From NCBI GenBank assembly GCA_002839505.1, contig PGYE01000001.1, forward strand, positions 523,995-587,994: a stretch of 64,000 bases of DNA, written 5' to 3'. A model generated the notes under the pieces. That model worked only from the letters and a program-made list of their open reading frames with translations, was not told where the DNA came from and did not search any database. A program made the position numbers and the translations under genes. Source of the DNA: Candidatus Peregrinibacteria bacterium HGW-Peregrinibacteria-1 (GTDB lineage: Bacteria > Patescibacteriota > Gracilibacteria > UBA1369 > LOWO2-01-FULL-3). Positions 1-64,000 of this stretch are shown here, piece by piece (within the stretch, counting starts at the first letter, position 1; every line of letters starts with the position of its first letter).

Positions 1-1867
1 CGCACTGACTTGAAGTACTTGGTACATCGCTAAATCCGCCACAAGTACCGCTACCACCACCAACGCTGGAACCGTTCACCGTAACATTAGGATTCACGCT
101 GCCTTGGCCGCCGCTACTGCCCCCTGTGCCGCCTGAACTTGAACCACCGGTATCACCGACCACAAAAACTCCAATCGCAGTATCCGTACTATCGACACGA
201 GAAACTATCTTATAACTGTATATTCCCTTGGCAAGACGCCCTCCTCCGGACTTTTCACCGTTCCAAGTAACCTCATTAAACCCACTATCTTGTTGTTGTC
301 TGGTAATCAGCTCAATCACCGAAGTACCAGTACCGTTTTGGCCCTTATGAATTGTAATTGTCACTATCGCATCATTATCAATGTCATAGTTTAAGACAAA
401 ATCATCATTGTCATTTGTATCCATGATCACTGGCGACATAAAATCATTCACTACATTAGCCTTCCGGGTGCTCTCCTTGATTTCTTCCAGTTTTAAAGTT
501 GTCGAAGCCGTCGATTGCACATTCTCATTCACAATATTTCTCGCCACAATTTTTATCTCGATTCTATCTCGATAATCATAGCTTCCTCCATCCCAATCCA
601 CCGCATACCACAAATTCCCTTCCACCTCAAAATCCTCCTCGATAAAATCATCTTCATCTCCATCTCTCAGCACCACCAAATCCACCATCGCATCTGCATC
701 AACCCGGAAAACAATGCTAGTAAACTCTCCCAGCTCGTTATCAATCTCCTTTTTAGACAGGAAGAAATCATCAATTTCCGGCTGTTCATATTTCAGTCTT
801 ATTACCTTTCCTGCAACAAGATCCTCCGTACCATTCGTACTTCGAAACTCAATCACCCAATTTCCTTCATCCAAATAATCATACCCATCGTTATCCTCAG
901 TACCATCCCAACTTATCTCGATTTCCTCATTACGATACAACTCATCAAACTCTTCAATCAAAAATTCATCAGAGCCTCGCACCGCCACAATCTCCAACTC
1001 ATCAAGATCTTCTTGTACCGTAAACCCAATGGTCATGTCGTCATCATCACCAGGTTCAAAGGTTGTCGAAGGCGTAAATTTGATTCGGTAAATGTGATCG
1101 TTATTATCAGGCAAATTCTCCAGAGTACGGTCCACCTCTACCGGTTTAGTAGAAACAACCGCCCCAAATTCATTACGAGTAGTCACCCGCACAGTATAAT
1201 CACCATTTACCACCTTAGAATTAGAATCATTAGTACCATCCCATAACACTTTGTGCTCCGCACCAGATTGATACAAAGTGTGTTTATAATTATTAAACGA
1301 TTTGATCACAAAGTTATTGGAATCCAACACCTCCAATAGCACATTTGAGCTCGCAGTATTAGTAAAAGCAATCTCCACATCACTGAAAGACGGATCAAAA
1401 ACCTCTTTGGAAAGTCTAAAATCACTAATAAGGCCTTTACCTAAGTTTGGATATACCACCGAGAAGCTTCGGATCTCATTAATCGAATCCTCTCCTAGCT
1501 TATTAGCATTTAGACGCACCTGATAGTTACCCGGTGTCACTATTCTCGTCTCAAAGATGCCAGTCCACTGAAAACTACCAGTCGTAAGTTGAGAGCTCGA
1601 AGACACATTTTGTACATAGATAACAGTTCCAGCGGAATTGCTTATCTCCAGCTTCAAATTATCTGCCGGCTCCGAAAGCTCATATTCCATCTTCAAGGTC
1701 TCATTTCCAGCACTCGGCGCCGGATCAAAAGTGCCATCCTCATTACTATCCGTTACCGTAAAACTGACCAATTCAAATTCACCGACAGCCTGCGCCACTT
1801 CGATAGCAGGAAAAGACATTACCAGTATCGACATTAATCCCAAGCCGCTTAATAATTTTTTAAACAT
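1..1867 (-). CDS. Secreted surface protein with FlgD-like Ig repeats and the start of an SLH region (C-terminus beyond window)
   Basis: Read from ATG at 1867 on the minus strand; the frame stays open to base 1, so the 3' end is missing. It starts with a signal peptide (MFKKLLSGLGLMSILVMS, then a cut near AQA). About five FlgD-like Ig repeats follow (roughly residues 45-110, 160-225, 255-320, 350-410, 460-540), each with a W-D/N-G strand and a closing G-x-Y. A Gly/Ser-rich linker near residue 570 leads into CGGFSDVPSTSSQC, the usual opening of an S-layer homology repeat. Inferred role: an extracellular protein anchored through SLH repeats beyond the window edge. It is divergent from the DUF62 gene. 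The open reading frames seen on the opposite strand here are shadows. Domain assignment is by pattern; exact function unknown. Confidence 0.8.
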   Translation of the reverse strand, partial: MFKKLLSGLGLMSILVMSFPAIEVAQAVGEFELVSFTVTDSNEDGTFDPAPSAGNETLKMEYELSEPADNLKLEISNSAGTVIYVQNVSSSSQLTTGSFQWTGIFETRIVTPGNYQVRLNANKLGEDSINEIRSFSVVYPNLGKGLISDFRLSKEVFDPSFSDVEIAFTNTASSNVLLEVLDSNNFVIKSFNNYKHTLYQSGAEHKVLWDGTNDSNSKVVNGDYTVRVTTRNEFGAVVSTKPVEVDRTLENLPDNNDHIYRIKFTPSTTFEPGDDDDMTIGFTVQEDLDELEIVAVRGSDEFLIEEFDELYRNEEIEISWDGTEDNDGYDYLDEGNWVIEFRSTNGTEDLVAGKVIRLKYEQPEIDDFFLSKKEIDNELGEFTSIVFRVDADAMVDLVVLRDGDEDDFIEEDFEVEGNLWYAVDWDGGSYDYRDRIEIKIVARNIVNENVQSTASTTLKLEEIKESTRKANVVNDFMSPVIMDTNDNDDFVLNYDIDNDAIVTITIHKGQNGTGTSVIELITRQQQDSGFNEVTWNGEKSGGGRLAKGIYSYKIVSRVDSTDTAIGVFVVGDTGGSSSGGTGGSSGGQGSVNPNVTVNGSSVGGGSGTCGGFSDVPSTSSQC

Positions 1868-1979
1868 ATTCAAAGAGTGTTAAGTAGACAACAATATTAA
1901 GACTTATTCGCCAAATAAGTCAACATAAAACCGAAAAGAAACAACAATTAACCACAGTTCTCAAACAACGATATTACAG

Positions 1980-2008
1980 TTTACAACCACCCGCCTTTTG
2001 CCTAATAT
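1980..2008 (+). promoter_or_regulatory. Predicted sigma-70-type promoter for the DUF62 gene
   Basis: TTTACA at 1980-1985 and TAATAT at 2003-2008 are separated by 17 bases. Transcription would start about 20 bases before the ATG at 2038. Confidence 0.5.
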
Positions 2009-2037
2009 AAAAACCCAATTAATTAACTCCCATAACA

Positions 2038-2871
2038 ATGAGCGATATAGTCAAAGATTATATATACCCGATAACCTATATCTCCGATTGTCAGGACTTC
2101 AACACCCAAGGTCGCCTAAAAGCTCGTGTAGCCAGCTATTTTCCCAGCAGTAATGTTAATTTCGTCGGAGTTTCCAATGATGTCGAAGCCGCGATCAATT
2201 TGGTTGACATTGTCGATGCCTACGATGGACAACCCGGCGTTATCTTGGCCAATGTTGCCCCTCGCCACGGTAAAGCGAAAATAAAATGGGAAAACGGGAC
2301 ACCTTTCGGACATTTCAAGCTTGGTGTTCTTGATATTTTCACAACTATCGACGGCTATACCCTTAGCCTCTTACAAAAAGTTCTCAAACACGACATCGTA
2401 GTAAATGTTTACGATATCCCATCCGTTGTACCTCATATGGGGCTTCCCGAAGATGTGCAGGAGCGAATTATTAACACCCAATTCCGCAGCTTAGACTATC
2501 TTCCGCGTTTAGCTGCTGCCATCATGGCCGGCAAAGACCTTCCCATCACCGAAACCTTCTCCGCAATGCCTAAAATGCCACACAAAGTATGCTGGATCGA
2601 CTCCTTCGGCAATATCAAAACTAATATACTACCCGAAGAAATCGACTTCAAAGTAGGTGAAAGTCGCGTGTTAAGAGTAGGGGACAACAAACAATTCTAT
2701 CTACCATGCCACAACCGACTCAAGGACATCCCTGAAAAACAAGTTGCCCTCACCGTCGGCAGCTCCGGATACGAAGACAAACGATTCGTTGAAATCATGC
2801 AGCAAGGAAAAAGCGCCGTCAAAAGGCTTGCCGTCAAAACCGGACTGACACTGGAATATATAAAAGAATAA
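2038..2871 (+). CDS. Divergent DUF62 / SAM hydroxide adenosyltransferase-like protein
   Basis: 277 aa, the usual size of the DUF62 family, whose characterised members hydrolyse S-adenosylmethionine to adenosine and methionine or halogenate it. The C-terminal domain is clear: VCWIDSFGNIKTNI matches the family's IDxFGNxxTNI strand, and a VGSSGYEDKRFVEI-type segment before the end matches the closing substrate-pocket loop. The N-terminal half keeps the fold pattern (ITYISDCQDF for ITLTTDFG). However, the usual DPGVG motif is replaced by ANVAPRHGKA and the PDNG motif by PFGHFKLG, so the catalytic aspartate of SAM hydrolases seems absent. The activity may therefore be altered or lost. Single gene with its own promoter and a terminator downstream. 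Confidence 0.75.
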   Translation: MSDIVKDYIYPITYISDCQDFNTQGRLKARVASYFPSSNVNFVGVSNDVEAAINLVDIVDAYDGQPGVILANVAPRHGKAKIKWENGTPFGHFKLGVLDIFTTIDGYTLSLLQKVLKHDIVVNVYDIPSVVPHMGLPEDVQERIINTQFRSLDYLPRLAAAIMAGKDLPITETFSAMPKMPHKVCWIDSFGNIKTNILPEEIDFKVGESRVLRVGDNKQFYLPCHNRLKDIPEKQVALTVGSSGYEDKRFVEIMQQGKSAVKRLAVKTGLTLEYIKE

Positions 2872-2905
2872 TTTTCAAAACAGCCCATAGCACAAATCCA
2901 GACAC

Positions 2906-2938
2906 AAAAAAGCCTCCAAGAAAACAAGGAGGCTTTTT
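2906..2938. terminator. Bidirectional rho-independent terminator
   Basis: AAAAAAGCCTCC pairs with GGAGGCTTTTT around a 10-base loop, with an A-run on the left and a T-run on the right. It can end the DUF62 transcript and also a minus-strand transcript coming from the O-antigen-ligase-like gene. Confidence 0.85.
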
Positions 2939-3263
2939 ATAAATCAAAGAAGAAAGAAGATAGAAGTCTGACAAACCCGAAACCGAAGCAACTCGGACGA
3001 AGGCAAAACCCGAAGGAGAAGACAATCATCCACCGTCACAAGGACGGAATGAAGTAAAACCCCGATCCCAAAATGGGAAAGAGACTCAAACCGACTTCTT
3101 CAGAGATCGACTGAACCTGAACCGAAGCTCAAGATCCAGTCGGCTCGGAAGAAGAAATAATTTTTAAAGAACAACTTAACAACAAACACAGTATAACATA
3201 AAAAGTGAAAAAAACAAATACCTTTTTTTCAAAAAAAATAACATTGAGCACATTCTCCACAAT
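2939..3263. other. 325-base non-coding region with several short hairpins
   Basis: No convincing ORF. The stretch is purine-rich on the plus strand and contains short stems: CCGTC/GACGG near 3035-3050, TCCCA/TGGGA near 3066-3078, and GAG-CGACTG/CAGTCG-CTC near 3103-3148. It lies between a bidirectional terminator and the 3' end of the minus-strand glycan polymerase gene. It could be a long 3' UTR or a small RNA. It matches none of tmRNA, RNase P, SRP or 6S RNA by eye. Confidence 0.35.
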
Positions 3264-5138
3264 CTATCGCACTCCGGAACGCAGAGAGTAAGCCTTTTCA
3301 AGCATCTCATCTTGCCCGACTAATATCCTATTTTTTTTCTCATCATCCACCACCAACTCCAATAAAATATCCCCCAGACGCACCGCCTCCTCCACATTAT
3401 CCGTATATCCAGTGAAGTGCACATTCATCTGCACCGCATCATAATAATTCATCAAAATATCATAACTTCGCTCCACCATATCATCCGAAACTCCCCGGAT
3501 GTTCTTCTCAACAAACACCCCCAAGTAATCGGCATAATAAGTTAAATCATTTAACGGATTGAGCTCCAAAGCCCTCTCATAATTATTAAGACACAACCTC
3601 ACATCAAAAAATTCGTTTTCATCCGCACAATAATAACGGCCCAGCCAATAATAACCCTCACTATCTACGCTGTTCAGCTTCAAATGCTCATCCACCGCCT
3701 CCTTCATCAACGGAAAGTCGCCCTCCGCATCAGCCAGCTTGGCAATCTTCAAAAACTCGCCCCGTGGATACTGTAGCTTTGAAACATCCCCCATATCTGA
3801 CACCTTATCTCTCGCCAACATCACAGCCCCCTCAGCCACAACCATCACCAACAGAGCTCCGCATACCAGCAACGGCGTCCAAGCTCTCTCAGAGCTCCAC
3901 AGGCCACTCTCCTGATCGTTAGCCGACTGCCGGAAAATACTTCTAACCACCGCCAACAAAAACCAAAACACTACAAAACTCACCACAAAATTGAAATTAT
4001 AATCAATCATACTATGAGACACCGCTCCCAATATTCCCATTCCAATCAACATAACCCGATCACTATCAACACGATTCAAAGCATCAAATTTTTTAAAACT
4101 CCACAGCCAAACAACCCCCCAACCTAAAAATACCAATAACGCCACCAATCCATACTCCGCCCCAATCTTCAAAAAGAAATTATGCGGATGATCGGCACTC
4201 GCCAAAAGCACCTCCTGCTTACCAGCATAAACCTGCCTAAAACTAAACGGCCCATACCCCAAAAGCGGCTTCTCCAAAGTCATCTCGCCCGCCTTCAGCC
4301 AAAAATCCACCCGCTCATTACGCGACTCCACGCTCGCCGGATCATTAAAAGTAATTCTCTCGCCCACCTCCACAATATCTCCATTACTCGCCTTCAAATA
4401 GGTAAACGAGAAGCTGATCAACACCGCCACCGCCCCCGCCAAAAGCACCATCCGCACCCTACTCCACTCCATACGGGGGCGGAAATAGATCAACATCAAC
4501 CCCAACTGCAACCCCAAAACCAAAAGCGCCCCGCGCGAAAAAGTCAGAAAAAGCCCAGCCAATACAATTCCCACCAAAGTCGCCACCCCCGTCCACTCAT
4601 ATCGCCCCTTCGGCAGCAGCAAAATCAACGGCCACAGCATCACAATAAACATCGCCAAAGCATTCGGCCAGACATTCACCTGCGACCACACATTCATAAA
4701 CGGCCCCGACATCCGCAAATCCTCCCCCAAAAGATACTGAAAAAAACCAAAAAACACCGCCACCACCAACAAAACCACCAACACCCGCAACATCTTCTTC
4801 CACCACTGAAAATCACTATGCGCCAGAATCAAATAAAACATCGGCATCAACGCAAACATCAACATCTCGCTAAACCCCAAATTCTTAGCACTCGAAAATG
4901 CAAACGACAAACCCACCAATAAAGTAAATAAACTCAAAAGCACCGTCTCCCACACCGCCACCTTACGCTTAGTCTTCCATTCAAAAAGCACCAAAAGCCC
5001 CACAAACCCCACTGCCAAAATCACCATCGGAAAACCCGCTCCATAGTCATACTTCATAAACCACGGATTAAAAAGCGCTACTACCAAAAGCGCGCTCATT
5101 CCCCAAAGACCGTAATTTCTTCTAATCATATTCCACAT
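3264..5138 (-). CDS. O-antigen ligase/polymerase (Wzy_C)-like membrane protein with C-terminal TPR region
   Basis: 624 aa. The first ~410 residues hold about ten to twelve hydrophobic helices. The large periplasmic-type loop carries the family signature: R-x6-W before KPLLGYGPFSFRQVY, then HPHNFFLKIGAEYGL. Such proteins ligate or polymerise surface glycans at the membrane. The last ~180 residues are soluble and TPR-like (for example YYWLGRYYCADENEF and CLNNYERALELNPLN), a combination common in bacterial Wzy_C proteins. Substrate unknown. It is divergent from hflX and shares only a short intergenic region with it. Membership of the superfamily is likely; ligase versus polymerase cannot be decided from sequence. 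Confidence 0.8.
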   Translation of the reverse strand: MWNMIRRNYGLWGMSALLVVALFNPWFMKYDYGAGFPMVILAVGFVGLLVLFEWKTKRKVAVWETVLLSLFTLLVGLSFAFSSAKNLGFSEMLMFALMPMFYLILAHSDFQWWKKMLRVLVVLLVVAVFFGFFQYLLGEDLRMSGPFMNVWSQVNVWPNALAMFIVMLWPLILLLPKGRYEWTGVATLVGIVLAGLFLTFSRGALLVLGLQLGLMLIYFRPRMEWSRVRMVLLAGAVAVLISFSFTYLKASNGDIVEVGERITFNDPASVESRNERVDFWLKAGEMTLEKPLLGYGPFSFRQVYAGKQEVLLASADHPHNFFLKIGAEYGLVALLVFLGWGVVWLWSFKKFDALNRVDSDRVMLIGMGILGAVSHSMIDYNFNFVVSFVVFWFLLAVVRSIFRQSANDQESGLWSSERAWTPLLVCGALLVMVVAEGAVMLARDKVSDMGDVSKLQYPRGEFLKIAKLADAEGDFPLMKEAVDEHLKLNSVDSEGYYWLGRYYCADENEFFDVRLCLNNYERALELNPLNDLTYYADYLGVFVEKNIRGVSDDMVERSYDILMNYYDAVQMNVHFTGYTDNVEEAVRLGDILLELVVDDEKKNRILVGQDEMLEKAYSLRSGVR

Positions 5139-5210
5139 ACGATAAAAATATAGTTACAAACGCCCGAAACACCAATATAATAAGGTTGACTAATTCTAAC
5201 TTTAAATTAT

Positions 5211-6503
5211 TTGAAAGAACAGAAAAAAGCCATCCTCATCGAGGTACTACCACCGGAAACCACTGCCGAAGAAGCTGAGATTCGCCTCAACGAAAGCGAA
5301 GCCCTCATCAACACCTACGGCGGCATCGTCGTATTAAAAGTAATCCAACAGCGCAACCTCCCCGAATACAGCACCTACATCGGCTCCGGAAAAATCAAAG
5401 AACTCCAGGACATAGTTATCGAGACCGGAGCCACCTCCATCATCATCAACAACATCCTCAAACCTCGCCAAATCTTCAACCTCCAAGAAAAATTCCGCGA
5501 ACTGAAACTCGAAAACGAACTCGACATCTGGGATAGAGTCGACCTCATCCTCAAAATCTTCGATAAGCACGCCAAAAGCACCGAAGCCAAACTCCAAATC
5601 GAACTCGCCTCCATCAAGCACATGGGCCCTCGCATCTTCAACATGGGAATGGAACTCTCCCGACAAGCCGGAGCCGTCGGACTTCGTTCCGGACAAGGAG
5701 AATCCAACACCGAAATGATGAAACGCCACCTCCAACGCCAAGAAATCAACATCAGCGACAAACTCAAACACTACCAAAACATCCGTGGGGGACACCGCCA
5801 GCGCCGCCGGCGTCAAGACCTCAAAACCGTCGCTCTCGTCGGCTACACCAACGCCGGCAAAAGCTCCCTCCTCAACGCCCTCACCAACAAAGGAGCCTAT
5901 GTCGCCGACCAACTCTTCGCCACCCTCGACACCCGCGTCGGCAAACTCTATCTCCAAAATGAAATCCAAGACTACACCGACTACAAATACCAGAAAGGCG
6001 GCAGTGAAATCCTGATCGCCGATACCATCGGTTTCATTCGTGACCTGCCGCCCTTCCTCATCGAATCCTTCAAATCCACCCTCGCCGAAACCATCGAAGC
6101 CGACCTCATCATGCATGTCATCGACATCAACGACCCCCAAATCGAAGCCAAAATCGAAGTCGTCGAAACCATTCTCACCCAGCTCGGAATAGGGGACACC
6201 CCCGAAATTTATGTCTTCAACAAAGTCGACCTCATCAACCCCACCGCCCTCGAAGAGAAAATCCTCGACCCCGTCATCGAATACCAAGGACTCGTCCCCG
6301 CCGGCCCCACCGCCGCCCTCGACCTCGGCTGGATCTCCGAAGAAGAATACAACCGCAAACACGCCCTCCCCATGCCCAAAATCCACCCCCAAGACCTCAA
6401 AGACAAATACTCCCACCACAAACCCGTCTTCATCTCCGCCAACGAACAAAAAAACCTCGAAGACCTCAAAAAAATCATTAAAATCAGACTGGGGCTCAAC
6501 TAA
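5211..6503 (+). CDS. hflX: Ribosome-associated GTPase HflX
   Basis: 430 aa. The N-terminal HflX domain (residues ~25-190, with YIGSGKIKEL) is followed by a glycine-rich linker (SRQAGAVGLRSGQGE) and a TRAFAC-type G domain: G1 GYTNAGKSSLLNAL, G2 TLDTRVGKL, G3 DTIGFIRDLP, G4 NKVD. HflX binds the 50S subunit and rescues or recycles stalled ribosomes. The start is a TTG at 5211, since the next methionine lies deep inside the domain; a TTGACT -35-like hexamer lies at 5185. The segment between G4 and the C-terminus is longer than usual and contains LGWISEEEYNRKHALP. The gene converges on maf with 5 bases between the stop codons. Confidence 0.95.
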   Translation: MKEQKKAILIEVLPPETTAEEAEIRLNESEALINTYGGIVVLKVIQQRNLPEYSTYIGSGKIKELQDIVIETGATSIIINNILKPRQIFNLQEKFRELKLENELDIWDRVDLILKIFDKHAKSTEAKLQIELASIKHMGPRIFNMGMELSRQAGAVGLRSGQGESNTEMMKRHLQRQEINISDKLKHYQNIRGGHRQRRRRQDLKTVALVGYTNAGKSSLLNALTNKGAYVADQLFATLDTRVGKLYLQNEIQDYTDYKYQKGGSEILIADTIGFIRDLPPFLIESFKSTLAETIEADLIMHVIDINDPQIEAKIEVVETILTQLGIGDTPEIYVFNKVDLINPTALEEKILDPVIEYQGLVPAGPTAALDLGWISEEEYNRKHALPMPKIHPQDLKDKYSHHKPVFISANEQKNLEDLKKIIKIRLGLN

Positions 6504-6508
6504 CTCCG

Positions 6509-7105
6509 CTACCCCAACTCCCTCATCAACCGATAAAACAACCTCACCGGCAAGCCCACCACATTGAAATAATCGCCCTCAATCTTATCAATCCACAGAC
6601 TACCCAGCCCCTGAATCGCATAACCGCCCGCCTTATCCTCACCCTCTCCCGACTTCAAATACATCTCCAACTCAAAATCATTCAACTTCGACATCTCCAC
6701 CACAGTCCTCTCCACTCCCGAAGCCCTCTTCCCGCTTTTCAAATCCATCAGCACCACCGCCGAAACCACCTCATGCCGACTTCCTCCAAGCTTTGTCAAA
6801 ATCCTCCGCGCATCATCAGAATCTTTCGGCTTCCCCAAAATCTCGCCACCACACCACACTACCGTATCCACACCCACCACAATCTCCTCACCGGCACAAA
6901 ACCGCGCCACATCCGCCGCCTTCCCCTCCGCATTCACCATCGCCAACTCACCCGCCTCCATTCCACCGACCACCTCATCAAAATCCCGACTCGGCAACAC
7001 CGTAAACTCCAAACCCAACTCCTCCAAAATCTCCCGCCGTCGCGGACTACCCGAAGCCAACACCACATCCCGCGAATCACTACCCCACAACAAAGTCGAA
7101 ATCAT
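6509..7105 (-). CDS. maf: Maf-like nucleoside triphosphate pyrophosphatase
   Basis: 198 aa, normal family length. It starts with the diagnostic VVLASGSPRRREILEELGL, has the mid-protein VVGVDTVVWCGGEILGKPKD block, and ends with AGGYAIQGLGSLWIDKIEGD, which carry the substrate-binding and metal-binding residues of Maf proteins. These hydrolyse non-canonical or pyrimidine NTPs (dTTP, UTP, modified bases) to monophosphates. It lies tail to tail with hflX. The precise substrate class cannot be read from the motifs with certainty. Confidence 0.93.
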   Translation of the reverse strand: MISTLLWGSDSRDVVLASGSPRRREILEELGLEFTVLPSRDFDEVVGGMEAGELAMVNAEGKAADVARFCAGEEIVVGVDTVVWCGGEILGKPKDSDDARRILTKLGGSRHEVVSAVVLMDLKSGKRASGVERTVVEMSKLNDFELEMYLKSGEGEDKAGGYAIQGLGSLWIDKIEGDYFNVVGLPVRLFYRLMRELG

Positions 7106-7190
7106 AGTAAAATTTTAAGAACATTCACCCTCAATTTAACACCTCCCACCCCCAAAGTACCAGCCCCAATCACCACCAAAACAATATCAT

Positions 7191-7219
7191 TTGACATAAT
7201 GGTACCATTTGCCTAAAAT
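7191..7219 (+). promoter_or_regulatory. Predicted promoter of rpsT
   Basis: TTGACA at 7191-7196 and TAAAAT at 7214-7219 with a 17-base spacer. The start codon of rpsT lies about 40 bases downstream. Confidence 0.65.
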
Positions 7220-7258
7220 CTCCGAGCAAATCAATCAAAGAATAACCAATTATATTCC

Positions 7259-7531
7259 ATGCCAATTATCAAATCTGCGAAGAAACGCATGATCCAAAAC
7301 ATCAAGAGACGCGACCGAAACTTCCCTCTACGAAGCAAACTCAAGACCCTAATGAAAAAAGAACTCACCTTCATCAAAGAAGGAAAACTCAAAGAAGCCA
7401 CAGAATTCCTACCACAAGTTTACTCCACCATCGACACCGCCGCTAAAAAGAAAATCATCCACACCAATAACGCCGCCCGCAAAAAATCCCGCATCGCCCA
7501 AGCCCTCAACGCCCTACAAACCAAAGGGTAA
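7259..7531 (+). CDS. rpsT: 30S ribosomal protein S20
   Basis: 90 aa, highly basic. It has the S20 pattern MPIIKSAKKRMIQNIKRRDRN at the start, a central VYSTIDTAAKKKIIHTNNAARKKSR block and a helical tail ending ALNALQTKG. S20 binds 16S rRNA early in 30S assembly. Monocistronic: promoter at 7191-7219 and a strong terminator right after the stop. Confidence 0.95.
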   Translation: MPIIKSAKKRMIQNIKRRDRNFPLRSKLKTLMKKELTFIKEGKLKEATEFLPQVYSTIDTAAKKKIIHTNNAARKKSRIAQALNALQTKG

Positions 7532-7550
7532 GGCACAAAAAAACACTAGC

Positions 7551-7583
7551 AAAGAGCCATCCTCGCGATCGGCTCTTTTTTTT
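7551..7583 (+). terminator. Rho-independent terminator of rpsT
   Basis: AAAGAGCC and GGCTCTTT form the stem with a 12-base loop, followed by a run of T. Confidence 0.9.
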
Positions 7584-7637
7584 ATTATTGCCAATCCTCC
7601 AAACATTTACTATCATCCCACCGTTCAAAAACAACAC

Positions 7638-7713
7638 GGGCCCATAGCTCAGGGGTTAGAGCAGTCGGCTCATAACCGATTGGTCCTTGGTTCAAATCCA
7701 AGTGGGCCCACCA
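7638..7713 (+). tRNA. tRNA with CAU anticodon (tRNA-Ile2 or elongator Met)
   Basis: 76-nt cloverleaf with encoded CCA: acceptor GGGCCCA/TGGGCCC, D stem GCTC/GAGC, anticodon stem GTCGG/CCGAT around CTCATAA, T stem CTTGG/CCAAG around TTCAAAT. The anticodon is CAU. The GGTTAGAGCA D-arm and the general sequence resemble tRNA-Ile(CAU), which is modified to lysidine by TilS, but an elongator tRNA-Met cannot be excluded from sequence alone. It is clearly not the initiator: the first acceptor pair is intact and the GGG/CCC initiator anticodon stem is absent. Confidence 0.93.
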
Positions 7714-7838
7714 TCACCAAGACTTAATACTAAAGATTAGGTCTTTTGAGCATAGTGCGCACAATCCAACAACCCCTTTGAAAACTTCCCCACAATCCGC
7801 TAAAGTGAATTAAGAATTAGTAATTGAAAGCCTCAGCA

Positions 7839-8363
7839 ATGAAAGGAAAAAACATCGCCTTTATCGACGGACAAAACCTACACCTCGGAACCGGCGAAGC
7901 CCGTTGGCAAATCGACCTCAACAAATTCCGCATCTACCTCAAAGACAAATACCGCGTCAGCGAAGCCTACTACTTTCTCGGATATGTCAGCGAAGAACAA
8001 CAAGAACTCTACAGCTCACTACAAAAAGCCGGCTTCATAGTGCTATTCAAAGAACATCAAGAAAAATCCACCAGCCAAAAAAAGGGAAATGTCGACACCG
8101 ACGTCGTCTTTGAAATCATGAAAACCCTCATCGAAGAACAATTTGATAAAATCGTCCTCGTCTCCGGTGACGGCGACTACAAAAAAGTTGTCGACTACCT
8201 CATCAAGAAAAAGAAATTCGCCAAAATCCTCTTCCCAAACCGAAAATTCGCCTCCTCCCTCTACAAAGAACTTGGCTCCGAATACTTCGACTACCTCAGC
8301 GCCCGATCCGTCAAAAACAAGATCAGATTCAACAAAACCCACAAAAAGAAAAAGGCTCCTTAG
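7839..8363 (+). CDS. NYN-domain (LabA/PIN-like) ribonuclease
   Basis: 174 aa from the ATG at 7839; a TTG at 7824 in the same frame would add five residues but is less likely. It shows the three acidic clusters of NYN/PIN-like nucleases: IAFIDGQNLH at the start, KGNVDTDVVFEIM in the middle and IVLVSGDGDYKKVVDYL near residue 115. These residues bind metal for RNA cleavage. The C-terminus is a lysine-rich tail (FNKTHKKKKAP). Stand-alone gene between the tRNA and a Nudix gene; target RNA unknown. Confidence 0.85.
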   Translation: MKGKNIAFIDGQNLHLGTGEARWQIDLNKFRIYLKDKYRVSEAYYFLGYVSEEQQELYSSLQKAGFIVLFKEHQEKSTSQKKGNVDTDVVFEIMKTLIEEQFDKIVLVSGDGDYKKVVDYLIKKKKFAKILFPNRKFASSLYKELGSEYFDYLSARSVKNKIRFNKTHKKKKAP

Positions 8364-8468
8364 GCACCGACACCGTTTGGATCCTTCTTCGTATTGATTC
8401 AATCCGATCTTAATCGAAAAGCTCTCACAAAGTCAACGCTTTTAAATCCTCCTAACCCCCACCCCCAC

Positions 8469-8915
8469 ATGTCCGAAAAAGAAAGATTCAAACCCTATGT
8501 CGCCGCCTACCTTGCCCTGACCCAAAACGACCAAGTCTTACTGCTCAGACGCTTCAACACCGGCTATCAGGATGGCAACTACAGCCTAATTGCCGGCCGC
8601 CTCGACGGGGGAGAAACCACCAAACAATGCATCATTCGCGAAGCCGCCGAAGAAGCCGGGATCCAAGTAAACCCCGAAGACCTTGAAGTCGCCCATGTCG
8701 CTCACCGACTCACACCCGCCCGAGAATACTTCGACATCTACCTCCGCACCGAAAAATGGACCGGCGAAATCACCAACATGGAACTCGACAAATGCGACGA
8801 ACTCAAATGGCACGACCTCGAAAACCTCCCCGACAACATCCTCCCCGAAGTAAAACTCGCCCTCCAAAGCATCAACCAAAAAATCCACTTCGGCGAATTC
8901 GGCTGGGAAGGGTAG
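8469..8915 (+). CDS. Nudix hydrolase
   Basis: 148 aa from ATG at 8469. The frame is open back to a TTG at 8394, but the protein domain begins at MSEKERFKPYVAAYLAL. The Nudix box is complete: G-R-L-D-G-G-E, then REAAEEAGI, which binds divalent metal and hydrolyses nucleoside diphosphate-X substrates. The substrate is not evident from the flanking loops. The next gene is the convergent recombinase. Confidence 0.9.
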   Translation: MSEKERFKPYVAAYLALTQNDQVLLLRRFNTGYQDGNYSLIAGRLDGGETTKQCIIREAAEEAGIQVNPEDLEVAHVAHRLTPAREYFDIYLRTEKWTGEITNMELDKCDELKWHDLENLPDNILPEVKLALQSINQKIHFGEFGWEG

Positions 8916-8937
8916 GGGAGAAGCAATTGAAGCAATC

Positions 8938-9759
8938 TCACAACGGACTCTTAATACTTTTCAACTTTGGATTCGTCACCTGCGTATAACGCTGCGTCGT
9001 CCTAATACTGTGATGCCCCAAAAGCTCCTGCACATACCTCACATCCACCCCCGCCTCCAGCAAATGCGTCGCAAAACTATGCCTCAAACTGTGAAAAGTC
9101 GCATCTTTCCTGATGCCCGCCCTCCTCAAAGCCGCCTCAAAAATCTTCTGCGCCGTCCGCGTCGTCAACCCGCCCCCGCGCTCACTCTCAAAAACAAAAT
9201 CACTATAAGCCTTCCCCGCCATAAAAACCCCCAACTCATCTACCACCTTATCCGACAAAACACTTATCCGATCCTTCCGCCCCTTCCCTTGCTTCACATG
9301 CAAAGTCAACTCCGCCAGATCCACATCCCCGACCCGCAAAGCCACCGCCTCACTCACCCTCAACCCCGCTCCATAAGCCAAAGACAACAGCAAACGATGC
9401 TTCCTGTTCACCACCACTGACAACAACTTCTCAATCTCACTCTTCGACAAAACCACCGGCAACTTATGAACCCGCCTCGCCATCCGCGCCGTCACCACCT
9501 CATCGCAGCCGACAACATCACGATAATAAAACTTAATCGCATTCAAAAACAAATTCCTACTCTGCGCCGACACCCCCTTCCCCTCACAAAACAACAAAAA
9601 CTCGCGCACCCGCCCATTATCCAACAACTCAAAACCCCTCCCCACAAACGCAAAATACTCCCGCAAACCATAACAATAACTCTTCACCGTCCGCGGACTA
9701 TACCCCCGAATCCTCAGCTCCCGCACCACCAACCCCAACTCCTCATCACAACCCTCCAT
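8938..9759 (-). CDS. Tyrosine recombinase, Xer-type, candidate integrase of the cassette array
   Basis: 273 aa from the ATG at 9759 (MEGCDEELGLVV). An upstream in-frame start at 9831 would add an implausible hydrophobic leader. The N-terminal SAM-like core-binding domain (YSPRTVKSYCYGLREYFAF) is followed by the catalytic domain with the full set: Arg in GAGLRVSEAVAL, Lys in KQGKGRKDR, HSLRHSFATHLLEAG, LGHHSIRTTQRYT with the tyrosine nucleophile. The distance from the Lys to the HxLR box is that of XerC/D; the extra segment between these boxes that defines IntI integrases is not there. It is divergent from the attI-like site about 110 bases away, the classical position of an integron integrase. 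It could also be a bystander Xer homologue. Confidence 0.88.
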   Translation of the reverse strand: MEGCDEELGLVVRELRIRGYSPRTVKSYCYGLREYFAFVGRGFELLDNGRVREFLLFCEGKGVSAQSRNLFLNAIKFYYRDVVGCDEVVTARMARRVHKLPVVLSKSEIEKLLSVVVNRKHRLLLSLAYGAGLRVSEAVALRVGDVDLAELTLHVKQGKGRKDRISVLSDKVVDELGVFMAGKAYSDFVFESERGGGLTTRTAQKIFEAALRRAGIRKDATFHSLRHSFATHLLEAGVDVRYVQELLGHHSIRTTQRYTQVTNPKLKSIKSPL

Positions 9760-9871
9760 AATTTTGCAAATTAACAATAAAATTGATAACCTAAAAACAA
9801 CTCCAAGTAACAACAACCAATACCACACCATCGTATTACAATCAATATTTGTAAACTTTCTGACAACACTT

Positions 9872-9892
9872 CGTATAAAAACGAGTTATACG
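9872..9892 (+). other. attI-like core recombination site
   Basis: Perfect 7-7-7 core: CGTATAA, spacer AAACGAG, inverted TTATACG. The GTT triplet at 9885-9887 matches the G^TT crossover point of cassette junctions, and cassette C1 begins exactly there. It sits between the divergent recombinase gene and the first cassette. Confidence 0.65.
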
Positions 9893-9945
9893 CCATTGCA
9901 AAAAGTCATTTGACCGCTTGTGATGGAACGGTCGAGTATAGCTTG

Positions 9946-9954
9946 TGATATAAT
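9946..9954 (+). promoter_or_regulatory. Extended -10 promoter inside cassette C1
   Basis: TGA followed by TATAAT (9949-9954) without a convincing -35. It is in the leader of C1, inside the cassette, so it travels with it and could also drive the next cassettes. Confidence 0.5.
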
Positions 9955-9985
9955 TCAGTCAGTTGAATTATTTAACCAATAAACT

Positions 9986-10276
9986 ATGAAATCACCAGAA
10001 CAAGGATTCAATCCTGAAGCAGAAGAAAGTGTCGAAGCGCTCCAAACTCGCCTTGATGCTTTGTATACAAAGTTTGGAATAGACCCCGAAGAGGAAGTTA
10101 ATTTTGGCGATATCAATTTCATGTTGAAAGCTATGAAGCCCGGCTCAAAAGAATGGGCTCAAACAAAGCTAGATGTGCTTAAAGACATGGTTCAAGAGGC
10201 GAGTTTGGGAGATGAATACTATCAAGAAGCAGAAGATGCGCTAAAAAGCTGGGAAGAATACGAACCAACAGAGTAA
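9986..10276 (+). CDS. Cassette C1: small acidic protein of unknown function
   Basis: 96 aa, first cassette gene. It is acidic and predicted helical (EESVEALQTRLDALYTKFGI, later EASLGDEYYQEAEDALKSWE). No signal peptide, membrane segment or known motif is visible. An extended -10 box 30 bases upstream suggests its own promoter. The stop codon touches the right inverted repeat arm of the cassette. Function not recognised. Confidence 0.75.
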   Translation: MKSPEQGFNPEAEESVEALQTRLDALYTKFGIDPEEEVNFGDINFMLKAMKPGSKEWAQTKLDVLKDMVQEASLGDEYYQEAEDALKSWEEYEPTE

Positions 10277-10294
10277 ATGACTTTTTGCAACAGC

Positions 10295-10419
10295 GTATAA
10301 CAATGAATATGCGGTTCAAGAAATTGCGCTTCTTAACTTTTAGTGGAGGCGCAATTTCTTTCTCCCATATTTGCCTCCGCCTCGCTACGGCAAACATCGC
10401 ATATTCATGAACGTTAAGT
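10295..10419 (+). other. attC1 (family A), 125 bp
   Basis: R'' box GTATAAC (10295-10301) and R' box GTTAAGT (10413-10419). Outer stem TGAATATGCG/CGCATATTCA. Two inner hairpins: AAGAAATTGCGC/GCGCAATTTCTT, and TTTGCC/GGCAAA. Between AAC and the stem there is one base on the R'' side but four (GAAC) on the R' side, an asymmetry kept in the whole family. Confidence 0.85.
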
Positions 10420-11367
10420 GAAATAAATTATTTTTATAACTATATGAATAAAGAACAGATTAGAAGTCACAAGAGTCTAAGTAGATCATTACAAACAATA
10501 ATGTCTATTTTGGATTTCGATCTAAAAAAGGAAATAGCTAAAAAACTTAAAACGAATAAGGAAATAACTATAGTTGATATTGGTTGCGGGGTAGGAAGAT
10601 CTTTATGGGAATTAAGCAATATTTTCTCAGAAAGCGAAGTACATATGAATTTATTTGGAGTTTTTTATAGTGCAAAACCTAATCCAAACAGTATTTTTTT
10701 TGCTAATCAGAAAAGATATGAGGAAGTTTTAAAAAATCCATTAATTGTCGCAAATGAATTTAATATCCAGACTAAAAATAAAGATATACCAAAGCTATTT
10801 AACACAGATGCCTGCAAATACCTCCCTATAAAAAGTAATTCTGTAGACTTAATTTATTCTACAAATGCTTTCCATTTTTTTGCCGATAAAATAAATGCGA
10901 TTAAAGAAATGTCTAGAATTTTAAAAACAAACGGAATAGCCATTATCAATATTGATAGAACTGACGACGATTTTTGGCCAGACAATTTGCACTTCCCAAG
11001 GCTGTGTATCCATAGAGAACATAAAATAATTGATGCAAAAAAATTCCTTCAGAGCAAATCGGGGGCCGATTTTACTATTTCCATTAAAAAAGTTGATTCT
11101 TATGGAACCGGTAAAAATTCCTATATTTTAAAAATGAGAAAGCACCAAAAAAAGACGCTGACATTTCCTGAATTGAGTTTTGACAAAAAGGAAAGCTTTT
11201 CACTTGATAATATCCGTTTCAGTGAACAAAATTGCGAAGATACTATAGAATACAAAAGACTCATTGCAATGGGCACAGTATTTGGAAAAAAAACTAATAA
11301 AGAAAACTTTGGAGGATATTTAAGCACTTACAAATTAAAGGAATAAAAATAATTTACATCACTTAAC
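10413..11367. repeat. Terminal inverted repeats of cassette C2
   Basis: Left arm 10413-10437 and right arm 11343-11367 are reverse complements at 23 of 25 positions. The two mismatches fall in the constant GAAAT (left) versus ACATC (right) motif. The C2 stop codon lies inside the right arm. Confidence 0.88.
10444..11346 (+). CDS. Cassette C2: class I SAM-dependent methyltransferase
   Basis: 300 aa. Motif I is ITIVDIGCGVGRSLWELSN (residues ~42-60), the SAM-binding glycine loop. A later YLPIKSNSVDLIYSTNAFHF block followed by KEMSRILKTNGIAIINID is the motif IV-VI region of Methyltransf_11-type enzymes. The C-terminal ~100 residues are not recognised and may set the substrate. The gene is very A/T-rich compared with chromosomal neighbours, as expected for a transferred cassette. 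ATG at 10444 follows an A/T-rich leader without Shine-Dalgarno. Methyl acceptor unknown. Confidence 0.82.
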   Translation: MNKEQIRSHKSLSRSLQTIMSILDFDLKKEIAKKLKTNKEITIVDIGCGVGRSLWELSNIFSESEVHMNLFGVFYSAKPNPNSIFFANQKRYEEVLKNPLIVANEFNIQTKNKDIPKLFNTDACKYLPIKSNSVDLIYSTNAFHFFADKINAIKEMSRILKTNGIAIINIDRTDDDFWPDNLHFPRLCIHREHKIIDAKKFLQSKSGADFTISIKKVDSYGTGKNSYILKMRKHQKKTLTFPELSFDKKESFSLDNIRFSEQNCEDTIEYKRLIAMGTVFGKKTNKENFGGYLSTYKLKE

Positions 11368-11454
11368 ACTGAATATCTGGTTCCGCTATCGCTCCACCCA
11401 AATTTACTTTCCACTTCGTTCCAAGTAAACTTCAGATATTCAGGAACGTTATAT
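11361..11454 (+). other. attC2 (family A), 94 bp
   Basis: R'' box ACTTAAC (11361-11367), R' box GTTATAT (11448-11454). Outer stem CTGAATATCTG/CAGATATTCAG. Inner hairpin TTTACTT/AAGTAAA; the first inner hairpin is reduced. The conserved link CCACCCAAATTT is present. One base versus GGAAC-type spacer shows the family asymmetry. Confidence 0.85.
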
Positions 11455-12037
11455 GAAATTTTTGTGTGACACTACTACAATAAACATATGTTACCTAAAA
11501 GATTAGATCGAAAAACAATCTACGAGAGCCAATGGATTAATCTCTATGCAGATAGAGTTTTAATGCCTTCCGGCAAAATCATAGAGAAGTATCATTTCCT
11601 CGATTATCCCAATGATTCTGTGGTCGTCTTACTCACCAACGATAAAAGCGAAATGTGCTTTATCAAGGCACTTCGCTACACTACTCAAAATATAGACTGG
11701 GAATTACCAGCTGGAGGAATTGATAAAGGAGAAGATATTCTAAAAGCTGCTGAGCGCGAAGTGCTAGAGGAAACAGGTTTTAAAACGAAGGCATTAAAAC
11801 TTCGCTACTCATTCAATCCCTCAAACGGCATGTCAAATCAGACAACGCATGTAGTTGTTGGTGAAGTTGCTGAATATAAGCAAGTAGACTTTGATACAGA
11901 CGAAGTTAATGAAATCCATTGGCTCTCTGTTGCTAAAGTCAAAGAACTGGTTGAAAGCAAAGAAATATCAGATGGCATTTCATTGATTGCAATATTGTTT
12001 TATCTCAATGACGTGCCACACAAAAACATCATATAAC
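11448..12037. repeat. Terminal inverted repeats of cassette C3
   Basis: Left arm 11448-11472 and right arm 12013-12037 are reverse complements at 22 of 25 positions, with the same two constant mismatches next to the crossover as in C2. The right arm is coding: it is the 3' end of the Nudix gene. Confidence 0.85.
11488..12036 (+). CDS. Cassette C3: Nudix hydrolase, ADP-ribose pyrophosphatase-like
   Basis: 182 aa. The N-terminal part (TIYESQWINLYADRVLMPSG) and ELPAGGIDKGEDILKAAERE-VLEETGF, a complete Nudix box with preceding P-A-G-G, resemble NudF-type ADP-ribose/ADP-sugar pyrophosphatases. The TAA stop lies inside the R'' box ATATAAC of attC3, so coding sequence and recombination site are fused. 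Nudix genes are frequent integron cassettes. Substrate assignment is by similarity only. Confidence 0.87.
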   Translation: MLPKRLDRKTIYESQWINLYADRVLMPSGKIIEKYHFLDYPNDSVVVLLTNDKSEMCFIKALRYTTQNIDWELPAGGIDKGEDILKAAEREVLEETGFKTKALKLRYSFNPSNGMSNQTTHVVVGEVAEYKQVDFDTDEVNEIHWLSVAKVKELVESKEISDGISLIAILFYLNDVPHKNII

Positions 12038-12149
12038 ACGGCATATACGGCTACACTCCTCGTACCTCGTCGTTTCGCCCATATTGCACGGGTGTAGCCT
12101 GTCGGCTATTATACACCCGTACAACATCCTATATGCCGAAACGTTATCG
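12031..12149 (+). other. attC3 (family A), 119 bp
   Basis: R'' box ATATAAC (12031-12037), R' box GTTATCG (12143-12149). Outer stem CGGCATATA/TATATGCCG, inner stem GGCTACAC/GTGTAGCC. AAC-A-stem versus stem-AAAC-GTT reproduces the one-versus-four base asymmetry. Confidence 0.82.
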
Positions 12150-12904
12150 GAAATAAACAATTTTTTCAATTTTTCTTTAATTGAATTTTGGGCATTTTAT
12201 TCTTGAAATAAACCGAACGCTTATGACAAATGACAAGTTACGTAAAAATAAAGTCATTCTAATGTATGGAAGATTTCCAGAATTTTTTGAGGACGGCGTT
12301 CGTCCTTTGGATATTCCAACGTGTAATCCGAGTAATGATGGCAATTGGATGGGCTGGACGAAAAAGGAATTAGAAAAGAAAAATTATGAAGTGCATGCTC
12401 CTCAAGTTACAAAAGTGTGGGAGGCGCCGTACAGCGAGTGGAAAAAAGTAATAGACGAAATCGGCGTTGACGAGAACACAACACTTGTTGGACTAAGTGC
12501 TGGAGGAGCGGCTGTCACAAGATACATTTCCGAAGGAAAAATAGCGATAAAAAAACTTATCCTTATTGCGCCTGCAAGGTTCACTGCAGAGGATAATGAT
12601 CCACTTTCTACTAGCGATGAATTTTACGATTTTGAGATCGACGATTCTGTAAGAAAGCAAATTAAGAATGGTACTACTATTTTTTATGATACAGCGGATC
12701 CTGTGGTAAAACCAATTCACGTACAGATGTATAAAGAACAACTTAATGCTAAGGTTGTGACAGCCGAAGAATACGGCCATTTTTCTTTTATAATTCCTAC
12801 GTTCCCTCCACTGTTAAACGAAATACTTGCAAACTACGACGAATAAAATGCCCAAAATAATAAATAATCTAAAAAAATTGAAAAAATTGTTTACATCCGA
12901 TAAC
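12143..12904. repeat. Terminal inverted repeats of cassette C4
   Basis: Left arm 12143-12202 and right arm 12841-12904. The first ~32 positions match except the two constant mismatches, then after a diverged patch the 18-base block ATTTTGGGCATTTTATTC matches perfectly. The right arm starts in the last codons of the gene. Confidence 0.88.
12223..12846 (+). CDS. Cassette C4: RBBP9/YdeN-like alpha/beta hydrolase
   Basis: 207 aa from ATG at 12223; a TTG at 12181 in frame lies inside the left inverted repeat and is less likely. Features of small serine hydrolases of the RBBP9/YdeN type: nucleophile elbow LVGLSAGGAAVTRYI (Ser near residue 96), acidic residue in YDTADPVV and histidine in EEYGHFSF near the end. 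These are intracellular esterase-like proteins with poorly known substrates. A/T-rich, like the other cassettes. Confidence 0.78.
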   Translation: MTNDKLRKNKVILMYGRFPEFFEDGVRPLDIPTCNPSNDGNWMGWTKKELEKKNYEVHAPQVTKVWEAPYSEWKKVIDEIGVDENTTLVGLSAGGAAVTRYISEGKIAIKKLILIAPARFTAEDNDPLSTSDEFYDFEIDDSVRKQIKNGTTIFYDTADPVVKPIHVQMYKEQLNAKVVTAEEYGHFSFIIPTFPPLLNEILANYDE

Positions 12905-13040
12905 AGCGTGTATGAGGTTCGAGAAAAAGTGCGTTAATAATTTTCAAAGGTTGCACTTTTTCTTTCACCCAAATTTCGCCTCCTCTATGATAAAATAGTA
13001 AGGAAGTCGGCGAAACTTCTCATACACGCGAACGTTATCA
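12898..13040 (+). other. attC4 (family A), 143 bp
   Basis: R'' box CGATAAC (12898-12904), R' box GTTATCA (13034-13040). Outer stem GCGTGTATGAG/CTCATACACGC. Inner hairpins GAAAAAGTGC/GCACTTTTTC and TTTCGCC/GGCGAAA with the conserved link CACCCAAATTT. The loop of the second hairpin contains a TGATAAAAT sequence resembling an extended -10 box. Confidence 0.87.
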
Positions 13041-13872
13041 GAAATAATTTCCATGAGCTTTTGAGAGCTTGGTGGAGGGCAAAAATTTATTTAAAACGTA
13101 TGAACCTAAATCGACCAACTACAACTTTATTTATGTTGACTTCTGTTGACGGTAAAATATCAACGGGTGGTGGAGATAACATGGACGTGGATAAAGATTT
13201 TCCTCGGATTAGTGGACTTAAAGAAGGCTTGCAACAATACTACGATATTGAACAAACAACTGATCTCTATTCTCTTAATTCTGGTAAAGTACAGGCGAAA
13301 GTTGGAGCTAATGAGAAGAAGGATGATGTAAAAAAATTGCCCGTCAGCTTTTTAATTATTGATAATAAGCCACACCTCAATGATATTGGCGTAGATAATT
13401 TCATTCGTAAAAGCAAAACATTTTTCTTGATTACAACAAATAAGGATCATCCAGCATTCAAACGAAAAGATGAATCAAATCTTGAAATTATCTACTATAA
13501 AAATGAGATCGATTTTGTTGACTTATTTAAGCGGTTTAAACAAGACTTTGGGATTGAGAGCATAACTATTCAAACTGGTGGAACTTTGAATGCAATTTTT
13601 TTACGAAAGAAGTTAATTGATAAAATCTCGATTGTTGTCGCTCCAACTTTGATTGGTGGGAATGAAACGCCTTCCTTAATAGCCGGAAAATCTTTATCCA
13701 CTAATGCTGAATTGAAGGATATTAAAGCATTGAAGTTAGTTGAAGCAAAGCCATTAAATGATTCTTACCTTCATTTGAGGTATGACGTAATCAAAGAAAC
13801 AGAAGTCAGTGGAGAATAAATTTTTTGCCCTTTGAAGAACGGTGGAAGCTCATGGAAATTACATCTGATAAC
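13034..13872. repeat. Terminal inverted repeats of cassette C5
   Basis: Left arm 13034-13092 and right arm 13815-13872. The outer 27 positions match except for the constant GAAAT/ACATC mismatches (both arms share AATTTCCATGAGCTT). A second matching block is GGGCAAAAA followed by TTTATT. Confidence 0.87.
13100..13819 (+). CDS. Cassette C5: RibD C-terminal / dihydrofolate reductase-like protein
   Basis: 239 aa from ATG at 13100 (MNLNRPTTTLFMLTSVDGKI); an upstream TTG at 13061 lies in the inverted repeat. The opening T-x-x-F-x-LTSVDGKIS and the later ITIQTGGTLNAIFLRKKLID / IVVAPTLIGGNETPSL blocks are the NADPH-binding core of the RibD_C reductase family, relatives of DHFR. It lacks the deaminase domain of full RibD. 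The true substrate is unknown; riboflavin-pathway, folate-like or drug reduction are all possible. Confidence 0.82.
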   Translation: MNLNRPTTTLFMLTSVDGKISTGGGDNMDVDKDFPRISGLKEGLQQYYDIEQTTDLYSLNSGKVQAKVGANEKKDDVKKLPVSFLIIDNKPHLNDIGVDNFIRKSKTFFLITTNKDHPAFKRKDESNLEIIYYKNEIDFVDLFKRFKQDFGIESITIQTGGTLNAIFLRKKLIDKISIVVAPTLIGGNETPSLIAGKSLSTNAELKDIKALKLVEAKPLNDSYLHLRYDVIKETEVSGE

Positions 13873-14059
13873 AATGAATATCTGGTTCCAGAAAATTGAC
13901 TCTTTTTAAATTTAAAGGACTGTCAATTTTCTTCCACCCATATTTTTCGCCTCCGAATAGCGATAACTGAACGTTGTTACAGACAATAAATATTGTACTA
14001 AAATAGTCGAAAGTGCAATAAAACCGGCGAAAAACATCAGATATTCATGAACGTTAGCT
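13866..14059 (+). other. attC5 (family A), 194 bp, enlarged
   Basis: R'' box TGATAAC (13866-13872), R' box GTTAGCT (14053-14059). Outer stem TGAATATCTG/CAGATATTCA, inner stems AGAAAATTGAC/GTCAATTTTCT and TTTTTCGCC/GGCGAAAAA. The loop of the second hairpin carries about 70 extra bases with a core-like TGAACGTTGTTACAG (from 13969), perhaps a relic of another recombination event. Confidence 0.83.
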
Positions 14060-14156
14060 GAAATATTTTTGAAAAATTTGATTAATTGATTTGTTTTGGT
14101 GGGCTTTAAAAATAAGGAAATTTGATTTTTTTCTATTCTCAAGGAGGGGGGGAATA

Positions 14157-14165
14157 TGATATAAT
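14157..14165 (+). promoter_or_regulatory. Extended -10 promoter inside cassette C6
   Basis: TGA directly followed by TATAAT (14160-14165), identical to the C1 box. No good -35. The C6 start codon is 30 bases downstream. Confidence 0.5.
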
Positions 14166-14194
14166 AAAGAGATTTAATCTTTTAAAACAAATAT

Positions 14195-14806
14195 ATGAAT
14201 ATACCGGGCTTTGAGTATTTTGAAAAAGAAGATAATAAGCCATCTCTCAATGATCTATTAAAGATTGATGATCTATCTTTTAATGCGGAAAAAATTTGTA
14301 AAGATGAGGATTTTGTATCTTCTTTTTCATTAGCAGTTCCAGATATAGAAGAACAAAAAAAATATTTGATTAATACTTCACGCTATGATTCTGGCCAAGA
14401 ATGTGATCCCAACTATGTTTTATTTTTTAGAAGAACATTACCATCCAATACTCCAAAACATGAAGAACGCTGGACAAATCAAATTTTTACAGTTCTTAAT
14501 GGTTTAAGAAGAGAAATACCCTTTGGTCCACATAGATATCACAGTATTATTTTGTGTGATTCTTTAGCACATCTTATATCTAACGGAGAAAAAAATGGAG
14601 AAACGAATGCATTTACTGATGGAGAAATAGTAGTAAACTTTCCAAATTATGATCAAAATACTTGTATATGTAAATTCAAACCTGACTATGAAAAAAAATT
14701 ATTAGAGGAGTATCTAAAAACAGAAAACGCATTAACTCAAGAAGAAATACTTAGTAGAGTTCAAGAAGAAATACTTCAGCGCATCAATTATATGATGTGG
14801 GAGTAA
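14195..14806 (+). CDS. Cassette C6: protein of unknown function
   Basis: 203 aa, soluble, A/T-rich. No family recognised. Visible features are an acidic N-terminus (GFEYFEKEDNKPSLNDLLKI), a central arginine/histidine-rich patch (GLRREIPFGPHRYHSIILCD) and a Glu-rich helical C-terminus (EEILSRVQEEILQRINYMMW). Own extended -10 promoter and the longest terminal inverted repeats in the array. No signal peptide or transmembrane segment. Confidence 0.8.
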   Translation: MNIPGFEYFEKEDNKPSLNDLLKIDDLSFNAEKICKDEDFVSSFSLAVPDIEEQKKYLINTSRYDSGQECDPNYVLFFRRTLPSNTPKHEERWTNQIFTVLNGLRREIPFGPHRYHSIILCDSLAHLISNGEKNGETNAFTDGEIVVNFPNYDQNTCICKFKPDYEKKLLEEYLKTENALTQEEILSRVQEEILQRINYMMWE

Positions 14807-14973
14807 AACAAGGTGTTTCGATTTTTTCAATTCACCCCCCGCCCCCCTCTTGAAAAAAATCGAAACGAAAAAAAATCAAATTGAATATTTAAAAAAGACC
14901 ACCAAAAACGATTTTTTAAAGAATAAATTTTTCAAAAATACTCTCGCTCCTAAGGTCGCTCGCCCTTCGGGTC

Positions 14974-15073
14974 ATCCAACAGCTGATATCTGCAAGGGCT
15001 TCGCCACATTTTGCCACACTAAATTAATTTCTTAAGGAAGTGGCAAAATGTAAGATATGCGCCACCGTTAGCT
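14974..15073 (+). other. attC6 (family B), 100 bp
   Basis: R'' region ATCCAAC (14974-14980), R' box GTTAGCT (15067-15073). A strong inner hairpin, CCACATTTTGCCAC with its partner GTGGCAAAATGT, lies around AAATTAATTTCTTAAGG. Nearly identical to attC8 over about 80 bases but different from family A. Confidence 0.82.
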
Positions 15074-15204
15074 GAAATATGCTTTCCATTTTTTCGAGCT
15101 AACGCACTTTCGCTTTTCTATAATGAACAAATCCGATTTCATTTTTTATAGGGGGGAAAGTGGTGTTTTCTCGCTTCCACGGTCGCTCCGAAAACGGATT
15201 TTGA

Positions 15205-15233
15205 TTGAATTTTGACTTGTTTTAAGCTATAAT
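15205..15233 (+). promoter_or_regulatory. Predicted promoter inside cassette C7
   Basis: TTGAAT at 15205-15210 and a consensus TATAAT at 15228-15233, 17 bases apart. It precedes a disrupted small ORF and the 488-aa gene. Confidence 0.6.
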
Positions 15234-15254
15234 CAACAGATTTAATCAAAAATT

Positions 15255-15356
15255 ATGACAGAAAAAAGAACCTACAATTCCTGGACAGCCTGATGAAACA
15301 CCAGAACTGGAAAAAGACCCTTGCCTCCAGATTTAACTAAACTAACAAAACGCTAA
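15255..15356 (+). pseudogene. Frameshifted small proline/acid-rich ORF at the head of cassette C7
   Basis: From ATG at 15255 the frame stops after 12 codons. Dropping one A from the A-run near 15262 restores EPTIPGQPDETPELEKDP, and another one-base shift near 15320 continues with LPPDLTKLTKR and a TAA at 15354-15356. So a ~33-codon coding sequence seems broken by two single-base events, or these are assembly errors in homopolymers. It lies 22 bases after a consensus -10 box. Confidence 0.45.
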
Positions 15357-15423
15357 ATAACCACGAAATACCAAAATTAATTTCCAAGAAATTTTTTAAG
15401 GAATTTAAAAACACACTAGACGT

Positions 15424-16890
15424 ATGAAACTAGATTCAGGCATTCCACGGCCCATAGACACAAAACTAACGGTGTCGCCAATAGATAAACCTGCCATACC
15501 AGATTGGCATTTATTTCAAACTCGTGCCCGAATCGTAAACAGAGTCTTGGAAACCATAGGATTTAAAGCGCCAGACGGGCAGTATTATAATTTGAAAAAA
15601 GGAGAACAAATTATTTTCATACGAACACCAGATGGTAAAAATCGCGAGGCTTTTATAAGAAAAGCCGATGGTTCTGAAATGCCGTTTGATGTGTGGAAAA
15701 ACAATGGCAAAACTGGTCCATTGGTTGAAGGGACTCAAGTGGACAGTAAGGAATCAGAAAAAGCAGGAGCTATGGCTGGAAGAATATTTGATAATGTATA
15801 CAAACAATTGAGGCAAAACTTGAACGGCGATACAGTAGAACAAAAAGCAAAGAATTTTATCGAAGAAATTAAGATTCTAGGCGCAATGCATATTGATGAA
15901 ATTGAGCAACAAAAATTAATAAGCACTCAATTATTAGATAAGCTATGGAAAAGAATGAAAGAGTATATCATCTCTTATCAAACAGAACCGCGTGCCAAGA
16001 AGGTTGAAGCCGACGTTACAAGGTGGTTTAAACTGCTCACTAAAAACACAAATCGATTGGTGCAAAGCGGAGAAGTAAGCCCACTCGTGGCCAAAGTTTT
16101 TTTAAAGGCGCTACCAAGTCTCAATGCTATTGGTAAGAGAGGTAATTATTATGCATTGACTAAAGACTCAAATGTTCCAGTGGATATTTTGGCTCAAAAG
16201 CATCAAGAGTACGCACCCATTGCTGATGATTTTTTCTCGAAACATCATGGAGTTGGAAATACTGACGAGGGAGGATTCTTTCATTTTAACCCTTATATTA
16301 CAGGTGAAGTAAAGAATAGAGTATATATTAGCGCGGATGTAAGAGAGGCACCACACGAAGTGATAAAAAGGTGGTTCTCTTCATTGGAAGCGTCTGGTCT
16401 TCTAGATAAAATCTATTTTAAAATTCCAAACGGGATGACACAAAGATTTGAAACTATCGTTGTTTTTGTTAAGGACACGACCACTGACGCAGATTTGGAA
16501 AAAGTTTTAAGTGAATTCATCACAAAGACACCGCAAGATCTTTTGAATCCTAGAAATATGCCAACAGGATTACCTTTGCAACGCGGGGTTTGTATGGCGC
16601 CTGAACCTGCTAACATTAATAAACTACTCAAATATTCTAATGCTGAGAAACTATCCTATAATTTAACAATTTCCGCATTGACACAATTGTCGTTCGAGAT
16701 AGCATATGCTGAAATGTCGAAAAAACAAAATCCAACATCACTCGGGCCAAAAGCTCTTAAAGACGAGGCAAAAAAATATTTTGTACAAATGATAAAGTTG
16801 GTTGGAATAAATCCAGAGACAATGATTCCAAATTCTCAAGGCGGTAAATTACCTGCCTGGGCAGAAAAAATTTCTGACTACATGACATAA
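15424..16890 (+). CDS. Cassette C7: 488-aa protein of unknown function
   Basis: Large for a cassette gene. No signal peptide or membrane helix. It has an N-terminal Pro-rich start (MKLDSGIPRPIDTKLTVSPI), a helical middle (residues ~110-230) with many Lys and Glu, and a C-terminal half containing HHGVGNTDEGGFFHFNPYIT and RVYISADVREAPHEVIKRW. The HEV/HH pairs are not a recognisable catalytic signature. The TAA stop lies inside an ACATAAC box (16885-16891), the expected R'' of an attC. Function not recognised. Confidence 0.8.
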   Translation: MKLDSGIPRPIDTKLTVSPIDKPAIPDWHLFQTRARIVNRVLETIGFKAPDGQYYNLKKGEQIIFIRTPDGKNREAFIRKADGSEMPFDVWKNNGKTGPLVEGTQVDSKESEKAGAMAGRIFDNVYKQLRQNLNGDTVEQKAKNFIEEIKILGAMHIDEIEQQKLISTQLLDKLWKRMKEYIISYQTEPRAKKVEADVTRWFKLLTKNTNRLVQSGEVSPLVAKVFLKALPSLNAIGKRGNYYALTKDSNVPVDILAQKHQEYAPIADDFFSKHHGVGNTDEGGFFHFNPYITGEVKNRVYISADVREAPHEVIKRWFSSLEASGLLDKIYFKIPNGMTQRFETIVVFVKDTTTDADLEKVLSEFITKTPQDLLNPRNMPTGLPLQRGVCMAPEPANINKLLKYSNAEKLSYNLTISALTQLSFEIAYAEMSKKQNPTSLGPKALKDEAKKYFVQMIKLVGINPETMIPNSQGGKLPAWAEKISDYMT

Positions 16891-17060
16891 CAGCATATTC
16901 TCGAAAATACATTATTTTCACGCCGTATGGAAAAACCACTAATAAAAAGCGATCCCAGCATAAGCCGCCCACTCAAATTTGAGAATTTTTTTTAAACAAT
17001 TGCCAGCGATCACTCTTCGGGCATATTATACCGCTGCCAAACATCCCACGCCCTGCAGAG
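16885..17060 (+). other. Degenerate attC7 and adjacent non-coding sequence
   Basis: R''-like ACATAAC followed by AGCATATTCTCG looks like the left half of a family A site. However, no matching right half with a GTT box is found before the HIT gene; only GAGAAT near 16979 pairs weakly. A CTCAAATTTGAG palindrome lies at 16972-16983. The junction between C7 and C8 is probably decayed or truncated. Confidence 0.45.
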
Positions 17061-17097
17061 GAAAGTCTATAATATTTTAAATCTCTAATTTTTTATT

Positions 17098-17595
17098 ATG
17101 GCAAACTACAAATCATCCACCGACGAAGGAAAATGTATCTTTTGTGAAATCATCAAAGGCAATATCCAAACCCCTGGAATTTTTTGGGAAGACAATGAAT
17201 TTATGGCCTTTTTATCTACATGGCCAAGTGTAGAAGGTTTTACTGTCGTTGTTCCAAAAGAACATCATGGCAGCGATTGTTTAGCTATGCCCGATGATGT
17301 TCTACAAAGATTTATCTTGGCAGCTAAAAAAGCTTCCAATGTTCTTTTGAAACATTTTGATGATGTTGGAAGAATTGGCTTGATTATGGAAGGAACTGGC
17401 GTTGACCATGCTCATATAAAACTCATTCCAATGCATGGAACAGGCCATATGAAAAAAGGAATTTGGAAACAATATCTTAGTGGTAGATCTGATTATTTTG
17501 AAAAATATCAAGGCTATATAATCTCAACAGATGGACCGAAAGCAGATGAGCAAAAAATACGCGAATTGGCGGCAAAATTAAGAGAAATAAAATAA
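17098..17595 (+). CDS. Cassette C8: HIT-family hydrolase-like protein
   Basis: 165 aa. The N-terminal CIFCEIIKGNIQTPGIFWED is typical of HIT (histidine triad) proteins, which hydrolyse or transfer nucleotidyl groups. The triad region reads DHAHIKLIPMH, so the middle pair HAH is kept while the third position of H-x-H-x-H is lysine. This resembles divergent HIT-like variants and may affect activity. Followed by attC8; the left cassette boundary is not clear. Confidence 0.85.
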   Translation: MANYKSSTDEGKCIFCEIIKGNIQTPGIFWEDNEFMAFLSTWPSVEGFTVVVPKEHHGSDCLAMPDDVLQRFILAAKKASNVLLKHFDDVGRIGLIMEGTGVDHAHIKLIPMHGTGHMKKGIWKQYLSGRSDYFEKYQGYIISTDGPKADEQKIRELAAKLREIK

Positions 17596-17614
17596 CGGAT
17601 TCAAAACTTACAAC

Positions 17615-17715
17615 GTATAACAGCTGGTATCTGCAGGGGCTAAAGCCACATTTTGCCACACTAAATTAATTTCTTAAGGAAGTGGCAAAATGTCAGATAT
17701 GCGCCACCGTTGCCC
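17615..17715 (+). other. attC8 (family B), 101 bp, last recognisable site
   Basis: R'' box GTATAAC (17615-17621), R' box GTTGCCC (17709-17715) followed by GAAAT. From CCACATTTTGCCAC to GCGCCACCGTT it is identical or nearly so to attC6, although the flanking cassettes are unrelated. Confidence 0.85.
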
Positions 17716-17785
17716 GAAATAACAAAAAGCCCTATACTTTTTTTAGAGAATTGTCTTCGCAATTATATTTTTCAAAGCAAACCAT

Positions 17786-18412
17786 ATGGAATATTTAGCA
17801 CTAATAGGCACCGTAACCGTTATTCACTTATTGGCCGTCATCAGTCCGGGGCCTGATTTTATTGTAGCCTGCAGAAACGCATTAACCTATTCGCGCAAAA
17901 CTGGGATCTGGACAGCAGTCGGCTTTGGCCTCGGAATCGCAATCCATGTTTTTTATTCTTTGGCCGGCCTCGCTTTGATTATTTCCAAATCTATTCTGCT
18001 TTTCAACACGATCAAGCTGCTAGGAGCCGGTTACCTTATCTACATCGGCCTCAGGTCTGTTTTCTCCAAATCTTCAAAAATTGACCTCGGCGAACATCAC
18101 AAAAAAGAAGACATTACCCGCCTTGCTGCCATCAGAATTGGATTCCTAACAAATGTCCTAAATCCAAAAGCCACCTTGTTTTTTTTGAGCCTCTTCACAC
18201 TCGTCATCTCTCCCACAACTCCGTTGCCGATCATGGGTCTAATGAGCGCAATTATGATCATCAACACCACTATTTGGTTTTCGCTTGTCGCCATATTTCT
18301 CACCCAAAAAAGAATCCGCTCAATTTTTGAAAGATCTCAAGGAGTCTTCAATAAAACATTGGGTGGACTGCTCATCGCTCTTGGAATCAAGGTTGCTTTA
18401 ACTGAAAAATAA
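17786..18412 (+). CDS. LysE/RhtB-family amino acid exporter
   Basis: 208 aa, about six membrane helices. The N-terminal HLLAVISPGPDFIVACRNAL is the family signature, followed by GIWTAVGFGLGIAIHVFYS and LLGAGYLIYIGLRSVFS. Such proteins export amino acids or homoserine lactones. It starts 70 bases after attC8 and could be the terminal cassette (C9), but no attC follows; the next gene begins 5 bases after its stop, suggesting co-transcription. Confidence 0.9.
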   Translation: MEYLALIGTVTVIHLLAVISPGPDFIVACRNALTYSRKTGIWTAVGFGLGIAIHVFYSLAGLALIISKSILLFNTIKLLGAGYLIYIGLRSVFSKSSKIDLGEHHKKEDITRLAAIRIGFLTNVLNPKATLFFLSLFTLVISPTTPLPIMGLMSAIMIINTTIWFSLVAIFLTQKRIRSIFERSQGVFNKTLGGLLIALGIKVALTEK

Positions 18413-18417
18413 AACCA

Positions 18418-19320
18418 ATGGAATACCCACCATATCCAGAAAGTCGACAGGAGTTCATACGAGATGAAATTCAACACTTCCCACCCAGCAAAAAATTTGC
18501 AAGATGTTTTTTACCAGATAGTACGCTCCCAATTAAAAAACTCATGAGTATTTCCAATGGGATTAACGATTCGATCTTACCAGAATCTCAATTGGATGTT
18601 TTTTCGGCAGACGCCTTGGATGAAATCACCGTTGATCTATACAACTTATGGAGGGACTCCCAATTTTCCATCGGGTTTAAGAAGATGCTAGAAGCAAAAG
18701 TAAAAAATACTAATCAAACATTTTTTATTGGTGACATAGGTTCGCCACATTGCCTGTCAGTGGCACTGGCAATGATGAGTGAAAAAATAAGTTGTAACTT
18801 TGTTTTCAAGAAAAAGGTTTCTCCAAGAGTTAGAGACGTAATGCTACTGATCGGGGATGAACTCATAAAACGTAATCCTCAAACTGAGAAAGGTTCTATT
18901 GCCACACTCATCGATTGCCACAGAGATGAGCCATGGAAAACAAAAGACAACAAATATGAGGTCCTTCCTAATGAATTCCCCAAAACAGAAGAATTAAAAA
19001 ACAGAGGAATTGCTCAGGTTTGCTTATTACTTGAAATGGAAACAGGTAGAGATTTTTATAATTTTGATTATCCATCAGATATAAACCAAGTATTAAATTT
19101 ATATCGCGCAAATGGTATAGAAGTAATTGCAGTGGGAATTGATGAAGTATGGGCATACAATGAAGCACACGGTACAGAATCGGATCGTAATTTATTCGCC
19201 AACGCTATCAGTACACAAAATCTATTTAGATACGCTTTGATAGATTTGATTGAAAATGGAGATCCCCAAGAAATATGCGACTTATTGGCAGGAAAGGGTA
19301 TTCCTCAAATCAATCCGTAG
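18418..19320 (+). CDS. Protein of unknown function
   Basis: 300 aa, soluble. It begins MEYPPYPESRQEFIRDEIQH and has a central block GDIGSPHCLSVALAMMSEKI and a C-terminal VIAVGIDEVWAYNEAHGTES. No catalytic signature recognised. It lies 5 bases after the LysE gene and converges on a GNAT gene with 5 bases between. Confidence 0.8.
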   Translation: MEYPPYPESRQEFIRDEIQHFPPSKKFARCFLPDSTLPIKKLMSISNGINDSILPESQLDVFSADALDEITVDLYNLWRDSQFSIGFKKMLEAKVKNTNQTFFIGDIGSPHCLSVALAMMSEKISCNFVFKKKVSPRVRDVMLLIGDELIKRNPQTEKGSIATLIDCHRDEPWKTKDNKYEVLPNEFPKTEELKNRGIAQVCLLLEMETGRDFYNFDYPSDINQVLNLYRANGIEVIAVGIDEVWAYNEAHGTESDRNLFANAISTQNLFRYALIDLIENGDPQEICDLLAGKGIPQINP

Positions 19321-19325
19321 CAATT

Positions 19326-20054
19326 TTAGTCACTTCGCCCCACCTCTGGCACATACAAAAAAGCCGTCCAACCCTCCTTGGCATTTTCGGCCCGCTGCTT
19401 CGCAATATAATCCGGCGGAGCACCATGAAGCTTCAGATAGTTATCAAAGCCAATTTCCCTCCAACCATCCTCGCGATTAAGCTTCTTCACACCTTCGTTT
19501 TTTGTCCCGGTCAGGATAGCAACATCCCCATATTTCGTTCTAAGATGGTCAATTGCCTGCTGGCGAACCCGCCTATAAATACCCTTCCCCCTTTCCTCCG
19601 GCACCGTCAGCGCCTTACCAATTTCATAGAGCTCACCACTATACAAATCACTCTTTACCGCGCCCGAAAGCTTCGTCACCCGAACCATCGAAACCGGCCT
19701 CCCATCCCTACAAGCAACCACAACATCGCCATTTGCAATCATTTCCTCCAAATATGAACTGTATTGCTCGATATATGTAAACCTCTGATAATCATTAGAA
19801 TTTTTTTGTGAACTCAACCCCGGAAAACGCTCAGAAACCTTATCACGCGTGGCCTTAACCAACGACAAAACTTTACCTCCCTGCGGCAACTCACCCACAA
19901 AATCAAGAAACTTTTGCAATCTAGGTGAAACAGCTTTCTCCATCGGCACAAAAGTCTCATGCACCCACAGCACCACAAAACGCCGCAAATCCTCAGAAGA
20001 CAACCGCCTTTTCACATCCTCACCCTCCAATATTTCCAACCCATCAAGGCTCAT
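19326..20054 (-). CDS. GNAT-family N-acetyltransferase
   Basis: 242 aa. The acetyl-CoA loop is visible as ALTVPEERGKGIYRRVRQQA (V-P-x-x-R-G-x-G/A pattern, motif A of GNATs) near residue 160, preceded by a beta strand LYEIGKAL. The N-terminal ~100 residues are not part of the core fold. Acceptor unknown. Only minus-strand gene between 9.8 and 35 kb. Confidence 0.78.
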   Translation of the reverse strand: MSLDGLEILEGEDVKRRLSSEDLRRFVVLWVHETFVPMEKAVSPRLQKFLDFVGELPQGGKVLSLVKATRDKVSERFPGLSSQKNSNDYQRFTYIEQYSSYLEEMIANGDVVVACRDGRPVSMVRVTKLSGAVKSDLYSGELYEIGKALTVPEERGKGIYRRVRQQAIDHLRTKYGDVAILTGTKNEGVKKLNREDGWREIGFDNYLKLHGAPPDYIAKQRAENAKEGWTAFLYVPEVGRSD

Positions 20055-20120
20055 ATAATGCTATTATTTCCCGCTATTATAACAAAAAACGGGGTCTTTG
20101 CATAGACACTGCCCCCCCCT

Positions 20121-20149
20121 TTGCCTGAGCAGTAATTTTCTGCTATAAT
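20121..20149 (+). promoter_or_regulatory. Predicted promoter of the 20179 hydrolase gene
   Basis: TTGCCT at 20121-20126 and TATAAT at 20144-20149 with 17 bases between, plus an upstream TGC forming an extended -10. Confidence 0.6.
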
Positions 20150-20178
20150 ACGCTTTAAGTCGTATTACCAAACAAGTA

Positions 20179-21378
20179 ATGAAAAATCCAAACCAAATAC
20201 CTCAAGTCGACCACTCTCCAGAAGACCAACCGCAAGGAGAGAATGAGCAGCTTGAAACAGCTCCTACGCAAGAGGTTGGTGAGCTTACCGACGGGTTTAA
20301 TGGGAGAATTCTATATGCTTCACATACAGAACATGATTTAGCGCGTCTCAAAATCCGTAAAGAAATAACGGAAGACGCAGTGGACAACACCCGTTTTGAC
20401 GATTTTTACAAGGCTGGAATTGGAACAGTCGAAATGGCTGATGGACGCTCTGTTAATATTATCGATGTTTCCCCTGAAGACTACTCTAAGAACCTAGGAC
20501 ATAGTCCAGAAAAAATCGCCACCTACGCCCAAAAGGGAACTATATTTTTCTCACCCGGATGGCTAGACACCTTAGAAAGCAACAAATACTTCATTCGTTC
20601 TTTACTGGAAAAGGGATACCGAGTGGTCTCTCTCGAATACCCAAGAAAACAGACCAAAGGCAAATCCTTAGAACAAGAAAGGCTGGAATATATGAGAGCA
20701 GCCGTAGACAGCGTGAATTTTGATAAGAACAGTGCTTTTGGATTAGGATTTTCTCTCGGCGCTATTGATCTAGCGCAATTCCTCGACCCAAAATCCGGCG
20801 ACATGCACACACTATTTAAAGATCTAGTATTGATCAACCCCGCCGGACTAAACAAAAAGAAAGAAGGCTTCATTCATCTAATCAAAAATTATCTGAAACA
20901 CGGGAAACAAAAGAAAACAGGGGATTCTGATCATCGGCACCTAGAGAGCTCTTTTAGTCCTCCGGAAGAATATTCCAAAGAAGGCGTCCCCGTCACTCAC
21001 ACCTCTGTCGAAATTCGCAAACGAGTAACACAAGAAGGAAAAGAAAATTTTGGGAAAAGTCTCACATTCGCTGGCCGAGAAGCCCTCCGCGTTGGTAAAA
21101 CTAAAATCCAAGACCCCTTAACACGATTAAAACAAGCCGGACACTCCGTCACGATTCTATCTTCGGAAAACGACAGTTTACTACCAAGTGAGGAATTAGA
21201 TATTGATGACACCGGCATCACAACTCTTCCGCTCACACTGGCCGGCTACCACAACACCCCCCGCGAAATATCAAAATGGGACCCCGATTCTGAACAGTGG
21301 CAAGCATGGTTTGGCGCTTTAGACGCCGCCTTTATGCATAGAAGCCAAAAGGAGGCAAATCAACGCACCGAATTGTAA
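20179..21378 (+). CDS. Alpha/beta hydrolase-like protein
   Basis: 399 aa. The hydrolase core starts at GTIFFSPGWLDTLESNKYF. The nucleophile elbow is FGLGFSLGAIDLAQFL (G-x-S-x-G, Ser near residue 195), with later SENDSLLP and a GYHNTPREIS segment offering the acid and histidine. The N-terminal ~110 residues are Glu/Gln/Pro-rich then unclassified, possibly a regulatory region. No signal peptide. Substrate unknown. Own promoter. Confidence 0.7.
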   Translation: MKNPNQIPQVDHSPEDQPQGENEQLETAPTQEVGELTDGFNGRILYASHTEHDLARLKIRKEITEDAVDNTRFDDFYKAGIGTVEMADGRSVNIIDVSPEDYSKNLGHSPEKIATYAQKGTIFFSPGWLDTLESNKYFIRSLLEKGYRVVSLEYPRKQTKGKSLEQERLEYMRAAVDSVNFDKNSAFGLGFSLGAIDLAQFLDPKSGDMHTLFKDLVLINPAGLNKKKEGFIHLIKNYLKHGKQKKTGDSDHRHLESSFSPPEEYSKEGVPVTHTSVEIRKRVTQEGKENFGKSLTFAGREALRVGKTKIQDPLTRLKQAGHSVTILSSENDSLLPSEELDIDDTGITTLPLTLAGYHNTPREISKWDPDSEQWQAWFGALDAAFMHRSQKEANQRTEL

Positions 21379-21417
21379 CTTAAAACATTCAGCATAGCGA
21401 TTGTACTCAAAACAAAA

Positions 21418-21549
21418 TTGGGCGTACAATCAAAGCGGAAAAACATTTCCATCTATTCTCCACCTCACCACAAAGACGGCATCGTGCGTGCCACCAAAAA
21501 AGAAGCCGAAGCCAACGACGCTGAATTTGACGGTAAAACAACCCTATGA
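21418..21549 (+). CDS. Possible 43-aa ORF overlapping the next gene
   Basis: From TTG at 21418 the frame reads MGVQSKRKNISIYSPPHHKD and ends TKKEAEANDAEFDGKTTL at a TGA that overlaps the next ATG (ATGA). Codon choice resembles neighbouring genes, but there is no ATG start. It may be a real mini-gene or a remnant of a longer 5' coding region. Confidence 0.35.
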   Translation: MGVQSKRKNISIYSPPHHKDGIVRATKKEAEANDAEFDGKTTL

Positions 21550-22505
21550 CCCTCGAGCAACCCAACCCCACCAACACTCCGCCAAAACCAATCCCCACCT
21601 TCCCGCGTATCGATAACTTCATCAAAGACATCGGGGAAAAATTATTGCAATCATGCGAAGCAACTTTCTCCGAAGATGAAATCCGAAAAAATTATATCAA
21701 TTTGCCGGCCGAAAAAATCACTCTTCTCTGCTCTTACACAACAAGACTAGAAGGATTTTTAGACATCCTCTTATCCAGAAATGTCATTTCTTCCCGCGAA
21801 GCCACCAAATTATTAGGGACTGTTCATACCCATCGTGGCAATTCCATGGGAGATGGCCGAAAAAGTGCTAGCTATTCGGCTCAAAATGATTACATCAGCC
21901 TTTCCACCGGCTTTGTCTCGTTTAAATATTCCGATCCCTCCATCGCCAAAAGAGAGGACTACATCGGAGGCTATGGTTTCTTCACCCCTCTGCAATCAGT
22001 TCTTGACGAAGAAAGACTGAGTTTTTCCCACTGCAGCAGTAAAGGTGGCATAAAAAATTATGATCTCAATCGCTCAAACATCACTTCCGCCGTCCATCAA
22101 TCACGAAGTGCCGGAGACCTCTTTGACGATGGTTTTGGTAACACCTTCGAGGTCCAATTAATGCCAACACCCAAAGATGGGAGCTATACAGCAGTATTAG
22201 AATACCCCAAAATCCCTCTTTCTGATGGGGTACTGGCTATCCCACTCGACGAAAGAAGTCGTATTGAAGAATTACTGCACAAAAGGCAAGAAATGTATCA
22301 AAAGTTAGCCGATGACATTAGCGCCATTCGCCCTGAAAGAGCTACAGAATGGCAATATCTTGATGGTAGAGATTTGCTCAACCCTCAAATCACCAAAGAG
22401 TATCTATCAACAATGCTACACCCCATCAGCCTAAGTGAATTACCAATCTTTTGGTATCCACAAAGAAATCTCGATCTCGCATTGCAATATTTATCGCAAA
22501 AATAA
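21546..22505 (+). CDS. Protein of unknown function
   Basis: 319 aa, soluble. The N-terminus is Pro-rich (MTLEQPNPTNTPPKPIPTFP). The middle contains LLGTVHTHRGNSMGDGRKSA and later EDYIGGYGFFTPLQSVLDEE. No known motif. It is translationally overlapped by the putative 43-aa ORF upstream. Confidence 0.8.
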   Translation: MTLEQPNPTNTPPKPIPTFPRIDNFIKDIGEKLLQSCEATFSEDEIRKNYINLPAEKITLLCSYTTRLEGFLDILLSRNVISSREATKLLGTVHTHRGNSMGDGRKSASYSAQNDYISLSTGFVSFKYSDPSIAKREDYIGGYGFFTPLQSVLDEERLSFSHCSSKGGIKNYDLNRSNITSAVHQSRSAGDLFDDGFGNTFEVQLMPTPKDGSYTAVLEYPKIPLSDGVLAIPLDERSRIEELLHKRQEMYQKLADDISAIRPERATEWQYLDGRDLLNPQITKEYLSTMLHPISLSELPIFWYPQRNLDLALQYLSQK

Positions 22506-22542
22506 CGCCACACCATCCGAAATGTTCCCAAAACCTTTTTGG

Positions 22543-22550
22543 TGTATAAT
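22543..22550 (+). promoter_or_regulatory. -10 box implying a leaderless transcript
   Basis: TG directly followed by TATAAT (22545-22550); the start codon of the acyltransferase gene is at 22557, where transcription itself should begin. Confidence 0.5.
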
Positions 22551-22556
22551 CAAAAC

Positions 22557-23117
22557 ATGAAAAAGCAACTCGCCCTAGCATTGAGCAAAATCTTTATTGC
22601 CTACTACAAAGTACGATATGTAAAAAAAATACACTTTGGCAAAAGTGTAATCATCAATCACAAGTTCAAGGTCAGTGGCCCAGGACAACTTTTTATCGGC
22701 GACAATGTCAATCTCTGGGCCCATGAGGAGCCCAACAGTTTCAATTTCTATCACAAAAGTGCCGTTATCAAAGTGGGGGCCAATAGCAGATTAAACGGCC
22801 TCACTTGCCATTGTGCGGAATCCATTGAGATAGGGGACAACTGCCTCATTGGCAGCAGCAGCATAATGGACACCGACTTTCATACCTTTGATGACCCAGA
22901 CCACATTCTTTATGGAAATCCAAAAGTAAAATCTGTAAAAATTGGCAACCAAGTATGGCTATGCGGACAATCCGCTATCCTGAAAGGCTGCCTCATTGGT
23001 AATCATTCGGTTGTGGGATTCCGAGCCGTAGTAACAAAAAGTTTTCCTGAAAATGTTGTCATTGCCGGTAATCCTGCTAAAGTAGTCAAAAGTAAGGGAA
23101 ATGCTTTAATAATTTAA
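22557..23117 (+). CDS. Hexapeptide-repeat (left-handed beta-helix) acyltransferase
   Basis: 186 aa from ATG at 22557. Repeated [LIV]-G-x4 hexads run from IGDNVNLWAHEE through IGDNCLIGSSSIMDTDFHTF to IGNQVWLCGQSAILKGCLIG and IGNHSVVGFRAVVTKSFPEN, ending VIAGNPAKVVKS. This matches maltose/galactoside O-acetyltransferase and WcaF/CapG-type enzymes that acetylate sugars; the catalytic His is probably in DTDFHTFDD. A role in surface glycan modification is likely but substrate unknown. Confidence 0.88.
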   Translation: MKKQLALALSKIFIAYYKVRYVKKIHFGKSVIINHKFKVSGPGQLFIGDNVNLWAHEEPNSFNFYHKSAVIKVGANSRLNGLTCHCAESIEIGDNCLIGSSSIMDTDFHTFDDPDHILYGNPKVKSVKIGNQVWLCGQSAILKGCLIGNHSVVGFRAVVTKSFPENVVIAGNPAKVVKSKGNALII

Positions 23118-23128
23118 CTCAAAAGTTT

Positions 23129-23668
23129 ATGGAAAACTCAAAAGGAAACTCTACCGCCGGCGTCATCCTCGCCGTTGTCCTCACAGCCTTGATCGTAGGG
23201 GGTGGTAGCTACTACATGTTCAGCCAACAAATACAGCAACTCGAGCAGCAAGCAGCAACAACATCTGAAGAAACCGTCACCGAAGAAGTAATCGTAGATG
23301 AAGAATGCTACGAAACCTACACCGAAGATAATGTCAGCTTTGCCTACCCTTGTGACTGGGAAACAAATGTAACCGGTCAAAACACCATGAGCGCTGTCGG
23401 CACAGTCGTTGCCCCAGACGGTAAGGCCTCCTTCCACTATCCCGCCCCAGATTTTGGCTTGCAAGGAATGGAGTTAACGGATGAAGGCAATGTATCAATC
23501 AACGGCAACGAATACCCGACCAAAACCTATTCAGGCAATGGCCAAACACTAATTTTAGTAGAAATGGGCACAGCATTGAGCCAATACGAATACAATCTCA
23601 TGCTTGCCTATGAAACATCCGAGTACCAGGACGAGCTTGATCGTATCCTCGAAACCTTTGAGTTTTAA
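23129..23668 (+). CDS. Membrane-anchored extracytoplasmic protein of unknown function
   Basis: 179 aa. One N-terminal transmembrane helix (AGVILAVVLTALIVGGGSYY) is followed by a Gln/Glu/Thr linker (residues 33-58) and a small globular domain with one cysteine pair candidate (EECYETYTED ... YPCDW). The pattern resembles a secreted PsbP-like or lipoprotein domain also seen in the 32353 lipoprotein (…YxFxLxxPxxW). Function unknown. Confidence 0.75.
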   Translation: MENSKGNSTAGVILAVVLTALIVGGGSYYMFSQQIQQLEQQAATTSEETVTEEVIVDEECYETYTEDNVSFAYPCDWETNVTGQNTMSAVGTVVAPDGKASFHYPAPDFGLQGMELTDEGNVSINGNEYPTKTYSGNGQTLILVEMGTALSQYEYNLMLAYETSEYQDELDRILETFEF

Positions 23669-23709
23669 GGAGCAAGCTTCTGAAACAACTAAATATTCAA
23701 TCAAAAAAT

Positions 23710-23985
23710 ATGGTTAACAAATTAGGGTCCAATTTCGAAGAAGAAAATAGACCAGAAATTAAAATAAATCTTCAAGCACCAAAAACGGCAGAGAAATGGT
23801 GTGAATTATATCGGGTACTCTCAGGAAGAGATGTCTATGTTTATCTCAACTGGGGAAGTGAAGCAGAATTGCACAAGCTTCTCAGCTATGAAGAGTTCAA
23901 GGCAAAAGTATTTGGAGTTAGTTTAGATATTAATAACATTCCATTTATTGATGCCGTAGATAGATTCATACAAAATAATTCCTAG
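23710..23985 (+). CDS. Small protein of unknown function
   Basis: 91 aa, acidic, soluble, A/T-rich. Contains EKWCELYRVLSGRDVYVYLN and ends PFIDAVDRFIQNNS. No family recognised. Confidence 0.65.
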   Translation: MVNKLGSNFEEENRPEIKINLQAPKTAEKWCELYRVLSGRDVYVYLNWGSEAELHKLLSYEEFKAKVFGVSLDINNIPFIDAVDRFIQNNS

Positions 23986-24065
23986 GAATAAAACTCTCTT
24001 ACACACGCCTGTCTTTTACGCATAGCCATGGATGTTGGCTGTTAGACTTACAACAATATTAAAAT

Positions 24066-24143
24066 CCCTTTGCCTACTGCCCTGAAGTTCGAGATGTTGT
24101 CAGTGGCTTGTTGAATCCCAAATTAGTCAAAAAAGAACAGTAA
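24066..24143 (+). pseudogene. Possible 3' remnant of a coding sequence
   Basis: Within the otherwise non-coding 23986-24244 gap, the frame reads NPFAYCPEVRDVVSGLLNPK then LVKKEQ and TAA, with protein-like composition but an upstream in-frame TAA and no start. It looks like a fragment of a lost gene. The rest of the gap shows nothing. Confidence 0.3.
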
Positions 24144-24244
24144 TAGCCTCAAGGCAAACGCAAAAATTTTCCTTCGGCACTCATAACAACTATTATGTGA
24201 TCCGGCCTGCCCTAGCACTTTGAAGAATTATAATTAACAAACAC

Positions 24245-25297
24245 ATGGACAAAAAAAATCATGCTCACTCCTTTCTGTTGATCGCGCTCACGGCCTCAAT
24301 GGTACTCGTGTATTTCATCGCCAAGCCATTTTTTGGACCACTTATTTTGGCTGCCGTCTTTGCCTTTCTTTTCCAACCCGTTTATCAAAAACTTTCACAT
24401 TATTTTAAAAACCGAAAAAGTCTCGCCGCATTTGCAACAACACTTCTCGCAACCATTTTCATTCTCATTCCGATAGCTCTTTTGGTAACTCAAATTTTCA
24501 AGGAATCAAGTCAGTTATATCAATCTTTGGTAAACGGTGGTGGTGGTTTTGAAGCATCAATCAGAGATCTTCTCGACAAAGCGCGAGCCGCCTTCCCAAT
24601 CCTCGGAGATTTCGAACTCGATTTTGGCCAATATGCCAAACAAATACTTGAGGTAATGGTCCAAAATCTCGGTGCAGTCTTTTCAAGTTTTGCCAAAATT
24701 CTGCTTAATACCTTTATATTCCTCATTGCTTTCTACTTTTTCCTCAAAGACGGCAGCAGACTCAAAAACTACCTAGTCGACTTAAGCCCCCTCAATGATA
24801 CTGATGACGAACTGATCGTATCTCGACTAAAAGATGGTGTCTCCGCAACAGTAAAAGGCAATTTAACAATTGGGCTCATACAGGGAGTTTTGACGGGTAT
24901 CGGTTTCGCAATCTTTGGAGTGCCGAATGCCGCCCTTTGGGGAGGTGTTGCCGCTATCGCAGCTTTTATCCCGGGTCTTGGAACCGCCTTGGTTATCACA
25001 CCTGCCGTAGTATTCTTATTCCTTACAGGTAACACCTTTGGGGGTGTCGGGATGCTAGCGTGGGGCGTAACCGCTGTAGGGATGGTTGATAATTTCCTTG
25101 GCCCCAAACTTGTTGGCCGTGGTATGCACTTACACTCCCTTGCAGTATTTATCGCCGTTTTGGGAGGTATGGCCTTTTTCGGTCCCCTCGGATTCATTTT
25201 AGGACCGCTCGCCGTGAGCGTATGTCTAGCCTTGATCGACATCTATTTTGCTTTGAAAAATAAGACGCACGAACAATCTATAGCTTCAGGCAAATAA
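24245..25297 (+). CDS. AI-2E family (PerM/YdiK-like) membrane permease
   Basis: 350 aa, about eight transmembrane helices. Characteristic opening FIAKPFFGPLILAAVFAFLFQP, and the family core GLIQGVLTGIGFAIFGVPNA, ALWGGVAAIAAFIPGLGTAL, followed by VDNFLGPKLVGRGMHLHSLA. Members transport autoinducer-2, or ions and osmolytes; the name does not prove AI-2 transport. Single gene; 36 bases to the next. Confidence 0.9.
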   Translation: MDKKNHAHSFLLIALTASMVLVYFIAKPFFGPLILAAVFAFLFQPVYQKLSHYFKNRKSLAAFATTLLATIFILIPIALLVTQIFKESSQLYQSLVNGGGGFEASIRDLLDKARAAFPILGDFELDFGQYAKQILEVMVQNLGAVFSSFAKILLNTFIFLIAFYFFLKDGSRLKNYLVDLSPLNDTDDELIVSRLKDGVSATVKGNLTIGLIQGVLTGIGFAIFGVPNAALWGGVAAIAAFIPGLGTALVITPAVVFLFLTGNTFGGVGMLAWGVTAVGMVDNFLGPKLVGRGMHLHSLAVFIAVLGGMAFFGPLGFILGPLAVSVCLALIDIYFALKNKTHEQSIASGK

Positions 25298-25332
25298 CCA
25301 TCCACGGAAATTTCCATTAACCAATAAACACA

Positions 25333-25722
25333 ATGTTTACCATAGAACAGATCAACGCTGCCCACAGCAAAGTTAAGTCCGGGGCCGACTTTCCCGCATA
25401 TATTCAAGATATTAAAAAATTAGGGGTCACATATTACGAAACATTTGTCACCGACGGACATACCGATTATCTTGGTGAAAAGAACTACAAGACTTCCAGT
25501 CCTGCAAAATATGATTCCTTAGAGATTGCTGACGATTCAAACATTGAACAGTTTAAAACCGCCATCAAAGCCCACCAAGAAGGAAAGACCGACTATCCAA
25601 CTTTTTGTAATGACTGCGCCAAATACGGCATTGAAAAATGGGCTGTTGATATCAAGGAAATGACTTGCACTTATTATGATAAATCAGAAAACGAAGTAAT
25701 GATTGAGCAAATCCCGAACTAA
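25333..25722 (+). CDS. DUF1398 (YbcV-like) family protein
   Basis: 129 aa, family length. Recognised from the N-terminal helix (FTIEQINAAHSKVKSGADFP), the LGVTYYETFVTDGHTDYLG block and the YPTFCNDCAKYGIEKWAVD region. Cytoplasmic, function unknown in the family. Probably horizontally acquired, as its relatives are in distant phyla. Confidence 0.8.
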   Translation: MFTIEQINAAHSKVKSGADFPAYIQDIKKLGVTYYETFVTDGHTDYLGEKNYKTSSPAKYDSLEIADDSNIEQFKTAIKAHQEGKTDYPTFCNDCAKYGIEKWAVDIKEMTCTYYDKSENEVMIEQIPN

Positions 25723-25786
25723 AAACTTTGCATACAGCCATAACTCGTCCCGAAATTATCAAATAAGCTACAGCACCGCGCCCTTC

Positions 25787-25814
25787 TTGACATACCACGG
25801 GATTGCACTAATAT
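25787..25814 (+). promoter_or_regulatory. Predicted promoter of the CYTH gene
   Basis: TTGACA at 25787-25792 and TAATAT at 25809-25814 with a 16-base spacer, 31 bases before the ATG. Confidence 0.6.
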
Positions 25815-25845
25815 TATTTATGATCATTAACTAAACTAAATTCAT

Positions 25846-26484
25846 ATGAAACTGGGAGAATTATTAGAAAAAATCGAGGGTGATGAGTTGGCTTTGATCG
25901 AAGCGGCTTTTGGTACTTTGGATCCTGAGGCAGAAATTTCACAAGATTTAATTAACGAGTTGGCCAGCATTAGAGACGAACTGAAAGCCTACAGTACAGA
26001 AGTCGCACCACCACTCCAAGAAATCGAAAGAAAATATTTAGTCACAGCACTTCCGAAAAATCTTAAGCAATACCCACACAAAGATATCGTGCAAGGATAT
26101 TTGGCCATCACCGAAGATGGGACCGAAGTCCGACTCCGTCAAAAAGGTCAAAAATATTACCAGACAGTTAAAAGCGGCGGCGGGAAAACAAGATTTGAAG
26201 CAGAAATTGAGATCAGCGAAGAGCAATTCAAAGCTCTTTGGGATGCAACAAGAGGAAAAAGAGTAGAAAAAACACGCTACGAAATACCGCACGGGACTGG
26301 GGCGATCGAGCTTGATGTCTACCATGGGGACCACGAAGGTTTATTTTCAGCAGAAATGGAATTCGCGAGTGAAGAAGACAGCAATAAATTTGTTGCCCCC
26401 GAATGGCTCGGTGAAGAAGTCACCGATGATAAGAGATACAAGAATCAAAATCTCGCCCTTCATGGAATCCCGACACAAAAATAA
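25846..26484 (+). CDS. CYTH-domain triphosphate-binding protein
   Basis: 212 aa. After a ~60-residue helical N-terminus comes EIERKYLVTALPKNL with the E-x-E-x-K signature of CYTH (CyaB/thiamine triphosphatase) proteins, then EVRLRQKGQKYYQTVKSG, FEAEIEISEEQF and IELDVYHGDHEGLFSAEMEF, the alternating charged residues of the triphosphate tunnel. Such enzymes hydrolyse inorganic or nucleoside triphosphates. The gene ends 2 bases before the DUF2200 gene. Confidence 0.88.
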   Translation: MKLGELLEKIEGDELALIEAAFGTLDPEAEISQDLINELASIRDELKAYSTEVAPPLQEIERKYLVTALPKNLKQYPHKDIVQGYLAITEDGTEVRLRQKGQKYYQTVKSGGGKTRFEAEIEISEEQFKALWDATRGKRVEKTRYEIPHGTGAIELDVYHGDHEGLFSAEMEFASEEDSNKFVAPEWLGEEVTDDKRYKNQNLALHGIPTQK

Positions 26485-26486
26485 TT

Positions 26487-26891
26487 ATGAGCACCTCCAA
26501 AACACACGATCAGCGTATGGCCAACATGACATTTGCCTCAGTATACCCGCACTATTTAACGAAAGTGGAGAAGAAGGGGAGAACCAAGGAAGAATTGCAT
26601 CAAATCATCACATGGCTGACCGGATTCGATGACAAACAGATTCAAAATCAAATCGAGAAAAATATAACCTTTGAAAACTTCTTTCAGAATGCGACCCTTC
26701 ACCCCAACGCACACCTTATCACCGGAGTAATATGCGGTTACCGTATCGAAGACATCGAAAATCCTCTGACACAGAAAGTCCGATACTTGGATAAGTTGGT
26801 GGATGAATTAGCAAAGGGCCGAAAAACGGACAAGATTTTGCGGAATGCCCCCTCCGAAGGCAACCACCTCACCTTCTTCACAAAACACTAA
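26487..26891 (+). CDS. DUF2200 family protein
   Basis: 134 aa. MTFASVYPHYLTKVEKKGRT followed by KEELHQIITWLTGFDDKQI matches the DUF2200 opening; VICGYRIEDIENPLTQKVRY and LDKLVDELAKGR complete it. Cytoplasmic, unknown function. Two bases after the CYTH gene, so probably co-transcribed. Confidence 0.82.
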   Translation: MSTSKTHDQRMANMTFASVYPHYLTKVEKKGRTKEELHQIITWLTGFDDKQIQNQIEKNITFENFFQNATLHPNAHLITGVICGYRIEDIENPLTQKVRYLDKLVDELAKGRKTDKILRNAPSEGNHLTFFTKH

Positions 26892-26914
26892 AACAACACC
26901 TAACCTCAAACATC

Positions 26915-27364
26915 ATGGAATGCTACGCCTGCAAATCAATTTCCGGAGAAAAAAGAATCTCGCCGGGCCCAATAATTCATGAGGGTAAATATTGGCTGGT
27001 CGAACACGCCTACCCCACACAATTAAAAGGCTGGTTAGTAATTGTGACTAAACGACATGTTGAAACTTTACATGAATTAACCAAGCAAGAATTTGCAGAA
27101 CTAGGAGAAATATGTGAAAGGACAACTAAAATTTTGCATGAAGCACTAAATTGTGAAAAGGAGTATTCCATGTGTCTTGCAGAAGTCGAACATTTCCAGC
27201 ACATCCATTTTCATATTATTCCAAAGCCACACGATTTACCTGCGGAATTAAAAGGTTCAAAAATTTTCGCCATGCTAAAAGTCGAAGAAAGTGATGCCAT
27301 TGCGCGTCACGACATTGAACAATTTTGCATAAATCTCAAAAATAGATATGCGATAGACCTTTAA
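26915..27364 (+). CDS. HIT-family protein
   Basis: 149 aa. N-terminal CYACKSISGEKRISPGPIIH holds a CxxC pair, as in zinc-bearing HIT proteins; the triad is intact, EHFQHIHFHIIPKPHDLP (H-x-H-x-H). Predicted nucleotide hydrolase or transferase. This is the second HIT protein in the window, unlike the C8 cassette version whose triad is altered. Confidence 0.88.
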   Translation: MECYACKSISGEKRISPGPIIHEGKYWLVEHAYPTQLKGWLVIVTKRHVETLHELTKQEFAELGEICERTTKILHEALNCEKEYSMCLAEVEHFQHIHFHIIPKPHDLPAELKGSKIFAMLKVEESDAIARHDIEQFCINLKNRYAIDL

Positions 27365-27502
27365 TTGCATAACATAATACAGAGTACAGGCTTCCGCTAA
27401 AGTTTGTCCTACTCATCTACAAACAAACTTCCCATAACCCCCTTTCATGCGATATGATCCCAGTAGATAAATCAGCTCACCCAAGCTTTTAAAACCCTCA
27501 CC

Positions 27503-27955
27503 ATGCAAAAATTCACAACATCAATTTTCATCAATGCACCCAAAGAAAAAGTCTGGGACGCCATGCTAAATAAAGAAAGCTATCAAGAGTGGACAAAACC
27601 CTTTAACCCCACTTCACGATTTGAAGGGGACTGGAACGAAGGATCAAAAATGCTCTTTTTTGGTACCGATGAAAGTGGCAACAACGAAGGCGGCATGGTC
27701 AGCCGAATCGCAAAGAACATTCCACATCAATATCTTTCCATCGAACACCTTGGCATCATTGAAAACGGCATTGAAGACACCACCAGCGAGAAAGCCACAT
27801 CCTGGGCTCCATCATTTGAAAACTACACTTTCACAGCAAAAGACGGCGGGACAGAAATCACCATCGACCAAGACCTCGATGAAAAATACATCCAAATGTT
27901 TGGCGAAATGTGGGCAAAAGCACTACAAAAATTAAAGGAATTGGCCGAAAAATAA
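27503..27955 (+). CDS. SRPBCC (START-like, AHSA1-type) domain protein
   Basis: 150 aa. FTTSIFINAPKEKVWDAMLN at the start, SRFEGDWNEGSKMLFFG, MVSRIAKNIPHQYLSIEHLG and the C-terminal helix MFGEMWAKALQKLKELAEK are the standard elements of this helix-grip hydrophobic-ligand fold. Ligand unknown. Confidence 0.85.
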   Translation: MQKFTTSIFINAPKEKVWDAMLNKESYQEWTKPFNPTSRFEGDWNEGSKMLFFGTDESGNNEGGMVSRIAKNIPHQYLSIEHLGIIENGIEDTTSEKATSWAPSFENYTFTAKDGGTEITIDQDLDEKYIQMFGEMWAKALQKLKELAEK

Positions 27956-28010
27956 AAACGCCAAGTCTCAGCTTAAAAAACTCACATAGAAATACTAATA
28001 AAACCTCACT

Positions 28011-28571
28011 ATGACAAAAACCACCCTCACTCCTGAGCAACAAAAAGCACTACTTGAAACCCTGCAAAACCGCTTTGAAAAAAACACCAATCGCCACCCC
28101 GGTCTTCAATGGGCAAAAGTTCAATCCAAACTCGAAGCCAACCCAAAAAAACTATGGTCACTCCATGAAATGGAAAACACCGGCGGAGAACCCGATGTCA
28201 TCGAACACAATCCCACAACCAACCAGTACACCTTTTTTGATTGTTCCTCCGAAAGCCCCAGTGGCCGCAGAAGCACTTGCTATGATCAAGAAGCTCTGGA
28301 CTCCAGAAAACTGCACAAACCAAAAAACAGCGCGCTCGGCATGGCCGCCGACATCGGCATTGAAATCTTGACCGAAGCACAGTACCGCCGACTGCAAGAA
28401 CTTGGAGACTTCGACACCAAAACCTCCAGCTGGATCGCAACTCCCCCTGACATCCGCAAACTCGGAGGCGCCCTCTTCGCCGACAAACGCTACAACAATG
28501 TCTTCGTCTATCACAACGGCGCCGAATCCTACTATGGCGCCCGAGGATTCCGCGGCGCACTGATAATCTAA
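28011..28571 (+). CDS. DUF4256 family protein
   Basis: 186 aa. The chain ALLETLQNRFEKNTNRHPGL, LWSLHEMENTGGEPDVI, FFDCSSESPSGRRSTCYDQE, AADIGIEILTEAQYRRLQEL and ATPPDIRKLGGALFADKRYN is characteristic of DUF4256. Cytoplasmic, function unknown. Followed after 5 bases by the HD gene. Confidence 0.85.
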   Translation: MTKTTLTPEQQKALLETLQNRFEKNTNRHPGLQWAKVQSKLEANPKKLWSLHEMENTGGEPDVIEHNPTTNQYTFFDCSSESPSGRRSTCYDQEALDSRKLHKPKNSALGMAADIGIEILTEAQYRRLQELGDFDTKTSSWIATPPDIRKLGGALFADKRYNNVFVYHNGAESYYGARGFRGALII

Positions 28572-28576
28572 TAAAC

Positions 28577-29230
28577 ATGAACAAACCCGACATAATCGCC
28601 AAGACCATCGATTTCGTGAAAGAAACGCTATCTGATGCCGAAGGAGGTCACGACTGGTGGCACATCTATCGTGTTTGGAAATTATCAAAACACATTGCCG
28701 AAACAGAAAATGTGGATCATTTCATTGTCGAACTCGGCGCTCTGCTTCACGACATCGCCGACTCAAAATTTCACGATGGCGATGAAGAAATAGGCCCTCG
28801 CAAAGCAAGAGATTTCCTCAGTTCACTACATGTTCCGGAAGACATCATCATTCCCGTCGAAAACATTATCCAACACATCTCTTTCAAAGGAGGAAAACAC
28901 AATCCCGACTTCAAATCTCCTGAACTCGATGTTGTCCAAGACGCCGATCGCCTCGATGCTCTCGGCGCCATCGGAATCGCGCGAACCTTCAATTATGGCG
29001 GACACAAAGGACGCGCCATCTACAATCCCGACATCCAGCCAAACCTCAAAATGACCAAAGAAGAATACCAAAGCAGCAATGCTCCCACCCTCAACCACTT
29101 CTACGAAAAACTTCTCCTACTCAAGGACAGAATGAATACCACTACCGGCAAATCCATCGCCGAACACAGGCACCAATTCATGGAGCAATTCCTTGCTGAA
29201 TTTTATCAAGAATGGGACGGAGAGTTGTAA
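28577..29230 (+). CDS. HD-domain phosphohydrolase
   Basis: 217 aa. Metal ligands of the HD superfamily: GHDWWHIYRVWKLSKHIAE (first His), LGALLHDIADSKFHDGD (HD pair) and DVVQDADRLDALGAIGIART (last Asp). Resembles the YedJ/uncharacterised HD subgroup that hydrolyses nucleotides or other phosphates. Start 5 bases after DUF4256. Confidence 0.9.
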   Translation: MNKPDIIAKTIDFVKETLSDAEGGHDWWHIYRVWKLSKHIAETENVDHFIVELGALLHDIADSKFHDGDEEIGPRKARDFLSSLHVPEDIIIPVENIIQHISFKGGKHNPDFKSPELDVVQDADRLDALGAIGIARTFNYGGHKGRAIYNPDIQPNLKMTKEEYQSSNAPTLNHFYEKLLLLKDRMNTTTGKSIAEHRHQFMEQFLAEFYQEWDGEL

Positions 29231-29299
29231 AGAACAGTTGACGAAATGGTAGGCTTTCAAGCAAAGTATAAGTCTTAGTCTTTATTGAAATATTTAGCT

Positions 29300-29854
29300 A
29301 TGACAATTAACAAACACATTAGAATTCTCTTATACGGTGGCAACATTTGGTATCTCGGAGAGGGAATGTTCGGGCCGCTTTTTGCCGTATTTACCGAAAA
29401 AGTAGGAGGCGACATCCTTGATATTTCATGGGCGTGGGCCACCTATCTTGTTATCGCCGGGCTCTTGTACATCGTCGTCGGCAAAATCACTGATAAATAT
29501 GATAACAAAGAGGAAATAATGGTAATGGGATACGGACTAAATGCCTTATTTACCTTTGGCTATTTACTGGTCTCCACCCCTTGGCATCTCTTCTTAGTAC
29601 AAGCCGGACTGGGAATGGCAGCAGCGATGGCCACGCCCACCTGGGACGCCCTATATGCCAAGCATGAAGACAGACGCAACGGCGGCTTTCAGTGGGGACT
29701 AGCCGGAGGAGAAGCCCAAATAGTAACCGGAATCGGGATTGTCATCGGTGGATATATAGTCAGTTACACATCTTTCACCACATTGTTCTTAATAATGGGA
29801 TGTGTACAAGTAATTGCCACCATCTATCAGGCCCGGATATTAAGGCACAAGTAA
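29300..29854 (+). CDS. Half-size MFS-type membrane protein
   Basis: 184 aa from ATG at 29300 (TTG at 29285 is an alternative). About six transmembrane helices: FGPLFAVFTEKVGGDILDIS, a loop KITDKYDNKEE resembling the MFS loop 2-3 motif, GYGLNALFTFGYLLVSTPW, and a last pair ending YQARILRHK. It is half the usual MFS length (~400 aa) and ends cleanly, so it is either a natural six-helix protein that would dimerise or a truncated transporter. Confidence 0.75.
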   Translation: MTINKHIRILLYGGNIWYLGEGMFGPLFAVFTEKVGGDILDISWAWATYLVIAGLLYIVVGKITDKYDNKEEIMVMGYGLNALFTFGYLLVSTPWHLFLVQAGLGMAAAMATPTWDALYAKHEDRRNGGFQWGLAGGEAQIVTGIGIVIGGYIVSYTSFTTLFLIMGCVQVIATIYQARILRHK

Positions 29855-29910
29855 GAGAATTCCTTCTTCATGATTTTCTGGTAGAATGACCACAGAACAA
29901 CCCCACATTT

Positions 29911-30246
29911 ATGCTAAGCGCCATCTCTCTCAAAGCTATCTTCTTTATTTTAGTGATTCTTGCCGCCATTCTCGAAGCATCCGGTGATATAATTTTGAAA
30001 AAATGGGCCCTCGACGGGAAACAGATCTTTTTTATCTTAGGCCTGATAGTTTACTTCGCCGCCACCGTCATCTGGGCCTTTTCACTCAAATATGAATTTT
30101 TATCCAAAGCAATCTCAATCGTCACAATTATCAACCTAATCATCGTCGTACTCGTCGGCGTCCTCTACTTCAAAGAAGACCTCGCATTTATCAACAAAGT
30201 CGGCATCTTACTAGGAATATTCAGCGTCTATCTTATACAGCACTAA
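29911..30246 (+). CDS. Small DMT/SMR-like membrane protein
   Basis: 111 aa, four transmembrane helices. AAILEASGDIILKKWALDGK has the helix-1 glutamate placed as in SMR-type exporters, and VLVGVLYFKEDLAFINKVGI resembles the EamA/SMR terminal repeat. Could be a small multidrug or guanidinium-type exporter. Substrate unknown. Confidence 0.75.
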   Translation: MLSAISLKAIFFILVILAAILEASGDIILKKWALDGKQIFFILGLIVYFAATVIWAFSLKYEFLSKAISIVTIINLIIVVLVGVLYFKEDLAFINKVGILLGIFSVYLIQH

Positions 30247-30261
30247 GCATTCAAACCACTT

Positions 30262-30690
30262 ATGAAATACAAAAACTTCCTTATCATTTCCCTCATTGCC
30301 CTAATTCTCAATATCATCTGGGAATTTTCCCACCATCCTTTATATGTACATTTAGCGAGCATCCCCGAATACCTTCATTTGGTCACCGCCTCTTTTACCG
30401 ACATGCTAATCATCCAGGGAATGATCGCGATTGTTTCACTAAAAAATCAAAACCTCAGTTGGCTCAAACACCCCCAAAAAAGTGATTACCTGATAGTTGT
30501 TTTACTTGGTCTTACTATAGCCATCTTAATTGAAGTGATAAACATAGATCTCGGCCGCTGGGCATACACTGACGCCATGCCCACCATCTTTAACATTGGA
30601 ATAACACCTCTTATCCAGTTGGCATTAACAGGGGCTCTTTCTCTGGCAATTTCAGCCCATATTATCAAAAACAACACCAATAGACCATAA
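30262..30690 (+). CDS. Membrane protein of unknown function
   Basis: 142 aa, about four transmembrane helices. It has conserved-looking motifs IWEFSHHPLYVHL after helix 1 and EVINIDLGRWAYTDAMPTIF between helices 3 and 4. No family recognised with certainty. 15 bases after the SMR-like gene. Confidence 0.7.
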   Translation: MKYKNFLIISLIALILNIIWEFSHHPLYVHLASIPEYLHLVTASFTDMLIIQGMIAIVSLKNQNLSWLKHPQKSDYLIVVLLGLTIAILIEVINIDLGRWAYTDAMPTIFNIGITPLIQLALTGALSLAISAHIIKNNTNRP

Positions 30691-30703
30691 CCGCACCCAT
30701 AAC

Positions 30704-31246
30704 ATGAGAATAGGATTTGCAATACTACTAGACGATGAAAGCCACAACTTTGCCCGACAAGTCGAGCTCGAACTCTGTGAAAAATTTGGATTATGCTGGG
30801 GTTTAAGACAAAGCCCTCACATCACCATTAAAACCCCTTTCGACACACCAGACCTCCGACCAATTGTCAATTATTTGGAAGAACTATCAACAGAAATCAG
30901 CCCCTTTTCCATTGAACTCGAAGGCTTCAACTCGTTTGAACCCAAAGTCCTTTTTATTGATGTCAAAGACAACCCAGCACTCCAGAACTTGCACCTTCGT
31001 ATTCTGAAAGACCTGCAGGAAAAATTCCAAATTACTCCCAGTCAATTCGAAGGTCCCAATATGAAATTTCATTCCAGCATTGCGCTCGAAGACACCACTG
31101 AGGACAAATTTCAAGAAGCTCAAGCATACTTATCCCAAAAGAAGCCTTACTTCAAATTTAAAGCCGACACCATCGGCATATTCTATCACCTTGGGGACGC
31201 CGGCTGGGCCATAATACGACGAATAAACCTTAACCAAACAACATGA
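30704..31246 (+). CDS. 2H phosphoesterase (LigT/2'-5' RNA ligase-like)
   Basis: 180 aa. Two H-x-T/S motifs, SPHITIKTPF (residues ~36-45) and KFHSSIALED (~122-131), define the 2H superfamily, which acts on 2',3'-cyclic phosphates or 2'-5' bonds. Overlaps the next gene by four bases (ATGA), indicating translational coupling. Confidence 0.88.
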   Translation: MRIGFAILLDDESHNFARQVELELCEKFGLCWGLRQSPHITIKTPFDTPDLRPIVNYLEELSTEISPFSIELEGFNSFEPKVLFIDVKDNPALQNLHLRILKDLQEKFQITPSQFEGPNMKFHSSIALEDTTEDKFQEAQAYLSQKKPYFKFKADTIGIFYHLGDAGWAIIRRINLNQTT

Positions 31247-32232
31247 CCATAATCCCTCCCAAATTAAAGCCAGGCGACGAGATTAGAGTAATAGCTCCCT
31301 CAAGAAGTCTCTCAATATTGTCAGAAGAACAAATTAAAGAAGCCCAAGCAAATTTTGAAAAGCAAGGATTTAGGATAACATTTTCTCGAAATTGCCGTGA
31401 AAGTGATATATTCGATTCATCATCCATCCAGTCTAGGGTTCAAGATCTACATGAAGCATTTGCCGATCACAGGGTAAAGGCAATCTTTACCGCAATTGGC
31501 GGATTCAATGCCAACCAAATCTTGGAATATCTCGACTACCAACTCATAGCAGATAACCCTAAAATTCTCTGCGGTTATTCTGATATCACCGCACTTACAA
31601 ATGCAATTACCGCCAAAACAGGGCTGATCACCTATTCGGGGCTACATTTCTCCACTTGGCAAATGAGGAAGGGGTTTGACTACAACCTTTCATACTTTCA
31701 AAAATGCCTGATTGATGACGCTGAGTTTGCAATACTTCCATCTGACACTTGGTCAGATGACGCCTGGTATATTGATCAAGAAAACAGAAATTTTATTGAA
31801 AACGAAGGATTCATCACCTTAAATCCAGGCGAAGCACAAGGCACCATATGGGGCGGAAACCTCTGCACCCTCAACTTACTTCAAGGGACGAAATTCATGC
31901 CCGATATTTCAGGTTCATTATTATTTATCGAAGACGACGATTTTGCTGGAGCATATTTTGATGTTGAATTTGATCGCAACCTGCAATCATTGATACACCA
32001 GCCGAATTTTGACAAAGTGCAGGGGATTGTCATCGGACGATTTCAGGAAAAATCCGCAATGAATACCAAAAAACTGAAGCACATTATCAAGACAAAATCA
32101 GCCCTATCCCACATCCCCATTATCGCCAATGTTGATTTTGGACACACCAACCCGCTAATCACCTTTCCCATCGGCGGAACAGCTCAACTAAAAGGCAACA
32201 ACAAAGTTGAGCTCAAAATAATACAACACTAA
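31243..32232 (+). CDS. S66-family LD-carboxypeptidase / MccF-like
   Basis: 329 aa. LKPGDEIRVIAPSRSLSIL, the Ser nucleophile in CGYSDITALTNAI (near residue 113), GTIWGGNLCTLNLLQGT, the Glu in SLLFIEDDDFAGAYF and the His in VDFGHTNPLITFPIGG make the Ser-Glu-His triad of S66 peptidases. Members trim tetrapeptide from recycled murein or cleave microcin C-like toxins. No signal peptide, so cytoplasmic. The immunity-type versus murein role is not decidable here. Confidence 0.92.
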   Translation: MTIIPPKLKPGDEIRVIAPSRSLSILSEEQIKEAQANFEKQGFRITFSRNCRESDIFDSSSIQSRVQDLHEAFADHRVKAIFTAIGGFNANQILEYLDYQLIADNPKILCGYSDITALTNAITAKTGLITYSGLHFSTWQMRKGFDYNLSYFQKCLIDDAEFAILPSDTWSDDAWYIDQENRNFIENEGFITLNPGEAQGTIWGGNLCTLNLLQGTKFMPDISGSLLFIEDDDFAGAYFDVEFDRNLQSLIHQPNFDKVQGIVIGRFQEKSAMNTKKLKHIIKTKSALSHIPIIANVDFGHTNPLITFPIGGTAQLKGNNKVELKIIQH

Positions 32233-32279
32233 CAGATGATCAAAACCATGCTAACCTACCCACAAAAACAACGCAAAAT

Positions 32280-32308
32280 TTGACTTAATGCAAAACATGG
32301 TTTATTAG
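32280..32308 (+). promoter_or_regulatory. Predicted promoter of the lipoprotein gene
   Basis: TTGACT at 32280-32285 and TATTAG at 32303-32308, 17-base spacer. Confidence 0.4.
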
Positions 32309-32352
32309 AACAGTAACATGGTGAATATATATTTAAATAACCAATAATTATC

Positions 32353-32847
32353 ATGAAAAAATTACTTTTATTGTCCATTTTAGCTTTCAGTATAGTTTTT
32401 GCAGCAGGTTGTGCACCACAAGCTACTGAGCAACCTTCAAGCACCGAGGAAACCTCGACTACTGAGGAAGAAGTTCAAGTGGAAGAGCAAACTGACGATC
32501 AGGCAGAATCCGATGATGCCGAAGTCATATCTTACACCAATGCCAACTATGGTTTTACTTTAGAACTGCCTCAATCATGGGCCGGTTACCAAGCTTCTGA
32601 GGTAGCAAACGATGGAACTATCTGTTTTAGCCTCCCTTCTGCTGGCGGGCAACCTTTCTGTATTTTTCAGCTATATGTAGTATCACTCGACACAAACCTT
32701 TCTAGCAGTTTGAAATTGGTGGGTGAAACAAGTACTTGGAAAATCGCAACTGACAACTCAACTTCATGTGAACAGTTCAACGATCTTCAATGCGACAGAA
32801 CAGCAGATATAGCGGCAATTCTTGCAAGCTTTGAAGTAATCAACTAG
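32353..32847 (+). CDS. Lipoprotein of unknown function
   Basis: 164 aa. Signal peptide with a lipobox (LLLLSILAFSIVFAAGC), then a Thr/Glu-rich linker to about residue 60 and a small domain starting SYTNANYGFTLELPQSWAGY. The overall plan (anchor, acidic linker, YGFxLxxPxxW domain) resembles the 23129 product. Followed by a terminator. Confidence 0.85.
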   Translation: MKKLLLLSILAFSIVFAAGCAPQATEQPSSTEETSTTEEEVQVEEQTDDQAESDDAEVISYTNANYGFTLELPQSWAGYQASEVANDGTICFSLPSAGGQPFCIFQLYVVSLDTNLSSSLKLVGETSTWKIATDNSTSCEQFNDLQCDRTADIAAILASFEVIN

Positions 32848-32871
32848 TAAACCGACAGACGCCCCACACCC

Positions 32872-32903
32872 AAAAGAGCAAAATATTATTTTTGCTCTTT
32901 TTT
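32872..32903 (+). terminator. Rho-independent terminator
   Basis: AAAAGAGCAAAA and its complement TTTTTGCTCTTTTTT, with a short AT loop, 24 bases after the lipoprotein stop. Confidence 0.85.
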
Positions 32904-32943
32904 CGCATTCACACTACAATGACGACAAGGCAACCAACTTTAT

Positions 32944-33741
32944 ATGGCATGGCGAATACTAACACCACTATCACTGGTGAAATTCAATCGAATTTCTCAC
33001 AAAAAATCACAAAAGCATTATGTGAATACAAATGGCTGTTGTCTTTTTATTTGGCTATCAATTATTACAACGGCCTTATTCGTTTATTTCCCAATCACAG
33101 CGATCACAGTCTTTTTTCTTAGCATTGTAATTTTTTGGTATTGGGCCAAAACTCCAAAGCAGAGAGCCAATCGTAAGTTACAAAGAGCCAAAAAATCTTG
33201 TCGCAAGGGTAGCTTCAGCAAGGCCGTAAAAATTCTTACCGAAGCCCGAAGACTTGACCCTACTAATAGGGAGATCAGTGCATTACTGGGCCTAACACTC
33301 TACAATGCTGGCAAATTTGATGCTGCCATTCTTCATTTCAAGTACTTTCTTAGAAAGAGAGGCCCTGACCCTACGGCACAATTTATTATGGCAAAATGCT
33401 TTTATGAAACAAAAAAATACCAAGAAGCTATCAAAATCCTCCAGCACCTTCCGGAAAACCCCGACCGACAGCTTCAGATCATTCGATTATTAGGGGCCTG
33501 CTTTGCCGCCGAAGAACAGCATGAATTAGCCATTAATGTTTTCAAAACCGCACCTTTATCAGAGGAATACCTTGACGAGGAATTAATAGACATACACTAT
33601 AATCTCGCACTAGCCTACAAGGCCACTAAGAATTATGAAAGCGCCCTAGAGCATCTGAAAATAATCTATGCCCACGACATTGCCTACAGAAATGTTTCCC
33701 AAGAAATCATCGAGCTCGAAAATGAAATCAATGAGGGCTAG
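32944..33741 (+). CDS. Membrane protein with TPR domain
   Basis: 265 aa. Two N-terminal transmembrane helices (CLFIWLSIITTALFVYFP, ITVFFLSIVIFWYWAKTP) followed by about four TPR units (AVKILTEARRLDPTNREISA, AAILHFKYFLRKRGPDPTAQ, EAIKILQHLP, SALEHLKIIYAHD). Likely a membrane-tethered scaffold. The exact start is unclear: another frame is open over the first 60 codons, and the start here lacks a good ribosome site. Confidence 0.78.
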   Translation: MAWRILTPLSLVKFNRISHKKSQKHYVNTNGCCLFIWLSIITTALFVYFPITAITVFFLSIVIFWYWAKTPKQRANRKLQRAKKSCRKGSFSKAVKILTEARRLDPTNREISALLGLTLYNAGKFDAAILHFKYFLRKRGPDPTAQFIMAKCFYETKKYQEAIKILQHLPENPDRQLQIIRLLGACFAAEEQHELAINVFKTAPLSEEYLDEELIDIHYNLALAYKATKNYESALEHLKIIYAHDIAYRNVSQEIIELENEINEG

Positions 33742-33758
33742 CCCATCACAATCAAAAT

Positions 33759-33786
33759 TTGCACAACACCTCCAATATGTTAAAAT
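33759..33786 (+). promoter_or_regulatory. Predicted promoter of the 33819 gene pair
   Basis: TTGCAC at 33759-33764, TAAAAT at 33781-33786 (16-base spacer) with TGT before it, an extended -10. Confidence 0.5.
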
Positions 33787-33818
33787 ATCAAAGATCTTAG
33801 TTTCTTAATCCTACTCCT

Positions 33819-34154
33819 ATGGAAGGAGAACAAGAGCGATCCGTATCGACTTCAAACAATGGAATCGTCAAAAAGCTTGCAAACTTGCAGGTCTATTTAC
33901 CGGGACAACAAAGGCACATCTATGAATTTGCCAAGTTTTTAGCTCAACGCGCCTATGAAAACATGACCCCAAATGATTTCAAATTAATGGCCGACTTGGC
34001 AATCGAAGACCTTATCAGGGGGCACGATGCAAATACCGGCAACCCAATTAAAGGGCCCCTTTCTTATTACCCGAAAACCATTTGGACATCACTCTACTTT
34101 TTTGTCCCCAAAATATCCGATGCAATTTTCATCGATAACAACAAAATCTTATGA
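33819..34154 (+). CDS. Small protein of unknown function
   Basis: 111 aa, soluble, with a helical centre (IYEFAKFLAQRAYENMTPND). Overlaps the following membrane protein by four bases (ATGA), so the two are probably made together. No family recognised. Confidence 0.7.
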   Translation: MEGEQERSVSTSNNGIVKKLANLQVYLPGQQRHIYEFAKFLAQRAYENMTPNDFKLMADLAIEDLIRGHDANTGNPIKGPLSYYPKTIWTSLYFFVPKISDAIFIDNNKIL

Positions 34155-34657
34155 ACCAAGAAATCGTTTTTTCGGAAACCCAGAAATTTAAGCAACCATG
34201 GATTTGGATCATCTTACTCGGATTGAATGGACTAATTATCTATTCGATAATCCAACAAGCCGTTTACGGCAATCCCATCGGGAATAACCCTATGAGCACC
34301 TCCGGTCTCTTCATCACTCTGGCCCTCATGCTATTGCTGACAGCACTCTTTGTCGCATTTAAGCTCGAAACTCGAGTCAGCAAAAATGGCCTCAGTGTAA
34401 GATTGTTTCCCATACACCTGACCCCACGCAAATACACATGGGATCAATTTTCCAAGGTCTATGTGCGACAATATCGTCCAATTATCGAATTTGGCGGCTG
34501 GGGACTTCGAGGATTGAGCAAGAACCGCGCGCTCAATGTGTCAGGCAACAAAGGCCTTCAGCTCGTCTTTACCAACGGAAAAAAATTATTGATCGGAACC
34601 CAGCGAGAACAGGAACTTCGCTCAGTTCTCAATGATATAGGACAAATAAAAGAATAG
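34151..34657 (+). CDS. Two-helix membrane protein with PH-like C-terminal region
   Basis: 168 aa. Two transmembrane helices (IWIILLGLNGLIIYSIIQ, FITLALMLLLTALFVAF) followed by a beta-rich domain (ETRVSKNGLSVRLFPIHLTP, GLQLVFTNGKKLLIGTQR) resembling bacterial PH-like domains. Function unknown. Confidence 0.72.
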   Translation: MNQEIVFSETQKFKQPWIWIILLGLNGLIIYSIIQQAVYGNPIGNNPMSTSGLFITLALMLLLTALFVAFKLETRVSKNGLSVRLFPIHLTPRKYTWDQFSKVYVRQYRPIIEFGGWGLRGLSKNRALNVSGNKGLQLVFTNGKKLLIGTQREQELRSVLNDIGQIKE

Positions 34658-34664
34658 AACACCG

Positions 34665-35255
34665 ATGAAACTACGACCAGCTAAGATCATCCCGATGACT
34701 TCGCAGGAATGGTCTTCAGCTAAAAGACTTTCTGTAACATACAGTTTCATTGAATCCAACATCGGAAAACTCATTGTTGCCTCTAGTCAAAAGGGGATTT
34801 GCTTCCTTGCCTTCTATGATTCACAAACGAACCCCACAAAAGAATTGCAACAAGCCTTCCCTCAAGCAAATTTGCTCCACAAGCAACAACCAATCCACCT
34901 AGCAGCTCAAGAGCTCTACCAGACCCATAGCAGCAATATTGCCACCAAGTCCGACATATCACACCTTCCTCTGCACATCAAAGGTACAGATTTCCAACAC
35001 CAAGTATGGGAAACACTTCTAGACATACCATATGGGCAGACACGCACATATCAAGATATTGCCCGGAAAATCAATAATCCCAAAGCCACTCGTGCCGTAG
35101 GTACTGCAATCGGTCAAAATCCAATAGCCATCATCATTCCTTGTCACCGCGTAATCACAAAGTCCGGAAAACTCGGAGGATACAAATGGGGAGCCGACCT
35201 TAAAGCTTCCATACTAAGGCACGAAGTAGGCAATTCCCAAAAAGGGGAGATGTAG
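34665..35255 (+). CDS. ogt: Methylated-DNA--protein-cysteine methyltransferase
   Basis: 196 aa. Active-site motif IIPCHRVITKSGKLGGYKWG with the acceptor cysteine, preceded by the winged-helix FQHQVWETLLDIPYGQTRTY and ARAVGTAIGQNPIAI-type helix (here TRAVGTAIGQNPIAI). It repairs O6-alkylguanine by suicidal methyl transfer. A short N-terminal domain is present, as in Ogt/AdaB types. Its 3' end overlaps the convergent membrane gene by 42 bases. Confidence 0.93.
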   Translation: MKLRPAKIIPMTSQEWSSAKRLSVTYSFIESNIGKLIVASSQKGICFLAFYDSQTNPTKELQQAFPQANLLHKQQPIHLAAQELYQTHSSNIATKSDISHLPLHIKGTDFQHQVWETLLDIPYGQTRTYQDIARKINNPKATRAVGTAIGQNPIAIIIPCHRVITKSGKLGGYKWGADLKASILRHEVGNSQKGEM

Positions 35256-35963
35256 AATGTATATCGCTAGCGAATGCCTACCACACCAATCAATCGGCAT
35301 AAGATAAGCTTTTAACGATTCCATTTTTTTACTTAAAAATGCTACGACCACAGAGTTGTGTTCAAAATTTTTATACAAAGTTTCTCCCAGAAACACTCCA
35401 ACACCAATCACCGCAAACCATGGGAAAATAGGAAAGTAATCTAAAGCACCGCCTCCCCAACTTGCAAAACCCAATATATACAGCGGATAATTTGAAAACT
35501 CTTGCAATATCCCAGCATGGAAAAAGCCACCCACCATAAATATCATCGCCACAGCCAAAGCCCACCACCTCCTACCAACCAATCCGCTAAAAAACACAAT
35601 TCCCAAGCCGATCGTATGCAATACGCCCCACTTCACAAAAAACTCTGGCGCAACAACCAGACTTCCCAGAGTCACCAAATATCCCAGCCCGATAATCAGC
35701 ATCCCACGACGCAGCTGCTTTAGCACAAAAGTCCTATAAGACTTCCCAACTCCAGAATATTTTTGCCACACAACACTCAGCGAAACCCCCGCCAACCCCA
35801 AAAACAAAAACTGTATCACCCTCGCCATCACCAGAAAGCCACCACTGTACAACTCAACTGAAATCTTCCCAAAAAGATTCAGGGCAAACAAAAAATGAAA
35901 TATCACCATCAAAATAACCGATATTCCCCTCAAAACATCAATTTCAATAAACCGCTTCGACAT
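35214..35963 (-). CDS. DUF1624 / heparan-alpha-glucosaminide acetyltransferase-like membrane protein
   Basis: 249 aa, about seven transmembrane helices. MSKRFIEIDVLRGISVILMV, with the E-x-D-x-x-R-G motif, opens many acyltransferase-3-like DUF1624 proteins; LFLGLAGVSLSVVWQKYS and the terminal GRHSLAIYILHLPFL complete the pattern. Probably transfers acyl groups across the membrane. Convergent overlap with ogt. Confidence 0.85.
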   Translation of the reverse strand: MSKRFIEIDVLRGISVILMVIFHFLFALNLFGKISVELYSGGFLVMARVIQFLFLGLAGVSLSVVWQKYSGVGKSYRTFVLKQLRRGMLIIGLGYLVTLGSLVVAPEFFVKWGVLHTIGLGIVFFSGLVGRRWWALAVAMIFMVGGFFHAGILQEFSNYPLYILGFASWGGGALDYFPIFPWFAVIGVGVFLGETLYKNFEHNSVVVAFLSKKMESLKAYLMPIDWCGRHSLAIYILHLPFLGIAYFVP

Positions 35964-36066
35964 AAACCCTAATAAAAATTTAAGAAAAAAGTAAAACTCC
36001 TACCAATAATAGATATAAACGCTACAATAGCAAACGCAAGCTTCAAATTTCTTAGACTAGCCTCAA

Positions 36067-37347
36067 ATGCTCGATTTCAATGAGACATTCCAGACCGCCC
36101 TCGACCACATGGAACAAACCACCGATCACATTTTTCTTACCGGACGAGCCGGCACTGGTAAATCCACACTTCTGACATACTTCACAAAAAACACCGCAAA
36201 GCCTCACGCCATTATCGCTCCCACCGGCGTCGCCGCCCTCAATGTCAAAGGCGAAACCATTCACTCATTTTTTGGTTTCCGCCCCAACATCACGCCGCAA
36301 GACGCCATCAGAGAGGCTCGCCAAACCGAAAAATCACAACTCTATCAAAAAATCACCACACTAATAATTGATGAAATCTCCATGGTCAGAGCCGACCTTG
36401 TAGACTGTATTGACCTCTTTCTCAAGACCGTCCGCAACAGCCCCGAGCCTTTTGGCGGCGTCCAGATGATCTTTATCGGCGACATTTATCAGCTTCCCCC
36501 TGTCGTCACCAAAGACGACGAAATCATCTTCACCAGCACCTACGCCAGTCCGTATTTCTTCGACTCCGACATCTTCCACTCCACTAACTTTCAATACAAA
36601 TATATTGAACTTATGGAAGTTTATCGCCAACGCGACAAAAAATTCATCAACCTCCTAGACAAAGTCCGCACCAATACCATCACTCTCACCGAGCTCGAAA
36701 ATCTCAACCAGCGCTACAATCCGGATTTTCACGATTATGACGACCAATATATCTACCTAACAACCACCAACAAAGCCGCCCAAGAAATCAACCACCACAA
36801 ACTCCACGAACTTGGAACCAGAAGTTACACCTACACCGGAAGCCGCAACAAAGATTTCCCCGCCAACCAACTCCCAACCGATGAAAAACTAACTCTCAAA
36901 GAAAGCGCCCAAATAATGTTTCTCAACAATGACCCGGCCGGCCGCTGGGTAAACGGAACAATCGGCCACATCCTTGAGGTCAATCACGAAGGAATCATCG
37001 CAATTACCACCGAAGGCAAAGAAGTCGAAGTCAAACCCTTTACATGGCGCATGTATGGCTACACATACAACGCCACCAGTGACGCCCTCTCCCAAGAACC
37101 GCTTGGATCATTTACTCAATTACCAGTCAAACTTGCTTGGGCCATCACCATCCACAAAAGCCAGGGCAAAACATTTGATAATGTGATCATCGACCTAGGG
37201 TGGGGGAGCTTCGCCCACGGCCAAACCTATGTTGCTTTCAGCCGCTGCCGAAGTCTCAACGGTATCATACTGAAAAAACCCATAGAACCGCGCCACATCA
37301 TCATGGATGATCGCGTAAAATCATTTGTCGAGTACCTTGAGAGATAA
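36067..37347 (+). CDS. PIF1-like superfamily 1B helicase
   Basis: 426 aa. Walker A FLTGRAGTGKSTLLTYF, Walker B LIIDEISMVRADL, motif III FIGDIYQLPPVV, then a 1B insertion, motif V AITIHKSQGKTFDNVIIDLG and motif VI GQTYVAFSRCRSLNGI. 5'-3' DNA helicase of the Pif1/RecD2-like class, common in CPR genomes. Stand-alone. Confidence 0.93.
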   Translation: MLDFNETFQTALDHMEQTTDHIFLTGRAGTGKSTLLTYFTKNTAKPHAIIAPTGVAALNVKGETIHSFFGFRPNITPQDAIREARQTEKSQLYQKITTLIIDEISMVRADLVDCIDLFLKTVRNSPEPFGGVQMIFIGDIYQLPPVVTKDDEIIFTSTYASPYFFDSDIFHSTNFQYKYIELMEVYRQRDKKFINLLDKVRTNTITLTELENLNQRYNPDFHDYDDQYIYLTTTNKAAQEINHHKLHELGTRSYTYTGSRNKDFPANQLPTDEKLTLKESAQIMFLNNDPAGRWVNGTIGHILEVNHEGIIAITTEGKEVEVKPFTWRMYGYTYNATSDALSQEPLGSFTQLPVKLAWAITIHKSQGKTFDNVIIDLGWGSFAHGQTYVAFSRCRSLNGIILKKPIEPRHIIMDDRVKSFVEYLER

Positions 37348-37375
37348 GATAGCGACAGTAATCTAAGCTCCATTA

Positions 37376-37897
37376 CTACTTATCGCTCTCATCCATCTCA
37401 TAAACATCCGGAAGATTGCGATACTTTTCGCCGTAATCAAACCCAAACCCGACGACAAAACGCTCACCACTATATTCAAAAGCCTTATATTTTGGATTAA
37501 TATCATGAACCAATCGCTTGGAATCCTTATTAACAAAAACCGCAACCTCAACACTCCTCGCTCCACGCCCCAACAATAAATCCTTCACAAACGCCACCGT
37601 CTTACCAGTATCAATGATATCCTCCGCAATAATCACATCCTTACCTGCCACATCACAATCAAGCTCCTTAGTAATACGCAGATCACCACTTTCTGTCCCG
37701 TCTCCATAACTACTAATCCCGACAAATTCAATGCTTACATCGCCAACAATCTTCACCAACAAATGAGACATAAAAACCGTACACCCCTTCAAAACCCCCA
37801 ATAAAACGACTTCACGCCCCTGATAATCATTAGATATCTCCTCACCAACTTCCGCAAAACGCCTCAAGATATCACTATTTGAGTATAAAATTTTCAT
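37376..37897 (-). CDS. hpt: Hypoxanthine phosphoribosyltransferase
   Basis: 173 aa. VVLLGVLKGCTVFMSHLLVK (pyrophosphate loop), VIIAEDIIDTGKTVAFVKDL (PRPP-binding motif) and the late VVGFGFDYGEKYRNLPDVY (purine pocket) identify HPRT. Converts hypoxanthine or guanine to IMP/GMP with PRPP, complementing the purine genes downstream on the same strand. Confidence 0.95.
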   Translation of the reverse strand: MKILYSNSDILRRFAEVGEEISNDYQGREVVLLGVLKGCTVFMSHLLVKIVGDVSIEFVGISSYGDGTESGDLRITKELDCDVAGKDVIIAEDIIDTGKTVAFVKDLLLGRGARSVEVAVFVNKDSKRLVHDINPKYKAFEYSGERFVVGFGFDYGEKYRNLPDVYEMDESDK

Positions 37898-37971
37898 AAG
37901 TAAAAATTATTTCCAAAACGATAGCACTATAAAAAAGTTTTGCAATCTTTATAGACTTCACACATTTGAAT

Positions 37972-38000
37972 TTGAAAGAAGAACATCCTTGATGTATAGT
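37972..38000 (+). promoter_or_regulatory. Predicted promoter of the YtxH-like gene
   Basis: TTGAAA at 37972-37977 and TATAGT at 37995-38000, 17 bases apart. Confidence 0.5.
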
Positions 38001-38028
38001 GACAGATGTACAATAACCAAAACAAATT

Positions 38029-38385
38029 ATGTTCAGAGGAATAAAATCATTACTTACAGGTCTTGCTGCCGGCATCGGACTTGGAGTACTTTTCGCGCCT
38101 AAAAAAGGTGACGAACTCCGCAAGGAAATTCAGAAAGAAGTTGAAAAAGGCGGCACCGGCATGAAAACGATCAGTAAAAACTTGAAGGAAATGGGCGGCG
38201 ATCTTAGTGAAACAACCAAGCAAACATATGAAAAAATTGCCGAGAGTGAGCTTATGAAAAAAGCAAACTCCGAGGTCAAAAGCGCCTACAACAAACATGT
38301 ACCTGCCAAAACCAAGAAAACAATCAATAAGGCCGTTAAAGAAGTTAAAGGAAAATTAAGCAAAAAGAACGCAAAGAAAAAATAG
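38029..38385 (+). CDS. YtxH-like membrane-anchored protein
   Basis: 118 aa. Short N-terminal helix LLTGLAAGIGLGVLFAPKKG with the G-x-L-x-APxxG pattern of YtxH proteins, then a lysine/glutamate-rich helical tail with KTISKNLKEMGGDLSETTKQ and a basic end (KLSKKNAKKK). General stress-type protein in Bacillus; role here unknown. Confidence 0.82.
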   Translation: MFRGIKSLLTGLAAGIGLGVLFAPKKGDELRKEIQKEVEKGGTGMKTISKNLKEMGGDLSETTKQTYEKIAESELMKKANSEVKSAYNKHVPAKTKKTINKAVKEVKGKLSKKNAKKK

Positions 38386-38446
38386 TCTTAAAAGGATATT
38401 CAATTACTTTAAAGGACTTTGTTACAGCTACTACAGCTGATCACCC

Positions 38447-38478
38447 AGAAAGAACTCCTAACCTTAGGAGTTCTTTCT
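38447..38478. terminator. Perfect hairpin shared by the YtxH gene and purD 3' ends
   Basis: AGAAAGAACTCCTAA and its reverse complement with a two-base loop. The T-run is weak on both sides. The hairpin overlaps the last codons of purD, so it probably serves the convergent transcripts. Confidence 0.6.
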
Positions 38479-39816
38479 AAATCCGTTCATAGATTGAATT
38501 TTTTCTTCTATCACCGCCGCTTTACCAATATCAGATCGATATCTTACCGCGCCTCTCACCATTTCCACTCCACTCTGCGCAATACGCTCGGCCTCTTCAA
38601 GCGTAGCTCCAATTCCCACAAATGCCACTGCCCGAGATCCCAACATTCGCAACTCCCCATCCACCTCTTCCACAGATCCCAAATAAACCTGAAGCTGCCT
38701 CTCATCCAAAACGCTATCAACAGGTAGCTCCAACCACAGACGGTTATCTGCATCTCCTCGGACACCATCTGGATACCACTGCGGAACGACATATTTACAC
38801 ACCGTCGCCATATTGCTAAACAGCACCTCTACCTCATCCAACTTGCCATCAATCATCGCCTCACATATCTCCACCAAATCTCCATCCAAAAGCGTCAAAA
38901 CATTCATTGCCTCCGGATCCCCATACCTAGCATTATATTCAATCAGCCGCACCCCATCTGCCACCGCCATAAACCCACCATAAAGGACACCAACATACTT
39001 CACCCCAGTCTCCTCATGAACCGCTGCCACCACCTTTTCAGTAATCTCAACTGCACTCAATAAATCATCATCACTCAAAAAGGGGAGTGAGCCACCCTGA
39101 AAACTATAAGTGCCCATACCACCTGTATTTGGGCCCACATCCCCATCAAATGCTCGTTTATGATCTTGTACCACCGGCATTGGGATCACCGTCACACCAT
39201 CACAAAAAAACAACACACTAAACTCCTGCCCCACAAGCTTCTCCTCCACCACGACTCTCCCAGAACCAGCCAAGCACTCCTTGGCATAATCGATTCCCTC
39301 ATCCAAACCAATCAAATGCTCACCTCCGACCTTCACCCCCTTACCACCTCGCAAACCGTCATCCTTCACAACATACGCATCTCCCAATTCGGCAAACCAC
39401 GCCTCCAGATCATCAACACTAGCAACATCATCAAAAACCTTAAACTTCGGATTCCCAGTTATCCCATATTTAGCCAGCAAGTCCCTTGTAAAGCCTTTTG
39501 AAGTTTCCAGTTTCGCCACCTCACTTCTCGGCGAGGCCGACTTTACACCTGCTCTTTCGAGGGCATCCACCACACCTTTTTCCAATGGTAACTCCGGTCC
39601 AATTACTGCAAAATCAACTTTGTGATTCAGCGCAAAATCTACAATTGCCTCCACATCATCGACACTCGCTAATAGATACTCCTCCGATAAAGACACAATC
39701 CCTGGATTTTCATTTGGCCCGACCACAAAAAGCTCCACATCCTCACTACTAGCCTTCAGTTTTTCCGCGATAATATGCTCCCTTGCCCCACAACCAATCA
39801 GTAAAATTTTCTTCAT
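38464..39816 (-). CDS. purD: Phosphoribosylamine--glycine ligase
   Basis: 450 aa from ATG at 39816 (MKKILLIGCGAREHIIAEKL). ATP-grasp layout: FVVGPNENPGIVSL, VDFAVIGPELPLEKGVVDAL, the central AYVVKDDGLRGGKGVKV, the loop VGPNTGGMGTYSF and LIEYNARYGDPEAMNVLTLL with metal ligands. It makes GAR in de novo purine synthesis. The gene follows purF on the same strand with an 18-base gap; the pair suggests a purine operon. Confidence 0.94.
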   Translation of the reverse strand: MKKILLIGCGAREHIIAEKLKASSEDVELFVVGPNENPGIVSLSEEYLLASVDDVEAIVDFALNHKVDFAVIGPELPLEKGVVDALERAGVKSASPRSEVAKLETSKGFTRDLLAKYGITGNPKFKVFDDVASVDDLEAWFAELGDAYVVKDDGLRGGKGVKVGGEHLIGLDEGIDYAKECLAGSGRVVVEEKLVGQEFSVLFFCDGVTVIPMPVVQDHKRAFDGDVGPNTGGMGTYSFQGGSLPFLSDDDLLSAVEITEKVVAAVHEETGVKYVGVLYGGFMAVADGVRLIEYNARYGDPEAMNVLTLLDGDLVEICEAMIDGKLDEVEVLFSNMATVCKYVVPQWYPDGVRGDADNRLWLELPVDSVLDERQLQVYLGSVEEVDGELRMLGSRAVAFVGIGATLEEAERIAQSGVEMVRGAVRYRSDIGKAAVIEEKIQSMNGFRKNS

Positions 39817-39833
39817 AAACAAAACGCTTATAA

Positions 39834-41288
39834 TTATTTAGGCCTTTCTTGGCTCCTACAGCTGGACTGCTCCCTCAGAACCTCTTCCGTCACATCACCA
39901 GTCACATAACGCCCATCAAAACACGACATATCCATATCCTTGATGTTTGGGTTCCCTTCAAGACAAGCCTCCTTCATATCATCAATATCACCATAAAACA
40001 GTTCATCCGCACCTATCAACGCCCCGATATCTTCCACTTTGACATTTGCCGCAACCAACTCCTCCTGAGTTGCAATATCAATTCCATACAAATTAGGATA
40101 ACGCACCGGAGGAGAATAAGAACAGAAATAAATCTTCTTTGCACCCGCACGACGCACCATCTCAATTATTTGTCGCGAAGTATTACCCCTCACGATACTA
40201 TCATCCACCAAAAGGACATTCTTCCCATTAATCTCCAAAGGAATCGGATTCAATTTATAACGAATCGACTTTTTCCTCTTCTCCTGCCCCGGCATAATAA
40301 AAGTTCTCCCCACATACCTATTCTTGACCAGACCCTCACTATATTTCACCTCCAACTCACTTGCCAAAGCCAACGCCGCCGACCTCGAAGAATCCGGCAC
40401 CGGCATCACAACATCTATATCAAGCCCAGCATCTTTAATCTGACCTGCAAGCTTCTGCCCCATTCTCATACGAGCCTTATAAACCGAAATCCCATCAATC
40501 ATCGAATCCGGCCTCGCAAAATAGACATACTCAAACACACATGGTGCCTGCCCCTTCTTCACAACCGTCCTCCTGTGAACAGTTCGCGTCCTCTCATCAA
40601 TAAACACCGCCTCCCCCGGCCCTACATCTCCGACCAAATCAAACCCCAATATATCGAGCGTCACCGACTCCGAAGCAAAAATATATTCCTTAGCAATTCC
40701 CTTATCCCTCACCCCCATAAGAAGCGGTCTAATACCGTAAGGATCCCGGAATGCCACAAACCCCTGCTTACCAATATATGCCACAATACTGTATGCACCC
40801 TTAGCCCTCGTCTGGACGCTTTCAACAGCCTTCCATACACTTTCCGGCGTAATCACATCATCATGAAAACGACTCAACGCATTGGTAAAAAGATTCAGAA
40901 TCACCTCACCATCACTATCAGAATTCACCATCCTATGATCCTTCTCAAAAATTTCTTTTTTCAGCTCTCGAGAATTAAAAAGATTACCATTATGAGCCAT
41001 CATCACACCAAATGGAGCCGAATCATAAAACGGCTGCAATTCACCGATATCACCGGTTCCTATCGTTGCATAACGGGTATGACCAATCCCAACATAACCC
41101 GTTAACCGCGGCACATGGCGATCCGTAAACACATCCGTCACCAATCCATAAGCCTTTCTAAAATGAAATTTACCATCAAAAGTTCCGATACCCGCGGCAT
41201 CTTGCCCCCTATGCTGCAATGTCACCAAACCATCGTACAAATCTTGTGCGACCTGATCATAACCATAAATTCCAATAATTCCGCACAT
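39834..41288 (-). CDS. purF: Amidophosphoribosyltransferase
   Basis: 484 aa. MCGIIGIYGYDQVAQDLYDG gives the N-terminal nucleophile Cys after Met removal; glutaminase-domain blocks are TLQHRGQDAAGIGT and GHTRYATIGTGDIGELQPF. The PRPP motif NVLLVDDSIVRGNTSRQIIE is intact. Catalyses the first committed step of purine synthesis. Second in a folD-purF-purD row. Confidence 0.95.
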   Translation of the reverse strand: MCGIIGIYGYDQVAQDLYDGLVTLQHRGQDAAGIGTFDGKFHFRKAYGLVTDVFTDRHVPRLTGYVGIGHTRYATIGTGDIGELQPFYDSAPFGVMMAHNGNLFNSRELKKEIFEKDHRMVNSDSDGEVILNLFTNALSRFHDDVITPESVWKAVESVQTRAKGAYSIVAYIGKQGFVAFRDPYGIRPLLMGVRDKGIAKEYIFASESVTLDILGFDLVGDVGPGEAVFIDERTRTVHRRTVVKKGQAPCVFEYVYFARPDSMIDGISVYKARMRMGQKLAGQIKDAGLDIDVVMPVPDSSRSAALALASELEVKYSEGLVKNRYVGRTFIMPGQEKRKKSIRYKLNPIPLEINGKNVLLVDDSIVRGNTSRQIIEMVRRAGAKKIYFCSYSPPVRYPNLYGIDIATQEELVAANVKVEDIGALIGADELFYGDIDDMKEACLEGNPNIKDMDMSCFDGRYVTGDVTEEVLREQSSCRSQERPK

Positions 41289-41300
41289 ATCGATTATTGT

Positions 41301-42191
41301 TTAATAAATTTTTTTCACATGCTTACCCGCAACTATCGAATCATCATGAAACCTCTGCGCGGCAAATAAAGTGTTTTCCATCAGACAAGCCACCGTCATC
41401 GGCCCGACTCCACCAGGAACCGGAGTAATAAAACTAGCCTTCTTCGAAACATTCTCGAAATCAACATCGCCCACCAGCTTTCCAGATTCAGTCCTATTAA
41501 TTCCAATATCCACAACTACGGCTCCCTCCTTCACCATCTCCTCCGTAATCAAATTCCGCTTACCTACCGCCACACATAAAATATCAGCATTCACAGTGTG
41601 CGACGTGAGATCTTTAGTCTCCTTATGACACACTGTCACCGTCGCCCCCCTATTCATCAACATCACCGCCAACGGCTTCCCCACTACATTACTATGCCCC
41701 ACGACCACCACATCTTTGCCCGTCACATCAATATCATAATAATCCAGCAGTTTGATAACCCCCTTAGGCGTACAAGGCACCAAATGCTCAAACTCCTTAC
41801 TCAAAAACATCTTTCCCAAATTATAAGCCTCAAAACCATCCACATCCTTTTTCGGAGTCACCGCCTTAATGACATCCGGAGTATAGACATGCGCCGGCAA
41901 AGGCAACTGCACCAAAATACCATGCACGCTCTCATCCTCATTCAGCCTCTCCACCGTCGCGATCAACTCTTCCGTAGTAACAGACTCCTCAAAATCATGT
42001 TGAATCCACTCAATCCCCGTAAAAGTACAAGCCTTTTGCTTTTGCTTGATGTATGACAAAGAAGCTGGATCCTGTCCCACCAATATCACCGCCAGCTTCG
42101 GCTGCACCCCCGCAACTTGTAATGCCCCGACGCCACTTTCCACATCGAAAAGCATCTCCTGTGAAACCTTTGATCCATCCAGAAGCTCCAT
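41301..42191 (-). CDS. folD: Methylenetetrahydrofolate dehydrogenase / cyclohydrolase
   Basis: 296 aa. AVILVGQDPASLSYIKQKQK (YxxxK catalytic Lys region), VHGILVQLPLPAHV, KDVDGFEAYNLGKMF, VVVGHSNVVGKPLAVMLMNR (NADP-binding) and TPVPGGVGPMTVACLMENT define FolD. It supplies 10-formyl-THF, needed for purine ring carbons, consistent with lying just upstream of purF and purD. Confidence 0.95.
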   Translation of the reverse strand: MELLDGSKVSQEMLFDVESGVGALQVAGVQPKLAVILVGQDPASLSYIKQKQKACTFTGIEWIQHDFEESVTTEELIATVERLNEDESVHGILVQLPLPAHVYTPDVIKAVTPKKDVDGFEAYNLGKMFLSKEFEHLVPCTPKGVIKLLDYYDIDVTGKDVVVVGHSNVVGKPLAVMLMNRGATVTVCHKETKDLTSHTVNADILCVAVGKRNLITEEMVKEGAVVVDIGINRTESGKLVGDVDFENVSKKASFITPVPGGVGPMTVACLMENTLFAAQRFHDDSIVAGKHVKKIY

Positions 42192-42282
42192 AATAAATAG
42201 AAATTTAATAAAATAAACTCACCTTCATAATAAACATGAATTAAATACAATTAAAGTCTATATTATGAAATTAAAATCCCGA

Positions 42283-42711
42283 TTACCCCGTGCTCCCAAA
42301 TCCGCCTCTGTTTTTACTGCTCACCTCATCAACTTCATTCCATTCAAAGCGATCCACTCTCACAAAAACCCCCTGCGCAATTTTCTCGCCACGAGCCACC
42401 GTTTTATCTTCATTCGTAAAATTATACACCATCACCTTCACCTCATCTTCAGGCCCACAATAGTCTAAATCAACCACTCCAAAACCATGCGGGGGGGTCA
42501 GCCCCTTCTTAAAAGGAGTACTGCTTCTTGACGCAATCGCCAGCATATACCCTTGAGGAACCGCCACAATTAAATTCGAAGGTATCAAAACAATTTCACC
42601 CGGGGCCACCACCACATCCTCTCTCGCATAAATATCAAAACCCACCGACCCCTCCGTCTCATACACCGGCAACGGAAGTGACTTATCCAACCTCTTAATA
42701 TCAACTAGCAT
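42283..42711 (-). CDS. dut: dUTP diphosphatase
   Basis: 142 aa. All five trimeric dUTPase motifs: GSVGFDIYAREDVVV, ASRSSTPFKKGLTPPHG, GVVDLDYCGPEDEVKVMVYN, RGEKIAQGVF and the terminal glycine-rich RGGFGSTG. Converts dUTP to dUMP. Separate start about 90 bases downstream of folD's 5' end on the same strand, so order is dut, folD, purF, purD only by position. Confidence 0.95.
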   Translation of the reverse strand: MLVDIKRLDKSLPLPVYETEGSVGFDIYAREDVVVAPGEIVLIPSNLIVAVPQGYMLAIASRSSTPFKKGLTPPHGFGVVDLDYCGPEDEVKVMVYNFTNEDKTVARGEKIAQGVFVRVDRFEWNEVDEVSSKNRGGFGSTG

Positions 42712-42774
42712 AAAACTTTATTTATCAACAAACATAAGATAAAGTAAAACCTCCATAAACCCAAATCAAATAAA

Positions 42775-43803
42775 ATGTTCAAAAAAATCAACCACCTAAT
42801 CCTTCACCTCACCCTAACCCTCCTAAACGCCCTCACTCCTGAACCTGCCACCTCCACCAAAGTTTTACCTGACGAACCAAAAATTGACTTTGCCATCGGC
42901 GGACAAGCCGTTATCGAAGGTGTCATGATGCGCTCACCTTCAGCAGTAACCATCTCAGTACGATCACCAAAAGGGGACATAGTAACCCAAGAAAAAAAAT
43001 ACACCCCATTCGTCAAAAAGCACCCTGCATTCAACATCCCAATCCTCAGAGGAATTGTTGGACTTGTTGAAATGACCATCATTGGGACAAAAGCCATCAA
43101 CTGGTCCGCCGCCCAATCCTTGGAAGAAGACAACGCCACAACCGGAAGCACTACGCCCGACAAAACTGCCAGCCGGCCATCAAAGCTCGCCGAAATCCTT
43201 ACCTTTACTTTATCCATTATCATTGGTGCCGCATTTAGTTTATTCCTCTTCAAATTCCTCCCCCTCGGCACCACCACCTTCCTCCAAGACCACATCCCCC
43301 TCCTATCCGACAACTACCTCCTTTTCAACACAGTCGACGCCACCATCAAAGCCCTCATCTTCACAGGATATATCTATTTATTGAGCTTAATCCCCAGCTT
43401 TCGTCGCATCTTCGAATATCACGGCGCCGAACACAAATCCATCATGAACTACGAAAACAACCTACCTCTGACAGTTGAAAACGCCGACAAACAAACCCGT
43501 TTTCACCCGCGCTGCGGAACCAGCTTTATCATCATCGTATTCATCCTCGGAATCATTTTCTACACCGTAATACCGAAGCAAGACATCTTCCTCTTAAACT
43601 TCCTAAGGCGACTCCTCTTCCTGCCACTCTTAGCAGGAATCTCTTATGAATTACTCCGCCTAACAGCCAAATACAACACCTCAAAATGGGTGAAACCACT
43701 CACTAAACCCGGACTGGCCTTCCAACGCCTCACCACTCGAGAACCCGACAAAGCTCAACTCGAAGTAGGCCTCGAATCTCTCAAGGCCGCACTTCGCAAC
43801 TGA
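42775..43803 (+). CDS. DUF1385 membrane protein
   Basis: 342 aa. FAIGGQAVIEGVMMRSPSAV, ITVRSP-type strand (SVRSPKGDIV), ILRGIVGLVEMTIIGTKAIN, YHGAEHKSIMNYENNLPLTV and RFHPRCGTSFIIIVFI are diagnostic. About five transmembrane helices; metal-dependent enzyme fold suspected in the family, function unknown. Divergent from dut. Confidence 0.9.
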   Translation: MFKKINHLILHLTLTLLNALTPEPATSTKVLPDEPKIDFAIGGQAVIEGVMMRSPSAVTISVRSPKGDIVTQEKKYTPFVKKHPAFNIPILRGIVGLVEMTIIGTKAINWSAAQSLEEDNATTGSTTPDKTASRPSKLAEILTFTLSIIIGAAFSLFLFKFLPLGTTTFLQDHIPLLSDNYLLFNTVDATIKALIFTGYIYLLSLIPSFRRIFEYHGAEHKSIMNYENNLPLTVENADKQTRFHPRCGTSFIIIVFILGIIFYTVIPKQDIFLLNFLRRLLFLPLLAGISYELLRLTAKYNTSKWVKPLTKPGLAFQRLTTREPDKAQLEVGLESLKAALRN

Positions 43804-43828
43804 AATAAACTTAAAATTTAGCTAAAAA

Positions 43829-44527
43829 CTATTTAGCTATCTGCAAAGCACTTGCAGTCTCAACCTTCACTCCAGGCCCCATAGTCGTCGTCAATGTCAC
43901 ACTTCTTACATAAGAACCCTTTGAGCTTGAAGGCTTTACCTCCATCACCGCTTTCATAATAGTCACAAAGTTTTCACGCAACTTCTCAGCCCCAAAAGAA
44001 ACCTTTCCAAACATCACATGGAGATTTCCTTGTTTATCAACTCTCAGCTCCACTTTACCTTTTTTAAGCTCTTGAATAGTCTTTGCAAAATCCACAGTAA
44101 CCGTTCCAGCCTTAGGACTTGGCATCAATCTCTTCTGCCCCAAAGTCTTTGCTACCTTTGCCAAATTTTTCATCTGATCCGGTGTCGCCACCGCAACATC
44201 AAACTCTAACCAACCTTGATCAATTTTTTTGACCAACTCCTCAGTTCCAGCCTCAATAGCACCAGCATCCTTAGCCTCTTTTACCTTATCCTCTCCTACA
44301 AAAGCAACAACGCGAACCTCACGACCCGTACCATTTGGTAGGGAAGTAGTTGTTCTAATATTTTGATCAGCTTGTCTCGGATCCACACCTAGATTTAAGT
44401 GTGCCTCACAGCTGGAATCAAACTTGGTTGTTGCAGTCTTGACCATCAGCTCAACGGCCTCATCAAAACTGTAAAACTCTTTTTCTAACAAAGCCTTAGC
44501 TTCATTATATTTCTTTCCGTGTTTCAT
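43829..44527 (-). CDS. rplA: 50S ribosomal protein L1
   Basis: 232 aa from ATG at 44527 (MKHGKKYNEAKALLEKEFYS); upstream in-frame codons to 44575 are excess. Signatures VDPRQADQNIRTTTSLPNGT, AVATPDQMKNLAKVAKTLGQ, RLMPSPKAGTVTVDFAKTIQ and GSYVRSVTLTTTMGPGVKV. Forms the L1 stalk and releases tRNA. Overlapping leader region with rplK upstream on the same strand. Confidence 0.95.
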   Translation of the reverse strand: MKHGKKYNEAKALLEKEFYSFDEAVELMVKTATTKFDSSCEAHLNLGVDPRQADQNIRTTTSLPNGTGREVRVVAFVGEDKVKEAKDAGAIEAGTEELVKKIDQGWLEFDVAVATPDQMKNLAKVAKTLGQKRLMPSPKAGTVTVDFAKTIQELKKGKVELRVDKQGNLHVMFGKVSFGAEKLRENFVTIMKAVMEVKPSSSKGSYVRSVTLTTTMGPGVKVETASALQIAK

Positions 44528-44588
44528 AATAACTTGGGTTATGTGGTTCAAACGACTGTCAAAAGCCTCCCACAAATAAAATAAAAAA

Positions 44589-45014
44589 CTATCCTTCTAC
44601 CTTCACTCCCATACTGCGAGCCGTACCTCCAATAATCTTCACCGCTGCCTCTAAATCATTAGCATTGATATCTTCCATCTTGATCTTTGCGATCTCCTCC
44701 AATTGAGCCTTTGTTATCGTTCCAACCTTATCCTTATGAGGAACTCCAGAACCCTTTTTCAAGTTCAAAGCCTTCTTGATCAAAACCGCTGCTGGTGGAC
44801 TCTTCAACACAAATGTAAAGCTTCTATCTGAATAAATAGTAATCAATGCGGGAATAACCGTATCTCCCAAATCTTTTGTTTGCGCATTAAACTGCGTACA
44901 AAAATCCTGAATATTAAGACCATGAGGTCCTAACGCCGTACCTACCGGAGGTGCTGGGTTCGCTTTCCCCGCCGGAATTTGCAATTTTACAATCGCTGCT
45001 ACTTCTTTAGCCAT
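44589..45014 (-). CDS. rplK: 50S ribosomal protein L11
   Basis: 141 aa. [40 protein letters not shown] and the C-terminal [17 protein letters not shown] identify L11, part of the GTPase-associated centre. Immediately upstream of rplA as usual. The canonical upstream neighbour nusG is separated by a non-canonical gene. Confidence 0.96.
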
Positions 45015-45106
45015 AATTTAATGAAATTTAAAAAACACTATGAGTGCGTAATGCCAGCATTTTACTTGTCAAAGGCAAAAAGTCAATTCCAACTCACACT
45101 TTTGGA

Positions 45107-45973
45107 CTAGAATTCGTAATCAATCAATCTTATCAAGTTTTTAATCTGCTGATGATACTGTTTTGGATAGGAGAAAGCGTATATTAACTGGTCGAACCTT
45201 ACAATTAGGAACGCTACAGTTTCGCGGTTACTGTCATTAACATAGAAAGAGGCACTCGCAAACTCGTTAGTCTGGTTAATGATGGTACCTAGATTCCTTT
45301 CCGACTGCGTTTTTATCGTCTCAAAAGTAGTGGTGGCATCGGCCAATGGACTCAACTCAAAAAAGTAAATCTTCAAAAAGGCCTGATCATTTTCAGAAAC
45401 GGAAAACTTCTTCAGATTCACATTGCGCAGATCACCCACATAAATATTCTTAAACAAATACCCCTTAGCATCCTCTTCACTTAGCACCGCCTTAGGAAAA
45501 CCAGCACTTCTTATCATCTCCTCGCGGACATAAACATTAACATCGGCAACACCAAAACCCACATCCTCAAAATCCGAAGCACCAATCGTTTCCGCCGTAT
45601 TAATTGCATTGTTTGCCGTCGTTATCAGATCATCAAAAATATTAGTCCCTCCCAGATCCACGGGATTGCTTTCGACGATAATCTCCGGCCCCTGATCATC
45701 TACCACAGTAATAAGATCGATCTCTCCCGATCCGTTACTTTCCTCCCCCACAAATGTAACATCCTCTCCTTCAGCTTGCGCTTCACCGGTACCTCGTACT
45801 ATTCCCTCAATAAAACCCATCTCCTCCCCCAAACTTCCCGGTAAATTATCAAGTGAGGTCCCAAATATATTAGCCCCCAATTGGTCCAATTGGTTCTTGT
45901 TAGCCGCAATTTCCATAGCAACTATGGAAACGATAACCAACGACAGGAATGTAAAAATAGTGATTTTCTTCAA
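45107..45973 (-). CDS. Membrane-anchored protein of unknown function inserted between nusG and rplK
   Basis: 288 aa. Single N-terminal signal/anchor helix (ITIFTFLSLVIVSIVAMEIA), a long acidic, disordered-looking region (residues ~35-110), then a folded domain (LKIYFFELSPLADATTTFET, RETVAFLIVRFDQLIYAFSY). No family recognised. A terminator at 46053-46077 separates it from nusG upstream. It breaks the usual secE-nusG-rplK-rplA order. Confidence 0.78.
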   Translation of the reverse strand: MKKITIFTFLSLVIVSIVAMEIAANKNQLDQLGANIFGTSLDNLPGSLGEEMGFIEGIVRGTGEAQAEGEDVTFVGEESNGSGEIDLITVVDDQGPEIIVESNPVDLGGTNIFDDLITTANNAINTAETIGASDFEDVGFGVADVNVYVREEMIRSAGFPKAVLSEEDAKGYLFKNIYVGDLRNVNLKKFSVSENDQAFLKIYFFELSPLADATTTFETIKTQSERNLGTIINQTNEFASASFYVNDSNRETVAFLIVRFDQLIYAFSYPKQYHQQIKNLIRLIDYEF

Positions 45974-46052
45974 GTGATTTTATTCATAGGAGGATAAGCA
46001 AAACCACCAAGATAATAGCAATAAAAAATTAAAAACCAAAGCAATTAATTAC

Positions 46053-46077
46053 AAAAAGACCCCTGGCAAGGGGTCTG
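46053..46077 (-). terminator. Rho-independent terminator after nusG
   Basis: On the minus strand CAGACCCC pairs with GGGGTCT followed by TTTTTG. Suggests that secE-nusG forms its own transcript and that rplK-rplA is expressed separately. Confidence 0.8.
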
Positions 46078-46107
46078 ATACATTCTATGCTCTCTACTGA
46101 AACAAAT

Positions 46108-46653
46108 TTATTTGTTTTTAATCTGTGTAAAGTCCAACTCTACTGGTGTCTCTCGTCCAAAGATCGTAATCAATACCTTCACCTTACCCTTCTCTTCATC
46201 AATATTGCTGATATTCCCCTCATAGTTTGCAAAAGGTCCGTCCAAGATAACGACATTATCATTTTCACTGAAATTAATTTTAAATTTAGGCTCAGCCTGA
46301 CCCATGTGCTTCTTAATCACTTTCCATTCTTCTGGCTCAACCGGCACCGGTATATTTCCTGACCCCACAAATCCCGTAACATTCGGAGTATTTCTTACTG
46401 CATACCAACTATCATCCGTAACAATCATGTCCACCAAAACATATCCAGGGAAGATTCGTTTCTCCTCCGTAACCGGCTCACCTTTTTTTATCACTATTTG
46501 TGTTTCCTTCGGCACAACAACATCAAAAATAAGATCCTGCATCCCCAAAGATTCAATACGCTGCATCAACGCCTCTCTCACCGCATCCTCATATCCTGAA
46601 TAAGTATGAATTACATACCAATGTCTACCTGTATCGGCTGCTTGTCTTCCCAT
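46108..46653 (-). CDS. nusG: Transcription termination/antitermination factor NusG
   Basis: 181 aa. NGN domain WYVIHTYSGYEDAVREALMQ, IFPGYVLVDMIVTDDSWYAV and RNTPNVTGFVGSG, then the KOW domain NDNVVILDGPFANYEGNISN ... KVKVLITIFGRETPVELDF. Couples RNA polymerase to ribosome or Rho. Twelve bases downstream of secE. Confidence 0.96.
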   Translation of the reverse strand: MGRQAADTGRHWYVIHTYSGYEDAVREALMQRIESLGMQDLIFDVVVPKETQIVIKKGEPVTEEKRIFPGYVLVDMIVTDDSWYAVRNTPNVTGFVGSGNIPVPVEPEEWKVIKKHMGQAEPKFKINFSENDNVVILDGPFANYEGNISNIDEEKGKVKVLITIFGRETPVELDFTQIKNK

Positions 46654-46665
46654 GAAAGTCTAAAG

Positions 46666-46860
46666 TTATTTAATGAAATTAAAGAACAGATTAAAAAGAT
46701 AATCTATCCCTGTCAGAGCCAAAACGGTTAATCCACAGAAGATTAAAACAATAATGGTCATTTTAACTGCCTGATTCTTAGTCGGCCAAGAAACTCTTCG
46801 TAGTTCCTCCAAACTTCCCTTAAGATAGCTCACCAACTGATTGCTCTTTGTTTCTTTCAT
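46666..46860 (-). CDS. secE: Preprotein translocase subunit SecE
   Basis: 64 aa from ATG at 46860 (MKETKSNQLVSYLKGSLEEL); longer readings to 46911 are unlikely. RRVSWPTKNQAVKMTIIVLI is the SecE amphipathic helix plus start of the single transmembrane segment. Part of SecYEG. Confidence 0.92.
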   Translation of the reverse strand: MKETKSNQLVSYLKGSLEELRRVSWPTKNQAVKMTIIVLIFCGLTVLALTGIDYLFNLFFNFIK

Positions 46861-46946
46861 AAGTAATTTAAAGATAAGTCTAAAAAGCGTCTTCGCTTCG
46901 ATCAAATACAAATTTATACCTTAGACTGGCAGAAAGCAAGATAAAA

Positions 46947-46955
46947 TGGTAAAAT
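46947..46955 (+). promoter_or_regulatory. Extended -10 promoter of the VirB2-like cluster
   Basis: TGG followed by TAAAAT (46950-46955). The same TGG-box arrangement (TGGTATAAT) precedes the 1587-aa gene. Confidence 0.45.
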
Positions 46956-46987
46956 ATACGGATCGAATTAATTTTTCGAACACTCAT

Positions 46988-47959
46988 ATGCTCAACAAAA
47001 TCCTGTCCAACAATATTTTACAACCAATAATCGTTGTCCTAATCATGGCGATCGCTTTAGTATTCCAAAATGGAATCTTAGCTTTTGCCGCAAGCAGCAT
47101 TCCACTCGACGGGCAGGTCTTTACCGAAAGCGGACTCCCTACTCCACCGGGCGAAGGAACCGATGGACAGGTAATAGCCGTCCAGCTCGCCTTTGGCGCA
47201 TTAAAATATGCGAAGGCGCTCACCGTCGTACTTGGAATACTTTTTGTCACAATACTCGGCCTGCAAATGGTGATGGCCAACGGTAATGAAGAGGATATCA
47301 CAAAATCCAAGAGGGGACTTATATACATGATCATCGCCTTCTTGTTGATCAGTATGTCTCAAGATCTCGCCAAAATATTTGATCAATCGGGATCGACAAT
47401 TCTCGCTGGCGGTCAATCAATTCTCAACAGGGTCAACCTTTTCTCGAAACAGGTGGAAATATTAATGGTACTAATAAAGATACTGCTTGGAGGTATCGCC
47501 TCACTTATGCTGGTGCGATCTGGAGTTGGGTTTGTAGTATCGGGAGATAGTGAGGAGGACAATACCAATTACAAAAAGGGCATATTTTTTAGTTCAATAG
47601 GTCTTATCATGATTTTCATCGGAGATATCTTCATTAATAGAGTATTCTACAAAGTGGACCAAAACCTGTATTCCGGTATAAGCGGCGTGCAGCCTGGAGT
47701 CGATGTCAAGGAAGGAGTAGAGCAGCTTGCCGGTATTGCCAACTTCATCGTCACACTGATCGCTCCTCTTGCCTTTATCATGCTGATCGCCGGATCAATC
47801 ATTTATGTTACATCCGGTGGAAACGAAGAAAACACCGAAAAAGGAAAAAGAATTATCATTGCGACAGTTATTGGTATTATAGTCGTATATGGGGCCTTTG
47901 CCTTTGTCAGCACCATTATTAACAGCAGACTTACCGAATTGGGAACAATTGTCACATGA
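46988..47959 (+). CDS. Triple VirB2/TrbC-like membrane protein I
   Basis: 323 aa from ATG at 46988; an ATG at 46946 overlaps the -10 box. Signal peptide (LQPIIVVLIMAIALVFQNGI ... AFAAS), then three copies of a two-helix unit joined by a charged loop: copy 1 with ANGNEEDITKSKRGLIYMII, copy 2 with SGDSEEDNTNYKKGIFFSSI, copy 3 with SGGNEENTEKGKRIIIATVI followed by GAFAFVSTII. The loop N/D-E-E-x-x-x-K-x-K-R/K is the hallmark of VirB2/TrbC-type pilin-like hairpins. Stop overlaps the next start by four bases. Function inferred: membrane or pilus component. Confidence 0.8.
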   Translation: MLNKILSNNILQPIIVVLIMAIALVFQNGILAFAASSIPLDGQVFTESGLPTPPGEGTDGQVIAVQLAFGALKYAKALTVVLGILFVTILGLQMVMANGNEEDITKSKRGLIYMIIAFLLISMSQDLAKIFDQSGSTILAGGQSILNRVNLFSKQVEILMVLIKILLGGIASLMLVRSGVGFVVSGDSEEDNTNYKKGIFFSSIGLIMIFIGDIFINRVFYKVDQNLYSGISGVQPGVDVKEGVEQLAGIANFIVTLIAPLAFIMLIAGSIIYVTSGGNEENTEKGKRIIIATVIGIIVVYGAFAFVSTIINSRLTELGTIVT

Positions 47960-48945
47960 AAAAACAACTCATAAAAATCGGCTCAACAATATTTCTATCA
48001 CTCGTTATTACACTTTTTTCATCAACGAGTATTATTATTGCAGCCCAGCCGACAACCGACGCCCCGCTTGTCATCGAAAGCATCAATAAAGTCGGCGATG
48101 TAGTACCAAATTGGCCGGATTTTCAATTTGGACAACACCCGGATGCTCCGCCAAATTACGGACAGGACGGGATCGGTGTCGCAACCAGCCCGATATTTTT
48201 TGCCATCGATCTCCTAAAACTGGTACTGGGAACCATTGCCTTTATCATCGTAGTCATCGCTGCAATCTCACTCGTCGTAAGAAACAGTGAGGAGGAATAC
48301 ACCAAAGCCAAAAGATCTATGATTTGGGGGCTTGTTGGGCTCTTAGTTGTGCAGTTAGCCGACACATTCGTCCGAGATGTCTTTTTTGGCGACCAAGGTG
48401 AGATATTACAAAATCAAGCCACTGCCGAGCTATTTGGAAGAGAAGGGCTAGCTCAAATGAGAGGAATTATCGGATTCATTGAAGTCTTTATCGGAATTAT
48501 TGCCGTGCTTGTCATTATCTATCGAGGTATTAGATTGATATCCAGCGTTGGGGATGAAAACGAGCTTACTACCACCAAGCGACACTTAGTCTTTGCGGTC
48601 GGAGGACTTATCCTGGTTATTCTCTCTGAGGTGATTATCCGCGGAGTTATTTTCCCAGATGCCGGAGCAGCACTTCCCGACACTCAGCGCTTCAGTTTTG
48701 TTGTAGTTGGCCTTGCCAACTTTATGGCTGGATTTATTGCGCTTTTTGCCTTTGTGATGCTTGTTTATGGCGGATATCGTTATGTCACCATGCCCTTCAA
48801 CGAACAAGAAACTGAAAAGGTCAAAAAAATCGTTGTAGCCGCCATTATAGGAATTATTATTGCCATGGGAGCTTTCGCCTTTGTGAACACCGTAATCAGG
48901 CTGGATGACGCCCCCGACATCCCCGGAGAAGAAACACCAGTCTAA
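47956..48945 (+). CDS. Triple VirB2/TrbC-like membrane protein II
   Basis: 329 aa, same plan as its neighbour: signal peptide (FLSLVITLFSSTSIIIAAQP) and three two-helix units with loops NSEEEYTKAKRSMIWGLVGL, VGDENELTTTKRHLVFAVGG and FNEQETEKVKKIVVAAIIGI, the last closing with GAFAFVNTVI. Starts within the previous stop (ATGA), so translational coupling. The two probably arose by duplication and may form a hetero-oligomer. Confidence 0.8.
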   Translation: MKKQLIKIGSTIFLSLVITLFSSTSIIIAAQPTTDAPLVIESINKVGDVVPNWPDFQFGQHPDAPPNYGQDGIGVATSPIFFAIDLLKLVLGTIAFIIVVIAAISLVVRNSEEEYTKAKRSMIWGLVGLLVVQLADTFVRDVFFGDQGEILQNQATAELFGREGLAQMRGIIGFIEVFIGIIAVLVIIYRGIRLISSVGDENELTTTKRHLVFAVGGLILVILSEVIIRGVIFPDAGAALPDTQRFSFVVVGLANFMAGFIALFAFVMLVYGGYRYVTMPFNEQETEKVKKIVVAAIIGIIIAMGAFAFVNTVIRLDDAPDIPGEETPV

Positions 48946-48958
48946 CATACTCGATCTT

Positions 48959-48988
48959 TTGACTAAAATGGTGGATTCATGGTATAAT
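48959..48988 (+). promoter_or_regulatory. Promoter of the giant PKD protein gene
   Basis: TTGACT at 48959-48964 and TATAAT at 48983-48988 with TGG before it; 18-base spacer. The start codon lies 20 bases downstream. Confidence 0.7.
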
Positions 48989-49008
48989 TTCGGGATAAAA
49001 TTAAATTC

Positions 49009-52000
49009 ATGAACAAAAAAATAAAAATACTCATTGGGTTATTGGCAGCAATCATCGCCTTAATTGCCTTATTTGCAATGCCTTCAGGGGTTCACGCTGC
49101 AGACGGATGGGACTTTTTAAACTCTGTTTTCACCACAAGTGGCAATCAAGGACTTTCATTTACCGACTACCAACCAATTGAAAACCTCACTTTATCGGAA
49201 GACGGCATCAACCCAACCTTGACCCAAAATGACAGCATTCGCGGATTCGTCGTGCAGATTATGAATTTTGCGCTGACATTTCTAGGCTTATTTGCTGTCA
49301 TCATGATCATTTACGGAGGATTCCTCTACCTTGGATCCGCCGGAGAAACCGATAAGGCCGAAAAAGGTCGTAAAGTAATTCAATACTCCGTAATCGGAAT
49401 CATTATCATTCTTGGTGCTTACGCCTTTGTAAACACCATCATCAAAGGGGCCAGTACCGGAGAGGAAACCACGGGCACCAATACCGGACAGCTCGGAGCC
49501 AGCAGTAATGTCGGAGGTAGTTTCAATGCCTCGGCATCACAAGTTTACTCCAGTGCACAAGGCATACCTGGAAGATTTGTCTTCTTTGTCGAAAGTGTCG
49601 AAGAAGTTAAATCCATCGTTCTCGATGCCCAAAAGAGCACATTGAACACCCCCCCGACGGCAGGTTCCAGTGTTAATGACATGACTCGTGAAAACATATA
49701 CCTACAAAACGTAAGCTCCTTCTTAAACACACTTCGCCAGAAACTTCTCAACATGCGATCCCGAATATCCTCGTTCTCTAGCGCCTACATCCGCATCAAT
49801 GAAATAATCAATGAAATCGAGATTTTAAGTGACCAGTTGGCCAACTCCTTTCAAGCAAACAACGCCCCAGGGACCGACTATTTTGCTCCGTGGGTAGAAT
49901 TCAAGAACAACCTTATCGACCCGAATGAAAACAACACCAAATCGCTGGCACATATCTTATCTGCCGTCAAAGACAACTATGTTGCGGAAGTCATCGGTAA
50001 AATAATTGAGGTCCAAGCCATCAACCAAGAACTATTTGGAATTCAAGCCGCCGAAGAAGGCCGCATATCCGACATGTACACAGGAATGGTAAACGCCTAC
50101 GGAATCAATTTAAGCAATCTCAACTCTTCAGGAGCATCAGGACAATATTGCAGCATGACTAGCGGGGGATTTTTAGGAGCCGTTTGCGCACTCAACATCA
50201 ACTCATCAGCCACTGAAATTGACCAGGCCGGCCGCCTTCTTCTTACCGCTTTGACCAGACAAGTAGAGTTATCAAAAGCCATTGCCACGCTGGAAGCCGT
50301 ACAGGTAAGACTAAGGGCATCCACAGTGAATGGCAACGCACCACTCATCGTCAACTTCAATGTCCTTGAAACCGTTGATCCTGCCGGTGGAACGATACTT
50401 GGAAGCAACATAATTTGGGACTTGGAGGGACTGACCACAGTAGGCGGAACATCGGTTGCCACAAGAGACACCAATATAGTGAACTGCGAAATCCCGAGCG
50501 GCAACGAAGATGAAGACTTCTTTGGCACAGTATTCCGTAAATGTACCTTCAAACGACCAGGAGTATACACCGCCAAAGTCCTAGTGAAATCCAACGACCC
50601 CAACCGTTTTGTACCGGGGCAAAGCACCATCACCATTAAAGTCGACCCACCAAACACACAATTAAATCTAAATATAAACCTACCGGGACAAGAACCGATC
50701 AATGTCATGTCATACTACGAAGACATGGGGATTATCAAAACCGATCGCGACTATGTCGCTGTCACACTGGAAGAGGCCAAAAACATTGTTTTTGACGCCA
50801 GCCAGACACGAGACTCCGGCAACATAACATTCAACTGGGATTTCGGAGACACCACCACCTCCGGTAGCGGTGCAACTCAGCCACACCCCTATAATGCCGT
50901 CGGTCGCTACAATGTCACCGTCACCATGATTGATCGCATCGGCAACATTGACCGAAAAACCTTTGTCTTAGATGTGAGAAATGTCGCAGCACGCATCAAT
51001 CTCACGCCGAGCGACGAAGGATTTATCAATCAAAATATCCAATTTGACGGTACCGCCTCCACCACGACAAGTGGAAGTATTAGGGCCTACCAATGGCAAA
51101 TAAGCCGGCTTACCGGAAACCAAGAAGCAATTAATATTGGAGAAAAAGCCAGTCAGTCTCGATTTACTCATCAATTCACCGAAGGGGGACGCTATAGTGC
51201 AACCTTAACCGTAACGGACGCCACTGACAGCATCAGCACCACCCAAGAATTCACCGTTAGATCACAGCCTCCGACTGCCGTAATGGGCTTTGAGCCTCAG
51301 ACACCAAGCACACCTTCGACCATAGTGTTTGACGGGACACGCAGCTTTGATCCCGACGGCACCGACGAATTATCATACCTCTGGACCATAACTCCTGACA
51401 GCCAAGGAGGACGACGCTGGGAATGGGTCAATGGAAGCATCTTTAGCGAAACAATCGACAGCGCCAAACCAATCATCAAATTCAAAGAACGAGGTGACTA
51501 CCAAGTAACACTAAAAGTCACCGATCCATCAACAATCGGAGGCGACCTGAGTGAAGAATCTGGGCAAGTATCAGAAACCATAACAATCGATAATGTCTTA
51601 GACCTCCGCTGGGATGACACCCAAAATGTCACCTCCGTGATCGGCACCGACGGATTAGCCCAATTAAATTTTAGCTTCCATAGTGATAACGCCGTCGCCT
51701 ATCGCGTTGATTTTGGAGACGGAGAACGCGAAGACGGTGAAATAAGAGGCAGCAAAACAGTCAGCCATACTTATGAAAAAGCCGGTAAATACATAGTCAG
51801 AATTACCGCTTATGATGCTCAAGACGACGATGTCACACTAGAACGACGCTTCTTTGTCGGAGATGGAAAAGTACCTATTGCTAAAGCAAAAATATTCCTC
51901 AACGACCAAGAACTCATTGGTGATGAAGAAATAATCACCGTAACCAGAAGAGATATTCTTTATTTCGATGCCAGTGATTCCCGTAATGTTGACGGAACCG

Positions 52001-53772
52001 GACGAAACCTTACCTATTCATGGAATTTCGGCAACACTGTCACCAGCTCAAGGAGGGAAACCACCCACAGCTATCAAGAACTAAGTCCTGCAGATCCAGG
52101 ATATTATATCGTGACTTTGCGAGTTTCAGACACTGATGACCCAAGTAAATTCACCACTGACACACTATATATTAAGGTGGAAACCAAACCGCCGACCTTT
52201 GCTTCGATCCAAGCCACCCCAGCATCTGCCAACCTCACTACTCCTGTCAGCGTCGAAATGAGAGCCATGGACGCACGCGACCCCGACGGAACCATCACAC
52301 AATACAAATGGTGGTACTACAGCCTGAGCAATCCGGAAGAACCGCTAGGCCTACAAATCACATCAACTCCAAGCACCACCCTAACGATCGGCACCAACGG
52401 CATCGAAGGGCAGAATGTCACTTACGGATTTGGTCTTGAAATCACCGACTCCGACGGCATCAAAGTCCTCAGTGAGGACATCTTAAGACCGGCCCAAATC
52501 CCTCAAATCACCGTTACCAATGGCCCCAACGCCCTTCCTACCTCCCAATTCACCGTCAGCTCCAACAATGTTTTTGTCGGAGATAAAGTAGTCTTCAGCA
52601 GTCGATCCACAGACCCTGATGGTAAAGTAATCAAATATATTTGGGATTTCGAAGGAGATGGATTCTTCAACAATGCCCCTACCAATAGCGCCACAGTCGA
52701 GCACATTTATGAGAAACGCAACATTAACGGATATAATGTCCGCTTAAAAGTAATCGACGACAAAGGAGGCGAAGCCACCTCTGACTTTGTAAAAATTTAT
52801 GTTGATAGCCTCTCAAAAAAACCAACAGCCGCCTTTACATTTGAAGCCGTCGCCGGCAGTGAAGGCCGCAGAATTCAGTTCAACAACAACTCCACCTCCG
52901 ATGTTGACTCTGGTGCTCAAATAATTCGTTACGAATGGGATTTTGATAACAACAGCAACCACCCCGGAGCCGACTCCGACGGGGATGGCATCAAAAACAA
53001 CGATGTTGACTCGACAAGCAAAGACCCAAGTCGACTCTACACCAGAAACGGAACCTATGTTGTCAGCCTGAAAGTCACAGACAATCAAGGAAACTCCAGT
53101 GTTGTAACGACTCCAGTTTCCATTCCACTTACCGACGCCCCGGTATCAGATTTTACATACCGCGTAGTTGACGACAGAATCGCCTTTATCAACAGCTCAA
53201 CCCCCAGCGCAACGTCCAAATCAGAAATAACAAGCTACATCTGGGACTTTGACATATATGCCGATAGTGACAATGACGGCATTCCCGACAATGATTACGA
53301 CTCACTACTTAGAAATCCGACCCACACATATCCCGTCGCCGACACCTATCCGGTAAAACTCACCGTCTATGATGCCCAAGGATTTTCAAGCCAAATAGTA
53401 AAATCCGTCAATGCCGGTCCACCGGATTTTGACCCGACAGCTACCGAAAGCAATCCTCTCATACCGTACTTTACCTCCACACCTGCTGCCTCCAGTGATG
53501 GAATTATTTATCTCACCGGAACCAACACTCAGGTCACATTTGATTTCCGTGGCTCACAGGGCGAAATTGCCCGCTACATATTTGATAAAAACATCAATGC
53601 CGACACTGATGGCGATGGCGACCCCACAAATGATATCGACTATCAGACGATACTTCCGGGCACATACACCGCTCATTTTTCTCGCACGACATCACAAATA
53701 GAACTGAAATTCAAAGTCGTTGATACTCGTGGCCGAGAGGAGTTTATCCTTCAAAAAATAGTATTCAGATGA
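49009..53772 (+). CDS. Giant PKD-repeat surface protein with VirB2-like membrane hairpin
   Basis: 1587 aa. Signal peptide (LLAAIIALIALFAMPSGVHA), one VirB2-like two-helix unit at residues ~75-150 (GSAGETDKAEKGRKVIQYSV, then GAYAFVNTII), a helical region to ~430, then about ten to eleven PKD/Ig-like domains with W-D-F-G-D cores and Y-x-V-x-L-x-V ends (for example FNWDFGDTTTSG, KYIWDFEGDGFF). Three late domains have inserted Asp-rich calcium-type loops (ADSDGDGIKNNDVDS, DSDNDGIPDNDYDS, ADTDGDGDPTNDIDY). It presumably projects from the cell surface, anchored by the hairpin. Confidence 0.85.
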   Translation: MNKKIKILIGLLAAIIALIALFAMPSGVHAADGWDFLNSVFTTSGNQGLSFTDYQPIENLTLSEDGINPTLTQNDSIRGFVVQIMNFALTFLGLFAVIMIIYGGFLYLGSAGETDKAEKGRKVIQYSVIGIIIILGAYAFVNTIIKGASTGEETTGTNTGQLGASSNVGGSFNASASQVYSSAQGIPGRFVFFVESVEEVKSIVLDAQKSTLNTPPTAGSSVNDMTRENIYLQNVSSFLNTLRQKLLNMRSRISSFSSAYIRINEIINEIEILSDQLANSFQANNAPGTDYFAPWVEFKNNLIDPNENNTKSLAHILSAVKDNYVAEVIGKIIEVQAINQELFGIQAAEEGRISDMYTGMVNAYGINLSNLNSSGASGQYCSMTSGGFLGAVCALNINSSATEIDQAGRLLLTALTRQVELSKAIATLEAVQVRLRASTVNGNAPLIVNFNVLETVDPAGGTILGSNIIWDLEGLTTVGGTSVATRDTNIVNCEIPSGNEDEDFFGTVFRKCTFKRPGVYTAKVLVKSNDPNRFVPGQSTITIKVDPPNTQLNLNINLPGQEPINVMSYYEDMGIIKTDRDYVAVTLEEAKNIVFDASQTRDSGNITFNWDFGDTTTSGSGATQPHPYNAVGRYNVTVTMIDRIGNIDRKTFVLDVRNVAARINLTPSDEGFINQNIQFDGTASTTTSGSIRAYQWQISRLTGNQEAINIGEKASQSRFTHQFTEGGRYSATLTVTDATDSISTTQEFTVRSQPPTAVMGFEPQTPSTPSTIVFDGTRSFDPDGTDELSYLWTITPDSQGGRRWEWVNGSIFSETIDSAKPIIKFKERGDYQVTLKVTDPSTIGGDLSEESGQVSETITIDNVLDLRWDDTQNVTSVIGTDGLAQLNFSFHSDNAVAYRVDFGDGEREDGEIRGSKTVSHTYEKAGKYIVRITAYDAQDDDVTLERRFFVGDGKVPIAKAKIFLNDQELIGDEEIITVTRRDILYFDASDSRNVDGTGRNLTYSWNFGNTVTSSRRETTHSYQELSPADPGYYIVTLRVSDTDDPSKFTTDTLYIKVETKPPTFASIQATPASANLTTPVSVEMRAMDARDPDGTITQYKWWYYSLSNPEEPLGLQITSTPSTTLTIGTNGIEGQNVTYGFGLEITDSDGIKVLSEDILRPAQIPQITVTNGPNALPTSQFTVSSNNVFVGDKVVFSSRSTDPDGKVIKYIWDFEGDGFFNNAPTNSATVEHIYEKRNINGYNVRLKVIDDKGGEATSDFVKIYVDSLSKKPTAAFTFEAVAGSEGRRIQFNNNSTSDVDSGAQIIRYEWDFDNNSNHPGADSDGDGIKNNDVDSTSKDPSRLYTRNGTYVVSLKVTDNQGNSSVVTTPVSIPLTDAPVSDFTYRVVDDRIAFINSSTPSATSKSEITSYIWDFDIYADSDNDGIPDNDYDSLLRNPTHTYPVADTYPVKLTVYDAQGFSSQIVKSVNAGPPDFDPTATESNPLIPYFTSTPAASSDGIIYLTGTNTQVTFDFRGSQGEIARYIFDKNINADTDGDGDPTNDIDYQTILPGTYTAHFSRTTSQIELKFKVVDTRGREEFILQKIVFR

Positions 53773-53836
53773 TCAAACTTTCTTTTTTATCCGTTTGCTT
53801 TTAAAATAAAAAAGAATTTAAGTAACCTCACGCCTC

Positions 53837-56065
53837 ATGACCAATGAAAACAACAATAATTATCAAGACTTTGAGCTGGGAGGAGAAGAACCCACTCCTA
53901 AAATAAATGATTACAGCCAAAATCAAGATTCTGCCGACAAAACCGGCGGAAAAATTGAAATTGATCCTACCGGAACACCACCAACCGATTCCACACTCTT
54001 AAATACCGTCAAAACCACCCCTGAACCCAAAAAAGATCTCAAGAAAAAAAAGCCCCGCAAAGCCCTACTCGGATGTCTTGGATTTATCGGCGCCTTGATC
54101 CTCGGATACCTTATTTTTGCCTTTGTGATGATCAACACCGGCTCTGTCGACAACCCTCCTGCCATCGCCAGAATATTAGATTTATCATACGCCTCGTTTA
54201 TTAACGGACTCGTAGCATCGATCAGCATAATATTTCTACTTTTTGCCGCCGTTCCTCTCGTTTTGACTATTATTGCCTTGATCAAATTTGCGACTTCCAA
54301 AAAAGATGATAAGGCAGGTAAAAAAGGAGCTATCAAAAAGACGATAATTTTTGCATCAATCTTTCTCGCTTCAATGATAATTTGGCTCTTCTTATTTTTA
54401 CACCTTGATGGCAAAAGAGTCTCCGAGACACCAGAAATACCCGATGCCATCGTCACAATACCTGAAGACACGCTAGGGCTCACAGCCCCAATCGAAGTCC
54501 GCTTCGAAGCATTAAACCTCCCAATAGATGAGCGCCAATACCAGAAAATATCCTACACCTGGGACTTTGGTGACGAATCCTTTGGTACCAGCCCGATCAC
54601 AACCCATCTTTACACTAAGAAAGGTCGGTTTGATGTCATTTTGACCGTCACATATCGTGACCGGCAAACCGACGAAGAGCTAACCAGCCAATTCACTAAG
54701 ACAGTTGTTGTCGAATATCAAGCCATTACCGCCGACTTCACATTTTCTCCCGAGGAAGGAGCCGCACCACTCGAAGTAACATTTGACGCCTCCGATTCGG
54801 TAAACCCCGATGGTAGAATTGGAAGATATGAATGGGACTTCACTAATAATGGCATCTTTGATGACGCCGAAGGCATCACCACCAAGCACACCTTTGATGC
54901 CACCGGAGTATATCCAATATCATTAAGAGTAATCTCTTCGGCCAGTGACGACCAATTTGATGTCATCACCAAGTCGATAGTTGTCGGAGAACAACAAGAA
55001 TTCACCGCGGACATTGAAATTACCAACGAATCCTCCGATTTTTTCACTGGAGTAAGCTATATCTTCAAAGCTGAAAACGCCACCTCTCCCAACGGAGAAG
55101 TCATTGGCTACAGCTGGGACTTTCAAGACAAAACCACCCCGGTAAACTCTCGTACAACCTCCCATTCATTCAGCACTCCTGGGAACTATGAGGTTGCACT
55201 GACACTCAGAGATTCCACCGGAGAAGAGGCCATTGTTACAAAACAAATTGCAGTTAAGAGCCCTGCCGGAGCACCTACAGCAGTAATCAAAACCACACCC
55301 GCAAAAAGCGGAACCACACTTAGCGGAAAAACTCCTTTGCAGGTCTCATTTAGTGCCACCGACAGTACCGACACCAACAATGATATAGTTGATTACCAGT
55401 GGGATCTTGACGGTGATGGTGAGATCGACCATTTTGGCCAAAATGTCAGCTACACATACACCTCAACCGGCACCTACAACGCTCAATTGATCGTTACCGA
55501 TGCTACCGGCAACGAGGATAGCGAAACAGTCACAATTACTGCCACATCACAGGGGATCACCGCCGATCTCAAAACAGATCGCGTAGATGGCAATGTTCCA
55601 CTTACCGTCGCCTTTGATGCCAGTGGCTCTCGTTATCCCGAGGGCCAAATCACCAGCTATCACTGGAATTTTGGCGATGGGACATCTCCCAAGCTTGGAG
55701 CGTCCAAAATCAACCACCGATTTGATAGTATCGGCACCTACACGGTCACTCTCAGAGTTATTGGATCTGATAACACCACTGACACCATCACTCGCACCAT
55801 CACTGTTCGCGAAGTACCTCTGACCGCCTGCTTCTCAGCTGTTTTTGCCTCAGGTAAAGCTCCTTTGACAAACACCTTCGACCCAAGCTGTAGTACCGGA
55901 ACCGTCAAAAGCTATTTCTGGACCTTTGGCAATGGCAACAGCTCAACTGATGTCAAACCGACCCACACCTTTGTCAATCCCGGTCAATACACTGTCACTC
56001 TTGAAATTCAGGACAATGACAACACAGTTAGCACAACTACCAAAACTATAACCGTCACCAACTAA
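53837..56065 (+). CDS. Membrane-anchored PKD-repeat protein
   Basis: 742 aa. Polar, Pro/Lys-rich cytoplasmic N-terminus (~75 residues), three transmembrane helices (LLGCLGFIGALILGYLIFAF, SISIIFLLFAAVPLVLTIIA, TIIFASIFLASMIIWLFLFL), then six PKD domains (cores YTWDFGDESFG, YEWDFTNNG, YSWDFQDKT, YQWDLDGDGE, YHWNFGDGTS, YFWTFGNGNS). No signal peptide; the PKD part should face outside. Stop codon overlaps the next start (TAATG). Probably works with the preceding giant protein in adhesion or surface structure. Confidence 0.87.
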   Translation: MTNENNNNYQDFELGGEEPTPKINDYSQNQDSADKTGGKIEIDPTGTPPTDSTLLNTVKTTPEPKKDLKKKKPRKALLGCLGFIGALILGYLIFAFVMINTGSVDNPPAIARILDLSYASFINGLVASISIIFLLFAAVPLVLTIIALIKFATSKKDDKAGKKGAIKKTIIFASIFLASMIIWLFLFLHLDGKRVSETPEIPDAIVTIPEDTLGLTAPIEVRFEALNLPIDERQYQKISYTWDFGDESFGTSPITTHLYTKKGRFDVILTVTYRDRQTDEELTSQFTKTVVVEYQAITADFTFSPEEGAAPLEVTFDASDSVNPDGRIGRYEWDFTNNGIFDDAEGITTKHTFDATGVYPISLRVISSASDDQFDVITKSIVVGEQQEFTADIEITNESSDFFTGVSYIFKAENATSPNGEVIGYSWDFQDKTTPVNSRTTSHSFSTPGNYEVALTLRDSTGEEAIVTKQIAVKSPAGAPTAVIKTTPAKSGTTLSGKTPLQVSFSATDSTDTNNDIVDYQWDLDGDGEIDHFGQNVSYTYTSTGTYNAQLIVTDATGNEDSETVTITATSQGITADLKTDRVDGNVPLTVAFDASGSRYPEGQITSYHWNFGDGTSPKLGASKINHRFDSIGTYTVTLRVIGSDNTTDTITRTITVREVPLTACFSAVFASGKAPLTNTFDPSCSTGTVKSYFWTFGNGNSSTDVKPTHTFVNPGQYTVTLEIQDNDNTVSTTTKTITVTN

Positions 56066-56166
56066 TGAAGAAAAAAAACACACTCGTCAAAGCCATCGCA
56101 ATATTTGCTATCCTCGGACTAATTTTAATCTCAATCGCTCCGGTAATACCGGCCCTATTTTCATAA
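56065..56166 (+). CDS. 33-aa single-helix membrane peptide
   Basis: MKKKNTLVKAIAIFAILGLI and a further ISIAPVIPALFS. One transmembrane helix with a basic N-terminus. It starts on the last base of the previous stop (TAATG), so it is translationally coupled to the PKD protein, and ends 9 bases before the next gene. Possibly an assembly or stabilising subunit. Confidence 0.65.
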   Translation: MKKKNTLVKAIAIFAILGLILISIAPVIPALFS

Positions 56167-56175
56167 AACAAAAAA

Positions 56176-56523
56176 ATGTCTCAAGAAACAAACCAAAACA
56201 CCACTATCAGGCGCCCTCAGATCAAACATGTTTACGGATTCAGTCGTGGCCTGGCAATTGCCCTTATTGCCCTAGCGGCAGGACTTTTCTTCATGCTAAA
56301 GGACTTTGAGTTCAATGGAAGTAATCGCTACAAAGGACAGCTGCAAAAAATTGAAGACATCAGCATGTACTCTCAGGTAAAACCCCAAACCCAAGCTCAA
56401 GCTAACGAAAAACCCGCGGCAGAAATTTCACCAACCGTACCTCAAGAAGAGCTCGAGCCTCAAGAGACCATTGTCCCCGAAGAATCAGAACCACAAGGAG
56501 TTCCCAGAGGTGTCACTCGTTAA
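56176..56523 (+). CDS. Single-pass membrane protein with disordered tail
   Basis: 115 aa. One transmembrane helix (GLAIALIALAAGLFFMLKDF), then a Gln/Glu/Pro-rich tail (residues ~65-115). Last gene of the PKD cluster; overlaps the convergent nth gene by 11 bases. Function unknown. Confidence 0.75.
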   Translation: MSQETNQNTTIRRPQIKHVYGFSRGLAIALIALAAGLFFMLKDFEFNGSNRYKGQLQKIEDISMYSQVKPQTQAQANEKPAAEISPTVPQEELEPQETIVPEESEPQGVPRGVTR

Positions 56524-57172
56524 GACTATTACTACTCGGACAAATATCTTTTAGCACGCAAGCACCGCAACGCGGTTTTCTCGCAACACAGGTTTTCCTT
56601 CCATGAAGAATCATCAGGTGGGGGACTTTGCCCCACTCGCTCTTAGGAATAATCTTCATCAGCTTTTTTTCAATCGCCACAGCTTTCTTCTTCACACTCA
56701 TATCCTCGGAAACCCACTTAAGCCGTCCGCTTATTCGCGCTACATGAGTATCCACCACAATACCCTCCGATTTCCCAAAACCCGAAAACAACACTACATT
56801 CGCTGTCTTTCTCGCCACCCCCGGAATCGTCAACAGCTCCTCCATACTGTCTGGCACCTCTCCACCAAACTCTTCCATTACCCTTATCGCGGCCAATCTG
56901 ATATTTTTCGCCTTGCTCCGATAAAAACCTGTTGAATAAATTATTTGTTCTAAATCTTCCACCTGACAGCTTGCTGTCGACTCCGCCGTTGGATACTTCC
57001 CAAAAAGAACCGGAGTAACCATATTAACTCGTTCATCAGTACACTGCGCCGACAAAATCACCGCCACCATAAGCTGCCAGACCCCATTATAATTCAACGC
57101 GATCCTAGCGTCGGGATACTCCCCGCGCAACCTCTCAATTGTTTCTCCCACTGGAGCCCTCTTCATACCCAC
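56513..57172 (-). CDS. nth: Endonuclease III
   Basis: 219 aa. Helix-hairpin-helix LLTIPGVARKTANVVLF with catalytic Lys near it in the usual position, VDTHVARISGRLKW (catalytic Asp) and the iron-sulfur ligands CVARKPRCGACVLKDIC (C-x6-C-x2-C-x5-C). Base-excision repair of oxidised pyrimidines. Confidence 0.95.
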   Translation of the reverse strand: MGMKRAPVGETIERLRGEYPDARIALNYNGVWQLMVAVILSAQCTDERVNMVTPVLFGKYPTAESTASCQVEDLEQIIYSTGFYRSKAKNIRLAAIRVMEEFGGEVPDSMEELLTIPGVARKTANVVLFSGFGKSEGIVVDTHVARISGRLKWVSEDMSVKKKAVAIEKKLMKIIPKSEWGKVPHLMILHGRKTCVARKPRCGACVLKDICPSSNSLNE

Positions 57173-57208
57173 AAATTAAAGATTTGCAGGTATCCTACCT
57201 TTGATTAC

Positions 57209-58684
57209 TTATCGTGGCAATAACGCCAGATTTTCTTGAACCCAACGGTCATAATACTTAGCCGGCAAGCGCTCAGCATTTGCCGAAGACAGATCCTTCA
57301 TTGGCATATAGTTCAACCCATCCACAAAGACCCCGTTAAGCTGCATCTCGAAATGTAAATGCGGACCGGTAGTCATATAGCCCGCCCCCTTGGTTCCAGG
57401 CATACCCCCACTTAGACCAATCACATCACCCTGATTGACTGCCTGCCCTTCCGCCACCAATATCTCACTTATGTGCCCATAAATTGTCGTAAACCCTCCG
57501 CCGTGAGCCACAATAATGTAACTATATCCATATCCGTTATCCTTCGCCTTATAGACAATTCCATTCGCTGCCGATTGTACCGGAGAGCCTTGCTCGATCG
57601 GAATATCGATCGCATTATGCTGCACTCCAAAAACCGAAACATAACTACTATCACGGAAGTAAGCACTAATTCCTCTCTTTGGTTTCACCGGCCATATAAA
57701 TCCACCGGGATTTGCCTCATAGTCCATCTGGAGATCAATAATTCTCCGCGTTCTGCTATCCAACAGATCCAGATAATCATCAGGGTTGAAAGAACTGCCC
57801 TTCTTCGCAATTTCCTGTTTGATAAAGTAAACCGACTGATTCAAAGTCTGCACCTCCTCTAGCAAGCTGGCCTGCTCTTCCTCGGTTTGTGCCAGCAATT
57901 GATTGTATATCTGCTCCTGCCCCAAAGTTAACTCCAATAGCTTCTCTTTCGCCGCCTTTTGTATCTCAAGCTGCTCCCGCTGCATCTCCAGCTCCTCTTC
58001 CAACCCCAAATACTCCACCATCTTTCTCTCAAGAATCATCTTGCTTTCAGTCCAAACCGAAAACAGATCATCCATCTCCTCAATCAAGACCTGACCGCTC
58101 TTACTCAACACATCCATATACTCCATCTTCGCCAAATTCTCCCCAATGCTACCATCGGCCAACAACAGCTTAAAGCCATCAATATCACCGGTGCTACTCA
58201 CATTCAAATACTTATTTTCCTGTTCATAAATAATCCTGAAATAATCCTCCAAAAACTTCTTCTGCTCCTCAATCGCCACCTCCACTACCTCAATATCATT
58301 TTCCAGCAATAACATCTCATTCTCAATCTTTGTTCTTGCCCTCACAATCGCCAAAAGCCTCTCGGTCGTCTGTGCCACATTAGCCCTAAAACTCGCCAAT
58401 TGCTCCTCTAGGGTCACCTTAGCTTCCGCCACCTCCAAGAGATGTTGCTTAGTATCAGCAATCTCCGCCAACAACTGCTTATAATTCGCCTTACTCAAGT
58501 TAAATTCTCTTTCCAACGCTTTCAGAAAGGCATCTTGCTCGGAATTATCGACCTTCGCTGATTCAGATTCTTCAGGCACAGTTTCATCAATACCCTCCAC
58601 CGCCCTCACATCAACAGAATAGGGGATTAGCATCGCCATCAGCAGGGACACAACCAGCAATTTGTTTAACAATCTTTTCATCAA
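57209..58684 (-). CDS. Secreted coiled-coil M23 peptidase (EnvC/NlpD-like)
   Basis: 491 aa. Signal peptide (LLVVSLLMAMLIPYSVDVRA), long coiled coil (~residues 45-320, rich in Leu/Glu/Gln), then an M23 (LytM) domain: QHNAIDIPIEQGSPVQSAAN, GGGFTTIYGHISE and TGPHLHFEMQLNG, with the H-x3-D and H-x-H zinc ligands present, so it may be catalytically active. Role: murein cleavage or amidase activation during division. Confidence 0.92.
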   Translation of the reverse strand: MMKRLLNKLLVVSLLMAMLIPYSVDVRAVEGIDETVPEESESAKVDNSEQDAFLKALEREFNLSKANYKQLLAEIADTKQHLLEVAEAKVTLEEQLASFRANVAQTTERLLAIVRARTKIENEMLLLENDIEVVEVAIEEQKKFLEDYFRIIYEQENKYLNVSSTGDIDGFKLLLADGSIGENLAKMEYMDVLSKSGQVLIEEMDDLFSVWTESKMILERKMVEYLGLEEELEMQREQLEIQKAAKEKLLELTLGQEQIYNQLLAQTEEEQASLLEEVQTLNQSVYFIKQEIAKKGSSFNPDDYLDLLDSRTRRIIDLQMDYEANPGGFIWPVKPKRGISAYFRDSSYVSVFGVQHNAIDIPIEQGSPVQSAANGIVYKAKDNGYGYSYIIVAHGGGFTTIYGHISEILVAEGQAVNQGDVIGLSGGMPGTKGAGYMTTGPHLHFEMQLNGVFVDGLNYMPMKDLSSANAERLPAKYYDRWVQENLALLPR

Positions 58685-58800
58685 ATTAAATTAATCCCTC
58701 CATTATAACAAAAATAGCCAATTTAATCAACGGCATAGACCACAAAACACCACCGAATCACAGAAAACAACCCATAATGAAATATCCGCTAAATTTTTGC

Positions 58801-58829
58801 TTGCATACAGCCATAATTATCATTAAAAT
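58801..58829 (+). promoter_or_regulatory. Promoter of rpmA
   Basis: TTGCAT at 58801-58806 and TAAAAT at 58824-58829, 17 bases apart. Confidence 0.6.
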
Positions 58830-58852
58830 CACCCAGCAATTTAATATAAACT

Positions 58853-59128
58853 ATGTCACATAAGAAAGCAGCAGGTTCTACCAAAAACGGTCGCGATTCG
58901 GTAGCGAAGAGACTGGGAGTAAAAGCATTCGGAGGCCAAAGCATACCGGCCGGAGGAATCATTGTTCGCCAAAGAGGTACTAAATTTTTTGCTGGAGAAA
59001 ATGTTGGAATGGGTAAAGACCACACCCTTTTTGCTCTTAAACAAGGAAAAGTAAAATTCACCGAAAAAACGCTTGTAAAGTTTGACGGAAGAAAATTCAA
59101 AGACAAAATCATCAGCGTAGAAGTCTAG
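58853..59128 (+). CDS. rpmA: 50S ribosomal protein L27
   Basis: 91 aa. [20 protein letters not shown] and [20 protein letters not shown], then [20 protein letters not shown] are the L27 signature. It has no cleavable N-terminal extension. Its usual partner rplU is not next to it in this window. Own promoter and terminator. Confidence 0.96.
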
Positions 59129-59150
59129 TTTCCGACTTGAAAACAACTAC

Positions 59151-59179
59151 AAAAGGCTCGGGGCTTCCGAGCCTTTTCT
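59151..59179 (+). terminator. Rho-independent terminator of rpmA
   Basis: AAAAGGCTCGG and CCGAGCCTTTT with a four-base loop. Confidence 0.88.
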
Positions 59180-59251
59180 GTATATGCTAAAATCAGGACC
59201 GTAGCATCTCACTGAGATGCAAATCCCTACAAATCAATAATATCAATAACA

Positions 59252-59929
59252 ATGTCACTGGATAGTTTTAGCGGATTTAGCTCAGCCGAGCCCATGTCCG
59301 AAGCGGCATTTGAAGCATTCAAGGAGCGCATGCGGGCCGCAGCCGCCCAAATAGCCGCCCTAAGAAAACAGCAAGCTAAGCAAAAGAAACAAGAGGATCA
59401 ACTCGTGAAAATCCTCCTGCAATTCATTCAATCCAGCACCAACACGCAATTGGTACTACTGATCAGCCGTTGCCTGGAAATAAACATTCCCGCCAATTTC
59501 ATCCTTGCCATCATCCAGATCATCAGTCCTGAAATCGGCAAAATGCTAAATTCCAACCTGCTACCAGAATCTAAAAAGGATGCCTCCAACCAAGATATGA
59601 TACTTTTCAACGAATTTGATGCAGCCATGCCCCTCCGCATTCGCCTGATCCTAGACAACTGGCTAAAAAACCTACTCTTACAGGCTGAAGAGTATCCCAC
59701 GCGACTCCTCAAAGCCGCCTACATCGTAAACGAAGACACAAAGACCATTCATCCTCATCTATCTCAATTGACCGCCTATGTTATCAAAGCCTTTTTAACC
59801 GAACACAAAAGCGACAAGAACGCCAACGATATAGAAAAATTTACAGAATTCATCATTAAAGGAATCCTTGATGGGGTGAGTGATGGGGATCGAACCCACG
59901 GCCTTCGGAACCACAACCCGATGCTCTAA
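59252..59929 (+). CDS. Protein of unknown function whose C-terminus is antisense to tRNA-His
   Basis: 225 aa. Ala/Gln/Lys-rich coiled-coil N-terminus (FKERMRAAAAQIAALRKQQA), then a helical domain (TNTQLVLLISRCLEINIPAN, ILDNWLKNLLLQAEEYPTRL). The last ~19 codons (from DGVSDGDRTHGL) are simply the complement of the tRNA-His gene, with the stop inside the tRNA. The true protein may have ended earlier, or the tail is real. An extended -10 box TGC-TAAAAT lies near 59185. Confidence 0.65.
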   Translation: MSLDSFSGFSSAEPMSEAAFEAFKERMRAAAAQIAALRKQQAKQKKQEDQLVKILLQFIQSSTNTQLVLLISRCLEINIPANFILAIIQIISPEIGKMLNSNLLPESKKDASNQDMILFNEFDAAMPLRIRLILDNWLKNLLLQAEEYPTRLLKAAYIVNEDTKTIHPHLSQLTAYVIKAFLTEHKSDKNANDIEKFTEFIIKGILDGVSDGDRTHGLRNHNPML

Positions 59930-59949
59930 CCAACTGAGCTACACTCACC
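59872..59949 (-). tRNA. tRNA-His (GTG anticodon)
   Basis: 78 nt with encoded CCA. It carries the diagnostic extra G at position -1 facing C73, acceptor GTGAGTG/CACTCAC, D arm GCTC/GAGC, anticodon loop TTGTGGT with anticodon GTG, T arm GTGGG/CCCAT. Confidence 0.95.
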
Positions 59950-60018
59950 ATAATTTCAAAGCCAGCACATTCTATAAAAAAGAAAACATAAAGGAAAGAG
60001 CAATTTCAAAGAAATAAG

Positions 60019-60049
60019 AAAACCCCTTCCAACTTGGGAAGGGGTTTTT
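60019..60049. terminator. Strong bidirectional hairpin terminator
   Basis: AAAACCCCTTCC and GGAAGGGGTTTTT with a five-base loop; A-run left, T-run right. Confidence 0.85.
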
Positions 60050-60208
60050 GTAAAACTAGCAACATCAACGCCCTAGAAAAGCCTTGAGAGCCCTAACCTT
60101 ACAAAAGATCTTCTGCAACAAACGTTACATATACTTTTGTGATCCTATTCTTGCGAGACCGGATCCAAGTCACTGATCTATTTCAAACCAGTATTTTCAC
60201 TATACTCG
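60050..60208. other. Non-coding stretch between two terminators
   Basis: No ORF. It contains a short inverted repeat ACAAAAG/CTTTTGT and an isolated AACGTTA. Could hold a small RNA; nothing else seen. Confidence 0.3.
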
Positions 60209-60244
60209 ACTAGTCAAAAAAAGCAAGAGCTTTTTTTGACTAGT
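60209..60244 (-). terminator. Terminator of the FN3/SLH gene
   Basis: Perfect 16-base inverted repeat ACTAGTCAAAAAAAGC with a four-base loop, 11 bases beyond the stop codon of the minus-strand surface protein gene. Confidence 0.75.
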
Positions 60245-60254
60245 TAATAACTAC

Positions 60255-62102
60255 CTAAGAACCCAGCATCATCACAAGCACGATAACCTTAGCTGTTTGC
60301 GCTCTACTAAGCGCATCAGACGGCCCAAAGTTTCCATTCTCATAGCCTTTCACAATCTCATTTTCAACCGCAAAAGAGATGTAGTCGGCATACCAAGCAG
60401 CTGATGATGTGTCAGGGAATGTGAAGCTCGCATCAAAGTTGATATCAACTCCAAACGCCTTCAATATCATTGATAGCGCCTCTACACGATTGATCGTATC
60501 GTTTGGTCTAAATGTACCGTTTTCGTAGCCCTCGATTATTCCAAGATCCTTTGCAGTTTTTACATAAGGAGCATACCACGCCCCCGCATCAACATCAGTA
60601 AACGGAGTAATTTCTGAATCATTGATAGTTGCCCCACTCGCAAGCAAAACCATCTTCAAAAACTCTGCTCTGGTAACGCTGTCTTCAGGAGCAAAAACTT
60701 TCTTTCCATCTACCATTTTTCCCTCGATAACCTCCATCTCATATAGATTGTCGACATAATCGGACGCCCAGTGTCCCACAGTATCGCTGAAACTTGTCGC
60801 TCCATCACCGGAAGTACTCGGAGATGATGTGTCTTCAGTCGATGGCGTATTTGAGCTAGGTGCCGAAGTTATAACGGGAAGCAGCAAAGGCACTCCACCG
60901 CCACTTGAGGCAACTACCGGAGGAGTAACATAAGACAGTGTGAAAGTTGCTGATGAATCGCCCACATTGTCCATCGTTACCATTGTATCGTCGACCCCAT
61001 CACCATTAGTATCGATATTTTCACTTTCGCCTTGTTCAAGTGCTACCACCACCGGATCTGATTCAATTGTCATCGTAGCAAGGCCCGCAACTATCGAATC
61101 CAAAGTCACAGTATGGCTTGTCTCCGGAGCTACCGGGAAAGAGTATGATCCTGTGCCTCCCACTTCTAAAGTCATAACCACCTCATCGGATATCGCAGCC
61201 GTCGTCACCGAATTTGAGACATCTGAATATGGAGCAACATATTCCGGATCAATATTATGCACCGCCCTAACGCTGAACTCATAAGAGGTATCTGGCGTCA
61301 ATCCAGTCACCGTAAATGAAGTGCTGTCAGTAGTACCGGCTTCCTCTTCAAGAGTATTGTTATAAACTACATATGACGCATCTTCCAAATTTCCATTAGC
61401 ACTCCAAGAAAGAAGCACGCTCGTCTGACCATTTGCTGTTGCCGTCACATCTGCTGGCACCGGCTGCTCACCAGTAATCTCACCGAATATTCTGAAGAGC
61501 AAATCATAGGTGTTATCTACCACTGGTGGCCAAGCAAGCTGAAAAGCTCCATCGGCATAACCATTGTTTTCATCTAGTGCATATGACAATGTCCCGGCAT
61601 CAAACGCTGCAGTTCCGTCATAAGGGGGCAGAAGACAGAAAAAATAAAATGTCACCTCATCGCCCACTGGTACAGTCGCTGGAGGATCAAAGACAAAGCT
61701 CTTCCATCCCACTAGTGGATCAGAATCAAGCTCCGCCAAGGTCACTGCTGTTGATGTGAATTCATTCCCCGGCTCATAAGTAGTCGGTGCATTCGGGAAA
61801 ACCACCATGTGCAAATAACATAAGGCCGTTGGATCGGCCGGCACATAACCGAGCATCACATCAACTTGATCGATACTGGTAGTAGCCGGCATAGTAACAT
61901 CCTGGTACCAGCTCTCTCCCTCCGCACCAAAAAAACCTGTTAACACACCAGTCATCACATCAGTTTGTGGCCCTTCATTGGACAGAACTACTCCATAATA
62001 AGCCGCCGGCGGTACTGCAAAAGCAATGTTATAATTACCAAACAGGCCAACCATAAACGAGAACATTATCGACAGCGCAAACATTTTTTTCTTAAAAATC
62101 AT
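60255..62102 (-). CDS. Surface protein with fibronectin type III and three SLH domains
   Basis: 615 aa. Signal peptide (MFALSIMFSFMVGLFGNYNI ... AFA), a beta-rich N-terminal domain, an FN3 domain at ~220-300 (VLLSWSANGNLEDASYVVYN and LTPDTSYEFSVRAVHNI), a second beta region, a Ser/Thr/Pro-rich linker, then three SLH repeats from ~430 (FSDTVGHWASDYVDNLYEME, FTDVDAGAWYAPYVKTAKDL, FPDTSSAAWYADYISFAVEN), each followed by F-x-P-x-D-x-x-x-R-x-E/Q. SLH repeats bind secondary cell-wall polymers, so this is a cell-surface protein. Confidence 0.92.
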   Translation of the reverse strand: MIFKKKMFALSIMFSFMVGLFGNYNIAFAVPPAAYYGVVLSNEGPQTDVMTGVLTGFFGAEGESWYQDVTMPATTSIDQVDVMLGYVPADPTALCYLHMVVFPNAPTTYEPGNEFTSTAVTLAELDSDPLVGWKSFVFDPPATVPVGDEVTFYFFCLLPPYDGTAAFDAGTLSYALDENNGYADGAFQLAWPPVVDNTYDLLFRIFGEITGEQPVPADVTATANGQTSVLLSWSANGNLEDASYVVYNNTLEEEAGTTDSTSFTVTGLTPDTSYEFSVRAVHNIDPEYVAPYSDVSNSVTTAAISDEVVMTLEVGGTGSYSFPVAPETSHTVTLDSIVAGLATMTIESDPVVVALEQGESENIDTNGDGVDDTMVTMDNVGDSSATFTLSYVTPPVVASSGGGVPLLLPVITSAPSSNTPSTEDTSSPSTSGDGATSFSDTVGHWASDYVDNLYEMEVIEGKMVDGKKVFAPEDSVTRAEFLKMVLLASGATINDSEITPFTDVDAGAWYAPYVKTAKDLGIIEGYENGTFRPNDTINRVEALSMILKAFGVDINFDASFTFPDTSSAAWYADYISFAVENEIVKGYENGNFGPSDALSRAQTAKVIVLVMMLGS

Positions 62103-62220
62103 AAAAGTGAGGTTAATGTGATTAAATTAAAGTGCTTGTATAAGCAGAACACACTATATGGGATCTGGAAAGACTAGTACAGTAAACGAAGTAGACGCGT
62201 ACTTTCATTGTTTAATGCCT

Positions 62221-62261
62221 CAAGAACCCCACATTACCGTTAAGTAATAATGGGGTTCTTG
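62221..62261. terminator. Hairpin between the surface protein and the small acidic protein
   Basis: CAAGAACCCC and GGGGTTCTTG with further ATTA pairing. No strong T-run, so only a probable terminator for the minus-strand transcript coming from 62620. Confidence 0.5.
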
Positions 62262-62293
62262 TAGAATTGATGACTATATGACTATCCGCACAA

Positions 62294-62620
62294 CTATTGG
62301 CTTGAATGCTTATCAATAACCTCCTGAGTGTTTTTCACATGCATCGCAAACTCTTCCACCAATCGCACTGACTCCTCAATAGCTATATCTGAGAGCTTAA
62401 TATTGCGATCTGTTAGATATTTATCTGCCGCATCACCTTCCATATCGGTAAACTCCGCGAACTCATCCTCCGACAGCATATCCGCCAGCCGTAGGATCAC
62501 GGCCTCATCCACGCTATCGCTAAACTGGGCGGCAATTGACTCCTTTTCTTCAGCCGGCAAATCATCAATGCCCATCGCTTTAAAGAGTTCTTCAAGGTTC
62601 AAATTATCAGTATTGCTCAT
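62294..62620 (-). CDS. Small acidic helical protein of unknown function
   Basis: 108 aa, acidic and all-helical (LEELFKAMGIDDLPAEEKES, DEAVILRLADMLSEDEFAEF). It resembles DUF5663-like small proteins common in Patescibacteria, but this is a weak impression. Lies downstream of the Pro/Gly-rich membrane protein on the same strand, 48 bases apart. Confidence 0.72.
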   Translation of the reverse strand: MSNTDNLNLEELFKAMGIDDLPAEEKESIAAQFSDSVDEAVILRLADMLSEDEFAEFTDMEGDAADKYLTDRNIKLSDIAIEESVRLVEEFAMHVKNTQEVIDKHSSQ

Positions 62621-62668
62621 AGTATTTAAATTTTATTTTTGTATAAATTAACTTTTGATTGGTAAATA

Positions 62669-64000
62669 TTATCTGTTGTTTATCTGACCATTTAACATCT
62701 TCCAAGAATACTCAGTGTCAAACAATCTCTTGGCAACCTCACCTGAATCCAGATTAGCACGGCTGGCAATACTTTCAACAGTAGCTTTATCAAACGTTAT
62801 TTTGTCGTGATTCCAGAAGCGTTTCAAGGACTCCGTGTTTTCCGACATGTTCAAGAGATCCGACCTGATTGCTACACGATCCGATGCATCCATCTCAGGG
62901 AATAACCTGTTAAAGATATCATATAAACCAGGATCCTTATCCATCACTCCACCGGCTTTCAATACCGGCATATCATCATCTGGAATCTCAAAGGTCAATT
63001 TTTCACCCTTATTCAAGGCCTCTAGAAACTCAGAACCCGTCCCCGGCGGAGTAATCACATTATTGATCGCATTATTAGTATCACCAGCGATATCAGCGGG
63101 ATTCAGAGGAACATTTAACCTTGGATCAATGGGTTTCAGCTGCTCATCAAGTAGACTGGTGCCCCCATTACCGACTTTTGTGAACCCTTCTGGCCCAGAA
63201 TCAGGTACTGGTGGCGTAGTGCCAGGCACTGGCCCTGGAGGAGTGATGCCTGGGTCAACTGGGGGAGTGGTGCCAGGCCCTGGATCAGGTCCAGGAGGAG
63301 TGGTACCTGTATCACCTTGTTCCCACCAAAAACCTTCTTCTGTATCAACTCCAGGCCCCGGTGGCGTCGCAGCATCTCCGCCACCAAACACGGCATCCAC
63401 AGCTTGCGAAGCCCCATATCCCAGTGCTAAAGATGCTCCAATTGCAGCACCGTATTCTCCTATGCGCCTCTTCCATAGGTTTTCTTGCTGTTTCTCCAGT
63501 TCTTTTAATTTAGTTTCAAACTCAGCATTAAGCCACTCACTCATTTTTGTAATCCTCTGAGCAGGACTGTCTTCATATAAAAATATTGCACCATCTTGTT
63601 CCAGTTTTCTATTAATGCTTGAAATCATACCAGCCTTAACATTGTCCATATCAAAATTCGCCAGACCCGGAGTTTCAAACAATTGTCCGTTAGCTGATTG
63701 ACCAGCGTCTCTTACCATAGTTTGACGACCAGATTGTCTGACAGCCTTCTGGTGATAACCAGCATATGAATTCCCACCAACCATCTTATAGCCGGCTCTC
63801 TTCGCAGTATCATGAAGTAACATTGTGGAAGCACCTTTTAGACCCATAACCACTCCAAAACCTAATGGTCCACCCAAGGCTCCTCCCGCTACTGCGAGTG
63901 ATACACCTAATGCCGTTCGATATTTCCACTTTATTCTTGACCATTTACCAAGCATCTCTCTCGAACCTTCCAAAGCCTTGCTCAACACTCCTGACTTATC
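62669..64000 (-). CDS. Pro/Gly-rich membrane protein of unknown function (5' end beyond window)
   Basis: At least 439 aa; the frame stays open to the window edge, upstream of a GTG at 63988, so the start is uncertain. Hydrophobic glycine-rich segment near the start (ALGVSLAVAGGALGGPLGFG) and another at ~195 (AAIGASLALGYGASQAVDAV). Between ~210 and 265 is a low-complexity stretch built of TPPGP/GTTPP-type units. C-terminal domain (residues 300-439) is helical and polar. No known family. Confidence 0.7.
   Translation of the reverse strand, partial: DKSGVLSKALEGSREMLGKWSRIKWKYRTALGVSLAVAGGALGGPLGFGVVMGLKGASTMLLHDTAKRAGYKMVGGNSYAGYHQKAVRQSGRQTMVRDAGQSANGQLFETPGLANFDMDNVKAGMISSINRKLEQDGAIFLYEDSPAQRITKMSEWLNAEFETKLKELEKQQENLWKRRIGEYGAAIGASLALGYGASQAVDAVFGGGDAATPPGPGVDTEEGFWWEQGDTGTTPPGPDPGPGTTPPVDPGITPPGPVPGTTPPVPDSGPEGFTKVGNGGTSLLDEQLKPIDPRLNVPLNPADIAGDTNNAINNVITPPGTGSEFLEALNKGEKLTFEIPDDDMPVLKAGGVMDKDPGLYDIFNRLFPEMDASDRVAIRSDLLNMSENTESLKRFWNHDKITFDKATVESIASRANLDSGEVAKRLFDTEYSWKMLNGQINNR

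Follow-up and report, generated by a model that had tools for sequence, protein, structure and literature searches.

The window analysed here is a 64,000-nucleotide stretch (C1:523995-587994) of a single-contig genome of 998,424 bp; positions without the prefix C1 are window coordinates. On its forward strand, g1 (46988..47959, +) encodes a signal peptide and three pilin-like transmembrane (TM) hairpins, and g2 (47956..48945, +) a second triple-hairpin protein with the same A-A-B order of hairpin types. These are followed by g3 (49009..53772, +), a 1587-aa protein with a signal peptide, a B-type hairpin, a helical domain, and about ten PKD domains, and by g4 (53837..56065, +), a 742-aa protein with a predicted cytoplasmic N-terminus, three TM helices, and six PKD domains. 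Two single-TM open reading frames (ORFs) close the cluster, one of 33 aa (56065..56166, +) and one of 115 aa (g5; 56176..56523, +), the latter without an assigned family and without evident conservation in relatives. On the other side, the divergent genes secE (46666-46911, -) and nusG (46108-46653, -) form the conserved flank that fixes the locus. Relatives with names are Candidatus Peregrinibacteria, Peribacteria, and Gracilibacteria metagenome-assembled genomes, and the group that carries the module consists of largely uncultivated, tiny, probably host-dependent bacteria. Between nusG and rplK lies a gene for a 288-aa single-TM protein (45107-45973, -) with no Pfam match, whose homologues (200-350 aa) occupy the same ribosomal protein operon slot in nearly all relatives; 3' of g4 in this genome, the opposite strand carries nth and a gene for an M23-like peptidase.

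The g1 reading frame is open from 46946, but a promoter-like site (46926-46955) runs into the upstream ATG, which makes the ATG at 46988 the more probable start. The g1 and g2 genes overlap by ATGA at 47956-47959, and the g4 stop overlaps the 33-aa ORF by TAATG at 56063-56067; these overlaps and the two tiny membrane ORFs at the cluster end lie as the earlier note had described. That note also called the cluster operon-like. A single operon is uncertain: gaps of 63 nt (g2-g3) and 64 nt (g3-g4) interrupt the cluster, and g3 is preceded by a promoter-like site (TTGACT-N18-TATAAT with an extended -10; 48959..48988, +) from which g3-g4 may be transcribed separately. The site agrees with a sigma-70-like consensus at 11 of 12 positions and is identified by consensus match alone.

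The Pfam family PF18895 (T4SS_pilin) matches g1 in three stretches (E 4.8e-21, 75 bits) and g2 in three stretches (E 5.6e-17, 62 bits), both against a cut-off of 26.6 bits, and g2 also exceeds the cut-off of 40 for NF045849 (41.6 bits). PF04956 (VirB2/TrbC) has no match in g1 or g2 and reaches 12.4 bits on g3, under its cut-off of 27.9; a CPR fusion protein from a relative matches both PF18895 and PF04956 (35.5 and 47.7 bits). In the 337-aa numbering of g1, the hairpins fall at about 74-145 (A type), 156-234 (A type), and 254-330 (B type). An AlphaFold2 model built from 54 sequences has three long-helix hairpins (H74-110/H115-145, H156-198/H203-234, and H254-289/H294-336; pLDDT ~75-93 within hairpins), with a pTM of only 0.50, so that it gives the hairpins and does not fix the packing among them. 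Foldseek returned nothing at E ≤ 0.001 for either g1 or residues 1-620 of g3, and the pilin profile matched none of the solved VirB2 structures in the PDB; the hits that it did retrieve were dismissed as chance TM matches.

In profile-profile comparisons, the seven hairpins of g1, g2, and g3 align to each other over 46-69 columns with 97-99.7% probability in all pairings, while control profiles that were reversed, preserving hydrophobicity, reached at most 17%. The earlier claim of three VirB2/TrbC-like two-helix units in each of the two proteins is borne out by these comparisons and by the threefold PF18895 matches; the hairpins are VirB2-like by the T4SS_pilin profile. In a tree of the units, the first two units of both proteins fall into one clade, the A type (80/80 sequences), and the B type comprises their third units, the g3 hairpin, and stand-alone pilins (support 0.70). 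Across 20 genomes, every g1/g2 unit position except g2 unit 1 forms a clade of its own (five of six), which places the triplication before the order. The profile matches and the unit tree show, at the level of sequence, that g1 and g2, in tandem, are each an ancient fusion of three VirB2-like hairpins, ordered A-A-B.

The g3 protein consists of a hairpin at residues 76-147, a helical domain at about 166-430, and then the PKD repeats. PF18895 matches it in one stretch (76-144; 27.1 bits, just over the gathering cut-off of 26.6), and AlphaFold2 likewise gives one helical hairpin. Pfam finds eight PKD_4 stretches and motif inspection 10-11 repeats; PF18911 scores 229.8 and 270.7 bits on the PKD arrays of g3 and g4, above cut-off, and residues 428-549 of the g3 model superpose on the ColG PKD domain (VIA-align, Z ~9, 2.5 Å). 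This agrees with the earlier description of one hairpin unit fused to about ten PKD domains. The g3 hairpin has a mean identity of 51% to stand-alone pilins and 37% to g1/g2 unit 3, is 57% identical to a stand-alone pilin of its own genome (C1:267388), and groups in the unit tree with the stand-alone pilins, not with unit 3. Matches to TIGR00864 (polycystin) and other Ig/PKD families in g3 and g4 were read as ordinary PKD cross-matches.

Along g3, mean pairwise identity is highest in the hairpin (62%), lowest in the helical domain (21%), and 30-49% in the PKD and C-terminal regions. Such conservation of the hairpin is as would be expected for a packed assembly interface. The helical domain is modeled mostly at pLDDT 90-97 (AlphaFold2); a confident model with 21% identity indicates that the fold is kept and the sequence varies, as in a recognition surface, which this domain might be. 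Its resemblance to talin R7R8 or IpaD (VIA-align Z 9-10) was discarded as evidence of kinship, as such a score is normal for any helical bundle. Three DxDGDG-type loops, two of them at well-conserved columns, suggest calcium binding, and the signal peptide and topology place the helical and PKD regions, by prediction, outside the cell. Some distant orthologues (within L055-L059) have a C-terminal TM helix and a short basic tail, absent from the window's family; where present, this helix would tether both ends of the protein, which speaks for a surface complex rather than a long pilus.

For g4, three TM helices and PKD_4 matches in six stretches accord with the three-helix, six-PKD protein described before. 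Its TM2-TM3 hairpin aligns to the pilin units at 9-56% probability (hhalign) against 0.4-5% for the reversed control; as this is weakly above controls, and g4 has no PF18895 match, we do not claim it as a fourth hairpin carrier. A g4 match is found in 44/44 order members that are at least 95% complete, and several relatives have a TM ORF of 32-38 aa at the position of the 33-aa ORF.

A g1 homologue is matched in 60/60 relatives. The order g1-g2-g3(-g4), divergent from secE-nusG, holds in all 20 relatives examined first, with g4 missing from one contig that ends inside g3 and other gaps at contig ends. A scan of genome contigs with g1 alone found nothing, and an alignment of g3 succeeded. The survey also took in 64 further large-g3 loci, some on contigs already among the first 20 relatives. 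Where testable, g2 lies upstream in 61/63 of these, g1 in 56/58, g4 is present in 51/54, and nusG is divergent in 43/46. The gene-neighborhood survey thus reveals very strong linkage: g1-g4 are a fixed module and travel together. With VirB2-like hairpins and conserved linkage both found, neither of the outcomes that the earlier note had named as refuting its reading came about. The tandem triple-hairpin pair also recurs across families of the class, including genomes best read with TGA recoded. One family (L165, L166) likewise has the pair beside nusG, with the gene for a PKD giant of ~2050 aa after it; a second family (L176, L178) retains g4 (E 2e-88 and 2e-80) and has a split g3; and in several others the pair does not adjoin secE-nusG. 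Among 143 genomes sampled across the phylum, no triple pair was seen outside the class, where matches span only one or two units, and the class restriction is a statement about this sample. In several relatives (L048, L052, L053, and L054), the module is followed by genes for large proteins with one TM helix and fn3, FlgD-Ig, or PKD domains.

The same genome encodes VirB4 (C1:786627-788849; NF045971, 365.9 bits, cut-off 325), between gyrB and gyrA and ~215 kb from the module, and PrgI/VirB3 (C1:756569-756835; PF12666, 47.5 bits, cut-off 27); the module has no physical linkage to either. The earlier note's statement that there is no VirB4-type ATPase is thus correct for the window but not for the genome, and its view of the cluster as distinct from a conjugation system, and hence from a type IV secretion system (T4SS), is not supported, given both genes in this genome and VirB4 in 40/44 order members. 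These 40 carry VirB4 with the module, among members at least 95% complete. Two of the four exceptions are 99-100% complete. In three of the four, gyrB, the neighbor of virB4, is missing too, which points to a contig missing from the assembly rather than a missing virB4 gene, and we rejected these genomes as evidence that the module is independent of VirB4. In the fourth (G162), the gyrB locus is present without an adjoining virB4, and this adjacency is not constant in the order. Because the module and VirB4 are both near-universal in the order, their co-occurrence is little informative: with the apparent absences mostly assembly gaps, separateness from the T4SS is not established, and neither is dependence of the module on VirB4. 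For VirB6/TrbL, PF19590 has no match over cut-off in this genome and PF04610 (TrbL) none in this genome and 25 relatives, searches that a divergent protein could escape. These results agree with the literature on Gracilibacteria, where T4SS genes are reported to be dispersed, VirB6 to be scarce or absent, and VirB3/TrsD to be mostly unlinked to VirB4 (PMC12102498).

Several known systems share parts of this architecture. As in Patescibacterial T4SS pilin arrays (PMC12102498, PMC10633639), described as successive pilin genes that commonly lie close to virB4, the module has PF18895 units, tandem pilin genes, and a genomic VirB4; unlike them, it fuses three units per protein, twice, continues with PKD giants, and lies ~215 kb from virB4. 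VirB2/TrbC (PF04956) and Mbov_0395-type pilin-like proteins (NF045849) share the two-helix hairpin, charged loop, and signal peptide, but not the three fused units or the fusion to a 1400-aa ectodomain. With about six TM helices, g1 and g2 are polytopic like VirB6/TrbL and would fill a slot that is empty in Gracilibacteria; unlike VirB6/TrbL, they are built of pilin hairpins and lack a sequence match to it. Very large PKD membrane proteins are also known from Vampirococcus and other Patescibacteria, where host attachment has been proposed, and in the parts of that report available to us they are described without a pilin hairpin or linkage to pilin genes (PMC8080830). NF058578 (CPR_pilus_PamR, "pilus system RbmA-like protein") overlaps weakly with the PKD/Ig region of g3 (35.5 bits) and g4 (25.4 bits), far under its 300-bit cut-off. 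Among distant Patescibacteria, three loci (L213:5222-17415, L214:1699-15051, and L216:7055-15999) encode pairs of a ~670-aa and a 2300-3760-aa protein, each with one N-terminal pilin hairpin; the L213 giant, at the only locus scanned for them, has Big_5-type Ig domains. Since single pilin hairpins begin giant extracellular proteins elsewhere in the phylum (3395 and 3764 aa), the hairpin-mounted giant is, judging by these sequences, a recurrent Patescibacterial design.

We consider it nearly an even chance that the module, at a distance from virB4, encodes class-specific surface components of the Patescibacterial T4SS/VirB2-type pilus. Inserted by the Sec machinery, the hairpins would take up the topology of VirB2, both ends outside and the Lys-rich loop on the cytoplasmic side; g1 and g2 would form a membrane platform where single pilins assemble, replacing a recognizable VirB6; and the g3 hairpin would enter the same pilin assembly. 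The long PKD arm of g3 could then bind the host cell or a host surface polymer, with g4 bracing or docking the complex at the surface and VirB4, encoded elsewhere in the genome, powering it. Polytopic and fixed in the class, g1 and g2 are candidates for the VirB6 slot, an idea that starts from the lack of a VirB6 match. The combined proposal, in which a T4SS platform of fused hairpins (g1, g2) instead of VirB6 carries the g3 adhesin by its hairpin as a dedicated machine for host attachment and delivery with no described counterpart, we regard as unlikely. The literature that we searched, which covered few subscription journals, describes no module of triple-hairpin pilin proteins or of pilin-PKD fusions.

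The more general expectation of the earlier note, a surface or attachment role, is in line with extracellular PKD arrays and with how such proteins are expressed in host-attached Patescibacteria: in archaeon-attached Paceibacteria, T4SS_pilin and PKD genes rank with the most strongly expressed of those for secreted proteins (PMC10936435). Together with the PKD architecture, the host-dependent relatives, and the T4SS of Southlakia epibionticum, which has a pilin array and is essential (PMC10633639), this expression leads us to infer host attachment. Overall, the module probably descends from a T4SS and serves host attachment.

A tentative but real possibility is that the module works without VirB4 or secretion, as a self-standing adhesion complex in which the hairpins are reused as anchors or oligomerization modules and a g1/g2 ring or patch clusters the PKD adhesins g3 and g4. 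The module is physically apart from all T4SS genes found, some g3 orthologues have a C-terminal TM helix, fn3/PKD/FlgD-Ig proteins lie 3' of the module in some relatives, and hairpin-anchored giants occur elsewhere in the phylum with no VirB4 nearby (L213, 3395 aa; L214, 3764 aa; L215, 1239 aa). Set against this, the g3 hairpin is nearly a stand-alone pilin, conserved far beyond what a mere anchor would need, and VirB4 is kept across the order.

We think it improbable that the triple-pilin proteins belong to another membrane machine, such as a type IV pilus or Sec/envelope biogenesis, with the pilin resemblance reflecting ancestry only. Their fixed place beside secE-nusG would suit such a role, as would another PF18895 array of this genome, which, as read from the sequence, has a PilT-like gene and T4P-like genes around it in a type IV pilus cluster, but the divergent orientation and the extracellular PKD cargo do not point to a Sec function, and the pair lies away from secE-nusG in several of the class's other families. 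That the repeats are not truly pilin-like, being hydrophobic hairpins that converged, is already largely refuted and now very hard to credit: two-TM hairpins are readily matched by composition and g3 is just over the Pfam cut-off, but reversed profiles reach at most 17% against 97-99.7%, the seven units match one another over 46-69 columns, and the g1 and g2 scores for PF18895 are far over the cut-off.

To our knowledge, Peregrinibacteria are known almost solely from metagenomes and have no established mode of host contact. This near-universal module is a concrete, testable candidate for their contact apparatus and, in a T4SS/VirB2-type role, would explain how a T4SS can work in a class without a recognizable VirB6. 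The module also presents pilin subunits recast as fused membrane scaffolds and as the base of a giant adhesin.

Further pilin and T4SS-related genes lie elsewhere. The gene for a stand-alone 133-aa pilin that is 54% identical to the g3 hairpin (L062:12248-12649; genome C1:267 kb) lies directly 3' of a MurB-like gene, and many relatives have pilins of 135-145 aa similarly placed after a ~300-aa gene. Five tandem PF18895 pilin genes (L064:14058-16546; C1:909-911.5 kb) lie in an apparent type IV pilus cluster, flanked, as read from the sequence, by a PilT-like gene upstream and genes resembling type IV pilus minor pilins downstream. The gene for an 802-aa protein with one TM helix and without family matches (L151:8224-10632, -) overlaps the end of virB4; this protein is a possible T4SS partner.
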